In this document: positions 1 through 44,489 of the stretch, piece after piece
How positions within the stretch are numbered: position 1 is the first letter of the stretch
Layout of the letters: each line of letters opens with the position of its first letter
Assembly: GCA_007695365.1 (NCBI GenBank)
Contig: REDV01000101.1
Span: 1 to 44,489 of the forward strand
DNA: 44,489 nt
Source: Cryomorphaceae bacterium
GTDB lineage: Bacteria > Bacteroidota > Bacteroidia > Flavobacteriales_D > SKUL01
Reading direction: 5' to 3'
Made by a program: the position numbers and the translations under genes
The notes under the pieces: model-generated
What the model saw: only the letters and a program-made list of their open reading frames with translations
Database searches by the model: none
What the model was told of the DNA's origin: nothing

Positions 1-2
1 GC

Positions 3-386
3 TACGCCAAGACGTCCAAAAAGGAGCAGGTAAAGTGGAGCGAGTTTACGCGCAAATACATACTGCATCGCAAAAACCTTATGTACCTCTTTGTGTTGAT
101 CGACGCCCGGTTGGAGCCTCAGCGCATTGACATGGAGTTTATGGCGTGGTGTGGCACCAAGGGGATTCCGTTTGTGATGGTGTTTACCAAAATTGACAAG
201 CTAAGCAGCAGTCAGCTTCACAAAAGCCTGCGCGACTACAAGAAGGAAATGCTGAAAAGCTGGGAGGAACTTCCGGTACAAGTCTCCACATCGGCCACCT
301 CTGCGGCAGGAAGAAACGAACTGCTCGATATCATTACCCGCACCAATCCGCTTTTTGCTGAAATGAAGAAGCAAGGCAAGGTTTAA
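3..386 (+). CDS. engB: YihA/YsxC-family ribosome biogenesis GTP-binding protein, C-terminal part
   Basis: This is the 3' part of a GTPase gene whose start lies before the window; about 127 codons remain. EngB (YihA/YsxC) is a TRAFAC-class GTPase that helps assemble the large ribosomal subunit in the cytoplasm. The G4 specificity motif TKID (in VFTKIDKL) and the G5 motif (TSATS) are visible with the family's usual spacing, and the LIDAR...D stretch before G4 is typical. The P-loop (G1), G2 and most of G3 are outside the window. The C-terminal end is normal for the family, so the gene is cut by the window edge, not broken. The nearest alternative would be another Era-like GTPase, but the length after G5 and the LIDARLEPQ-type segment fit EngB best. 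Confidence 0.88.
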   Translation, partial: YAKTSKKEQVKWSEFTRKYILHRKNLMYLFVLIDARLEPQRIDMEFMAWCGTKGIPFVMVFTKIDKLSSSQLHKSLRDYKKEMLKSWEELPVQVSTSATSAAGRNELLDIITRTNPLFAEMKKQGKV

Positions 387-405
387 AGGTGTAGCTTATG
401 GGTAC

Positions 406-617
406 TCCCCGCGAGATGTTTCGGGGCGCAGCTCCTGGCGTCGCTGCTACGGTCGAAATGACAATATACTCATAACCAGAAACAAAAACTCCGTTCAGCG
501 TAGCGTCTCGCTGTGCTGACATATTCAAGGCGTCCCCGTCTGCTTTTTATTTCCGATTGTGAGCCACGAGAATCCGCGCCAAATCCTTTTCAATCACACT
601 CCCTTGTCATTTCGACC
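406..617. repeat. REP-like inverted repeats in the intergenic region after engB
   Basis: The 376-nt gap between engB and the next gene holds no convincing coding sequence. It contains GGTCGAAATGAC at 451-462 and its exact reverse complement GTCATTTCGACC at 606-617. A small stem (CCCCG 407-411 with CGGGG 422-426) precedes the first arm. An imperfect palindrome lies at 495-519: outer TCAGC/GCTGA, inner AGCG/CGCT, 3-nt loop. Sequences of the form GTCATTTCGA... next to gene ends recur as dispersed extragenic repeats in many Bacteroidota genomes; that is general knowledge, not something checked here. I infer a degenerate cluster of such repeats. Confidence 0.5.
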
Positions 618-714
618 GGAACGCCGAGGGACGCGGCACGGAGTAGCCTGCAAAAAATTCAGTGAGATAAAAACGAAGTCATCAACAAGCAAACCCCAAT
701 CACACCCCACAAAA

Positions 715-741
715 AAAACCCGGCGCGGTGCACCGGGTTTT
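715..741 (-). terminator. Rho-independent terminator of the secreted hydrolase gene
   Basis: A stem of CCCGG (719-723) and CCGGG (733-737) is extended by AAAA/TTTT on both sides. Read on the minus strand the hairpin ends in eight T residues (711-718), 22 nt after the stop of the minus-strand gene ending at 763. The + strand side has only four T residues, so it acts mainly for the minus strand. Confidence 0.8.
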
Positions 742-762
742 CGTCATCAGCTGTGCAAGCAG

Positions 763-2073
763 CTAGTCCATAATAAGGCGAATGGTGTTTCGCTCACCAC
801 GGTGGCTTACTTCCAACAGATACATACCGGCGGGCAAGCCTTGCCTGTGCAGGGTAACCCAATCGGCGTTTTGAATTCCGTAATCAAACACAAGAGCTCC
901 GAGCGTATTGAACAGTCGGAGGTGAACACCGGCTCCCAGTTCGCTCAAGTCCACATTTACATGGTCGCGCACAGGATTGGGAAAGGCCTTAACGCGCCCA
1001 ATGGCTACCACCTCATCCACCGAAGTGGGGATGGGTGCCGGCCCGTACTCACAGGTAAGCGGTGCATCACACACAAAGTGGTACAACCAGTTTCGCGAAA
1101 TCACTATGGTAGTATCGTAAATCTGTGCGTTGGTGCTGTGCGGCACGTGATCGAAACCCACGTGCGTTTCGAGGCAGGCGGTAAGGCCAATGTTCTCCGC
1201 CCGCGCCTGGATGGATGCGCTGCCATCTACCGGTATCAGGTTAATAAACCCAAGAAAAACCAGGGTCTCCGAACCATAAGGCACGGTTCCGTCTTCATCA
1301 CCGTGAAAGCTCAATACCGGGGTTTCATTGGCCTGCATCCAGGTGGTATCGCCAATGGCCCCTGCGATATTGATGATGGCTGTCAGCTCTGAGCTGTAAC
1401 CGGCATTTCCGGTATTTCCTTCCAGTCCGCCATCCAATCCGGGCGCATTCATATCAATGCCTTCGGGCACCTCATCCAGTGAATTGAGAAAGCCTGTGTG
1501 CAATGCCATGAATCCACCGGCAGAGACACCTGTCATAAAGACCTTGTCGGGATTAATACCGTAGGGATTTCCATCCTCCTCTACCGACTTTCGGAAAAAG
1601 CGTATGGCTGCGCGCGCGTCGTGCACCGCTCTCCATACCGCTTTGGTAACTGAGTTGGGCGTGGGAATAAACTGACCGGGATCCGTTGCCCCCAGGCGGT
1701 ACTGTATAGAAGCCGCCACATAACCCAAACGGGCAAAATCCTGGCAGAGAGGAACCACATCGTTTCCTGTTTTACTACCCGCTACAAAAGAGCCTCCATG
1801 GGCAACAATAATGAGGGGACGATTGGTTTCGGTGTCACCTTCCGGAGTGTAGACATCCAAAAAAAGATCCTGCATGTTTCCGGCAGAATTCAGATTGGCT
1901 CCGTACTGAACATCACTCTGCACATCCCAGCTACTGAACACAAATTCACGGTAGCGTTCACCGTCGCATTGGGCCGAAATGTTGGAAGGAAAAGCAGCCA
2001 CAGCTGCAAGCAGAAGGCCGCCCATCATCGGTCGGACACCCCTCTGCATCATGGTTTCAAAAACAGGTTGCAT
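763..2073 (-). CDS. Secreted alpha/beta hydrolase (carboxylesterase-like) with T9SS C-terminal sorting domain
   Basis: The protein is 436 residues from the first ATG. The alpha/beta-hydrolase fold is shown by the oxyanion-hole motif HGGSF (about residue 92), the nucleophile elbow GVSAGG (Ser near 183), an HGDEDGTVPYG acid loop and a late His (DHVPHS). These place it near the carboxylesterase/dienelactone hydrolase group; the substrate cannot be told. The last ~75 residues carry a type IX secretion sorting domain: FPNPVRD near the start, an LRLFNTLG strand, LPAGMYLLEV and a final TIRLIMD. The N-terminus has a hydrophobic signal peptide ending in ...NISAQ. Start is uncertain: Met codons at residues 8, 9 and 16 would shorten a long n-region, and residue 8 (position 2052) is attractive. 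It is a single-gene unit, divergent from korA, with its own terminator. Expected location: exported across the outer membrane and surface-anchored or released. Confidence 0.85.
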   Translation of the reverse strand: MQPVFETMMQRGVRPMMGGLLLAAVAAFPSNISAQCDGERYREFVFSSWDVQSDVQYGANLNSAGNMQDLFLDVYTPEGDTETNRPLIIVAHGGSFVAGSKTGNDVVPLCQDFARLGYVAASIQYRLGATDPGQFIPTPNSVTKAVWRAVHDARAAIRFFRKSVEEDGNPYGINPDKVFMTGVSAGGFMALHTGFLNSLDEVPEGIDMNAPGLDGGLEGNTGNAGYSSELTAIINIAGAIGDTTWMQANETPVLSFHGDEDGTVPYGSETLVFLGFINLIPVDGSASIQARAENIGLTACLETHVGFDHVPHSTNAQIYDTTIVISRNWLYHFVCDAPLTCEYGPAPIPTSVDEVVAIGRVKAFPNPVRDHVNVDLSELGAGVHLRLFNTLGALVFDYGIQNADWVTLHRQGLPAGMYLLEVSHRGERNTIRLIMD

Positions 2074-2110
2074 CTTTGTTTGGTTTTAGGATTGGAATTA
2101 AACTACTGCG

Positions 2111-2142
2111 TTTGGTTACGTTCATCAATGGAGATACCTTTG
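2111..2142 (+). promoter_or_regulatory. Bacteroidota-type promoter of korAB
   Basis: TTTG at 2111-2114 and TACCTTTG at 2135-2142 are separated by 20 nt. This is the textbook Bacteroidota arrangement (-33 TTTG, 19-21 nt, -7 TAnnTTTG) and the best complete match in the window. It predicts transcription from about 2147 and a leader of about 65 nt before the GTG start of korA at 2211. Confidence 0.75.
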
Positions 2143-2210
2143 CATGAAATTTCGCAGCACCACGCAACAATCGCGGGCGGCTGCGGTTCTACCCATACAA
2201 ACCTCCATTT

Positions 2211-4082
2211 GTGGAAGCCGAAAATACAACAAAATCCACCCGTACCGAAGATCGCAAAGCGGTAACCATTCTTTTTGCCGGTGATTCCGGCGACGGTATT
2301 CAACTTACCGGCAGTCAGTTTTCTGACACCAACGCCCTTTTTGGCAACGATATCAGCACCTTTCCGAATTTCCCGGCTGAAATCCGGGCGCCACAAGGAA
2401 CGCTGGCAGGCGTTTCAGGATTCCAACTTCACTTCGGAAGTGTAGAAGTTTTTTCGCCTGGCGACCAGTGCGACGTGCTGGTGGTGATGAACGCAGCGGC
2501 ACTCAAAGCCAACCTCAGCAACCTGAAAATAGGCGGAACCATCATTGCCAATACCGATGGTTTCGACAAGAAAAACCTTCGACTGGCCGGTTACGTGGAT
2601 GTGCAAAATCCGCTTACCGACCAAAGCCTGGGGCAATACCGCGTGGTGGAAATTGCCGTTACGCAAATGACCCGCGAGGCGCTCAAGGACTTTGAATTGG
2701 GCATGAAGGAAAAAGACCGCAGCAAAAACATGTTTGTGCTCGGTTTTATCTGCTGGATGTACAACCGGAGCCTGAACCGCACCCTCGACTTTTTGAACGA
2801 GAAATTTGCCGGTAAGCCCGATATTATCCAATCCAATGAAGCAGTGCTTCGTGCGGGATACAATTTTGGCGATACTTCTGAGACCTTTACCAGCAGGTAC
2901 GACGTAAAACCTGCCCCACTGAAAAAAGGGGTGTACCGCAACATCATGGGTAACCAGGCTACGGCCATCGGGCTGATTGCCGGGGCTGAAAAAGCAGGCC
3001 TGGAGCTATTTTACGGCTCCTACCCCATTACGCCGGCTTCCGACATACTGCACGAACTGGCGCGCCACAAAAACTTTGGGGTACGCACCTTTCAGGCCGA
3101 GGACGAAATTGCAGCCATTTGCTCTGCCATTGGGTCGTCGTTTGCCGGAGGACTGGGAGTAACTGCTTCTTCGGGGCCGGGTATTGCCCTCAAAGGCGAG
3201 GCTCTTGGTTTGGCGGTTATGCTCGAATTGCCGCTGGTGGTGGTAAATGTGCAACGCGGAGGACCGTCCACCGGATTACCTACCAAAACCGAGCAGGCCG
3301 ATTTGCTGCAGGCCCTGAACGGGCGTAATGGCGAAGCGCCTGTACCGGTTATTGCCGCAGCACATCCTTCAGACTGTTTTTGGATGGCCTACGAAGCCGT
3401 ACGCATTGCCGTTGAGCACATGACGCCTGTGATGCTGCTTACCGACGGGTATGTGGCCAACGGAGCTGAGCCCTGGCGATTCCCCAAGTCGGATGATTTG
3501 AAACCCATCAAGCCCAACTTTGCCAATCCCGAAGACTACAAGGAAGATGAATACCTCCCTTATAAGCGCGACGATAGAGGCGTGCGCAAATGGGCCACAC
3601 CCGGAATGATCAACCTTCAGCACCGCATTGGTGGCCTTGAAAAGCAAGACCTCACCGGAAATGTTTCTTACGACCCCGAAAACCACGAGCGCATGGTAAA
3701 GCTGCGCGAAGAAAAAGTGCGTCGCATTGCCGATTTCTTTCCTGCATTGGGCATTGAAATAGGCGACGAAAAAGGCGATCTGCTGATTTTGGGCTGGGGA
3801 AGCACCTATGGCGCCATTCGCACAGCAGTGAGGGATCTGAACGAGGAAGGCTACCGGGTAAGTCACGCACACTTGCGACACCTGTTTCCCTTCCCCAAAA
3901 ACCTTGGAGCAGTGCTTGGTAACTTTAAAAAAGTTCTCATTCCCGAACTCAACCGCGGCCAATTGCGTCAGTTGATTCGCGCAGAATTTCTGATTGACGC
4001 ACAAGGCCTGAACAAGGTGCAGGGCATGCCCCTTCGCACCGAGGAAATCAAAGAGGCCGCTATTCAAACATTGAACGCATGA
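2211..4082 (+). CDS. korA: 2-oxoacid:ferredoxin (2-oxoglutarate-type) oxidoreductase, fused gamma-alpha subunit
   Basis: The 623-residue product is the large subunit of a two-subunit 2-oxoacid:acceptor oxidoreductase, which converts a 2-oxoacid (most likely 2-oxoglutarate) plus CoA to acyl-CoA, CO2 and reduced ferredoxin. The N-terminal ~190 residues are the gamma domain ([13 protein letters not shown] near residue 22). From about residue 240 comes the alpha (pyrimidine-binding) domain, with [25 protein letters not shown] and SGPG motifs; a transketolase C-like domain follows. The start is GTG at 2211, the only sensible one before the conserved gamma domain. The stop overlaps the korB start (ATGA at 4079-4082), so the two are translationally coupled. 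Substrate assignment to 2-oxoglutarate is from family similarity; a related 2-oxoacid cannot be excluded. Confidence 0.92.
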
Positions 4083-5116
4083 GCACAGCAACCATCACGC
4101 CCGCCGAAATGAGCCCCAAGGACTTTGCCACCGACCAGGAGGTACGGTGGTGTCCGGGTTGTGGCGACTATTCGATACTAAAACAAGTGCAGTCTATTAT
4201 GCCAGAAGCAGGCCGGCGGCCCGAGGATGTGGTATTTATTTCCGGCATCGGGTGCTCCTCGCGCTTTCCGTATTATATGAACACTTACGGAATGCACAGC
4301 ATTCACGGCAGAGCACCGGCCATTGCCAGCGGTGTTAAAACCACGCGACCGGATTTGAGCGTTTGGCTGATTACCGGCGATGGCGACGCACTGTCAATCG
4401 GGGGCAATCACCTCATACACCTTTTGCGGCGCAATGTAGATTTGAATGTGCTCCTGTTCAACAATGAGATTTACGGGCTCACCAAGGGCCAGTACTCGCC
4501 CACTTCACCGGAGGGCACCGTAACCAAAAGCACACCCATGGGCTCGCTGGATCATCCTTTTAATCCGCTGGCTTTGGCCGCCGGAGCCGATGGTTCTTTT
4601 ATTGCCCGCGCCATGGATCGCGACCCCAAACATTTGCGTGATATTTTGCTGGCAGCAGATCGCCACCGAGGCACCTCGCTCATTGAAATCTACCAAAACT
4701 GCAACGTGTTTAACGACGGGGCATTTGAGGTGTTTACCGAAAAGAACTCGAAACCCGAAACCACGCTTTTCATGGAAGAAGGAAAGCCGCTGCTTTTCGG
4801 TTCGGAAATGAATAAAGGCATTTGGCTCGATGGCTCTACTCCCAGGGTTGCAGATGTTTCCAAAGGCGAAAAAGGCCTTGAAGACCTATGGGTACACGAT
4901 TCGTCTGACCCTTTTAAAGCCAGTCTCTTGTATCGCTTTTTCGGAACCACGCAGTGGGAAGAGAAGCTACCTCGCCCGTTTGGTGTCTTCTTCCAAAAAG
5001 AGCGAAGCACCTATGAAAAAGACCTCAACGCACAAATCAACAAAGCCGCTGAGTTGAAGGGAAAGGGCAATCTGGATGCACTGCTTAGGGGTAAAAACAC
5101 CTGGGAAATAAGCTAA
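4079..5116 (+). CDS. korB: 2-oxoacid:ferredoxin (2-oxoglutarate-type) oxidoreductase, beta subunit
   Basis: This 345-residue protein is the thiamine-diphosphate subunit partner of the preceding gene. Cys25 and Cys28 (CPGCGD) and Cys59 (GIGCSSR), together with a later Cys in QNCNVF, are the expected ligands of a single [4Fe-4S] cluster. The ThDP/Mg motif is the GDGD...[11 protein letters not shown] segment. The length matches stand-alone beta subunits of this class. It overlaps korA by 4 nt and shares its promoter at 2111-2142. No ferredoxin gene is beside it. In aerobic Bacteroidota this enzyme commonly stands in for, or beside, the 2-oxoglutarate dehydrogenase step of the citric acid cycle. 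Confidence 0.93.
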
Positions 5117-5246
5117 GGAAGGGGGGCCGGCAAGCCGACTACACTCACACTCCTAAGGCAACAACTCCCTCGTAACCTGCACCCTAATACAGGTATTAAG
5201 AGTTTGTTGTGAAAGAAAGGTCAGGGCGCACCCAGGAACACATGCG

Positions 5247-5272
5247 GTTGTTCCTTAGTTTTGAGGAACAAC
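5247..5272 (+). promoter_or_regulatory. Perfect inverted repeat enclosing a TAnnTTTG element
   Basis: GTTGTTCC at 5247-5254 and GGAACAAC at 5265-5272 form a perfect 8-bp inverted repeat with a 10-nt spacer. The spacer and right edge of the left arm contain TAGTTTTG (5255-5263 region), a match to the Bacteroidota -7 element. It lies 10 nt before the start at 5283. I see no good TTTG at -33. It could be an operator overlapping a promoter or a hairpin in a leader. The 166 nt before it (5117-5246) show nothing else. Confidence 0.4.
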
Positions 5273-5282
5273 TTTCAAAGAA

Positions 5283-5645
5283 ATGCGCTATCTGGCTGTT
5301 TTTGTTTTGCTTTTCGCGGTGCAGCACCTATCCGCGCAGCAACAATTGGATTTTGAACTTCCGCTTTGCCCTGTGATTAACAGTGTGCAGGAGAGTGATG
5401 ATGCATTGAAAATCCACATTTTTCCTAATCCTTCACGAGGATTATTCAACCTCAACATTGACTTGCCTTCCGGCGAACTGCTCAGAGCAGAATGCTTCGA
5501 TATGCTGGGTCAACGTATAGAGGAGTGGTCATGGAATCAGTCGGAAACGAAAGAGATAGACCTCAGCAATTATGGCAAGGGCGTGTATCAACTTGTGATT
5601 TTTTGGAACAACAGGAGGTATTCACAAAAGCTGCTGGTATTATGA
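5283..5645 (+). CDS. Small secreted protein consisting almost only of a T9SS sorting domain
   Basis: The product is 120 residues. Residues 1-19 are a clear signal peptide (MRYLAVFVLLFAVQHLSAQ). After about 25 linker residues, the rest is a type IX secretion C-terminal domain: IFPNPSRGLFNLNI, a CFDMLGQRIEEW strand, YGKGVYQLVIF and a final SQKLLVL. There is no room for a separate functional cargo domain. It overlaps the next gene by 4 nt (stop TGA 5643-5645 inside ATGATG). Function is unknown. It could be a degenerate remnant of a larger cargo protein that lost its middle, or a real mini-cargo. The reading frame is clean. Confidence 0.75.
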   Translation: MRYLAVFVLLFAVQHLSAQQQLDFELPLCPVINSVQESDDALKIHIFPNPSRGLFNLNIDLPSGELLRAECFDMLGQRIEEWSWNQSETKEIDLSNYGKGVYQLVIFWNNRRYSQKLLVL

Positions 5646-6592
5646 TGTTCACTTCAGTATTTAAGGAATTACTCCGTTATGCCTTAACGGGCGCTGTATG
5701 CATCATGCTGATATTAAGCCCGGCCATAGCGCATGCTCAGCTTGAGATTATTTGGGGAGATAGTGTACTGCTGAATTTACTCGACACGCCTGATGGAGGT
5801 GCGGGCATTCAATGGCAGCAATCTCAGGATTTGGTAGAATGGGAAAACATTGGCGAAGACAATATGCCATCACTTTGGGTTTCTCCTACTACCACCACAT
5901 GGTATCGCGCTGAAATATCTGACCCGGCATGCCCTGAGCCGGTTTATTATTCTGACGAGCAGGAAATTGTGGTTCATCTGTTGATGAACATACCTTGTCC
6001 GGATGCACCCACTGTAAGCGATGCCGATGGTAATGAGTATCCAACGGTACAGATTGGCGGTCAATGCTGGATCGCTGCCAACTTAAAAACCATTCCACAA
6101 ACCGGTCAGAGTTGGTGTTACAACAACCAGCAAGAAAACTGCGACGTGTACGGACGGCTATACAACTGGGCAGCAGCCATGAATGGAGAAGAGAGCAGCA
6201 ACGACTCGCCCAGCGGAGTGCAAGGAGTTTGCCCGGCTGGATGGCACCTTCCCAGTGATGCCGAGTGGGATGAGCTGCGCGATTACCTGGACCCTGAAAT
6301 TGGCGGCAATCCCAATGTGAATGTAGCCGGTGGCAAGTTAAAAGCCGTGGAATTGTGGAACGCGCCCAACACCGGTGCAAGCAATGAAAGTGGTTTTACG
6401 GCCTTACCGGGCGGAATCCGAAACGTAAACGGAACTTTCCTGACGCTGAACAACCAGGGGATTTGGTGGTCTTCCACCTCATTCAACGCAAGTCAAAGCT
6501 GGCAAAGAGCCATGTATCACGACCTTGAGTCCATTAATATTAATCCAAGTCCGGTTGGGGCAGGTCTTTCTGTGCGGTGCATCAAAGACTGA
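5642..6592 (+). CDS. Secreted FISUMP-domain protein
   Basis: I place the start at ATG 5642, overlapping the preceding stop; the open frame runs further upstream but only inside the previous gene. The 316-residue product has a signal peptide (hydrophobic core CIMLILSPAIAHA, ending AQ). An Ig-like segment of ~100 residues follows, with paired aromatic and Cys residues. From about residue 125 to the end comes the Fibrobacter-succinogenes major paralogous (FISUMP) domain, with YPTVQIGGQCWIAANLKT, GRLYNWAAAM, CPAGWHLPSDAEWDEL and a C-terminal SVRCIKD. These domains occur in many exported Bacteroidota and Fibrobacter proteins and resemble C-lectin/formylglycine folds; their exact role is unknown. 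There is no T9SS tail, unlike the preceding and following secreted proteins. Translational coupling to the sorting-domain mini-protein suggests the two are made together. Confidence 0.82.
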   Translation: MMFTSVFKELLRYALTGAVCIMLILSPAIAHAQLEIIWGDSVLLNLLDTPDGGAGIQWQQSQDLVEWENIGEDNMPSLWVSPTTTTWYRAEISDPACPEPVYYSDEQEIVVHLLMNIPCPDAPTVSDADGNEYPTVQIGGQCWIAANLKTIPQTGQSWCYNNQQENCDVYGRLYNWAAAMNGEESSNDSPSGVQGVCPAGWHLPSDAEWDELRDYLDPEIGGNPNVNVAGGKLKAVELWNAPNTGASNESGFTALPGGIRNVNGTFLTLNNQGIWWSSTSFNASQSWQRAMYHDLESININPSPVGAGLSVRCIKD

Positions 6593-6650
6593 TGATGCCT
6601 GATGGAGATTTATTCTGGAGCGACCATGATGATTTTATTCAAGGGACCAT

Positions 6651-6658
6651 TATATTTG
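6651..6658 (+). promoter_or_regulatory. Possible -7 promoter element of the 615-residue secreted protein
   Basis: TATATTTG matches TAnnTTTG, 45 nt before the start at 6704. No TTTG is present at the right distance upstream, so the call is weak. Confidence 0.3.
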
Positions 6659-6703
6659 GACAGCTATCAATGAACCAAGTTTAACCCAAAAAGATCAGTT
6701 GTC

Positions 6704-8551
6704 ATGACCTACCCAAGTCTGAAAATATTTTCATTTCCTACTATTTTAAGGCGTGTTAAAACCCTTCGCGCCATCCTGTTCTTGCTAATGGCAAGCATGG
6801 GCGCGCAGGGGCAGTCTGTTTTCGAAACAATTACACCTTTCCCTCAGTCGGTATTTGTGAACGGAGTGGCAGAAGACCCATGGGGCCATTTGCTTGTGTT
6901 TGGCGAAACCACCATCGGCGGAGGCCCTTTTGGAGGTGGCCAGACCAACCTGGTGCTGATGAAGCACAAACCGGATGGCACGCTGATGTGGACCCGGTAC
7001 TACACTTCGGCGGTGAATGACGGAGTTTATCACATTAGTCTGGCTGCGCAAGGTGATCATTATGCACTGGCAGGTTTCTCCATAGGTACGGGCACAGACA
7101 GTCGTGATGGACTGCTGATTTTAACCGACACGGCAGGAACGGTTGTTGAGACCATTCGTGCAGATCACGGTGGCGGTTCAAACGCTTATCATTCAATTGC
7201 CGCTGCCGATAATGGATGGGTACTATCTGGCAGAAGCACTGCGGGTGCCGGTGGCAGCTACGACCTTCAACTCATTCGGCTTGAAACCGATGGCACCCCC
7301 GTTTTTGCCAAAACCTTTGGCGGCAATGACTGGGATTGGGCTTATTGGGCAGAGCCCTACGGCGATGGTTACTTAATGGCGGGCTACGGCGACAGTTTTG
7401 ACGGAGGCTTCAGCGATCCGTTTCTGGTTCGCACCGACTCTGCCGGAAACCCCATTTGGGCCCGTACCATCAGCACACCCACGGCCGAAGACGGTCTCTT
7501 CACAACTTCCGATTCGCAGGGAAATATTTTTCTCACCGGATACACCCTTGGGATGATTCCCGGCAATCCTCAAAACAAAGGCTTTGTTGCAAAGTTTGAT
7601 CCCGACGGCGATATGCTTTGGTGTCGTGCAATTCCCGGGTGGGTAAGTATTCCTAGTATGTGCGTAACCAACGACGACCGCGTGGTGGTGGTTGGGAATG
7701 CCCTGGATGCTCCAGACGGCCTTGGCGGGCAGGATATCGGACTTGTTCTTCTCTCTCCGGGTGGCGAGGTGCTGCAGAGTTATCGCTACGGGAGCGAAAC
7801 AACGGACTATGTATCGCACGTGATTGCCCTTGAAGATGGAAATATTTTAATTGCCGGGGGATCGGCTGGTTTCGGAACAACTGCCTTTAAACCGTACATT
7901 ATCAAAGCATCGCCCACGGGCATGACAGACTGCAACTTCATTCCTTACGATTTCCCGGTTACTGCGGTGGATGTAAATGTTGTTTCCCCGAACTACCTCA
8001 CTGCCGACGGTATCAGCCATTTTGACTGGAGTGTGACCACCACAGACGCAGAGGCTGAGAGCGAAAAGCTTTGCTGCCCACCGGATGCGATTGCTTCATT
8101 TGTTCTGTTTGATGATTTCGGGTTTGTGAGCACCAGTGAAAATGCCACGTCATTGATCTGGGAGGTAAACGGCGAAGTTCAAGCTGCCACCGGTGATACA
8201 TTGACTATTGATGTGGTGCCGGGGGAGCTTTACGAAATCTGCCTCACCGCATCCAATCCGTGCAGCGAAGACGTGTACTGTGAGACCCATGTTTTTGAAG
8301 CCACTTTTGTGGATGACATTGATAGGCCCAGCCTGACGCTGTTCCCAAATCCGTCGCGTGGCACTTTCCAGGTTCGCGGTTTGGACAACCCTTCTCACAT
8401 ACGAATCATTGACCTGAGCGGCAGAACCATAGAAGACATCGGACTGGTGCAACCCGGTGAGCTTCTTCACATCAATCAGCTGGCTGGAATGTACTTTGTT
8501 TCTATCACAGCGGGTCAGGAGGTGCAAACGCTTAAGCTTCTTTTGGACTAG
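6704..8551 (+). CDS. Large secreted repeat protein with T9SS sorting domain
   Basis: The product is 615 residues with an N-terminal signal peptide (LRAILFLLMASMGAQGQ) after a longish n-region. Residues ~40-410 are built of repeats of about 50 residues of the pattern 'G..I...G.T......D..L....D..G...W......G', for example LVLMKHKPDGTLMWTRYY and PFLVRTDSAGNPIWARTI. This is the pattern of beta-propeller-like exported proteins often annotated as delta-60 or PQQ-like repeats. A Cys-containing PKD/Ig-like module follows (about 455-535). The end is a T9SS tail (LTLFPNPSRGTFQV, LAGMYFVSI, TLKLLLD). No enzymatic motif is visible; a binding or adhesive role is a guess. It overlaps the convergent DUF1275 gene by 4 nt. 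Confidence 0.82.
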   Translation: MTYPSLKIFSFPTILRRVKTLRAILFLLMASMGAQGQSVFETITPFPQSVFVNGVAEDPWGHLLVFGETTIGGGPFGGGQTNLVLMKHKPDGTLMWTRYYTSAVNDGVYHISLAAQGDHYALAGFSIGTGTDSRDGLLILTDTAGTVVETIRADHGGGSNAYHSIAAADNGWVLSGRSTAGAGGSYDLQLIRLETDGTPVFAKTFGGNDWDWAYWAEPYGDGYLMAGYGDSFDGGFSDPFLVRTDSAGNPIWARTISTPTAEDGLFTTSDSQGNIFLTGYTLGMIPGNPQNKGFVAKFDPDGDMLWCRAIPGWVSIPSMCVTNDDRVVVVGNALDAPDGLGGQDIGLVLLSPGGEVLQSYRYGSETTDYVSHVIALEDGNILIAGGSAGFGTTAFKPYIIKASPTGMTDCNFIPYDFPVTAVDVNVVSPNYLTADGISHFDWSVTTTDAEAESEKLCCPPDAIASFVLFDDFGFVSTSENATSLIWEVNGEVQAATGDTLTIDVVPGELYEICLTASNPCSEDVYCETHVFEATFVDDIDRPSLTLFPNPSRGTFQVRGLDNPSHIRIIDLSGRTIEDIGLVQPGELLHINQLAGMYFVSITAGQEVQTLKLLLD

Positions 8552-9336
8552 GATTCAGAGTCGTCGGTATTACTGTTAGCAGAAACGGCAAATACGCTGC
8601 TCTTGCGTTTGTTGTGTTCGTGCGCCAAAAATTTTCTAAATCGGATTTCGTAGGCGTCATACAGAATTACCACAACGAGAAAGGCACTTACCAGGTAGAA
8701 AAGCTGAAAACCAATTCGAAAATAAACAAAGCCAGAAATTACGGCTCCCGCCACGTAAAAGACTGCAATAAGGGAAATGAGCTTGGCTTTGCCTACCATT
8801 TCTTCGTTGCGGCGGTATTCAGAACGCAAAAGCATGGAAGCGAGGATACCCAAATCGGTGGTGGCACCCGTTAGGTGCGTGGTTTTTACCGCACCATTGG
8901 AAATACTGGCCGTTAAGCCGTTTTGAAGACCCATGGCGAACAGCATCAGGGCGAGCAATGCTTCGGTCTCTACGAGGGTTTCGCGGTAAAAAAACTGGCC
9001 ATAGATACCCACTGCCATAAGGCAGATGATTTCCAAAACTATTGGGGTGGCGTGTGCAATGTACGGACTTACCTTGTTGTAGTTGATAACTATAAAGTTG
9101 GAGGTAAAACTTCCAAAAAAGAACATGAAGATCCAGATAAACACTACCAGTACCTGATACCAGTTGCCTTTTGCGATTTCGGCCGCAAGTATGGCGTAAT
9201 GACCTGTTACATTCGATGCAAACGAAAAGAAAATAATGAGTGCAGCAACGTTCACCATACCGGCCGAAAAGGCGGTAAGGATTCCCAAACGAATATTCTC
9301 AGAAAGCGTTCTGCTCGTACTGTATTTCCTTAGCAT
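8548..9336 (-). CDS. YoaK/DUF1275 family membrane protein
   Basis: This 262-residue integral membrane protein has about six or seven hydrophobic segments. It carries the family's opening pattern, in which a short basic N-terminus leads into a TAFSAGMVNVAAL helix, an N-T-G-H motif (SNVTGHYAIL) and the MGLQNGLTASI...VKTTHLTGATTDLG region. DUF1275 (YoaK) proteins are widespread and of unproven function, possibly transport. It is the last gene of a minus-strand run after the UspA-like and lipocalin-like genes (21-nt gap), so it is probably co-transcribed under the operator array at 10381-10484. Confidence 0.87.
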   Translation of the reverse strand: MLRKYSTSRTLSENIRLGILTAFSAGMVNVAALIIFFSFASNVTGHYAILAAEIAKGNWYQVLVVFIWIFMFFFGSFTSNFIVINYNKVSPYIAHATPIVLEIICLMAVGIYGQFFYRETLVETEALLALMLFAMGLQNGLTASISNGAVKTTHLTGATTDLGILASMLLRSEYRRNEEMVGKAKLISLIAVFYVAGAVISGFVYFRIGFQLFYLVSAFLVVVILYDAYEIRFRKFLAHEHNKRKSSVFAVSANSNTDDSES

Positions 9337-9357
9337 GTTATGGGGTGATGACTGTAA

Positions 9358-9819
9358 TTAGATTCTCTTGAAAATCAATTTTGCAATGCCGCGCGCCTGT
9401 ACTTCTGTCTCAAGGTGCAGGTACAAGTTCTCCTTGTCAATACCGGCAATTTCAAAGTTCTCAATCACGTTGTTGTCGTGTTTGAGTTGTAAAATGTGTC
9501 CTCTGCCTTTGATGCGCCACTGCAATACTTCTTCGCTATCTCCTTTATGGAGCAACAGCCGGCCGTCAGGCATAAATTGCCATGTTTCCGCTTCGTGAAT
9601 AATCAACTGTTCTCCGATACTTTGCTTGATGAACTCGGGCACTCGTTTTTTTTCAGCGTCGGCGTAGTCATCATAGGCATCCACTTTTTCATAGACCCAA
9701 TCTATTTCCACCCAGTTGCCAACGATCCGCTTGTCGGTGCCATTGGTTGATGCTATGATAAGCACAGAACCAACTACTACGCCCAAACTTAAAGCGATAA
9801 AGGCGAACATTGACTTCAT
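9358..9819 (-). CDS. Lipocalin-like membrane-anchored or exported protein
   Basis: The start is set at ATG 9819, giving 153 residues; an upstream ATG at 9837 adds six residues and leaves a 4-nt gap to the previous gene. One hydrophobic segment at the N-terminus (FAFIALSLGVVVGSVLIIA) is a signal anchor or uncleaved signal. The rest has the pattern of lipocalin-like Bacteroidota domains: IVGNWVEID, then TWQFMPDGRLLL, EEVLQWRIKGRGHILQL and a terminal AKLIFKRI, which read as successive beta strands. No Cys lipobox is present. Ligand and role are unknown. It is the middle gene of the UspA-like, lipocalin-like, DUF1275 run. Confidence 0.7.
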   Translation of the reverse strand: MKSMFAFIALSLGVVVGSVLIIASTNGTDKRIVGNWVEIDWVYEKVDAYDDYADAEKKRVPEFIKQSIGEQLIIHEAETWQFMPDGRLLLHKGDSEEVLQWRIKGRGHILQLKHDNNVIENFEIAGIDKENLYLHLETEVQARGIAKLIFKRI

Positions 9820-9841
9820 TTGAAGAATAGCAATCATCTAA

Positions 9842-10342
9842 TTACGAGTTTGCGGTTACACCATCAAAAAACATGTCGGCCAGTTGCGCTTCGCCATGCA
9901 AGCCTTCTACTCCTTTCCAATCAAGTTTGTGAATCCTGATATCACTTTGGGCAATAAACGGAGTTAAATCATAACTCAAGCTATTGTGCAGATTGGGTTT
10001 GTAACCAACAGGTATATAAGCCTCCTGAATACCTTGACTTTCTATGAACTTGTCAACAAATTCCTGATTATGCCCAATTACGATTTCCTTTCTGATATCC
10101 ACCAACAGGGTACCGTATTTGTTCCAGATCAGTTCAACGGCCTGTTCATACTCATGATTGGTCAATCTCTTGAGTGTTCTGGTTTTTGAGAAAAACAACA
10201 GCTCAGTAATCGAATCGCTGAGATGCATGCCGTGGGCAAGCACAACTTCAATTTTCTCATCCTTTCGTTTATTTAGTGCAGTCTTTAGAAAAGCCAAAGA
10301 CCCTATACTGAAATCGGTAGGGAAGAGTACGGTGGTAATCAT
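9842..10342 (-). CDS. Universal stress protein (UspA)-like protein
   Basis: I choose ATG 10342 over the longer frame beginning at 10384. The family starts with a strand like TTVLFPTDFS, which begins at this Met, and the extra residues would run into the repeat array. The 166-residue product shows the UspA first strand and the following helix (SLAFLKTAL) and second strand (EVVLAHG). The canonical G-2x-G-9x-G(S/T) ATP-binding motif near the C-terminus is not visible, so it may be a non-ATP-binding member. It is first in a three-gene minus-strand run and directly follows the histidine kinase gene, separated by 137 nt that hold a phased repeat array. I infer that the two-component system controls it. 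Confidence 0.65.
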   Translation of the reverse strand: MITTVLFPTDFSIGSLAFLKTALNKRKDEKIEVVLAHGMHLSDSITELLFFSKTRTLKRLTNHEYEQAVELIWNKYGTLLVDIRKEIVIGHNQEFVDKFIESQGIQEAYIPVGYKPNLHNSLSYDLTPFIAQSDIRIHKLDWKGVEGLHGEAQLADMFFDGVTANS

Positions 10343-10363
10343 GGGGTGTGTTTTTCGTGTGAC

Positions 10364-10371
10364 ACAAAGAT
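10364..10371 (-). promoter_or_regulatory. Degenerate -7 promoter element of the UspA-like gene
   Basis: On the minus strand the sequence is CATCTTTG, one mismatch from TAnnTTTG, 21 nt before the start at 10342. There is no TTTG at -33; the place where it should be is occupied by TCTAAT repeats. This is what one would expect of an activator-dependent promoter. Confidence 0.4.
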
Positions 10372-10380
10372 GAGACACAC

Positions 10381-10484
10381 CCATTAGAGCCGAATTAGGT
10401 TGAGATTAGAAGTTGCTTAAAATGAAATTAAAATGAAATTAGAAACGTCATTTCACATTAGAACTACATTAGACCGCGGTTAGT
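10381..10484 (-). promoter_or_regulatory. Array of 11-bp-phased TCTAAT half-sites, probable response-regulator operator
   Basis: On the + strand, ATTAGA-like hexamers (TCTAAT on the minus strand) begin at 10383, 10394, 10405, 10416 (CTTAAA), 10427 (ATTAAA) and 10438. After a 19-bp step they resume at 10457, 10468 and 10479 (GTTAGT). The 11-bp phase is exact within each block. OmpR/PhoB-class winged-helix regulators bind direct repeats of about 10-11 bp, and the neighbouring regulator at 11871-12584 belongs to that class. The array ends 10 nt upstream of the degenerate -7 element of the UspA-like gene and overlaps the histidine kinase stop codon. Binding is inferred, not shown. Confidence 0.6.
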
Positions 10485-11871
10485 CGGTTTCGAATTTACC
10501 GATGGGCAGTGATATCTGAACTGTGGTACCCTTTTCCACGATTGATTTCACCTCAAGTTTAGCCTTGTGCATGCGGAGTATGTTTCTTGCCAACGGAAGG
10601 CCGATACCAAAACCTTCGAATTTTGAGGTATTTGAGGCTCTGAAGAATGGATCATAGATGTATTTGAGTTCCTCGTTGGGTATACCGATGCCGTAATCCC
10701 TAACCACCAGAACGACGTAGTTTTCGGTTGCTCCCAACGACACCTCTACCTGTTTAAAATCAGAGTATTTACAGGCATTGCTAATGATGTTCGACAGGGC
10801 CAGATGAAGAAGTTGTTCGTTTCCGAGTACCTTCAACTTAGCAGGGTTATCCGGCAGCAAGCTCATATCCAGGTTGATTTTATACCTGCTATTGATGCGT
10901 TGCAATGTTTCTTTTACATCCCAAAGCAGTTGGTCAACGCGCACCTTTGCCATAAGCTGGGTTTTACCGTCGAATCCGGTTTGAGCCAGATACAGCAAGG
11001 CTGCGGTTTTTTGTTCAAGACTTTCCGCTTCTTCAAGAATCACTTTGATGGTTTCAATGTATTCTTCGGGCGATCTGAGTTTATTGAGTGCTACATCGGC
11101 TTCACCGATGATGGCCGTAAGTGGGGTGCGCAACTCGTGTGAGGCGTTGCTGATAAAGTTATTCTGAGTTTCAAATGATGTTTCTATTCTGTCGAGCATG
11201 TAGTTAAAGGTAGATGTCAGTTCGCGCAGCTCCTCGTTACCTTGATTGGCCTCCAGCCTGAGGTGCAAACTTTCTGAACTGATCCGTCGAACCTGATCGG
11301 TAATGGTTCTCAACGGTTTGAACACCGAACGCGAATAGTAAACCGAAATAATCACCGAAAAAACAAAGGCCACCAAAATGGCAATGATGAGTGTTCTCTT
11401 AAGATACTGGGTATGATGGGTTTCAAAGTAATTTGCAGCAGAAGCAATGGCAATGTACTCGCCAGAATCGCCCATGTAGCGTATGCCTTTGTAGAGATAT
11501 TCATTCTTTTTATACGTCGCCGCTCCTTTCGCAAGTACTTCCTGAAAGAAAGATTCCGGAATCCCCAATTCGAGTGATTCATCGCTGTACGCTTTGCCGG
11601 GTTTGATCTCAAAAAAATAATCTCTTTCATGGGGCAGACGCTCAAAGAAGCGTTCCTGTAGCTCCTGCGCGTCGGGCCTGCGCTCGCTGTTCAGCTCTGC
11701 TCTTGCAGCCGTAAGTAGCCTTATATCCAGAAGTTTATCGAAATCCTCATAGGAATAGGACTTCACAGAGACATACACATACCCACTAAACAGAAGAATA
11801 AGGGCGAAAAATGAAAACAACAAAATCAGCGTTGTTTTGCTGTGCAGTCCCATATGCATCCGCACGCTCAT
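10480..11871 (-). CDS. Sensor histidine kinase, partner of the OmpR-class regulator
   Basis: The 463-residue inner-membrane kinase has TM1 at about residues 12-34, an extracytoplasmic sensor region of ~125 residues, TM2 at about 160-180 (TLIIAILVAFVFSVIISVYY), and HAMP. HisKA follows with the phospho-accepting His in NASHELRTPL near residue 246, then HATPase with N box (SNIISNACKYSD), DYGIGIP and GFGIGLPLAR. All catalytic motifs are intact. The start ATG overlaps the regulator's stop (TAATG at 11869-11873), so regulator and kinase are coupled. The signal sensed is unknown; no metal- or ligand-binding motif stands out in the sensor region. The stop codon lies within the last half-site of the operator array, suggesting a shared control circuit with the downstream UspA-like run. 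Confidence 0.93.
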   Translation of the reverse strand: MSVRMHMGLHSKTTLILLFSFFALILLFSGYVYVSVKSYSYEDFDKLLDIRLLTAARAELNSERRPDAQELQERFFERLPHERDYFFEIKPGKAYSDESLELGIPESFFQEVLAKGAATYKKNEYLYKGIRYMGDSGEYIAIASAANYFETHHTQYLKRTLIIAILVAFVFSVIISVYYSRSVFKPLRTITDQVRRISSESLHLRLEANQGNEELRELTSTFNYMLDRIETSFETQNNFISNASHELRTPLTAIIGEADVALNKLRSPEEYIETIKVILEEAESLEQKTAALLYLAQTGFDGKTQLMAKVRVDQLLWDVKETLQRINSRYKINLDMSLLPDNPAKLKVLGNEQLLHLALSNIISNACKYSDFKQVEVSLGATENYVVLVVRDYGIGIPNEELKYIYDPFFRASNTSKFEGFGIGLPLARNILRMHKAKLEVKSIVEKGTTVQISLPIGKFETD

Positions 11872-12584
11872 TACCTTTCTCCCTCTTTTAGGACGTAGCC
11901 CATGCCAATCACGGTATGTATCAATTTAGGATCGAACCGGGCATCCATTTTTTTACGAAGGTAGTTTACATAAACGTCCACTACATTGGTACCCATATCG
12001 AAATTCACCCCCCACACTTCTTCGAGGATATCGCTGCGAGAGAGCACCCTGTTTTTGTTTCGCGCCATATAGTAAAGCAGCCGGTATTCTGTTGACGTCA
12101 GGGAAATTTCGGTGCCATCGCGGTACACCTGTTTGGTCTCATCGTTTATTTCCAGATCCGCTATGCGAATCACATGACTGGCATCTCCCTTATCTTCAGA
12201 GTTATTCCCCGCATTATCCACCCTTCGCAATAGGGTACGCATTCTAGCCAGTAACTCAATGAATTTAAACGGTTTTACCAGATAATCATCGGCCCCTGTT
12301 TCCAGGCCAAGCACTATATTTTCGGGGGTACCCAGTGCTGTGAGAAAAAGAACAGGCACTACCGTATCCGTTTTCCTGATTTCCTTGCACACCTCTAACC
12401 CGTTGACATCGGGCAACATGATATCCAGAATGATGAAATCAAACCCTCCGTCTTCAAAGAGTTTCAATCCCGATTTCCCATCGAAAGCAACGCTTACCGA
12501 AAAACCCTCTTCAGTAAGCCCTTTCTGAATAAACGAAACCACGTGAGCTTCGTCCTCAACCAATAAAATCCTCTTGCCTTTCAC
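11871..12584 (-). CDS. OmpR/PhoB-family response regulator
   Basis: The 237-residue regulator has an N-terminal receiver domain (acidic pocket E10, D11; phospho-acceptor Asp54 in ILDIMLPD; Thr in FLTALG; Lys in YLVKPF). A linker and a C-terminal winged-helix DNA-binding domain follow (ISLTSTEYRLLYYMARN ... VVDVYVNYLRKKMD ... IHTVIGMGYVL). It is upstream of and coupled to its kinase. A TAATTTTG promoter element lies only 8 nt before its start codon. Its likely target is the array at 10381-10484, which has the 11-bp direct-repeat geometry of this class. Which stimulus it answers to is unknown. Confidence 0.93.
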   Translation of the reverse strand: MKGKRILLVEDEAHVVSFIQKGLTEEGFSVSVAFDGKSGLKLFEDGGFDFIILDIMLPDVNGLEVCKEIRKTDTVVPVLFLTALGTPENIVLGLETGADDYLVKPFKFIELLARMRTLLRRVDNAGNNSEDKGDASHVIRIADLEINDETKQVYRDGTEISLTSTEYRLLYYMARNKNRVLSRSDILEEVWGVNFDMGTNVVDVYVNYLRKKMDARFDPKLIHTVIGMGYVLKEGER

Positions 12585-12592
12585 TCAGGAGT

Positions 12593-12600
12593 CAAAATTA
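12593..12600 (-). promoter_or_regulatory. -7 promoter element of the response regulator-kinase operon
   Basis: On the minus strand the sequence is TAATTTTG, a full match to TAnnTTTG. Its last base is 8 nt from the ATG at 12584, which would give a leader of only a few nucleotides. No good -33 TTTG is seen. The remaining gap to nadE (12601-12699) holds a small CCTCA/TGAGG hairpin and nothing else I can support. Confidence 0.45.
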
Positions 12601-12699
12601 TTTCGCGTGATATGCAGTAAAGGTAGCCAATCCTCAGGTATGAGGTTTTCGTCCAAACTCCTAAACCTGCAACCCACAGCCCAACCTCTCGCCCGGTTC

Positions 12700-13491
12700 C
12701 TATAATGGTCGCAAGCTTGCGGGAATCAAACAAACCGGTATGGACTTCATTTTATGCGTGTTTGCTGCATGGTGACGTCGGTAGATCTCCAATACCTCGC
12801 CCTGTCGTACGCTCAGTTTCGATTCATCTCCACTGAACCCCATAGCCCATTCCAGTTCGGGATAGGTGGCTCCCAGCTGGTCTTCGTCGCTGCGGTCGTC
12901 ACCCCACAATCCATCGGTGGGTGGTGCATTGAGAATTTCATCGCTTACGCCCAACTCCCTACCCAGCGTGTACACTTCTGATTTCATCAAATCTGCAATG
13001 GGGCTGAGATCAACACCACCATCGCCGTATTTGGTGAAAAAGCCTACGCCAAAGTCTTCTACTTTATTGCCAGTTCCGGCGACGAGCAAGCCCCGGCTAC
13101 CTGCGAAATAGTAAAGGGTGGTCATGCGCAATCTGCTGCGCGTATTGGCAAGTGCGAGCTGGTGTGTTGCGTCATCTCCACTGGCTTTCAAGGCTTCAAC
13201 CAACACATCAAAGGTATGGGTGAGATCTACCGAAGCGGAGGTAACATTGCTGAACTGCGCCTCAACCTGCCTGATGTGTGCTAGGCCCCGATTTCGCTGC
13301 AAACTGCTCTGATGAATGGGCATATCCAGCAGTATCGTGGCAGATCCGGTGCGCGCACAAAGAACGGAAGTGACCGCAGAATCTACACCGCCCGACACTC
13401 CCACCACAAAACCGTCAGAACCGGCAGCCATGCGATAATCCTCCAGCCAACCAACAATGTGGTCAACAACAGCTTTTGTTTGCAAACCCAC
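12700..13491 (-). CDS. nadE: Ammonia-dependent NAD+ synthase
   Basis: NadE makes NAD+ from deamido-NAD+, ATP and ammonia in the cytoplasm. The 263-residue protein carries the ATP-pyrophosphatase P-loop SGGVDS at residues 33-38, an internal GTGNKVEDFGVGFFTKYGDGGVDL stretch typical of the family, and ELGVSDEILNAPPTDGLW. There is no N-terminal nitrilase (glutaminase) domain, so it is the ammonia-using form. The start is GTG at 13491, overlapping by 1 nt the stop of the upstream barrel gene. Presence of nadE beside a PorT-family gene and gldB/gldC is an arrangement I recall from Flavobacteriia. Confidence 0.93.
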   Translation of the reverse strand: MGLQTKAVVDHIVGWLEDYRMAAGSDGFVVGVSGGVDSAVTSVLCARTGSATILLDMPIHQSSLQRNRGLAHIRQVEAQFSNVTSASVDLTHTFDVLVEALKASGDDATHQLALANTRSRLRMTTLYYFAGSRGLLVAGTGNKVEDFGVGFFTKYGDGGVDLSPIADLMKSEVYTLGRELGVSDEILNAPPTDGLWGDDRSDEDQLGATYPELEWAMGFSGDESKLSVRQGEVLEIYRRHHAANTHKMKSIPVCLIPASLRPL

Positions 13492-14291
13492 TAAAAAATA
13501 ACAGCGAGATTCAGGGCGATATTGCTCAACACTGCTCGTCGCTTTCCTCCGCTCAATGGAAGCCCATCTTCGTTAATCAGAGGGCGACCATCCTCATTTA
13601 CCTGCACCACGTTACCCTTTAACACGTTGGAAAAGCCGCGGTAATAATTCACCCCAAAAACGAGATAGGTATTGCCCGTAACATTGTACTCTGCTCCAAT
13701 ACCCACAAGAAGACCTGCGTTAAACAACTGGGTTTGATCATTCGCGTTTTCCCGCTCAATAATTACGCGCTGAGGGTTATCAAAGTATTCGAATTCCCCA
13801 TTTTCACGTGAGCCAATATTCAGACCGGCCTGCATTCCGAGCTGGCCAAAATAGCTCATGTAGCCTATCTCATTGGTTTTTAGCTTCAGCGTCATGGGTA
13901 TCTGAACATATTGCATGCTGAGAGATACATCCCTGGTTACAGCTTCAAACTCTCCGGGACTTCCGCCACGCAGCGGCACAACATCTCCGTGACGCAATCT
14001 ACCGCCATCCAACGTGTTATACATCAAACCAGTTGAAAACGCGTAGTTAGCTGACTGGGCAATGGTAAAGTCCATCATCACACCAAAAGAAAACCCTCCG
14101 CGAACACCCTTCGAGTCGAGTTCACGATTTTCGGCGGTGAGCCATGTCATGGCCGGAGTAGCCACAAAACCCAAACGAATGGGGCGAACATCTTGCGGCG
14201 GAGCGGGCTGAAATCCAGACTCCTGATCCTGCGATTGCACAAGCGTTGCCGACATCAAAAGTGCACAAATTGAAAGTATTCTCTTCATCAT
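13491..14291 (-). CDS. PorT-family outer-membrane beta-barrel protein
   Basis: The 266-residue protein has a signal peptide (ILSICALLMSATLVQSQ) followed by a pattern of alternating short beta strands and loops and a C-terminal aromatic residue (Phe), as in 8-stranded barrels. Segments RLGFVATPAMTWL, GFSFGVMMDF, YVQIPMTLKLKTNEIGYMSYFGQLG and LLVGIGAEYNV resemble proteins annotated as PorT-family or OMP_b-brl_2. Whether it is the T9SS protein PorT/SprT itself cannot be told; several paralogues of this family exist per genome. It precedes nadE with a 1-nt overlap, and is divergent from gldB. No clear promoter is visible for it. Confidence 0.78.
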   Translation of the reverse strand: MMKRILSICALLMSATLVQSQDQESGFQPAPPQDVRPIRLGFVATPAMTWLTAENRELDSKGVRGGFSFGVMMDFTIAQSANYAFSTGLMYNTLDGGRLRHGDVVPLRGGSPGEFEAVTRDVSLSMQYVQIPMTLKLKTNEIGYMSYFGQLGMQAGLNIGSRENGEFEYFDNPQRVIIERENANDQTQLFNAGLLVGIGAEYNVTGNTYLVFGVNYYRGFSNVLKGNVVQVNEDGRPLINEDGLPLSGGKRRAVLSNIALNLAVIF

Positions 14292-14386
14292 TTCTTAGCT
14301 TGTTTTCAGGGGTTAAAAGTAACTATTTTTAATTACGCACTTGGGAGGAGGGCAATATCTATACCTTTCCTTTCTGGCGAGAAACG

Positions 14387-14394
14387 TACCTTTG
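14387..14394 (+). promoter_or_regulatory. -7 promoter element of gldB-gldC
   Basis: TACCTTTG matches TAnnTTTG and ends 5 nt before the ATG at 14400, which places the expected transcription start at or next to the A of the start codon. An in-frame GTG at 14394 overlaps this element and is therefore an unlikely start. Confidence 0.55.
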
Positions 14395-14399
14395 TGCGC

Positions 14400-15437
14400 A
14401 TGCTGAGCCACCCTCAAAAAACCTGGTTTAAAGTCATTTTGTACTGCACTTTACCGGCAGCCGTTTTGCTGACTTCCTGCAAGAAAAACAGACTGAAAGT
14501 TGACTTGAGTGAAATAGAAGTGGATTTCCGGAGCCACCGACTGGACCGGGAGTTGTTTCACGCTGAAAGTGGCGATTTTAAAGATCTGAACCGCCGTTTG
14601 CACGAGCGCTACCGCGACTTTTACGAGGATTTCCTATCGCAAATCATTCGCGTAGGGCACCCCGATCAACCCATGGTGAGCGTACAACTCGAAGCCTTTG
14701 TAAACGACCACAATTGGCGCGAAACCCAAAAGCACATAGACGCCACCTTTCCAGATATGACAGCCTACAACCGCGAATTAGAGCAGGCCTTTCGCTACTA
14801 CCGCTATCACTTTCGGGATGCCGTAATACCCCAAGTGGTGTACTACAACTCCGGTTTTAACGTGGGGGTTTTTCCTGCGGATGACTGGCTTGGAGTGGGA
14901 TTGGAGTGGTTTCTGGGTACGGAAAACCCCGTTATTCAGCGACTAGCCCCGGAGAACTTTCCGCAGTATTTCAAAGACAAGCTCATCCCGGAATACCTTG
15001 TGAACAACGTAGCCAAGGGCTGGCTGATGGTGAACCACCAATCATTGGTTACGAAGGAGGACTTTATTACGATGTTGATGTTTCACGGCAAGGTGATGTA
15101 CCTGCTGGATGCGATGTTTCCGGATGTGAACGACGCTATCAAAATTAACTACAGCACCGAAGCCCTCGAATGGTGCAAGCGCAACGAATACAATATGTGG
15201 ACGCACCTCATTGAGGCCGACCTGCTCTACTCCACTTCTGCTAAGGAACTGGCGGGATTTTTTAATGACGGACCGTTTACTCCTGCATTTCAACAAAAAT
15301 CACCTTCCAGAACGGGCGTATGGCTGGGCTGGCAAATCATCAGGCAGTACATGGACAAAAACCCCGATATATCACTGAAAATGCTGCTGCGCGAAGAGAA
15401 TCCGCAAAAAATTCTGAAGTATTACAAACCGAGATAA
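14400..15437 (+). CDS. gldB: Gliding motility lipoprotein GldB
   Basis: The 345-residue product has a lipoprotein signal peptide with lipobox LLTSC (Cys near residue 27 from ATG 14400). The rest matches GldB, an essential gliding-motility lipoprotein of Bacteroidota of unknown biochemical role. Telling segments are VDFRSHRLDRELF near the start, YNSGFNVGVFP, VGLEWFLG, ALEWCKRNEYNMWTHLIE and a C-terminal SPSRTGVWLGWQIIRQYM. The longer frame from GTG 14394 would start inside the -7 promoter element, so ATG 14400 is preferred. gldC follows after 8 nt. This pairing, and nadE and tsaE nearby, is what is known from Flavobacterium-type genomes. Confidence 0.92.
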   Translation: MLSHPQKTWFKVILYCTLPAAVLLTSCKKNRLKVDLSEIEVDFRSHRLDRELFHAESGDFKDLNRRLHERYRDFYEDFLSQIIRVGHPDQPMVSVQLEAFVNDHNWRETQKHIDATFPDMTAYNRELEQAFRYYRYHFRDAVIPQVVYYNSGFNVGVFPADDWLGVGLEWFLGTENPVIQRLAPENFPQYFKDKLIPEYLVNNVAKGWLMVNHQSLVTKEDFITMLMFHGKVMYLLDAMFPDVNDAIKINYSTEALEWCKRNEYNMWTHLIEADLLYSTSAKELAGFFNDGPFTPAFQQKSPSRTGVWLGWQIIRQYMDKNPDISLKMLLREENPQKILKYYKPR

Positions 15438-15445
15438 CTCCGACA

Positions 15446-15784
15446 ATGCCAAAATCCTCTGAAATAAAATTTGCCGTGCACCTGGACGAAAACATGGTGC
15501 CCGAAAAGATAGACTGGTCTGCCGAAGACGGCGACGTGCAAAGCGCCTGCAAATCGGTATTGATTGCCCTGTGGGACGAGAAAGAAAAAAACACACTTCG
15601 CATTGACCTTTGGGACAAAGAGATGACGGTAGATGAAATGAAGCATTTCTTTCACCAGAACCTCATGACCATGGCCGATACTTTTGAGCGCGCCACCGGC
15701 GAAAAGGAAATGAGCCAGGACATGCGCGATTTCAGCATCTACTTTGCCGACAAGATGGGGCTGATTGACAAAAGCGAACAGTAG
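15446..15784 (+). CDS. gldC: Gliding motility protein GldC
   Basis: The start is ATG 15446 (MPKSSEIKFAVHLDE), 8 nt after the gldB stop; the frame is open further upstream only because it runs antisense-free through gldB. The 112-residue soluble protein matches GldC, including NMVPEKIDWSAEDG, LIALWDEKEKNTLRIDLW, MKHFFHQNLMTMADTFERATG and FADKMGLI. GldC is needed for or enhances gliding in Flavobacterium; its mechanism is not known. There is no signal peptide, so it is expected in the cytoplasm. It converges on tsaE with only 3 nt between stop codons. Confidence 0.92.
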   Translation: MPKSSEIKFAVHLDENMVPEKIDWSAEDGDVQSACKSVLIALWDEKEKNTLRIDLWDKEMTVDEMKHFFHQNLMTMADTFERATGEKEMSQDMRDFSIYFADKMGLIDKSEQ

Positions 15785-15787
15785 AGA

Positions 15788-16225
15788 TCAGTATGCTTCG
15801 CTGCGGGAGCGTTCCACCTTGATTTCGCGTTCGCCGTTTTGCTCCTGAATGCGTACAACCCATCGCTCTTCGGGCAGCCAGTCCATTACCATTTGCGGCC
15901 ACTCCATCAAGCAAATAGCATTGGTGCCCAGGTAATCCTCCAAACCGATTTGCAGGGCTTCGGTAACATTGTTCAGGCGATAAAAATCAAAATGGTACAA
16001 GGGCACGCCATCACCCCGAACAAATTCATTGACAAGGGCAAAAGTCGGGCTGTCAACCGGTGCGGTAATGCCCCAGCTCCGCAGCAGTTTGCCAATCAGC
16101 GTGGTTTTACCGGCCCCCATTTCGCCGATGAAGCAAACTACATCTCCAGCTTTCAATTCGCCGGAAAGAAACGCCACTACTTCGGTCAGGCTGTCCACAT
16201 CGGGTGCCCTGAATGTACGCTCCAT
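15788..16225 (-). CDS. tsaE: tRNA threonylcarbamoyladenosine biosynthesis ATPase TsaE
   Basis: TsaE (YjeE) is the ATPase subunit that works with TsaB and TsaD to put the t6A modification on A37 of ANN-decoding tRNAs. The 145-residue protein has the Walker A motif GEMGAGKTT at residues 34-42, the DSPTFALVNEF switch segment, YHFDFYRL and the CLMEWPQ strand, at normal family spacing and length. It follows porX by 3 nt on the same strand, so both are one operon, an order I recall from other Flavobacteriia. Confidence 0.94.
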   Translation of the reverse strand: MERTFRAPDVDSLTEVVAFLSGELKAGDVVCFIGEMGAGKTTLIGKLLRSWGITAPVDSPTFALVNEFVRGDGVPLYHFDFYRLNNVTEALQIGLEDYLGTNAICLMEWPQMVMDWLPEERWVVRIQEQNGEREIKVERSRSEAY

Positions 16226-16228
16226 TTT

Positions 16229-17776
16229 CTAGGTTCTTTTTCTGAATGAAGCCAGCGGAATCATCATTTCCTCCAACGATACGCCGCCGTGCTGGAAGGT
16301 ATTGCGGTAGTAGTTCACGTAGTAATTCTGATTGTTGGGGTACACAAAGAAATCGTTTTCCCTGCAAAATACATAGCGAGAACTAACATTGGTTTTGGGA
16401 AGCTTATACCTGTGAGGATCAGTAACCTCAAACACATCTCCGGCATCATAGCTCAGGTTCTTGCCCTGTTTGTAGCGCAGGTTGGTGGATGTATTTCGGT
16501 CGCCCACCACACGCACCGGGCTATCCACGTGCATGGTGCCATGGTCGGTGGTGAGCATCATGCGGTGGCCGCGGTCCGAAATCTGGCGCATCATATCGAG
16601 CAAAGGTGAGTGCTCAAACCAGCTCAGTGTGAGCGAGCGATAGGCAGCCTCGTCATCGGCAAGCTCGCGAATCACTTCCATATCGGTGCGGGCGTGCGAG
16701 AGCATGTCTACAAAATTGTACACAATCACATTGAGCTGATTGTTTTCGAGGTTACTGAGTTGATCGCTCAGTTTTTTACCCGCGTTCAGATTGGTAATCT
16801 TGTTGTAGCTGTAGCGAATATTCTTCCCGAGGCTTCTGAGCTGTTCCTGAAGTAATTCTGACTCAAACTGATTTTTACCCCCTTCGTCTTCGTCATTCAA
16901 CCAATATTTCGGGAATTTTTGCTGAATCTCGAGGGGCATCATTCCGGCAAAAAAGGCATTGCGTGCGTATTGGGTAGCGGTGGGCAGGATACTGAAGTAA
17001 ATGCTTTCACTTTCAACCCTGAACATCCTGTTCAACACCGGCTTTAACACCAGGTACTGATCGTAACGAAGGTTATCAATCACGATGAGAAACATGGGCT
17101 CATCCGAAATTTCAGGGGCAATTTTCCTGCGAAAAACATTGTGGGCCATCACCGGAGCATCGTCGCCTTTGGCATTCACCCACGACTCGTAATGGTCGCT
17201 CACAAAGCGGGCAAAAGCACGATTGGCCTCTTTCTTCTGCATTTGCAGCACTTCTTCCATGCCCTGATCGCCTTTGGCCAACTCTAAGTCCCAATACACA
17301 ATTTTCTTGTACAGTTCTTTCCACTCTTCCACATCGAGACGGTCGTTGAGACGCATCCCTATCTGCCTGAATTCCTGCTGGTAATTTACGGTAGCCTTTT
17401 CGTTTTGCAGGCGCTTTTCGTCCAGGTTCTTCTTTAGGGTGAGCAGTATCTGCTTGGGATTGACCGGCTTGATAAGGTAATCGGAGATCTTTGAACCGAT
17501 AGCATCTTCCATGATTGACTCCTCCTCGCTCTTGGTTATCATGATAATGGGCAGAGAAGGAAACTTGGCCTTAATTTGGGTGAGGGTTTCCAGTCCCGAC
17601 AAACCCGGCATGTTTTCATCCAGAAAAACAATATCCAGGTCGTTTTGCTCTACGGCGTCCAGGGCGTCGTTTCCGCTGGTTACGGTAATCACTTTGTATC
17701 CCTTTTCCTCCAGAAAGAGAATGTGGGGTTTAAGAAGTTCAATTTCATCGTCGGCCCAAAGAATGGTACTGCTCAT
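16229..17776 (-). CDS. porX: T9SS response regulator PorX (receiver plus PglZ domain)
   Basis: I place the start at ATG 17776 (MSSTILWADDEIELL), the family's usual N-terminus; the frame is open another 23 codons upstream without similarity. The 515-residue protein has a receiver domain (D9, D10; phospho-acceptor Asp53 in VFLDENMPG; Lys in DYLIKPVNP), a helical middle segment, and a C-terminal PglZ/alkaline-phosphatase-superfamily domain from about residue 200. That domain's metal-site segments include FLIVIDNLRYDQY, YSILPTATQYARN and MLTTDHGTMHV. PorX regulates the type IX secretion system with the kinase PorY and the sigma factor SigP; neither is in this window. It is followed by tsaE and is divergent from the HD phosphohydrolase gene. 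Confidence 0.94.
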   Translation of the reverse strand: MSSTILWADDEIELLKPHILFLEEKGYKVITVTSGNDALDAVEQNDLDIVFLDENMPGLSGLETLTQIKAKFPSLPIIMITKSEEESIMEDAIGSKISDYLIKPVNPKQILLTLKKNLDEKRLQNEKATVNYQQEFRQIGMRLNDRLDVEEWKELYKKIVYWDLELAKGDQGMEEVLQMQKKEANRAFARFVSDHYESWVNAKGDDAPVMAHNVFRRKIAPEISDEPMFLIVIDNLRYDQYLVLKPVLNRMFRVESESIYFSILPTATQYARNAFFAGMMPLEIQQKFPKYWLNDEDEGGKNQFESELLQEQLRSLGKNIRYSYNKITNLNAGKKLSDQLSNLENNQLNVIVYNFVDMLSHARTDMEVIRELADDEAAYRSLTLSWFEHSPLLDMMRQISDRGHRMMLTTDHGTMHVDSPVRVVGDRNTSTNLRYKQGKNLSYDAGDVFEVTDPHRYKLPKTNVSSRYVFCRENDFFVYPNNQNYYVNYYRNTFQHGGVSLEEMMIPLASFRKRT

Positions 17777-17811
17777 ATTGCGAATTGGATTAGAATAGGT
17801 TTGAAAAGTTA

Positions 17812-17819
17812 TACATTTG
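17812..17819 (+). promoter_or_regulatory. -7 promoter element of the HD phosphohydrolase gene
   Basis: TACATTTG matches TAnnTTTG. It lies 26 nt before the TTG chosen as start (17846), which supports that start over the open frame that reaches far upstream through porX. A TTG at 17785-17787 is too far (24 nt) to be a good -33. Confidence 0.45.
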
Positions 17820-17845
17820 ACCAGGCGCATACAAAACTGGTACAC

Positions 17846-19096
17846 TTGGCTTACTCAGCACCGTCAAATAAACGGAAAATATTGAACGACCCCGTTTATG
17901 GTTTTATTACCATCCCCAACGAACTAATTGCGGATTTAATTGAACACCCGTGGTTTCAGCGGCTGCGTCGCATCAAGCAACTGGGGCTGTCGCACCTTGT
18001 TTATCCCGGTGCATTGCACACTCGTTTTCACCACGCAATAGGAGCTATGCACCTGATGCAGCAAGCCATTGACGTGCTTCGCAACAAAGGCCACGAAATC
18101 ACTTCCGACGAAGAACAAGGTGCCCTCATTGCCATTCTTTTGCACGACATCGGCCACGCGCCTTTTTCACATACTTTAGAACATACCATTGTTCGCGACA
18201 TCAATCACGAGAGTTTGTCGCTCATTTTTATGCATGCCCTCAACAAACAGTTTGGCGGCAAGCTCGGCACCGCCATTCGCATATTTACCCACGACTATCC
18301 CAAGAGGTTCCTTTCGCAGCTCATTTCGGGGCAACTCGATATGGACCGGCTGGACTACCTGCGGCGCGACAGCTTTTACAGCGGTGTGAGCGAGGGTGTT
18401 GTGAGCAGCCAGCGCATCATCAAAATGCTCAACATTGCCAACGACACGCTCGTTGTAGAGGAAAAAGGCATCTACAGCATTGAGAAGTTTATCGTAGCTC
18501 GCAGGCTGATGTACTGGCAAGTATATCTGCACAAAACGGTGATTGCCGCCGAGTTTATGCTGGTGAAAATCATGGAGCGCGCGCGCGAACTGGCTCACGG
18601 AGGGCATGAGCTTTTCTGCTCACCCAACCTTAGAACCTTTTTATACCGGTTTCACCCACGCCAAGCCTTTGAGCAAACCGAAATACTTGAGGCCTACGCC
18701 GGGCTGGACGATTACGACATTATGGGCGCCATCAAGGTTTGGACCGCCTACAGCGACAAAGTGCTGAGCGAGCTTTGCAAGCGTCTTATTGACCGTCGCC
18801 TCTTTAAAATTGAGATACAGAAAGCGCCGATTGACCCGGATTACCATCGCAACATACTCGATAAAACATCGGTGCGCATCGGCCTCACACCCGAAGAAAC
18901 CCACTACTTTGTAGTGCAGGATCAGATTAGCAACCTGGCCTACGCCAAAACCGACGAGCGAATCATGATTCTCAACAAAAAAGGTGAGGTGAAAGACATA
19001 GCGGCAGCCTCCGACACACTCAACATTTCAATGCTGTCTGAAGCGGTTACCAAACACTTCATTTGCTACCCCAAAGACATTTATTTGTCTGAATAA
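17846..19096 (+). CDS. HD-domain phosphohydrolase (dGTPase-like)
   Basis: The product is 416 residues if it starts at TTG 17846; no ATG lies between the PorX start and the conserved region, and a second TTG is at 17882. HD-superfamily metal ligands are visible: His in [14 protein letters not shown], the HD pair in [15 protein letters not shown], and a later Asp in [13 protein letters not shown]. The opening [20 protein letters not shown], then [14 protein letters not shown], is typical of a Bacteroidota family often labelled deoxyguanosinetriphosphate triphosphohydrolase-like. The substrate is not proven; other HD nucleotidases are possible. It precedes lpxD by 40 nt but lpxD has its own promoter. 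Confidence 0.85.
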
Positions 19097-19124
19097 CAGA
19101 AATCTAAAGCAATCGGATAATTTT

Positions 19125-19132
19125 TATCTTTG
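19125..19132 (+). promoter_or_regulatory. -7 promoter element of the lpxD operon
   Basis: TATCTTTG ends 4 nt before the ATG of lpxD at 19137. By the known spacing of Bacteroidota promoters, transcription should start at or next to the start codon, giving a leaderless mRNA. No -33 TTTG is seen at the right distance. Confidence 0.5.
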
Positions 19133-19136
19133 CCCG

Positions 19137-20186
19137 ATGGAATTTACGGCGCGTCAGATTGCGGAAATCCTTGATGGTGAAATCACCGGCGATCCCAATG
19201 CGCGGGTGAGCGGCCTCTCAAAAATTGAAGAGGGCCAGACCCACACCCTTTCTTTTTTGGCCAACCCCAAGTACGCGCCGCACCTGTACTCTACCCGGGC
19301 ATCGGTGGTGATTGTCAGCAAGGAGTTTGAGCCGGAACGAAGCATTCCTGAAACCTGCACCCTTATTCGCGTAGAAAACGCATACGAGAGTTTTGCCAAA
19401 TTGCTGGAGATGTATAACCACATGCTTCACGCAAAAACGGGCATTCACGAAAAAAGCCACATCGAAGCCTCGGCAACTGTAGGTGATGACGTGCTGGTAA
19501 GTACCGGTGTGTACATTGGCGAAAACGCACAAATAGGAAAAGGCACAAAGATTTACCCCAACGTTACGGTGGGCGACAACGCGCGCATTGGCGAAGGCTG
19601 TATCCTTTTTCCGGGTGTGGTTATCTACCACGACTGCGTCATCGGCAACCATTGCACTCTGCACGCGGGCGTGGTTGTGGGAAGCGATGGGTTTGGATTT
19701 GCACCCAATCAGAACAACCAGTTCAACAAGGTGGCCCAGATTGGGAACGTCATCATTGCCGACCATGTTGAAATTGGTGCAGGTACTACCATTGACCGCG
19801 CCACGCTGGGTTCCACGCGTATTCACCGCGGTGTAAAACTGGACAATCTCATTCAGATAGCCCACAACGTAGAAATTGGCGAAAACACCGTGATAGCCGC
19901 ACAAACGGGAGTGGCTGGGTCCACTAAAATAGGCGCTAACTGCATGATTGGCGGACAGGTAGGCATTGTAGGACACCTCAAAATCGGGAATCGGGTAAAA
20001 ATTGCTGCTCAGTCGGGCATTGCTTCCGATTTACCGGACGATGCTATCGTGCAAGGCTCGCCTGCTTTTGCCGTGGGCGATTACAAAAGATCATACGTCA
20101 TGTTCAGGAAGCTGCCTGAACTTCAACAACAAATCCACGCATTGGAAGAACAAATTGCAAGGCTTAAAAAAGATTTATCTACATGA
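19137..20186 (+). CDS. lpxD: UDP-3-O-acylglucosamine N-acyltransferase (lipid A synthesis)
   Basis: LpxD adds the second acyl chain to UDP-3-O-acylglucosamine, the third step of lipid A synthesis. The 349-residue protein has an N-terminal uridine-binding domain (to about residue 95). A left-handed beta-helix of hexapeptide repeats follows ([26 protein letters not shown] and so on), with catalytic His243 in [13 protein letters not shown]-terminal helix ends in [12 protein letters not shown]. Length and layout are normal. It overlaps lpxC/fabZ by 4 nt (ATGA at 20183-20186), so it is the first gene of the lipid A operon. Confidence 0.95.
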
Positions 20187-21586
20187 GCGACAAGCAGCGA
20201 ACCATTAAGCAACCCTTAACCATGCAAGGGGTAGGGCTGCACACCGGAGAAACCACCCGACTTACCATCCTTCCCGCACCCGAAGACCACGGTTATGTAT
20301 TTCAGCGAACCGACCTCCCCGGTGAGCCCTTGATCAAAGCCGATGTGGACAATGTTGTGAGCACCCAACGCGGCACCTCACTGGAAGTAAACGGAGCGCG
20401 GATTCATACCACGGAGCACGTGCTGGCAGCGCTTTACGGCTGCCAGGTGGACAATGCACTTATTCAAGTGAGTGGCCCGGAAGTGCCCATTATGGACGGA
20501 AGTGCAAAACTCTTTGTGGAGGCCATTGAAAATGCCGGATTCGAAACGCAATCCAGAGACCGCAACTACTTTGTGCTCAAAGAAAACCTCTACTACGAAG
20601 ACGAACAGGGCTATGTGGAAATGCTGGCCGTACCCACACCGGGTGAGGAGTTTCGCATCACGGTGATGGTTGATTACAACTCTCCGGTACTTGGAACGCA
20701 GCACGCCTCTATGTATCAGTTGGAAGATTTCAAAAATGAAATCGCATCGTGCAGAACCTTTGTCTTTTTGCGCGAATTGGAAGCCCTCGCCAAGGCCGGC
20801 CTGATCAAAGGCGGAGATCTCGACAATGCCATTGTGCTTGTGGGCGAAACCGTTTCGGACGAGAAACTGGCCGAACTCGCCAGGCTACTCGGAAAGGAGG
20901 ATAAAAAAATCAAGGTAGAGGGAATCGGTGTGCTGAACACCACCAAACTTCAGTTCGAAAACGAGCCCGCACGCCATAAGCTGCTCGACATTGTAGGTGA
21001 CCTGGCCCTGGTGGGGCGCCCGCTGAAAGGACACATACTCGCTGCCCGGCCCGGACACGGAGGAAATGTGGCTTTCGCAAAAATCATCAAAGACCTCATC
21101 CGAAAGGAAAAATCGGGCAAGGTTCACTTCGACCTCGAGAAGGAACCGGTTCACGACATCAACGACATCACCCGGATGCTCCCACATCGCTACCCGTTTC
21201 TGCTGGTTGACAAAATCATAGAGGTGAATGAAAACAGCATTGTTGGAGTGAAAAACGTAACCATGAACGAGCCCTTTTTTCAGGGGCACTTTCCCGGAAA
21301 CCCCGTTATGCCCGGAGTATTGCAAATTGAGGCCATGGCGCAAGTTGGCGGTATATTTGCACTTAGCACCGTTGAGGAACCCTCTCAATACGGCACCTAC
21401 TTTCTGAAAATTGACAACGTTCGGTTTAAGCGCAAAGTCATTCCGGGCGATACACTGGTGTTTAAGCTAGAGCTTACTGCCCCTATTCGGAGAGGCATTG
21501 TACAAATGAAAGGCACGGCGTATGTAAACGGGCAGATAGCGTCGGAGGGTGAACTCATGGCGCAAATTGTAAAAGAAAAAGAATGA
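20183..21586 (+). CDS. lpxC/fabZ: Bifunctional UDP-3-O-acyl-GlcNAc deacetylase / 3-hydroxyacyl-ACP dehydratase
   Basis: The 467-residue fusion is characteristic of Bacteroidota. Residues 1 to about 305 are LpxC, the zinc-dependent committed step of lipid A synthesis. It has GVGLHTGE at the start, [11 protein letters not shown] with a zinc-binding His, [22 protein letters not shown] and [10 protein letters not shown]. From about residue 318 it is FabZ, the hot-dog fold dehydratase of fatty acid elongation, with [11 protein letters not shown], the catalytic His/Glu segment [20 protein letters not shown] and a terminal GELMAQIV. Fusing the two couples lipid A and fatty acid flux. It overlaps both neighbours by 4 nt. 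Confidence 0.96.
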
Positions 21587-22365
21587 TCCACGAACTGGCA
21601 GTAATACACCCCGATGCCAAAATCGGAAAAGACGTAAGCATAGGCCCTTTTGTATCGGTAGCCGCCGATGCAGAAATTGACGACGGCACCACCATTATGC
21701 CCAATGTTACCATTATGGACGGTGCCCGAATTGGTAAAAATTGCCGCATTTTTCCGGGAGCCGTGATTTCGGCCATTCCGCAGGATTTGAAATTTGCCGG
21801 TGAAATAACCACGGCCGAAATTGGCGACAACACCACCATACGTGAATGCGTTACCATCAACCGGGGCACTGCCGACAAGCACAAAACGGTGGTAGGCAAC
21901 AATTGCCTGCTGATGGCATATGTACACATCGCCCACGATGTAGAAGTCGGCAATAACTGCATTCTTGCCAATGCTGCCACCATCGCAGGCCACGTGGTGA
22001 TTGAAGACTTTGTGGTGATTGAAGGCGTGGTAGCCATTCAGCAATTTGTGCGCGTTGGGCAGCACGCATTTATTGCAGGTGGCTCACTGGTGCGTAAGAA
22101 TGTTCCTCCTTTTGTGAAAGCCGCCCGCGAACCACTGAGTTATGCAGGAGTGAACAGCATTGGACTGCGCCGCAGGGGCTACAGCGACGAGCGCATCATC
22201 AGTATTGAAGATGTGTACCGCGTGGTGTACGTGCAAAATGCCAACCTGAGCAACGGCGTGAAAATGGCCGAAAGCAGCCTGCCGGCCAGCGAGGAAAAAT
22301 CAAACATCCTGAATTTTATCAACTCCTCGGAAAAGGGCGTAATACGAGGAGCCGTAAAACCCTGA
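21583..22365 (+). CDS. lpxA: UDP-N-acetylglucosamine acyltransferase
   Basis: LpxA catalyses the first, reversible acyl transfer from hydroxyacyl-ACP to UDP-GlcNAc. The 260-residue protein opens with [14 protein letters not shown]. It continues as hexapeptide repeats (IGKNCRIFPGAVISAIPQDLKF is a family hallmark), has the catalytic His118 in YVHIAHDVEVGNN, and ends in a helical domain with NSIGLRRRGYS. It overlaps lpxC/fabZ by 4 nt. The first three steps of lipid A synthesis are thus one overlapping unit. An ABC ATPase gene follows after 29 nt. Confidence 0.95.
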   Translation: MIHELAVIHPDAKIGKDVSIGPFVSVAADAEIDDGTTIMPNVTIMDGARIGKNCRIFPGAVISAIPQDLKFAGEITTAEIGDNTTIRECVTINRGTADKHKTVVGNNCLLMAYVHIAHDVEVGNNCILANAATIAGHVVIEDFVVIEGVVAIQQFVRVGQHAFIAGGSLVRKNVPPFVKAAREPLSYAGVNSIGLRRRGYSDERIISIEDVYRVVYVQNANLSNGVKMAESSLPASEEKSNILNFINSSEKGVIRGAVKP

Positions 22366-22394
22366 CAAGAGTAAACCCCGAACTTCGGGAAGCC

Positions 22395-23024
22395 ATGCAG
22401 CTCGAACTGAAGCATATCGGAAAAAAGTTCCAGCGCGACTGGATTTTCAAGGATGTAAATCTTCTGCTTGAGCAAAACAGCATCACCGGTATCACAGGAC
22501 CCAACGGATCGGGGAAATCCACTCTGCTGCAATGCGTATCAGGATTTGTGATGCCCAGCGAAGGAAGTGTCACCCTCTTCAAAGACGAAAAAGCCATACC
22601 TGATGAGGAACTTTACAGACAGGTTTCCATTGCTGCCCCTTACCTGGACCAGCATGATTGGCTTACCTTGCGTGAAACCATCGCCTTGCAAAAGAAATTC
22701 AAGCCTTTTAGAAACGGTCTGAGCGACGGCGATGTGATTGAAAAAACAGGCCTCCAGCACGCCGCTGACAAATTCCTCAAGCAATTTTCTTCGGGCATGC
22801 GCCAACGGGTAAAACTGGCTTTGGCCATGCTTGCCGACACTTCCGTGTTACTTCTGGACGAACCCACAAGTAATCTTGACAATCAGGGAATCAACTGGTT
22901 CGACACCCTGCTCCAGAGCGAAAGTCATGATAGAATTGTGGTGATTTGCTCCAACAGTCAGCAAACCGAACTGATGCGGGCGGGTCGCCGGATTGACATC
23001 GCTGCGTTCAAAGTCAATACGTAA
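22395..23024 (+). CDS. ABC transporter ATP-binding protein (orphan ATPase subunit)
   Basis: The 209-residue ATPase has Walker A GPNGSGKST at residues 35-43, a Q-loop region, the signature in FSSGMRQRVKLALAML, Walker B VLLLDEPTSNLD and a switch near the C-terminus (VVICSN instead of the usual His-containing strand; no H-loop His is evident). It is close in size to CcmA/heme-exporter-like and other short ATPases. No permease gene is next to it, so its membrane partner must be elsewhere. Position between lpxA and efp suggests co-expression with the lipid A operon. A role in envelope lipid transport is possible but is only a guess. Confidence 0.85.
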   Translation: MQLELKHIGKKFQRDWIFKDVNLLLEQNSITGITGPNGSGKSTLLQCVSGFVMPSEGSVTLFKDEKAIPDEELYRQVSIAAPYLDQHDWLTLRETIALQKKFKPFRNGLSDGDVIEKTGLQHAADKFLKQFSSGMRQRVKLALAMLADTSVLLLDEPTSNLDNQGINWFDTLLQSESHDRIVVICSNSQQTELMRAGRRIDIAAFKVNT

Positions 23025-23053
23025 CTTTACACCCCGAAACCAAAACAACCCAC

Positions 23054-23617
23054 ATGGCAACAACTTCAGATATCAAAAACGGACTGTGCATCCGTCACAA
23101 CCACGATCTTTTTACAGTGATTGAATTTCAACACGTAAAACCCGGAAAAGGGCCCGCCTTTGTACGAACCAAACTCAAGAGCCTCACCACCGGCAAAGTA
23201 CTTGACAACACCTTCTCGGCCGGCCACAAGATTGATGTAGTGCGCGTGGAGCGACGCCAGTATCAGTTCCTCTACAACGACGATACAGGCTACCACTTCA
23301 TGAATATTCAGGATTACGAACAGGTTACAGTATCGGAGCACCTTATTGACAGTCCGCAGTTTTTACAGCCCGAAATGATTTGCGAGCTCGTGTTTAACGC
23401 AGAGGAAGAATCCGTTCTAACCTGTGAGCTCCCTCCTTTTGTGGAACTGGAAGTAACCTACACTGAGCCCGGGCTCAAAGGTGATACAGCCACCAACACG
23501 CTTAAGCCCGCCACCGTAGAGACCGGCACCGAAGTAAAAGTACCTTTGTTCATTAACCAGGGCGATCGTATTAAGGTTGATACCCGGACCGGAGCATACA
23601 GCGAACGCGCAAAGTAA
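23054..23617 (+). CDS. efp: Translation elongation factor P
   Basis: EF-P binds ribosomes stalled at proline stretches and promotes peptide bond formation. The 187-residue protein has the three EF-P domains: KOW-like (to about residue 65), OB, and C-terminal OB ending in GDRIKVDTRTGAYSERAK. The tip loop is KPGKGPA with Lys32 at the position modified in other bacteria. The Pro after the Gly is a small variation on the common KPGKGQA. No lysyl modification enzyme is in the window. The second LpxD-like gene follows after 6 nt. Confidence 0.95.
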   Translation: MATTSDIKNGLCIRHNHDLFTVIEFQHVKPGKGPAFVRTKLKSLTTGKVLDNTFSAGHKIDVVRVERRQYQFLYNDDTGYHFMNIQDYEQVTVSEHLIDSPQFLQPEMICELVFNAEEESVLTCELPPFVELEVTYTEPGLKGDTATNTLKPATVETGTEVKVPLFINQGDRIKVDTRTGAYSERAK

Positions 23618-23623
23618 CGCACC

Positions 23624-24556
23624 TTGAAGCTTCCTCGCCCCCATACCATTGCTGAACTTGCCGGCATACTGAGCTGCACATTTACGGGCAATGAAAACCA
23701 CCTGGTGACCGGTATCAATGAGATTCACCGCGTTGAGCCCGGTGATTTGGTCTTTGTGGATCACCCCAAGTATTACGAAAAAGCCCTGAACAGCGCTGCT
23801 ACCACCATTTTGATTGACAAAGATGTAGAAGCACCTGAAGGCAAGGGCCTGCTCATTTCAGATGCCCCTTTTCGCGACTACAACAAGCTCACGCGGCTTT
23901 TTAGCCCGGCAGTGAAGTGGCCGCACACCTGCGACCCCTCAGCAAAGATTGCCGAAACTGCCGAAATTCGCCCGGGAGCCATTATCGGACCCAATGTTCA
24001 GATTGGTGAACACACCGTGATTCACGCCAACGTGGTGATCTATGAAAACTGCGTTATTGGCAACAACGTCAGCATTCACGCCGGAGCCATTATTGGAGCC
24101 GATGCCTTTTATTACAAAAAACAGGATGGCGCTTTCAACAAAATGCACACTTGTGGCCGGGTGGTGATTGAAGACCATGTGGAAATCGGTGCCCAAACCT
24201 GCATAGACCGTGGAGTTTCGGCAGATACCATTGTTGGTGAAGGCACCAAAATTGACAACCTTGTGCATGTTGGGCACGACTCCATCATTGGCAGCAATTG
24301 CTTGATTGCCGCACAGGTGGGTATTGCCGGATGTGTAGTGATTGAAGACAATGTGACCATTTGGGGCCAGGCCGGTCTTGCCAGCGACCTGAAGATTGAA
24401 AAAGGCGCTACCATTCTGGCGCAAGCAGGGCTGATGAACGGCGTAGAAGCCGGTAAGACCGTATTTGGCACACCCGCTTTTGAGGCCCGAAGCAAGTTTC
24501 GTGAAATTGCACTGATTAGAAAGCTCGATCAGGTCATCAAAAAGCTAGAGTTGTGA
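23624..24556 (+). CDS. Second LpxD-like acyltransferase (hexapeptide repeat)
   Basis: This 310-residue protein is a paralogue of LpxD at 19137. It has an N-terminal uridine-binding-like domain (to about residue 100) and hexapeptide repeats with GANAIIG-type turns. His218 in HVGHDSIIGSN aligns with the catalytic His of LpxD. The C-terminus is shorter than in LpxD. The start is TTG 23624, 6 nt after efp; no ATG lies upstream in frame. A second LpxD-like gene after efp is familiar from Flavobacteriia. It might add a different acyl chain or act on another UDP-sugar; that is unproven. It overlaps the next gene by 4 nt (GTGA). Confidence 0.88.
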   Translation: MKLPRPHTIAELAGILSCTFTGNENHLVTGINEIHRVEPGDLVFVDHPKYYEKALNSAATTILIDKDVEAPEGKGLLISDAPFRDYNKLTRLFSPAVKWPHTCDPSAKIAETAEIRPGAIIGPNVQIGEHTVIHANVVIYENCVIGNNVSIHAGAIIGADAFYYKKQDGAFNKMHTCGRVVIEDHVEIGAQTCIDRGVSADTIVGEGTKIDNLVHVGHDSIIGSNCLIAAQVGIAGCVVIEDNVTIWGQAGLASDLKIEKGATILAQAGLMNGVEAGKTVFGTPAFEARSKFREIALIRKLDQVIKKLEL

Positions 24557-25782
24557 CACGACTGGATCGTCTCACCGAAAAGTTACAGCTTAACAGATTT
24601 AAGCTTAACTCGTTGTTGGAAATGACCAAGGCCATCAACAACAACGCCTCGGTGGATGAACTGCTCAGCGTATATGAATCCATCATCCGTGATCAGCTCG
24701 GTGTGAGTAAATTGATGCTGTTCAACGAGCAAAATAATTGGGATTGCCTGTTGAGCTTTGGTATTCAGGGCGAGATTAACCTGAACCCTCTGGAGCTCTT
24801 CAGCCGGTACGAGGGCATCAGTGTTTTGGAGAGCAACTCGTTTCTTGAGCAAGCCGGATTCGATGTGCTCATCCCGGTGTATCACCAAAGCCAACCCCTT
24901 GCGTTTTTAATTATTGGCGACATTGATGAGGACGAAATCAAGATCAGTCCTACCATCAAGCACATGAATTTCATTCAAACCATCACCAACATTCTGGCGG
25001 TGGCCATTGAGAACAAGCGCCTTGCCAACGAAAACATCATCAAGGAGCGGATGAATAAAGAGCTGGAACTGGCTGCGGAAATGCAGGCAATGCTTGTTCC
25101 GGAGCAATTTCAGGTACCACATGGAATGGAGGTTGCAGCCTACTACCAGCCTCATCAACAAGTTGGTGGCGACTACTACGACGTGATACCGCTCAACAAC
25201 AACGAAGTTATATTCTGCATGGCAGATGTGAGCGGGAAAGGAGTTTCAGCCGCTTTTTTGATGGCGAATTTCCAGGCCAACCTTCATGCGTTGGTTCAAT
25301 ACACTGATTACTCACTGAGCGATATGGTTGAAGTGCTGAACAACCGTGTAAACCAAAGTACGCGGGGCGAGCGATTCATCACACTGTTCATTGCCCGGGT
25401 AAACTTCAAGCAGCAGAGCCTACGATACATCAATGCTGGTCACAACCCGCCCGTGCTCATGCATCAGGATGAACTTTACCTTTTGGAGAAAGGATGCATC
25501 GGTTTGGGTATGCTGGAGGACATCCCCCGTGTGGAAGAAGGAAACATCCGTCTGAAAAAAACCAATACTCTGCTGCTTTACACCGACGGACTTACGGAAC
25601 TGGAAAACCCCGAAAAGGAAGCTTTCGGGTTGGAACGACTGGGTGAAACGATGCTGATGAACAAACACCTCAGCATGACAGCATTGAACGAAGCAATCGT
25701 GGATGAGATGGAACAATTCAGAAAGTCTGCTTCCTACTTTGACGACACCGCCCTACTCAGCTGCCGATTCAGCTTTACTTAA
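24553..25782 (+). CDS. GAF domain PP2C-type (RsbU/SpoIIE-like) serine phosphatase
   Basis: The start is GTG 24553, overlapping the preceding stop (GTGA). The 409-residue protein has an N-terminal GAF-like sensor domain (about 20-155), a helical linker (residues ~155-185, ending ELAAEMQAMLVPEQ, typical of RsbU-like proteins) and a SpoIIE-type PP2C domain. Metal-binding Asp residues are seen in VGGDYYDVI, MADVSGKGVSAAF, LLLYTDGLTE and SYFDDTALL; INAGHNPP is also present. Such phosphatases usually act on anti-sigma-factor antagonists in partner switching; no anti-sigma or STAS gene is in the window. Its 3' end overlaps the convergent polysaccharide gene by 30 nt. Confidence 0.9.
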   Translation: MTRLDRLTEKLQLNRFKLNSLLEMTKAINNNASVDELLSVYESIIRDQLGVSKLMLFNEQNNWDCLLSFGIQGEINLNPLELFSRYEGISVLESNSFLEQAGFDVLIPVYHQSQPLAFLIIGDIDEDEIKISPTIKHMNFIQTITNILAVAIENKRLANENIIKERMNKELELAAEMQAMLVPEQFQVPHGMEVAAYYQPHQQVGGDYYDVIPLNNNEVIFCMADVSGKGVSAAFLMANFQANLHALVQYTDYSLSDMVEVLNNRVNQSTRGERFITLFIARVNFKQQSLRYINAGHNPPVLMHQDELYLLEKGCIGLGMLEDIPRVEEGNIRLKKTNTLLLYTDGLTELENPEKEAFGLERLGETMLMNKHLSMTALNEAIVDEMEQFRKSASYFDDTALLSCRFSFT

Positions 25783-27210
25783 AGGCTCTTTACCGCGGTT
25801 GATGTGGTAGAGCTCTATGGATACGATGATGGCGATGAAGCCCCAAAAGGGAACCGACGCCTTGTCGGTATCGAGGTAGTTGTTCAGCACCCCGTGGGTT
25901 ACATAAGTGATGAGCCCAAGGATCACACCCATTAGTAAAATCTTCATTTCGGGGTCTTCAATGCGGTAGTACAAGCGAATGCCCCTCACCAAAACCACGG
26001 TTACCAGAAAACCAAAGGTGAGCATACCCAACAATCCCGATTCAGCGAGTGGCCCCAGGTATTCTGAGTGTGCGTTACCGCCGTCGCCAAAATTGGTACT
26101 GATGATGGTTTTTTCGTAAGAAAACTGGTAGGTAGCGTACTGAAACTGGTAGGTTCCGGGGCCGAAACCAAACACGGGCCTGTCCTGAAACATTCTGATG
26201 GCGCAGTTCCAGCGCAGCAGCCGCTCAAGGTTGGATGCGTCGGAAGAAATATTCGAAATGGACTGCACGTGCTCGCCAAAATCGTCGGAGCTGTCCTGCT
26301 CATTACGCTCCAGCTCCAGCATTATCTGGTCGTAATTGGCAAGAAAAAGCCCACCCAAAATCACTCCCAACAGCACCAGAAGTTTAAAGTCAATTCTGAG
26401 CTTCATCACCACAAAAACACCAAAGGCCACCACCAGGCTGATCCATGCTGCACGGGTATATGAAAGAATAATTCCCACCGCGAAAATCAACACCACCACC
26501 AAAACTCCCATGCGCAAGATGGCACCGTATCGTTTATTAAACAGAAACCCGATGGTGAGCGGAAAGAACATGGCCAGCAGTGCGCCGTAAGACGTATGAT
26601 CCTTGTAAAAAGGCTCCATAACCCAATGGGCTGTTTCGTGCGAAAACGCATAGGTAGAGTGTCTGATCACGGTGTAGAGAATCACCCCTGTGAGCGGAAT
26701 GATGTACAACCACACATAGCGCTTCATGTTGTGGTAGTCCGCAAAAATCTCTTTGGCAAAAAAGTAGCAAGCAGTGATGAACCACAACTTAACCGTAAAG
26801 AACTTGATGGAAACCACAAACATGCTACTGGTGAAGGAGGTAATCAGAATCCACCCCAAATAGATGAGTATAGAAATGGTGATGGGGTGTTTCAAAAACC
26901 GCTTACTGATGCCGTCTCCCGCAAGCACACGCATCAGGTAAAGCACCATGATACCGAATAACAAAGGCTCGGTGGGCATGTAAAAACCAGCCTGAATCAC
27001 TTCGAACTTATCCAGATTGATGGACAGTGGCGTAAAAAATACCACGAACAGCAGCACCTTATCAGCAGCAAAAAGCGCTGCAATCACAACAAGCACCGCC
27101 AGCGGATAAGCCAGGGCAAAATAGTACTCATTGGCGATGAGGTAAAAATTAAGCAGTATCCCCAGCGCAAGTAGCAGGTAAACCTGATATGGCTTTAAGG
27201 CGGTTATCAA
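25753..27210 (-). CDS. O-antigen ligase/polymerase-family membrane protein
   Basis: The 485-residue integral membrane protein has about 11-12 hydrophobic helices and a large periplasmic loop in the C-terminal half. The Wzy_C motif lies in that region (RLLRWNCAIRMFQDRPVFGFGPGTYQFQYA ... NAHSEYLGPLAESGLLGM), which is typical of O-antigen ligases and polymerases. Whether it joins polymer to lipid A (WaaL) or polymerises repeat units (Wzy) cannot be decided from sequence. It overlaps the Wzz-like gene by 4 nt and forms a minus-strand block with it and, further up, the flippase. Its 3' end overlaps the PP2C gene by 30 nt. Confidence 0.85.
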   Translation of the reverse strand: MITALKPYQVYLLLALGILLNFYLIANEYYFALAYPLAVLVVIAALFAADKVLLFVVFFTPLSINLDKFEVIQAGFYMPTEPLLFGIMVLYLMRVLAGDGISKRFLKHPITISILIYLGWILITSFTSSMFVVSIKFFTVKLWFITACYFFAKEIFADYHNMKRYVWLYIIPLTGVILYTVIRHSTYAFSHETAHWVMEPFYKDHTSYGALLAMFFPLTIGFLFNKRYGAILRMGVLVVVLIFAVGIILSYTRAAWISLVVAFGVFVVMKLRIDFKLLVLLGVILGGLFLANYDQIMLELERNEQDSSDDFGEHVQSISNISSDASNLERLLRWNCAIRMFQDRPVFGFGPGTYQFQYATYQFSYEKTIISTNFGDGGNAHSEYLGPLAESGLLGMLTFGFLVTVVLVRGIRLYYRIEDPEMKILLMGVILGLITYVTHGVLNNYLDTDKASVPFWGFIAIIVSIELYHINRGKEPLSKAESAAE

Positions 27211-28163
27211 TCTTTTGTCTGCCGCTTCTCAAAAAGGAGAAGAATCACCAAAGCAACCAGTAAGGACGAGATCAGAGCCGTGACCACAATCAGCCATCGC
27301 ACAGGCAACGCTTTTTTGTCGGCCACTTCGGGAGCCGCCACGGTTTGGGTATAACTCAATTCACGGTTTACATCGCGAAGAATGGTTTGGTACTCTACCA
27401 ATAGGTCGTTGTAGTTCAGGTGACCCATTTCGCTCATTTGGGTAAGCGCCATAAAAACGCCTCCTTTCTCTCCAAGCTCATCGAGCATCTTGCGCACCTC
27501 ATCAATTCTGGATTGAGGAACCCGGGTTTCGCTCAACATTTTGAGGTAACCTTCCGTGATTCGTTCCGTTTGAATTTCGTAGTCCAAAAGCCCGCTGCCA
27601 CGACGCAGCTCACTCAGCTCGGTGTTGATAGAATCAAGCAGGCTTTTCTGAAAATCCAGCGACCCCTGGGCAATCTTGAGTTGCTCAAGGGCAATGTCGC
27701 GGTGAAGTTTACGCGCCTTATAATTGAGCTGCTGAATCAATTCATTGGCAATATCCCGAGCCCTCACCGGCGATTCGTCAAACACCTCAATTTTTACCGA
27801 CTCAAAATTGGTACGCGAAACCACAATGTGATCGTTGTACTCATTAAGCAGGTTATGCCTGAATCCCTCCTTGTTTGGGTTTAGTTCATAGACCTCGGCA
27901 AGATTATACTTCTCGATAATGCTGTCGCGAATACTTGTACTTTGAAAAAGCTGCAACAGCTGTTCAGTTAAGGATTCACTGCCATAAGCCCTGAGGTTGA
28001 TTGGGTACACGATGGCCACCGATTTGAACTTAGGGGTGATAAATGCCGGGCCTGAAAAAACAGTGGCACCAACTACGGCAACTATAGCTATGACGATAAG
28101 GAGCTTGAAACGCCTGCGAATAATCTGCACAAGCATTCCGAAGGTAAAGTTGTTTTGTTCCAT
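27207..28163 (-). CDS. Wzz-like chain length determinant protein
   Basis: The 318-residue protein has a transmembrane helix near the N-terminus (about 20-40, FKLLIVIAIVAVVGATVF), a long periplasmic, mostly helical region (coiled coil about 165-250), and a second helix at about 288-312 (WLIVVTALISSLLVALVILLLF). This is the two-TM layout of Wzz/PCP proteins, which set polysaccharide chain length. There is no cytoplasmic tyrosine-kinase domain, so it is PCP-1-like. It overlaps the O-antigen ligase-like gene, with which it probably works. Its TM2 lacks an obvious Pro-Gly-rich motif in the standard form, so family details are uncertain. Confidence 0.82.
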   Translation of the reverse strand: MEQNNFTFGMLVQIIRRRFKLLIVIAIVAVVGATVFSGPAFITPKFKSVAIVYPINLRAYGSESLTEQLLQLFQSTSIRDSIIEKYNLAEVYELNPNKEGFRHNLLNEYNDHIVVSRTNFESVKIEVFDESPVRARDIANELIQQLNYKARKLHRDIALEQLKIAQGSLDFQKSLLDSINTELSELRRGSGLLDYEIQTERITEGYLKMLSETRVPQSRIDEVRKMLDELGEKGGVFMALTQMSEMGHLNYNDLLVEYQTILRDVNRELSYTQTVAAPEVADKKALPVRWLIVVTALISSLLVALVILLLFEKRQTKD

Positions 28164-28206
28164 GTTAAAAGTGGGATAATCTGCTTACGAGTTTCTTGCG
28201 AAGGCG

Positions 28207-28214
28207 CAAAAATA
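28207..28214 (-). promoter_or_regulatory. Possible -7 promoter element of the Wzz-like gene
   Basis: On the minus strand the sequence is TATTTTTG, a match to TAnnTTTG, 43 nt before the start at 28163 and between the stop of the flippase gene (28237) and this gene. It suggests internal transcription of the last two genes. Confidence 0.35.
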
Positions 28215-28236
28215 GCAAAAGAAGAAGATGGGTAAA

Positions 28237-29679
28237 CTACATTTTTTGTCTGATAATCGCTGCCAACTGGCGAAACGATAACATGCCCGTTATTGCTGCC
28301 CATAGCAGGCTAAACGCCGCCATGATAAATAAATTGTATAGCACATGAAAGGTCAACTCGCTGCTTAACCACCCCAGGCCAATCACCCCTGCAGCGAATA
28401 ATATGAAATTGCGGGCCAGTTTGAGGTCGGGTTTCAGACCGAAAACCCGCAAGGCAAGATACATTTGTGCCAGCGCCGTGAGTAGCTGCGTAATCAGGCT
28501 TGCAGCCGCAGAACCGAGGGCCTGGTAGTGCGGAATCATCCAGAGGTTCAGAATTATATTCAACACCATTCCTGCAGCCGCTAAATAATTGAGCCACCGC
28601 ACACTTCCATTGGCAGTGAGTAAGGTGCCAAAAATATATGTTCCGCATACGGCCACAAAGCAAGCCATCAGCACGGCAAAACTGGCTGCTGCCTGCTCAC
28701 CGATTTGCACATAGCGCAATTCCAGTAAGGCCTCTGCGTGAAACACGCAACCAACAGCCAGAATCAAAGCACCCGACATCAGCGTTTTAAACGACAGCCG
28801 CAGCAAGTCATCAATCATCTGCTTGTCGCCAATCATCTTAGAGAAAATGGGCAGCAGGAGCACTGCAAAAAGATAGGCTATCATGTTAGATGCCTCGAAA
28901 AAGCGAAATCCCTGGGCGTACACACCGGCATGGTAGGCCCCATCGGGCAGCATGCGCTCCAGCATCACGCTGTCTGATCGGTAATAGATGGTCATCAACA
29001 AAACCAGCAAAGCATAGGGGGCGCTCTGTTTCAAAATCATATACGTGAAGGGTACATTCCACTGAAGACGCACACTTCCTGATTCGCGCAGCACAAGAAT
29101 GGCCGCAAACAGCGCCGTAAAGCCGTAGGCAGCGGTCTGGCTGTACACAAACCACTCAATTTCAAACGGGCGATTTACCCATCCACCCCATAGCAAAGCA
29201 CCGCAAACACCGATAAGTAGCAATCTATCCAACACAGACACTATGCTGTCTTGCACAAAGCGATGCAGGCCCGCCAGATTACTGCGGAAGTACAACACAA
29301 AAGCCACCAGAACCTGGTTGAAACCCAGCACCCACAAAATCCACATTTGATCTTTGCTATATCCGAGCAGCCAACCGGCAAGCGCAATGAGCACAAGATA
29401 ACCTACAGCAAGCAAAGCCCGAACTGCTATAATGTTGGAGAAGTGTTTGTGCAATAACTGCCGGTGCTGGGCTATGTTGCGTGTATTGAAATTGGTGATG
29501 CCTGCGTCCAGAAAAATGTTCAGTAGAAACGACAGGCTGATCAGCGCAAAGTAATTTCCATAGGCTTCTTCACCCACCTGTTTCAATACCTCAGCGTCGA
29601 TACCAAGGATGTAAAACGGCTTTACCAGCAGATTCAAGACCAGTACAAAGGCCAGATTGAGAATAAACTTGCGCTGCAT
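28237..29679 (-). CDS. Polysaccharide (Wzx-like) flippase
   Basis: The 480-residue protein has about 13-14 hydrophobic segments and the pattern of the MATE-like polysaccharide biosynthesis (Wzx) family. That pattern includes an N-terminal amphipathic helix, a helix pair with YGNYFALISLSFLL and a FNTRNI loop, RSDSVMLERMLPDGAYHAGVYAQGFRFFEAS (a conserved family loop) and a long helical C-terminal bundle. It would move lipid-linked repeat units across the inner membrane. It is first in the minus-strand order flippase, Wzz-like, ligase-like. It is divergent from the GT4 gene. Confidence 0.88.
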   Translation of the reverse strand: MQRKFILNLAFVLVLNLLVKPFYILGIDAEVLKQVGEEAYGNYFALISLSFLLNIFLDAGITNFNTRNIAQHRQLLHKHFSNIIAVRALLAVGYLVLIALAGWLLGYSKDQMWILWVLGFNQVLVAFVLYFRSNLAGLHRFVQDSIVSVLDRLLLIGVCGALLWGGWVNRPFEIEWFVYSQTAAYGFTALFAAILVLRESGSVRLQWNVPFTYMILKQSAPYALLVLLMTIYYRSDSVMLERMLPDGAYHAGVYAQGFRFFEASNMIAYLFAVLLLPIFSKMIGDKQMIDDLLRLSFKTLMSGALILAVGCVFHAEALLELRYVQIGEQAAASFAVLMACFVAVCGTYIFGTLLTANGSVRWLNYLAAAGMVLNIILNLWMIPHYQALGSAAASLITQLLTALAQMYLALRVFGLKPDLKLARNFILFAAGVIGLGWLSSELTFHVLYNLFIMAAFSLLWAAITGMLSFRQLAAIIRQKM

Positions 29680-29811
29680 GAGTCAGATGAGACCGAAACG
29701 CCGGCAAAGTAACAAAATTGCACCTGCAACAAACTGTTAGTGGCAACACCTTTGTGCCTGTTTCTGCGAAAATATTCTACTTTCGGCCTGCCACTTTCAC
29801 CTGCATCTACC

Positions 29812-30936
29812 TTGGTCATTGCCGTAAATACGCGCCTGCTATTGCCCAACAGGCTTGAGGGAATCGGTCGTTTCAGCTTCGAAACGCTGCAGCGCATGGT
29901 GCATGCCCACCCCGAACACCAATTCGTATATGTGTTTGACAGAGACTGGGATGAGCAATTTATCACCGCCAATAACATCACGCCCGTTGCGGTTTCACCT
30001 CAGGCAAGGCACCCCCTTCTATGGAGAATATGGCTCGACTACAGCGTGCCGCGCGCTATTAAGCGGTTTAAACCCGATTTGTTCTTATCGCCCGATGGCT
30101 TTCTGAGTCAGCGGTTAACCATTCCTCAGGTGCCCGTTATTCACGATCTTAATTTTGAGCACTACCCAGGCGATTTACGCGCCTCACATAGCCGATATTA
30201 TCGAAAATACATGCCCCGTTTTGCCAGCATCGCGAAGCGCATTGCCACCGTTTCGGAGTTCTCCAAAAACGATTTGGTGCAACAATACGGCGTGGACTCC
30301 CATAAAATTGACGTAGTGTACAACGGTGTGAGCGCGCAATTTAATCCGACCGATAAAAATAAGATCAACAGCTTCAAAGAGCAGTTCACCAACGGACAGC
30401 CCTATTTTCTGTTTGTTGGGTCCATGCACCCCCGAAAAAACATTCAGCGCTTGCTGCAGGCCTTTGATCTGGCCCGAAAAAAAATTCTGAAACCCCACAA
30501 ACTGGTACTGGCAGGAGAAAAATACTGGTGGAACGACGATATCAAACAGAGCTATGAACAGATGGAGTTTCGCGATGACGTGGTTTTTACAGGTCGCATA
30601 TCCAACGAGCTATTGGTAATGGCTTTATCAGGCGCAACGGCCCTTACGTTTGTGCCCTATTTCGAAGGCTTTGGTATTCCCATCCTCGAAGCCTTTGCCA
30701 CGGGCTGTCCGGTCATCACGTCGAACATCACTGCCATGCCCGAGGTATCCGGTGAAGCTGCCCTGCTCGTAAACCCCTTCTCAGAAGAAGTGATTGCCGA
30801 AGCCATGGCCCGTATGGCACAAGAGCCGCAACTTGCTCTTAGTCTTGCCACCAAAGGCGCAGAGAGAGTGGGGCAATTCACCTGGGAACGCACCGCGAAT
30901 GCCCTTTGGAAAACCATTGAGCGCAGCCTTGGATAA
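29812..30936 (+). CDS. Family 4 glycosyltransferase
   Basis: The start TTG 29812 ([20 protein letters not shown]) is chosen because GT4 proteins of this group begin with this strand; ATG 29740 would add 24 residues without similarity. The 374-residue enzyme has the GT-B fold with a donor-binding segment in the C-terminal half: [38 protein letters not shown] and the E-x7-E motif region [18 protein letters not shown]. The sugar donor is not known. It lies beside the flippase, Wzz-like and ligase-like genes and is most likely part of the same surface polysaccharide pathway. It overlaps rnhB. Confidence 0.85.
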
Positions 30937-31534
30937 GTTACGATCATACCACCAACGCGGTGTTGTTGAGGCAGGTTGCGACGAAGCCGGCCGCGGATGT
31001 CTGGCAGGACCCGTAGTTGCAGCTGCGGTAATTCTCCCTCATCGAGTGCGAATTGCAGGATTGAACGACTCTAAAAAGCTACCCGCCTCCAAACGCGACC
31101 AATTGCGTGGCGAAATTGAAAAAAAGGCCTTGAGCTGGGCCATCGGCGTCGTATCGCCCGAAGAAATTGACCGCATCAACATCCTGAATGCCTCCTTTCT
31201 GGCCATGCACCGGGCGCTCGACCAGCTTCAACAAGATCCCCAGCACCTGTTGATTGACGGAAACCGCTTCAAGCCTTACGGCAATTTACCACACACCTGC
31301 TTTGTGAAAGGCGACGGACGTTTTCTGGCCATTGCCGCGGCTTCCATCCTGGCCAAAACCTACCGCGACGAACTGATGTGCCGGCTTCACGAAGCATTTC
31401 CACAATACGGCTGGAATCAAAACATGGGGTATCCCACCGTGGCCCATCGCACCGCCATTCTTCAGCACGGATTAACGAGCCATCATCGCACCACCTTTCG
31501 CGTGGTTGACCCGCAGCTCAAGCTCAAACTCTGA
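30929..31534 (+). CDS. rnhB: Ribonuclease HII
   Basis: RNase HII removes ribonucleotides from DNA-RNA duplexes. The TTG at 30929 starts a 201-residue protein; upstream codons lie in the GT4 gene. Catalytic Asp18 and Glu19 occur in [12 protein letters not shown], followed by [23 protein letters not shown] and the HAFPQYGW-like stretch [17 protein letters not shown]. The start overlaps the GT4 stop (30934-30936) by 8 nt. Alternative: ATG at 30896, 11 residues longer, but less like homologues. Confidence 0.92.
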
Positions 31535-31602
31535 GGTACCCTTTTCACAGGCACATGTGTAAAGTACGTTGATCGGAGCGTAGCGCCAAGGCATTGGACC
31601 GA

Positions 31603-31610
31603 TACCTTTG
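31603..31610 (+). promoter_or_regulatory. -7 promoter element of the 906-residue propeller protein
   Basis: TACCTTTG matches TAnnTTTG and lies 18 nt before the start at 31629. It overlaps the TTG that opens the longer frame, so that codon is not a plausible start. Confidence 0.45.
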
Positions 31611-31628
31611 GCCCAAAGTCCGCAAGCC

Positions 31629-34349
31629 ATGATTCGCAGGTATTTTCTTGCTGTTTTTGTAATGATGATCATCGGAGCGATGGTTTACGGTTACCTCGCA
31701 TTCAAGCGCTTTAACACCCCGGTGAGTCACATCCTGATGGCTGCTCCCAAAGAATCTGCGCTCATCATCGAAACAAGTGACGCCACCAAATTGTGGGAAA
31801 AACTCACCCACACCAGTGTTATCTGGGAAGAGCTCAAAACAGCCGAAAGCTTTGCCCTGGCCGATGGCGTAGGGATTTACCTGGACTCACTGCTGCAACT
31901 CGACCCCTTGCTGCTCAATCAGCTCAGAACCAAAAAAGCCATGGCCGTGGCCGCACCTTCAGGCCCCCACAGGTATTGCATGCTCATAGCACTGAACACA
32001 CCAACCAACCTTACCGAGGTCGGTGTTCACCAGGCGGTGCGCGGTTTTTTACCTCCTTCAACTGTAGAAACCGAACGCAGCTACGACGACAACACCATTC
32101 ACACTGCCCGGATAGACGAGCATACAATTCACTGGGCTTACCGCGACGGGATTGTGCTCTTTTGCACTGAAACCATTCCGCTGGAAGAAGCCCTTCGGAA
32201 TTTACGCACCTCACAATCGCTGCTAAACGACAAGCATTTTAAGAAGGTAGCCAAAACCGCGGGTTTGTACGCCGACGCCAATGTCTATATCAACTACAAG
32301 GCATTTGGCAACTGGATGAAATCACTGCTGGGGCAGCAAGGCAAACGCGCTCCGGTGCTCAACACCCAACTGGCGGGGTGGTCGGCCCTGGACCTTACAG
32401 CCAAGGCCAACCAGATATTGCTCAACGGGTTTGTACACGTATCCGACAGTGCCAATCACTTTTTCAGGGTTTTCAACGGACAAAAACCAAAACCATTACG
32501 GGTAAGCAAATTGCTACCCTCTCATACCGCCAGTCTGCTGCATTTGGGCCTGAGTCATTTTCCGAGTTATTACCAAAGCTATCGCGAGTTTTTACGCACT
32601 GAGGGGTCTCTCGGCAAGCGCGACCTTCAGATCGATCAACTCAACCAACAGTGCGAAAAAAACATCGAAGAACTCTGTACCGGCTGGATACACGCAGAGG
32701 TGGCCATTGCCATCGCTGAACCGCGAAGCAACGATATTGATCCGCACAAGTATCTCCTTTTCTCAACCTCCGGTAAGAACGAAGGCTGGAAACAACTTTC
32801 AGAGCTGAGCGCCGCGCTCGGTTATGACCCCGTTTCGTACGAAATGTTTGGCCAGCCGGTAATGGAGATCAACACAGCCGACGCCTTCCGGATTTTGTTG
32901 GGAGCGGCATTCAATGGATTTGAAGAAGCAGTGGTTACGGCTCTGGATGATTTTGTGATTCTTTCTAACTCAGCCTCTGCCATGCGAACGCTTCTGCAGC
33001 ACTATCAGGCGGGAAATACACTGAAAAAAGACACCCATTTTGCGGCTTTTTCAAACAACCTGGCCGACAAGTCGAATTTACTTTACTACAGCGGAATTGC
33101 CCGTTCGCCGGCACTTTTCAAGGAGTATCTCAGTAAGGACGGGCAACGCTGGGCCGACCGCGAGCTCGAAACCATTCGGCGATTTGAGGGCATCGGCTAC
33201 CAGCTTTCGGCGAGTGGCGACCTGTATTACAGCAACATCTACCTGAGTCACAACCCTGTTTACACGCAGGAAAGCGGTGCTTTCTGGGAGCTGGCACTCA
33301 ATGACTCCATTACTTTTGGTCCGCAATTGGTGCTGAATCACTACACCCAATCAAGGGAAATTCTCGTTCAACTTGGCAACCAATCGCTTTCGCTGATCAG
33401 TAATACAGGCAAGGTGCTTTGGAACCGCGAACTCAAGGAGCCCATCCTCGGTAAGATTCATCAGATAGACCGCTACAAAAACGGCAAGCTGCAACTGCTC
33501 TTCAACACGGCATCGCATGTTTATCTCATTGACCGAAACGGTAAGCACGTGGAAGGATTTCCGGTGAAATTGAAGGACAAAGCCTCTGCGCCGCTGGGAT
33601 TGTTTGATTACGACGACAACCGCGATTACCGAATGCTCGTTCCGCTGGCAAACAAGAGCTCATTGCTCTTTGGCCCTGACGGGATAGCCATCAAAGGATG
33701 GAAGGCGGGCTCAACCCATGGCCTGGTGAAAGACCAGCCCGTTCACCTTCGTCTGGGCAACAAAGACTACGTGTTTATGTGTGATGAAGGAGGAAACATC
33801 TACCTCCTGAACCGGCAGGGAAGCTCCAGGCACAAGGTGAAAGCCACCATAGAGGGCAGGTCAGCCAACCCTGTGTTTATTCAGCGTGGCAAAGACATCA
33901 AACAATGCCAGTTGCTCTATACAGACACGATGGGAAATATTGTGAGTCTTGGATTTGATAACAACGTAAGCAAGAGCAGCGTGGGCTTTGCCACTAAGCA
34001 CACCATGACGGCCGCCGACCTTAACCAGGATGGATTGCTCACGGTGTACCTCAGCACCGACAACAAGTTATGGGTGATTCAGCCTGATGGAACAGTGGTT
34101 TGCCAGTACAAACACGACGGTTTGGCTCTACGCCCGAGGGTTTTCCGCCAACAAGACAAAACGCGCATCGCAGTGCTGAGTCAAGCCGAGGAAATGATCT
34201 ATATCCTGAACGAAAACTGCAAGCCAGCCGATTACCTGCCCATGTACGCGCGGGGCAGCTTTACCGTGGGCGACATTAACAAAGATGGTATTTTGAATGT
34301 GGTGGCCATCGGAGCGCCCAATACATTGCATGTCTATAACCTGGAATAG
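31629..34349 (+). CDS. Membrane-anchored protein of unknown function with C-terminal propeller-like domain
   Basis: The 906-residue protein starts at ATG 31629. A single N-terminal helix (YFLAVFVMMIIGAMVYGYLAF) anchors it. The body up to about residue 540 is an alpha/beta region that may belong to the DUF3352-type group; I am not sure. From about residue 560 to the end come repeated beta-strand units in the pattern of a beta-propeller. Two of them carry Asp-rich DxNxDG loops (DLNQDG and DINKDG) that could bind calcium, as in FG-GAP repeats. No enzyme motif and no T9SS tail are visible. It would be anchored in the inner membrane facing the periplasm or be an outer-membrane-facing protein. It is a monocistronic gene by its own promoter. 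Confidence 0.75.
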   Translation: MIRRYFLAVFVMMIIGAMVYGYLAFKRFNTPVSHILMAAPKESALIIETSDATKLWEKLTHTSVIWEELKTAESFALADGVGIYLDSLLQLDPLLLNQLRTKKAMAVAAPSGPHRYCMLIALNTPTNLTEVGVHQAVRGFLPPSTVETERSYDDNTIHTARIDEHTIHWAYRDGIVLFCTETIPLEEALRNLRTSQSLLNDKHFKKVAKTAGLYADANVYINYKAFGNWMKSLLGQQGKRAPVLNTQLAGWSALDLTAKANQILLNGFVHVSDSANHFFRVFNGQKPKPLRVSKLLPSHTASLLHLGLSHFPSYYQSYREFLRTEGSLGKRDLQIDQLNQQCEKNIEELCTGWIHAEVAIAIAEPRSNDIDPHKYLLFSTSGKNEGWKQLSELSAALGYDPVSYEMFGQPVMEINTADAFRILLGAAFNGFEEAVVTALDDFVILSNSASAMRTLLQHYQAGNTLKKDTHFAAFSNNLADKSNLLYYSGIARSPALFKEYLSKDGQRWADRELETIRRFEGIGYQLSASGDLYYSNIYLSHNPVYTQESGAFWELALNDSITFGPQLVLNHYTQSREILVQLGNQSLSLISNTGKVLWNRELKEPILGKIHQIDRYKNGKLQLLFNTASHVYLIDRNGKHVEGFPVKLKDKASAPLGLFDYDDNRDYRMLVPLANKSSLLFGPDGIAIKGWKAGSTHGLVKDQPVHLRLGNKDYVFMCDEGGNIYLLNRQGSSRHKVKATIEGRSANPVFIQRGKDIKQCQLLYTDTMGNIVSLGFDNNVSKSSVGFATKHTMTAADLNQDGLLTVYLSTDNKLWVIQPDGTVVCQYKHDGLALRPRVFRQQDKTRIAVLSQAEEMIYILNENCKPADYLPMYARGSFTVGDINKDGILNVVAIGAPNTLHVYNLE

Positions 34350-34501
34350 AAAAATGGTTTCAAGCCGAATCCGACGGTTGTTGTGAGAGGCTGTCTATAC
34401 ATTCAGCGAGCCCAGTTAGCCCGGAATGACTACGTGCCTGCGGAATGTAGATTTTGAATCCAAGAGCGACGGAAGAAATATGCTTAACGTACAGACACCG
34501 G

Positions 34502-35467
34502 TTAGCGTCGGCTGAGCCTGATTTGCATCCCTTTGCGAAGGGGAGTATCCCGACTCAGTTCATTGTAGCGTTCCAGCCGATTGAGTTTTACCGCGTGAAG
34601 TTGGGAAATATCACGCAGCGTTTGCCCCTCCTCCACAACGTGTACAGAAGCTCCTGCGGCCCGATTGCGTTTGGGTTTGATGTACACTCGCTCGCCTTCT
34701 GAGAGAGGACGCACCGACTTATCGTCGTTGTATTTCTGGAGCTGCCACTTGTTCAACTGAAGATCATCGGCTATTCCTTTGTAGGTTTCGCCTTCGCGGG
34801 CAAACACAAACTGTGCGCGGTTGTCGGTTTGCATAATCTGACGACCCAGATGAAAATCAAGCTCTGCTCCCTTTCCCGATGTTGGTTTGGAGGTTTGACC
34901 GGCAGGCTTGCGTTGCGCCACGCGCTCTTTGCCCTGACCGGCGCGATCAAAGCGCTGAAGGTCATTCTCCTCAATAATGCGGATCAGCAACTGCGGATAC
35001 TTTGGATTGGTGGCGTACCCCGCTTTTTTAAGGCCGTGCGCCCACCCCTTGTAATCGGTAGATTTCAGCTTGAACAATTCGGCGTAGCGCGGTTTGAGCA
35101 GGAACTGCGAGTGATCTTCAAACGACTCTCGCGCGTTTTTGTACTTTCGGAAGCATTCGTTTTTGGCATCATCGTCTTTGTACACACCCGGGCCATTCCA
35201 ACCGTGGCATTTAATACCGAAGTGATTGTTGGCTTTTCGGGCGAGCATACTGTTGCCGTCGCCGCTTTCCAGAATTCCCTGTGCCAGCTTGATACTTGCA
35301 GGAATACCGTATTTGTGCATATGGCTAATGGCCTCGTCTTTCCAGGTTTCGATGTATTGCTGGCGGGATATACGGCCACCCGGATCATCGGATGCCACGA
35401 GTTGCAAGGACCACATCATCGCGGCGACGACCACAAGCAACTTGCTGTTGAATACTTTCTGCTCCAT
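34502..35467 (-). CDS. LysM-containing glucosaminidase (peptidoglycan hydrolase)
   Basis: The start ATG 35467 (MEQKVFNSKLL) is preferred over a GTG at 35476, which overlaps the -7 element. The 321-residue protein has a signal peptide (LLVVVAAMMWSLQLVAS). A glucosaminidase domain (about 35-185) has the catalytic Glu in GILESGDGNS (pattern ...A-Q-x-x-L-E-S-G-x-G-x-S). Two LysM-like peptidoglycan-binding repeats follow, at about 215-262 (FVFAREGETYKGIADDLQLN) and 270-321 (VVEEGQTLRDISQLHAVK). It cuts the glycan strand of peptidoglycan between GlcNAc and the following residue and is exported. It converges on the 906-residue protein gene; the 152 nt between (34350-34501) show nothing I can support. 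Confidence 0.9.
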   Translation of the reverse strand: MEQKVFNSKLLVVVAAMMWSLQLVASDDPGGRISRQQYIETWKDEAISHMHKYGIPASIKLAQGILESGDGNSMLARKANNHFGIKCHGWNGPGVYKDDDAKNECFRKYKNARESFEDHSQFLLKPRYAELFKLKSTDYKGWAHGLKKAGYATNPKYPQLLIRIIEENDLQRFDRAGQGKERVAQRKPAGQTSKPTSGKGAELDFHLGRQIMQTDNRAQFVFAREGETYKGIADDLQLNKWQLQKYNDDKSVRPLSEGERVYIKPKRNRAAGASVHVVEEGQTLRDISQLHAVKLNRLERYNELSRDTPLRKGMQIRLSRR

Positions 35468-35475
35468 ACGTTTCA

Positions 35476-35483
35476 CAAAGTTA
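35476..35483 (-). promoter_or_regulatory. -7 promoter element of the glucosaminidase gene
   Basis: On the minus strand the sequence is TAACTTTG, a full match to TAnnTTTG, ending 8 nt before the ATG at 35467. This would leave a leader of three to five nucleotides. No -33 TTTG is visible. The rest of the 205-nt gap (35484-35681) has no convincing gene. Confidence 0.5.
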
Positions 35484-35681
35484 CACCCACCTCGCCCCGC
35501 CTTTGGGTTCGCTATGGTTGATTTTAAACGTTGCGATGTTAGCTTTGAGTGTTAAGAATCGTGCCAGGGCAATCGAAAATTGGGCTGGAGACCTTGAAGA
35601 ACCTCGAATGCATGCCGATTCACGGCAACTAGTCTCGACCATCCATCTGCCTCAAAATAAGCCGGATGTCAGATATTGCAC

Positions 35682-36545
35682 TCACCCCAAACTCAAAAAA
35701 ACCAACACGGGTTGCAGGACCATCAGCCCATCTATCCAAAAGGCGTGGTAAAACTCATTGGTGACCCTTTTGCTTCGATCGATGATTACAAGGGCCACTG
35801 CTGCTGAGACCAGCATTGCCATCCAGGTAAAAAAGCAGTACTCTTTCAGTAGAAAAAGGATGCTTGTTATGAGGGCAAACGCACCCATCAACCCCAGTGA
35901 AATGCGCAGGGCACCTCCCGCCCCACGCATTTGCGGCAAGGTTTTCTGACGTGCTGCATCGTATTGCACATCGCGCACATCAAAGGGGATGGTGAGGGCG
36001 GCAATCCAACAACTTCGTTCCAAAAACAGCAGCAGCATTGCCGTTGCACCCATCTCCGGCTTAAAGTACCACAGCGGCAAGGCTACCGTAACCATGGCCC
36101 AGGTAAGCACAATCACCCATAGTTTGGCACCCGGTACATCGCGCAAAGCCAGCCAATCACCTGCCACAGGAATAACAGGAACCACATAGACAGCGGTAAT
36201 CAGGGCCAATGGAAGAAGAGCAATAAGAAATTCAACAGGAAAAACCCAGACCGCCCATACTACTGTCATCACCAAAGTAAACACAAACCACATGGTAAGC
36301 GCCTTGCGACTTCTCAGCAGCCAGTTTACCCGTGTGGATTGCAGTCGCAAACTCCAACGGTTAAAGCGTATCAATCGGTGAAAGGTATAGCCCGCCGCAG
36401 TGGAGAAAAAAACGAGCCACGCCATTGCCGCGCCCGGCCGCTCAATCAACCAGCAGGTTTGGGCCGTTATGAGTGCGGCGCCCAGCGCAATCCACAGGTT
36501 TCCGAAAAGCAGGAGTCTGAAAACCGGTTTCAATTCTGCTCTCAA
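35682..36545 (-). CDS. UbiA-like polytopic membrane protein of unknown function
   Basis: The 287-residue protein has eight or nine hydrophobic helices. In its middle, the segment ALTIPFDVRDVQYDAARQKTLPQ resembles the second Asp-rich motif (DxxxD) of UbiA-family prenyltransferases. The first Asp-rich motif, which would be expected after helix 2, is replaced by FHRLIRFNRWS with no Asp. So it is UbiA-like in layout but may not be a prenyltransferase. It is 7 nt after the stop-to-start spacing of the preceding exported-protein gene at 36553, so both are one minus-strand operon. Substrate unknown. Confidence 0.65.
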   Translation of the reverse strand: MRAELKPVFRLLLFGNLWIALGAALITAQTCWLIERPGAAMAWLVFFSTAAGYTFHRLIRFNRWSLRLQSTRVNWLLRSRKALTMWFVFTLVMTVVWAVWVFPVEFLIALLPLALITAVYVVPVIPVAGDWLALRDVPGAKLWVIVLTWAMVTVALPLWYFKPEMGATAMLLLFLERSCWIAALTIPFDVRDVQYDAARQKTLPQMRGAGGALRISLGLMGAFALITSILFLLKEYCFFTWMAMLVSAAVALVIIDRSKRVTNEFYHAFWIDGLMVLQPVLVFLSLG

Positions 36546-36552
36546 TGTGTAC

Positions 36553-37323
36553 TCAGCGAATACCTTCTACGTTATTGGCCAGCACAGAGTACAACAGTAC
36601 ACCGGCTACCGTTCCGATAACGCTGCCTTTGAGCCCCTGAATCATCTGACGGCTCCGCGCATTCCGGGCAAAGCCCGCACGGTAGGGATCGGTTTTCATG
36701 GATGGATCATGCATATAGCGCTCCTTGATGTGGATGGGCGGAATGGCCGTACCCAGCGTCCAGACAATCGGCGTTGAAACCGCGAAAATGCTGTTCTGCC
36801 AGGCGAGACCTCCCAGTAAACCAAAGGCAGCTCCGCCCCAAAAAGCCAGCGGAGCCTTGTAATTCAGCATGGCATCGCGTTGGCCGAGCATAAACTCTTC
36901 CATCTCACGCACAGTGTAGTCATTGCCATACTCGGGTTGGTACTCGTAAAGAATTTGGCGATTTCCGTCGGAACCAATAATGGCAAACACTTCATCGCGG
37001 GATACGTAGGTTTCCTTTCTCTTCTCGGGTCGAAGGCTCTTTCTGTTTTTTTCCACCAGCGCGTCCAGTTCGGCGCGTGTTAGCTGGTCGCCTTTTCGCT
37101 CGGCAATTTCATAGCGCAGATTCTCATTGTACTGCCGGATACGCTGATTGCGTAGACTGTTCTTGTCGTAGGTGAAACGAATATCAATGAATGCCGAATC
37201 ATTGAAATGAAAAACCTCAAGCTGGCGGCCGTTCATCATCTCAAAAACATACTGGGCTTTCAACTCGCTCAATAAACACAAGAGCAAAGCCGAACAAAGT
37301 GCAATCCGAATGGTTTGAGTCAT
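36553..37323 (-). CDS. Exported protein of unknown function with C-terminal glycine-rich helices
   Basis: I do not recognise a family for this 256-residue protein. It has a signal peptide (IALCSALLLCLLSELKAQ) and a charged middle (Lys/Arg/Glu-rich, residues ~50-130). Two later hydrophobic segments follow: around 155-175 (APLAFWGGAAFGLLGGLAW) and around 228-248 (LKGSVIGTVAGVLLYSVLA), both Gly-rich. It is probably a periplasmic or membrane-associated protein. It is followed by the UbiA-like gene after 7 nt. Confidence 0.6.
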   Translation of the reverse strand: MTQTIRIALCSALLLCLLSELKAQYVFEMMNGRQLEVFHFNDSAFIDIRFTYDKNSLRNQRIRQYNENLRYEIAERKGDQLTRAELDALVEKNRKSLRPEKRKETYVSRDEVFAIIGSDGNRQILYEYQPEYGNDYTVREMEEFMLGQRDAMLNYKAPLAFWGGAAFGLLGGLAWQNSIFAVSTPIVWTLGTAIPPIHIKERYMHDPSMKTDPYRAGFARNARSRQMIQGLKGSVIGTVAGVLLYSVLANNVEGIR

Positions 37324-37327
37324 GCGT

Positions 37328-37335
37328 CAAAAATA
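37328..37335 (-). promoter_or_regulatory. -7 promoter element of the exported protein-UbiA-like operon
   Basis: On the minus strand the sequence is TATTTTTG (match to TAnnTTTG), ending only 4 nt before the ATG at 37323, again predicting an almost leaderless transcript. Confidence 0.45.
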
Positions 37336-37393
37336 GAAATCCAACGCAAATGAATACACAATGCGCGCCGCGTTTTCCAAGGCGATTAGTATG

Positions 37394-37401
37394 TATCTTT
37401 G
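37394..37401 (+). promoter_or_regulatory. -7 promoter element of gcvP
   Basis: TATCTTTG matches TAnnTTTG and lies 24 nt before the gcvP start at 37426. The -33 region has no TTTG. Confidence 0.45.
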
Positions 37402-37425
37402 CGGCAAATTTAAGCCCCAGGCATT

Positions 37426-40311
37426 ATGTCACACCACAGTAAATTTGAAAGACGACACCTCGGCCCTCGTCAGGAGCAGGTAAAATCCATGCTTCAAACA
37501 TTGGGTCTGAACAGTATGGAAGAACTCATCCACGAAACCATTCCCGACAATATCCGCCTGCAGCAAGCGCTCAACCTCGAGGAGGGAATGAGCGAGTTTG
37601 AGTACCTCTCTATGCTGCGTGAAAAAGCAGCTAAAAACACCATCAACAAGACCTATATCGGAATGGGTTACTCGCCCACGATTGTTCCTGCTGTGGTTCA
37701 GCGCAATATTCTTGAAAATCCGGGATGGTACACGGCGTACACACCTTATCAGGCTGAGATTGCTCAAGGTCGATTGGAGGCTTTGCTCAATTTTCAGACG
37801 GTGGTAAGCGACCTGTGTGGTCTGGAGCTCGCCAACGCATCGCTGCTGGATGAAGCCACCGCTGCTGCCGAAGCCATGATTATGAGCTACAACCTCAGAA
37901 GTCGGGAAGCCGTGAAATCAGGGGTTCAGAAGTTTTTTGTGGACGCCGAGGTATTTCCGCAGACACTTGAGGTTTTGAAAACCCGTGCCGTTCCGCTTGG
38001 CATTGAATTGGTTGTAGCCAATTGGCAAGAACACACCCTGGACGGCAGCTACTTCGGAGCCATGCTCCAATATCCCAACAATACCGGGAAGGCCTGTGAT
38101 TACCGATCATTTACCGAAACAGCCCGCGCACTCGGAATTCTGGTTTCCGTTGCCACCGATTTGATGAGTCTTGTGTTACTTACACCTCCCGGCGAATGGG
38201 GCGCTGACATCGCTTTTGGCAACAGCCAGCGCTTTGGCGTTCCAATGGGTTACGGCGGACCTCACGCGGCTTTCTTTGCTACCAAAGAGGAGTTCAAGCG
38301 ACAGGTTCCGGGTCGTATCATTGGTGTGTCCAAAGACCGTCACGGAAACCAGGCCTTGCGCATGGCCCTGCAAACCAGAGAGCAGCACATCAAGCGCGAA
38401 AAAGCAACCTCAAATATCTGTACAGCCCAGGCTTTGCTGGCCGTGATGGCATCCATGTACGCAGTTTATCACGGTCCTGATGGTCTGAATGCCATCGCGT
38501 CTGAGATTAACGGAAAAACCCGTTGGCTCGAAAAGGAGCTCAATAACATGGGCTTCAAAAACCAAAACGAGTACTATTTCGACACGCTGAAAATCAACAT
38601 GAAAGAAGGCGTATCGCAAGAATCACTGCGCGGTGCGGCTGAGAAAGCAGGTTTGAACCTTCGCTATTTTGCGGATGGAAGCGTAGGCATCAGTTTACAC
38701 GAAGCTGTCACAACCGCCGATCTTTTAGAATTGCGCTCGGTGTTTGCGGGCGCTGCAGGATCCAGCGGAAGCACCGGTGCTGAGGTACAACCCGAATTGC
38801 ACCTCCACCCTCAGCTTAAGCGTAGCTCAGCATTTCTTACGCACGAGATTTTCTCGATGTACCACTCAGAGTCTGAGATGATGCGCTACATGAAGCGTCT
38901 GGAAAACAAAGATCTGTCGCTTACCCACTCCATGATATCCTTAGGCTCCTGCACCATGAAACTGAACGCAGCCAGCGAGTTGCTTCCGCTAACCTGGCCG
39001 GAATTCTCAAACATCCACCCCTATGTGCCGGCTGAACAAGCGGCGGGCTATGTAGAGATCATCAACGAGTTGGGCGAAATGCTCTGTGAAATTACCGGCT
39101 TTGATGCGGTTTCTTTTCAACCCAATTCGGGTGCGCAAGGAGAGTATGCCGGACTGATGGCCATTCGCGGGTACCACGAGGCTCGTGGTGAAGGTCACCG
39201 CAATGTGATGCTCATTCCCTCTTCTGCACACGGAACCAACCCTGCCAGCGCAGTGATGGCCGGGATGGAGGTAGTGGTAGTGAAGTGCGACGAAAAAGGA
39301 AACATCGACGTGGCTGATCTTCGGGCCAAATCCGAAGCGCACTCAGCCAACCTTTCGGGTTTGATGGTGACTTATCCATCAACGCACGGAGTATTTGAGA
39401 AGGCCATCATTGAAATCAATGAGATTGTTCACCAGCACGGCGGCCAGGTGTATATGGACGGAGCCAACATGAACGCGCAGGTAGGTTTAACCAACCCCGG
39501 AAGCATCGGTGCCGATGTTTGTCACCTGAACCTGCACAAAACCTTTGCAATTCCTCACGGAGGAGGAGGCCCCGGCATGGGCCCCATCTGTGTGAAGGCC
39601 CACCTGGAACCATTCCTCGGAAGGCATGCAGTGACACACCCCGCGCAGGATGGCAACAACCGCTCCATTGCGGGTGCCCACTACGGCAGTGCCTTGATTT
39701 TGTTGATTTCTTACGGCTACATCAAAATGCTTGGTGGTGAAGGCGTAACACGTGCCACGGAGTACGCTATTCTGAACGCCAACTACATCAAGCAAAAACT
39801 GGATGGTCACTACTCCGTACTCTACACGGGGGAGCGCGGCTTTGCTGCCCACGAGATGATTATTGATTGTCGCATGTTCAAAAACAGCGCCGGCATTGAA
39901 GTGGCAGACATTGCCAAGCGACTCATTGACTACGGTTTTCACGCCCCAACGGTGTCCTTTCCCGTGGCAGGCACGATGATGATTGAACCCACGGAAAGTG
40001 AATCACTTGAGGAATTGGATCGTTTCTGCGAAGCAATGATTAAGATTCGTGATGAAATCAGAGCCATAGAGAAGGGAGCCGCCGACAAAGAGCAAAACGT
40101 ATTGCGCAACGCTCCGCACACGGCTATGGAGGTAACGGCAGATAGCTGGCCCCACCCCTACTCACGGCAAGAAGCTGCCTACCCCGCAGAATATCTACGC
40201 AACTGGAAGTACTGGGCCCCGGTAGCTCGTGTTGACAACGCATACGGCGACCGGAACCTTATATGTACTTGTCCCTCCATTGAATCATACGAAACGGCAA
40301 TGCCCGCCTGA
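37426..40311 (+). CDS. gcvP: Glycine dehydrogenase (decarboxylating), P protein
   Basis: This PLP enzyme of the glycine cleavage system decarboxylates glycine and passes the aminomethyl group to the lipoyl H protein. The 961-residue, single-chain form has both halves: FERRHLGP at the start, YTPYQAEIAQGRLEAL, then in the second half HPYVPAEQAAGY, SGAQGEYAGLMAIR, and HLNLHKTFAIPHGGGGPG with the PLP-binding Lys705. The C-terminus is normal (ENLICTCP-like stretch RNLICTCPSIESY). GcvT, GcvH and Lpd are not in the window. It is monocistronic, with terminators following at 40319 and 40373. Confidence 0.96.
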   Translation: MSHHSKFERRHLGPRQEQVKSMLQTLGLNSMEELIHETIPDNIRLQQALNLEEGMSEFEYLSMLREKAAKNTINKTYIGMGYSPTIVPAVVQRNILENPGWYTAYTPYQAEIAQGRLEALLNFQTVVSDLCGLELANASLLDEATAAAEAMIMSYNLRSREAVKSGVQKFFVDAEVFPQTLEVLKTRAVPLGIELVVANWQEHTLDGSYFGAMLQYPNNTGKACDYRSFTETARALGILVSVATDLMSLVLLTPPGEWGADIAFGNSQRFGVPMGYGGPHAAFFATKEEFKRQVPGRIIGVSKDRHGNQALRMALQTREQHIKREKATSNICTAQALLAVMASMYAVYHGPDGLNAIASEINGKTRWLEKELNNMGFKNQNEYYFDTLKINMKEGVSQESLRGAAEKAGLNLRYFADGSVGISLHEAVTTADLLELRSVFAGAAGSSGSTGAEVQPELHLHPQLKRSSAFLTHEIFSMYHSESEMMRYMKRLENKDLSLTHSMISLGSCTMKLNAASELLPLTWPEFSNIHPYVPAEQAAGYVEIINELGEMLCEITGFDAVSFQPNSGAQGEYAGLMAIRGYHEARGEGHRNVMLIPSSAHGTNPASAVMAGMEVVVVKCDEKGNIDVADLRAKSEAHSANLSGLMVTYPSTHGVFEKAIIEINEIVHQHGGQVYMDGANMNAQVGLTNPGSIGADVCHLNLHKTFAIPHGGGGPGMGPICVKAHLEPFLGRHAVTHPAQDGNNRSIAGAHYGSALILLISYGYIKMLGGEGVTRATEYAILNANYIKQKLDGHYSVLYTGERGFAAHEMIIDCRMFKNSAGIEVADIAKRLIDYGFHAPTVSFPVAGTMMIEPTESESLEELDRFCEAMIKIRDEIRAIEKGAADKEQNVLRNAPHTAMEVTADSWPHPYSRQEAAYPAEYLRNWKYWAPVARVDNAYGDRNLICTCPSIESYETAMPA

Positions 40312-40318
40312 GTGAGAC

Positions 40319-40342
40319 GCAACCCTGAAAAATGAGGGTTGC
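40319..40342 (+). terminator. Hairpin after gcvP
   Basis: GCAACCCT (40319-40326) and AGGGTTGC (40335-40342) form a perfect 8-bp stem with an 8-nt loop, beginning 7 nt after the gcvP stop. Only four T residues follow a few nt downstream, so termination here is likely partial. Confidence 0.6.
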
Positions 40343-40372
40343 AGGATTTTAATGGTGGTAACTTTTTCCACA

Positions 40373-40410
40373 AGAAAGCAGTGCAAAAACAAGCACTGCT
40401 TTTCTTTTTT
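40373..40410 (+). terminator. Rho-independent terminator after gcvP
   Basis: GCAGTGC (40378-40384) pairs with GCACTGC (40393-40399), extended by AAA/TTT, with a loop of eight A/C residues and a T-rich tract (40400-40410). It is the stronger of two hairpins after gcvP and isolates it from the following cargo genes. Confidence 0.75.
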
Positions 40411-40424
40411 CAGGGATTTAATGT

Positions 40425-40432
40425 TACTTTTG
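40425..40432 (+). promoter_or_regulatory. -7 promoter element of the first T9SS cargo paralogue
   Basis: TACTTTTG matches TAnnTTTG. TTTC at 40401-40404 lies exactly 20 nt upstream, one base from the -33 TTTG. The leader to the ATG at 40476 is about 40 nt and is conserved before the second copy. Confidence 0.55.
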
Positions 40433-40475
40433 GCCTAACAAAATTGTTGCTAATCATTCACTAAAATCACCTATT

Positions 40476-42317
40476 ATGAAGAAAATTTACCTTTTTGCGG
40501 CTTCGCTTTTGGTAGGTTCTGCAGCTATCGCTCAGTCCGCTAACGAGATTGCCCAGCCGCTTCGCGGAGACGCGGGCATCCCCGTTCAAATGCAGGATGA
40601 TCGCCCGACTCAAAAACCATATCAAACTGATAATCAGCGTTTTACGATTATTTGGGAAGATGATTTTTCAGACGGAAACAACTGGACATTCAACAATAAT
40701 GCATCTCCTCCCACTGACTGGTTTATCACCACAGATCTCAACGCTCCACCATTTGGAGCCCTAACCCCCATTCAGACACCTACTGCTGAAAACGGTTATG
40801 CACTGGTAGATGGTGACTCGCAAGGCGACGGTTCAGAGCAAGACTGCAACCTGCGCATGGCCAATCCTGTTGACCTCAGTGGTCATGACTTCGTGAACCT
40901 CCGTTTTTATTGTGTAACCCGTAACTGGAGCTCTACTTACACAGTGCGCGTAAGTAACGACGGTGTGAACTGGACAAATTTCCCGGTGCTTGAACACATC
41001 ACCACCAACGTAAACACTGAGAACCCCGAATTGGTGGTAGTGAACATTACAAGCGTGGCTGCTAACCAGGAAACTGTGTGGGTTGAGTTTAACTTCTCTG
41101 CATCATGGGGATGGTTCTGGGCTATAGATGATGTAAGTATTGTTGTGCCTGACGACAATGACCTTACCATACAAACCCCACGTTACAGCAATCACGATCC
41201 TGAAGCAGATAGCTGGTGTAACCTTCCCTACTCTACCTACCCGGAGTCTCAAGTACGTCCATTGGTTTTCAATGCTGTAGCTTTCAACGCAGGAACTGAA
41301 GAGCAAACAGGTGTAACCCTGGAAGTAAACGTTACCGGACCTGAAGGACTGGACGTTACCGTGAGCAGTGCGTCAACCTCTGTACCTGCCGGTGAAACTG
41401 CTTATCTTGAACTCGCTCCCTGGACTCCTCCTGCTGTGGAAGGTACCTACACAATCACCTACACCATCCTTCAGGATCAGGAAGACGCCAATCCGGACGA
41501 TAACGTAGCCACCCGCTCCTTCAATGTATCACCAGGTGAGTTCGCACGCGATTCTCAATCGCTAAATGCTGTAGCAGGTTTGGGCCTTGATGACTTCTGG
41601 GGAGGTAATGGGTACTGCTTTGATGAGCCGGGAGAAATCTGGTGCATCGGTGCGGCTATTTCATCAGCCTCAGATATGGGTGCTTTCTTTGACTTTGAAA
41701 TTCGCGCTTTTGGCACAGGTCTCGATTACGTAGCCAATACTGACCTCCTGGAGGTTACGGCAGATATGATGAACGACGGTGGAGGAAACAACTTTACCTA
41801 CGCCTGGTTAGAAGGCGGAATCACAGTACCTGTATTCCCCGGTGATGAGTACGTGGCCATGTTCCACACTTTTGCCGGCAACGAGCAGGCAACCATTGGT
41901 ATCAGTGGGCAGTCACCTGACTTCTCTACTTACCTGATTGCTGAGTTTGCTGAGCAAAGTTGCGACCCATGTTTCACCGGTTCTACCTACATGGTGCGTA
42001 TCGGTATGAGCGAAGAGTGGTGCGATGCCAATGTAGTCACCAGCATTGACGAAATTGAGCGCGTGACTGTTGAGGAACTTTACCCCAACCCAACCGTTGG
42101 TTTCACCACGCTGGAGTTCAGCTTGCTTGAGACTTCAAATGTGCAGGTATTCCTGTTCGATAACATGGGACGTATCGTAATGAACAAAGACTACGGTGTG
42201 CAGCCTGCCGGTGAGCACCGCTTTGAGTACGACTTCTCTAATGTAGCCCCCGGAATGTATTCATTCAGCATTCGCGCAAACAACAGCTACACTACCAAGA
42301 AACTGGTGATCAAATAA
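40476..42317 (+). CDS. Secreted T9SS cargo protein, copy 1 (MAM/choice-of-anchor-like and CARDB-like domains)
   Basis: The 613-residue protein starts with a signal peptide (KKIYLFAASLLVGSAAIAQ). A jelly-roll domain of about 180 residues (55-230) has the features of choice-of-anchor J or MAM-like modules: WEDDFSDGNNWTF, SGHDFVNLRFYCVTRNW, YTVRVSNDGVNW and WAIDDVSIV. Then come a CARDB/Ig-like domain (about 255-355, ending NPDDNVATRSFNV), an unassigned domain of ~170 residues with Cys pairs, and a T9SS C-terminal sorting domain from about 540 (ELYPNPTVGFTTLEFS, VQVFLFDNMGRIV, VAPGMYSFSI, TKKLVIK). There is no catalytic motif, so a binding or matrix role is a guess. A near copy follows at 42638. 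Confidence 0.87.
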   Translation: MKKIYLFAASLLVGSAAIAQSANEIAQPLRGDAGIPVQMQDDRPTQKPYQTDNQRFTIIWEDDFSDGNNWTFNNNASPPTDWFITTDLNAPPFGALTPIQTPTAENGYALVDGDSQGDGSEQDCNLRMANPVDLSGHDFVNLRFYCVTRNWSSTYTVRVSNDGVNWTNFPVLEHITTNVNTENPELVVVNITSVAANQETVWVEFNFSASWGWFWAIDDVSIVVPDDNDLTIQTPRYSNHDPEADSWCNLPYSTYPESQVRPLVFNAVAFNAGTEEQTGVTLEVNVTGPEGLDVTVSSASTSVPAGETAYLELAPWTPPAVEGTYTITYTILQDQEDANPDDNVATRSFNVSPGEFARDSQSLNAVAGLGLDDFWGGNGYCFDEPGEIWCIGAAISSASDMGAFFDFEIRAFGTGLDYVANTDLLEVTADMMNDGGGNNFTYAWLEGGITVPVFPGDEYVAMFHTFAGNEQATIGISGQSPDFSTYLIAEFAEQSCDPCFTGSTYMVRIGMSEEWCDANVVTSIDEIERVTVEELYPNPTVGFTTLEFSLLETSNVQVFLFDNMGRIVMNKDYGVQPAGEHRFEYDFSNVAPGMYSFSIRANNSYTTKKLVIK

Positions 42318-42332
42318 GACCACCCATTCTTA

Positions 42333-42369
42333 CAAAAAAAAAGGCAGCCTTCGGGCTGCCTTTTTTTTG
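42333..42369. terminator. Bidirectional terminator with a TTCG loop
   Basis: GGCAGCC (42343-42349) and GGCTGCC (42354-42360) form a 7-bp stem with loop TTCG, one of the most stable tetraloops. It is flanked by nine A on the left and eight T on the right. It serves copy 1 (stop at 42317) and, in the other direction, the arsC-like remnant ending at 42392. Confidence 0.9.
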
Positions 42370-42391
42370 TTCAATACTATTTGGTTGGTGT

Positions 42392-42586
42392 TTAGAGAAG
42401 TTCGGGTGGCCTCCCTACAACCGCCTTGTTTCCATGAACCATTATGCGTCGCTCTATCAGCTTAGGGTTTTCGAGCATAATAGTGATCCATTCGTCCGGG
42501 GTAAAATCTTTGCCCCGAAATTTCTCCTTGTAAACGGCTTCACCCCTTCGGAGTAAATCCTCCGGCCTTAAATTGAGGTATTTATG
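42392..42586 (-). pseudogene. C-terminal remnant of an ArsC/Spx-family protein (truncated)
   Basis: On the minus strand, ending at a TAA at 42392-42394, the frame encodes about 64 residues. They read LRPEDLLRRGEAVYKEK, then DFTPDEWITIMLENPKLIERR, IMVHGNKAVVGRPPELL. This is the C-terminal half of the ArsC/Spx/YffB family of thioredoxin-fold proteins (arsenate reductase-like). The N-terminal half with the active-site Cys is missing. The frame meets a stop (TAG, 42587-42589) exactly where homology with the promoter of copy 1 begins at 42588. There is no ATG start except an internal Met. It is therefore a gene cut by the duplication, not a functional arsenate reductase. The TTCG terminator at 42333-42369 follows its stop. 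Confidence 0.8.
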
Positions 42587-42587
42587 C

Positions 42588-42595
42588 TACATTTG
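42588..42595 (+). promoter_or_regulatory. -7 promoter element of the second T9SS cargo paralogue
   Basis: TACATTTG matches TAnnTTTG and aligns with TACTTTTG before copy 1, 50 nt before the ATG at 42638. The -33 sequence of copy 1 is not conserved here, since the region upstream belongs to the arsC-like remnant. Copy 2 may therefore be expressed differently. Confidence 0.5.
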
Positions 42596-42637
42596 GCTGA
42601 CATCATTGTTGCTAATCATTCACTAATATCACCTATT

Positions 42638-44479
42638 ATGAAGAAAATTTACCTTTTTGCGGCTTCGCTTTTGGTAGGTTCTGCAGCTATCGCTCAGTCC
42701 GCTAACGAGATTGCCCAGCCTCTACGCGGTGACGCGGGCATCCCCGTTCAAATGCAGGATGACCGCCCGGCTCAAAAGCCAATTCAAACCAACAATCAGC
42801 GTTTTACAGTGATCTGGGAGGATGATTTTTCAGACGAAAACAACTGGACATTTAACAATAATTCATCTCCTCCTACCGACTGGTTTATCACTACAGATCT
42901 CAACGCTCCACCATTTGGAGCCCTAACCCCCATTCAGACACCAACTGCTGAAAACGGTTATGCTCTGGTAGATGGCAACTCACAAGGCGACGGTTCCGAA
43001 CAGGACTGTAACCTCCGCATGGCCAATCCTGTTGACCTCAGCGGTCATGACTTCGTGAACCTCCGTTTTTATTGTGTAACCCGTAACTGGAGCTCTACTT
43101 ACACAGTGCGCGTAAGTAACGACGGTGTGAACTGGACAAATTTCCCGGTGCTTGAGCACATCACCACCAACGTAAACACTGAGAACCCCGAATTGGTGGT
43201 AGTAAACATTACCGATGTTGCCGCCAACCAGGAAACTGTTTGGGTAGAGTTTAATTTCTCTGCATCATGGGGTTGGTTTTGGGCGGTAGATGATGTAAGT
43301 ATTGTTGTGCCTGACAACAATGACCTTACCATTCAAACGCCACGTTACAGCATTCACGATCCTCAAGCAGATGACTGGTGTAACCTTCCTTACACCGTTT
43401 ACCATGTGTCACAAGTGCGCCCATTGACATTCAATGCTGTGGCTTTTAACGCAGGAACTGAAGAGCAAACAGGTGTAACCCTGGAAGTAAACGTTACCGG
43501 ACCTGATGGACTGGACGTTACCGTAAGCAGTGCCTCAACCTCTGTACCTGCCGGTGAGACTGCTTATCTGGAACTCGCTCCCTGGACTCCTCCTGCTGTG
43601 GCTGGAACCTACACCATTACCTACACCATCCTTCAGGATCAGGAAGACGCCAATCCTGACGACAACGTAGCAACCCGTACCTTCAATGTATCATACGGCG
43701 AATTTGCACGCGATTCTCAATCACTGGATGCTGTTGCAGCATTGGGTTTTGATGACTTCTGGGGAGGCAACGGATACTGCTTTGATGAGCCGGGAGAAAT
43801 CTGGTGCATCGGTGCGGCTATTTCATCAGCCTCAGATATGGGTGCTTTCTTTGACTTTGAAATTCGCGCTTTTGGCACAGGTCTCGATTACGTAGCCAAT
43901 ACTGACCTCCTGGAGGTTACGGCAGATATGATGAACGACGGTGGAGGAAACAACTTTACCTACGCCTGGTTAGAAGGCGGAATCACAGTACCTGTATTCC
44001 CCGGTGATGAGTACGTGGCCATGTTCCACACTTTTGCCGGCAACGAGCAGGCAACCATTGGTATCAGTGGGCAGTCACCTGACTTCTCTACTTACCTGAT
44101 TGCTGAGTTTGCTGAGCAAAGTTGCGACCCATGTTTCACCGGTTCTACCTACATGGTGCGTATCGGTATGAGCGAAGAGTGGTGCGATGCCAATGTAGTC
44201 ACCAGCATTGACGAAATTGAGCGCGTGACTGTTGAGGAACTTTACCCCAACCCAACCGTTGGTTTCACCACGCTGGAGTTCAGCTTGCTTGAGACTTCAA
44301 ATGTGCAGGTATTCCTGTTCGATAACATGGGACGTATCGTAATGAACAAAGACTACGGTGTGCAGCCTGCCGGTGAGCACCGCTTTGAGTACGACTTCTC
44401 TAATGTAGCCCCCGGAATGTATTCATTCAGCATTCGCGCAAACAACAGCTACACTACCAAGAAACTGGTGATCAAATAA
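42638..44479 (+). CDS. Secreted T9SS cargo protein, copy 2
   Basis: ATG 42638 gives a 613-residue protein of exactly the same length as copy 1, with the same signal peptide, jelly-roll, CARDB-like, unassigned and T9SS domains. An 18-codon extension to ATG 42584 is open but lies in the promoter and remnant. Differences are scattered in the first ~380 residues (for example YHVSQVRPLTF for YPESQVRPLVF, and ITDVAAN for ITSVAAN). The last ~235 residues look identical at both protein and DNA level. The window ends 10 nt after the stop, so the downstream context is unknown. Confidence 0.87.
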   Translation: MKKIYLFAASLLVGSAAIAQSANEIAQPLRGDAGIPVQMQDDRPAQKPIQTNNQRFTVIWEDDFSDENNWTFNNNSSPPTDWFITTDLNAPPFGALTPIQTPTAENGYALVDGNSQGDGSEQDCNLRMANPVDLSGHDFVNLRFYCVTRNWSSTYTVRVSNDGVNWTNFPVLEHITTNVNTENPELVVVNITDVAANQETVWVEFNFSASWGWFWAVDDVSIVVPDNNDLTIQTPRYSIHDPQADDWCNLPYTVYHVSQVRPLTFNAVAFNAGTEEQTGVTLEVNVTGPDGLDVTVSSASTSVPAGETAYLELAPWTPPAVAGTYTITYTILQDQEDANPDDNVATRTFNVSYGEFARDSQSLDAVAALGFDDFWGGNGYCFDEPGEIWCIGAAISSASDMGAFFDFEIRAFGTGLDYVANTDLLEVTADMMNDGGGNNFTYAWLEGGITVPVFPGDEYVAMFHTFAGNEQATIGISGQSPDFSTYLIAEFAEQSCDPCFTGSTYMVRIGMSEEWCDANVVTSIDEIERVTVEELYPNPTVGFTTLEFSLLETSNVQVFLFDNMGRIVMNKDYGVQPAGEHRFEYDFSNVAPGMYSFSIRANNSYTTKKLVIK

Positions 44480-44489
44480 GACCACCCAT

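Follow-up and report, generated by a model that had tools for sequence, protein, structure and literature searches.

A conserved 11-bp phased hexamer array as the probable operator of a usp–lipocalin–DUF1275 operon beside an OmpR-family two-component system in Bacteroidota

The DNA analysed here, called the window below, is a stretch of 44,489 nucleotides from a Cryomorphaceae bacterium. Genes for a response regulator and a sensor histidine kinase, overlapping by one base, are followed by an array of phased hexamers and by genes for a Usp-like, a lipocalin-like and a DUF1275 protein, all on the minus strand (Table 1). The regulator and kinase lie directly upstream of the array, as the original prediction had claimed.

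Table 1. Features of the array locus, with positions in the window.
Feature	Positions	Strand	Basis or remark
OmpR/PhoB-family response regulator, 237 aa, proposed array binder	11871..12584	-	Pfam Response_reg and Trans_reg_C
Sensor histidine kinase, 463 aa, HAMP, HisKA, HATPase_c	10480..11871	-	Pfam
Weak ninth hexamer, ACTAAC, overlapping the kinase stop codon	10479..10484	-	Not conserved in relatives
Distal half-site pair, TCTAAT-N5-TCTAAT	10457..10473	-	Pair at a 19–20 bp step in 33 scored usp loci
Main block, six half-sites in 11-bp phase	10383..10443	-	Register to -7 box conserved
-7 element, CATCTTTG (TAnnTTTG type)	10365..10372	-	16 bp from nearest half-site start; 69/71 loci
Usp-like protein, 166 aa, first gene of the operon	9842..10342	-	Start conserved in relatives
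Small lipocalin-like protein, 159 aa	9358..9837	-	L060 relative passes PF13648
DUF1275 protein, 262 aa	8548..9336	-	PF06912, E=2e-32

The regulator has a receiver domain and a winged-helix Trans_reg_C domain, as expected of the OmpR/PhoB family. Its best NCBIfam profile was cztR_silR_copR (TIGR01387), and the closest named profile for the kinase was of the CusS type (TIGR01386). The likeness to the CusR/CopR/SilR and CusS systems is limited, however: the regulator scored 241.9 bits against a cut-off of 279.2, the kinase also fell under its curated cut-off, and there are no metal-efflux genes in the window operon. RprY of Bacteroides, an OmpR-family regulator from the same phylum, was rejected as an identity for the regulator, with a profile score (NF051850) of 145.6 bits, far under the cut-off of 370. 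Overall confidence in the full-length kinase model was low (pTM 0.39).

No Pfam Usp hit over the gathering cut-off was obtained for the Usp-like protein of the window, and 8 of 53 family members matched this profile (best 5.4e-7). Its predicted model had a mean pLDDT of 86.5, and the best PDB matches were 2dum, 1mjh, 3hgm and 3s3t, with TM-scores of only about 0.5; judged by this model, the protein has the Usp fold. The longest open reading frame (9842-10384, 180 aa) begins inside the array, and the start conserved in relatives is the ATG at 10342. The window lipocalin-like protein had no Pfam hit, while its relative at L060 scored 24.2 bits against Lipocalin_4 (PF13648, cut-off 22.4).

Read on the plus strand, the main block consists of ATTAGA (10383), ATTAGG (10394), ATTAGA (10405), CTTAAA (10416), ATTAAA (10427) and ATTAGA (10438), and further hexamers follow at 10457 (ATTAGA), 10468 (ATTAGA) and 10479 (GTTAGT). 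Five of the nine are exact ATTAGA. In the direction of the operon, from 10443 to 10383, the main block reads TCTAAT, TTTAAT, TTTAAG, TCTAAT, CCTAAT, TCTAAT, and it is separated from the distal pair by a 19-bp step. All hexamer starts, the 11-bp phase and the 19-bp step were found where they had been predicted. Of the nine half-sites originally counted, six plus two are good; the ninth, at whose position relatives show GTTAAC or no hexamer, is weak. It is probably not a functional half-site and was dropped, leaving six plus two as the defensible count.

The array stood out in a scan that used no preset motif, covered periods of 8–16 and scored six units out of 36. The top score in the window, 32/36, fell at 10383 with period 11, while 120 Markov-shuffled windows peaked at 29, and the array score was never matched when the surrounding AT-rich sequence was shuffled 3000 times. 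A search of the genome for phased hexamers, as proposed in the original prediction, found the four-unit pattern (up to three mismatches) at just two sites in 3.52 Mb, the window array and C57:29108-29146. No sigma-70 -35/-10 promoter was found.

Downstream of the array, a -7 element of the TAnnTTTG type had been placed at 10364-10371, which is off by one base, as CATCTTTG occupies 10372-10365 on the minus strand. The box is degenerate, as predicted, and also in the nearest relative, where it reads GACATTTG. The TAnnTTTG element of F. psychrophilum spans -12 to -5 (PMC9723704). Using this position, transcription is predicted to start near 10360, unit 1 occupies roughly -28 to -23 and unit 2 roughly -39 to -34, and the operator thus overlaps or abuts the -33/-35 region of the promoter. 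The claim that the array covers -33 must be modified accordingly: -33 falls in the spacer between units 1 and 2, and these units flank it.

A joint search for hexamers and box found a TAnnTTTG-like box 16 bp from the nearest hexamer start in 69 of 71 usp loci. Because this search itself used the hexamers, it was repeated with boxes picked blind to them, in the 37 loci where a single exact TAnnTTTG precedes usp. An exact TYTAAT occurred 16 bp upstream of the box in 28 of the 37, at 38 bp in 32 and at 49 bp in 35. The offset of 27 bp is occupied by a degenerate unit (e.g., NTTAAG or TCTTAA). Farther out, exact TYTAAT was found at 68 or 69 bp in 24 loci and at 79 or 80 bp in 22, and the remaining offsets were near zero. 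The half-sites are same-strand direct repeats at about one helical turn.

The kinase was used to scan one genome per species, which gave 80 loci at 39–95% identity, spanning Flavobacterium, Chitinophagaceae, Cytophagales-type genera and Pedobacter/Mucilaginibacter. Nearly all 80 have a same-strand 11-bp TYTAAT array directly after the kinase, the usual order being regulator, kinase, array and Usp, and in about 40 loci this order continues with lipocalin and DUF1275. In units 1, 3 and 4, most hexamer columns are 80–100% conserved, the second position (C/T) less so, and the spacers are far less conserved than the hexamers. The array, its register and its conservation are thus directly observed. 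The original prediction had staked itself on the phase being kept in relatives, and phase, strand and -7 distance are indeed conserved across Bacteroidota.

Most loci have four contiguous units. Six are found in the window, its nearest relative, L058, L077 and L084, eight in L057 and ten in L056; in L059, L061 and L064, a count of six depends on weak units. Among the scored loci, arrays of four or more units always had an even number. The automatic rule gave one unit or none for three loci (L046, L047 and L030; one unit in two of them, none in the third), which by eye prove to have four units, the middle ones being weak or the anchor misplaced. The even numbers suggest that arrays may grow by whole dimers, in 22-bp steps, although few independent events stand behind them. 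The loci are related, and their counts do not represent independent events. Long arrays had been described as unusual. This must be trimmed, since four units, often with a distal pair, are the norm for the usp operon and up to ten occur, and since Streptomyces PhoP binds 11-nt direct repeat units that at pitH2 comprise four core and two ancillary ones and at glpQ overlap the -35 (PMC7866108). The layout of a core block plus extra units resembles that of the window array, but the PhoP unit is GTTCACC and belongs to a phosphate-starvation regulon in Actinobacteria.

The array goes with usp: at three loci where usp and the kinase gene are separated (L016, L067 and L084), it stands before usp. Twelve genomes were then picked for having a regulator–kinase or kinase locus without an adjacent usp; five of them have a detached usp of the window's family, and the array precedes it in all five, three of these arrays being weaker. 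Arrays without usp were found before carbonic anhydrase (L025) and before lipocalin–DUF1275 (L060). It could be argued that the array is a by-product, such as an AT-rich tandem repeat, a transcript end or RNA structure, or a coding constraint on the 3' end of the kinase gene, as it is AT-rich and abuts the kinase stop codon. We consider this very remote. A feature of the kinase 3' end is ruled out by the array accompanying usp when the two genes are separated; moreover, the spacers vary while the hexamers stay constant, neither a terminator-like site nor an Rfam match (at E<=1) was found at the array, and the phased score exceeds that of local shuffles.

The array also goes with a clade of regulators. 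The window genome encodes seven OmpR-type regulators with Trans_reg_C domains, two of which match the window regulator at E<=1e-60, namely itself and the one at C57, and each of the two four-unit arrays in this genome lies directly behind an OmpR-type regulator–kinase pair. The C57 array (L095, about 7108-7147) reads TCTAAT, TCTAAT, TCTAAA, TCTAAA, with a -7 box 28 bp away rather than 16, and lies between its own kinase gene and a gene for an Omp85-family outer membrane protein; L127 and L129 are similar loci. In 30 related genomes the pattern was uncommon; in several AT-rich ones it was no more frequent than in the reversed control, whereas the Runella genomes gave 13–14 matches against 0–1 in that control. 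Twenty array regions, chosen by eye as TCTAAT-like so that the proportions are illustrative, were read: nine adjoin OmpR-type regulator–kinase pairs and two more adjoin usp. In Runella, three successive four-unit arrays lie behind one regulator–kinase pair (L138:6544-7704; also G006:C25:52081-53237), each preceding a small gene, and the short protein products of two of these genes closely resemble each other and have signal-like N-termini.

For an unselected test, regulators were taken from 99 genomes drawn evenly from the phylum and chosen neither by array nor by kinase. In this sample, a TYTAAT array follows the kinase for nearly all regulators with about 53% identity or more to that of the window, and for none below about 49%. 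At L155, no kinase follows and the array comes after the regulator; on the reverse strand of this locus (1592-4113), the order is regulator, array, Usp-like and bestrophin, with no kinase match between. The one clear exception at or above about 53% is L150, where the array sits at a usp elsewhere. Against a link to the neighbouring regulator stand a few close regulator–kinase pairs without an adjacent array, those of L017, L069 and L150; in two of them a usp elsewhere carries the array, and in the genome of L069 no usp of the window's family was found. The association of the array with usp and with this regulator clade is thus a matter of observation. In seven loci at 44–48% identity (L169, L172 and L174-L178), an 11-bp array of the TTTAAG type lies near the operon start, either upstream or in antisense orientation; the one in L174 (885-923) comes ahead of a gene for a small membrane protein, which is itself followed by the regulator gene. 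These distant arrays suggest that the hexamer may change with the regulator clade.

Taken as a whole, the array is very probably the operator of the usp–lipocalin–DUF1275 promoter, bound by the neighbouring OmpR-family regulator, which most likely activates this promoter. The kinase would phosphorylate the neighbouring regulator, which would then bind the 11-bp direct repeats head to tail; we infer that one dimer covers two units, or 22 bp. The promoter-proximal units flanking -33 would recruit RNA polymerase to the promoter with its degenerate -7 box (class II activation), and the distal pair would take one extra dimer. The model of a local circuit of regulator and operon put forward in the original prediction is well supported by the conserved phase, by the gene order in about 40 loci and by the arrays beside close relatives of the regulator.

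The array might instead be bound mainly by another OmpR-family regulator, such as the C57 paralogue, or be shared by several. Cross-binding is possible, since several paralogous regulators in Runella accompany similar arrays; the C57 pair also has a four-unit TCTAAT array of its own, and the two recognition helices are similar (TNFIDVYINYLRKK vs TNVVDVYVNYLRKK). This is improbable, however, because the C57 array differs in its -7 distance (28 vs 16 bp) and in its TCTAAA units, and because each array adjoins its own regulator–kinase pair.

The closest known sites are those of CovR (CsrR) in group A Streptococcus, which consist of two tandem ATTARA-like hexamers, head to tail, with a 5-bp spacer (PMC8893699). 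The ATTARA-type hexamers of the window (reverse complement TYTAAT) and their 5-bp spacers match these. CovR, however, acts globally through scattered, loosely matching sites, whereas here a single operon has 4–10 units at a fixed -7 distance; the phylum and the regulator are also different, and as only general OmpR-family similarity to CovR was noted for the window regulator, no membership is claimed. Since CovR represses many targets (PMC8893699) and only 10 bp separate the -7 box from the nearest unit of the window array, the same regulator on the same operator might repress the operon by blocking polymerase near -33/-7. This is unlikely, though less so than binding by another regulator. Activation is favoured over repression because a degenerate -7 box, seen in both the window and its nearest relative, is expected of an activated promoter, and because the strictly fixed spacing to the box would fit contact with polymerase better than simple blocking.

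The genes downstream of Usp are lipocalin–DUF1275 in 42 loci, bestrophin in 17 and SulP in 9. At L063 (6470-9950), a single operon behind the array comprises Usp, SulP, bestrophin and carbonic anhydrase, which hints at bicarbonate or anion handling. Where their roles are known, SulP, bestrophin and carbonic anhydrase act on anions and bicarbonate, and our guess is therefore that the operon serves anion or bicarbonate balance or response. A broader reading, to which we give somewhat less than even weight, is that an OmpR clade of Bacteroidota, perhaps reaching wider, uses one operator code of 11-bp half-sites, dimer steps (4, 6, 8, 10) and a fixed -7 distance (16 bp here), and that the window's clade controls an uncharacterised response to anions or bicarbonate through it. 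The array would usually stand directly behind the kinase, each two-component system thereby labelling the operon it controls, and the targets would be Usp together with either SulP, bestrophin and carbonic anhydrase or lipocalin and DUF1275.

The mechanism is of a known kind; this member, its regulon and its reach across the phylum appear to be undescribed in the literature searched. What appears new is the proposed target, an operon of Usp with lipocalin/DUF1275, SulP, bestrophin or carbonic anhydrase, together with its spread across Bacteroidota. Searches for a Bacteroidota operator of this kind, or for DUF1275 with a two-component system, gave nothing on point, most subscription journals lying outside the search, and a search on ArlR sites returned nothing.

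Few response-regulator operators seem to have been described in Bacteroidota, judging from this search, and the present one can be read from sequence alone and is conserved over much of the phylum. Through it, a two-component system that is still uncharacterised is linked to a handful of targets: a divergent Usp, a small lipocalin and DUF1275, in alternation with SulP, bestrophin and carbonic anhydrase. This opens the regulator, its signal and the DUF1275 family to testing, with operon and regulator treated as one switch, and the even unit numbers would offer a simple handle on dimer-wise cooperative binding.
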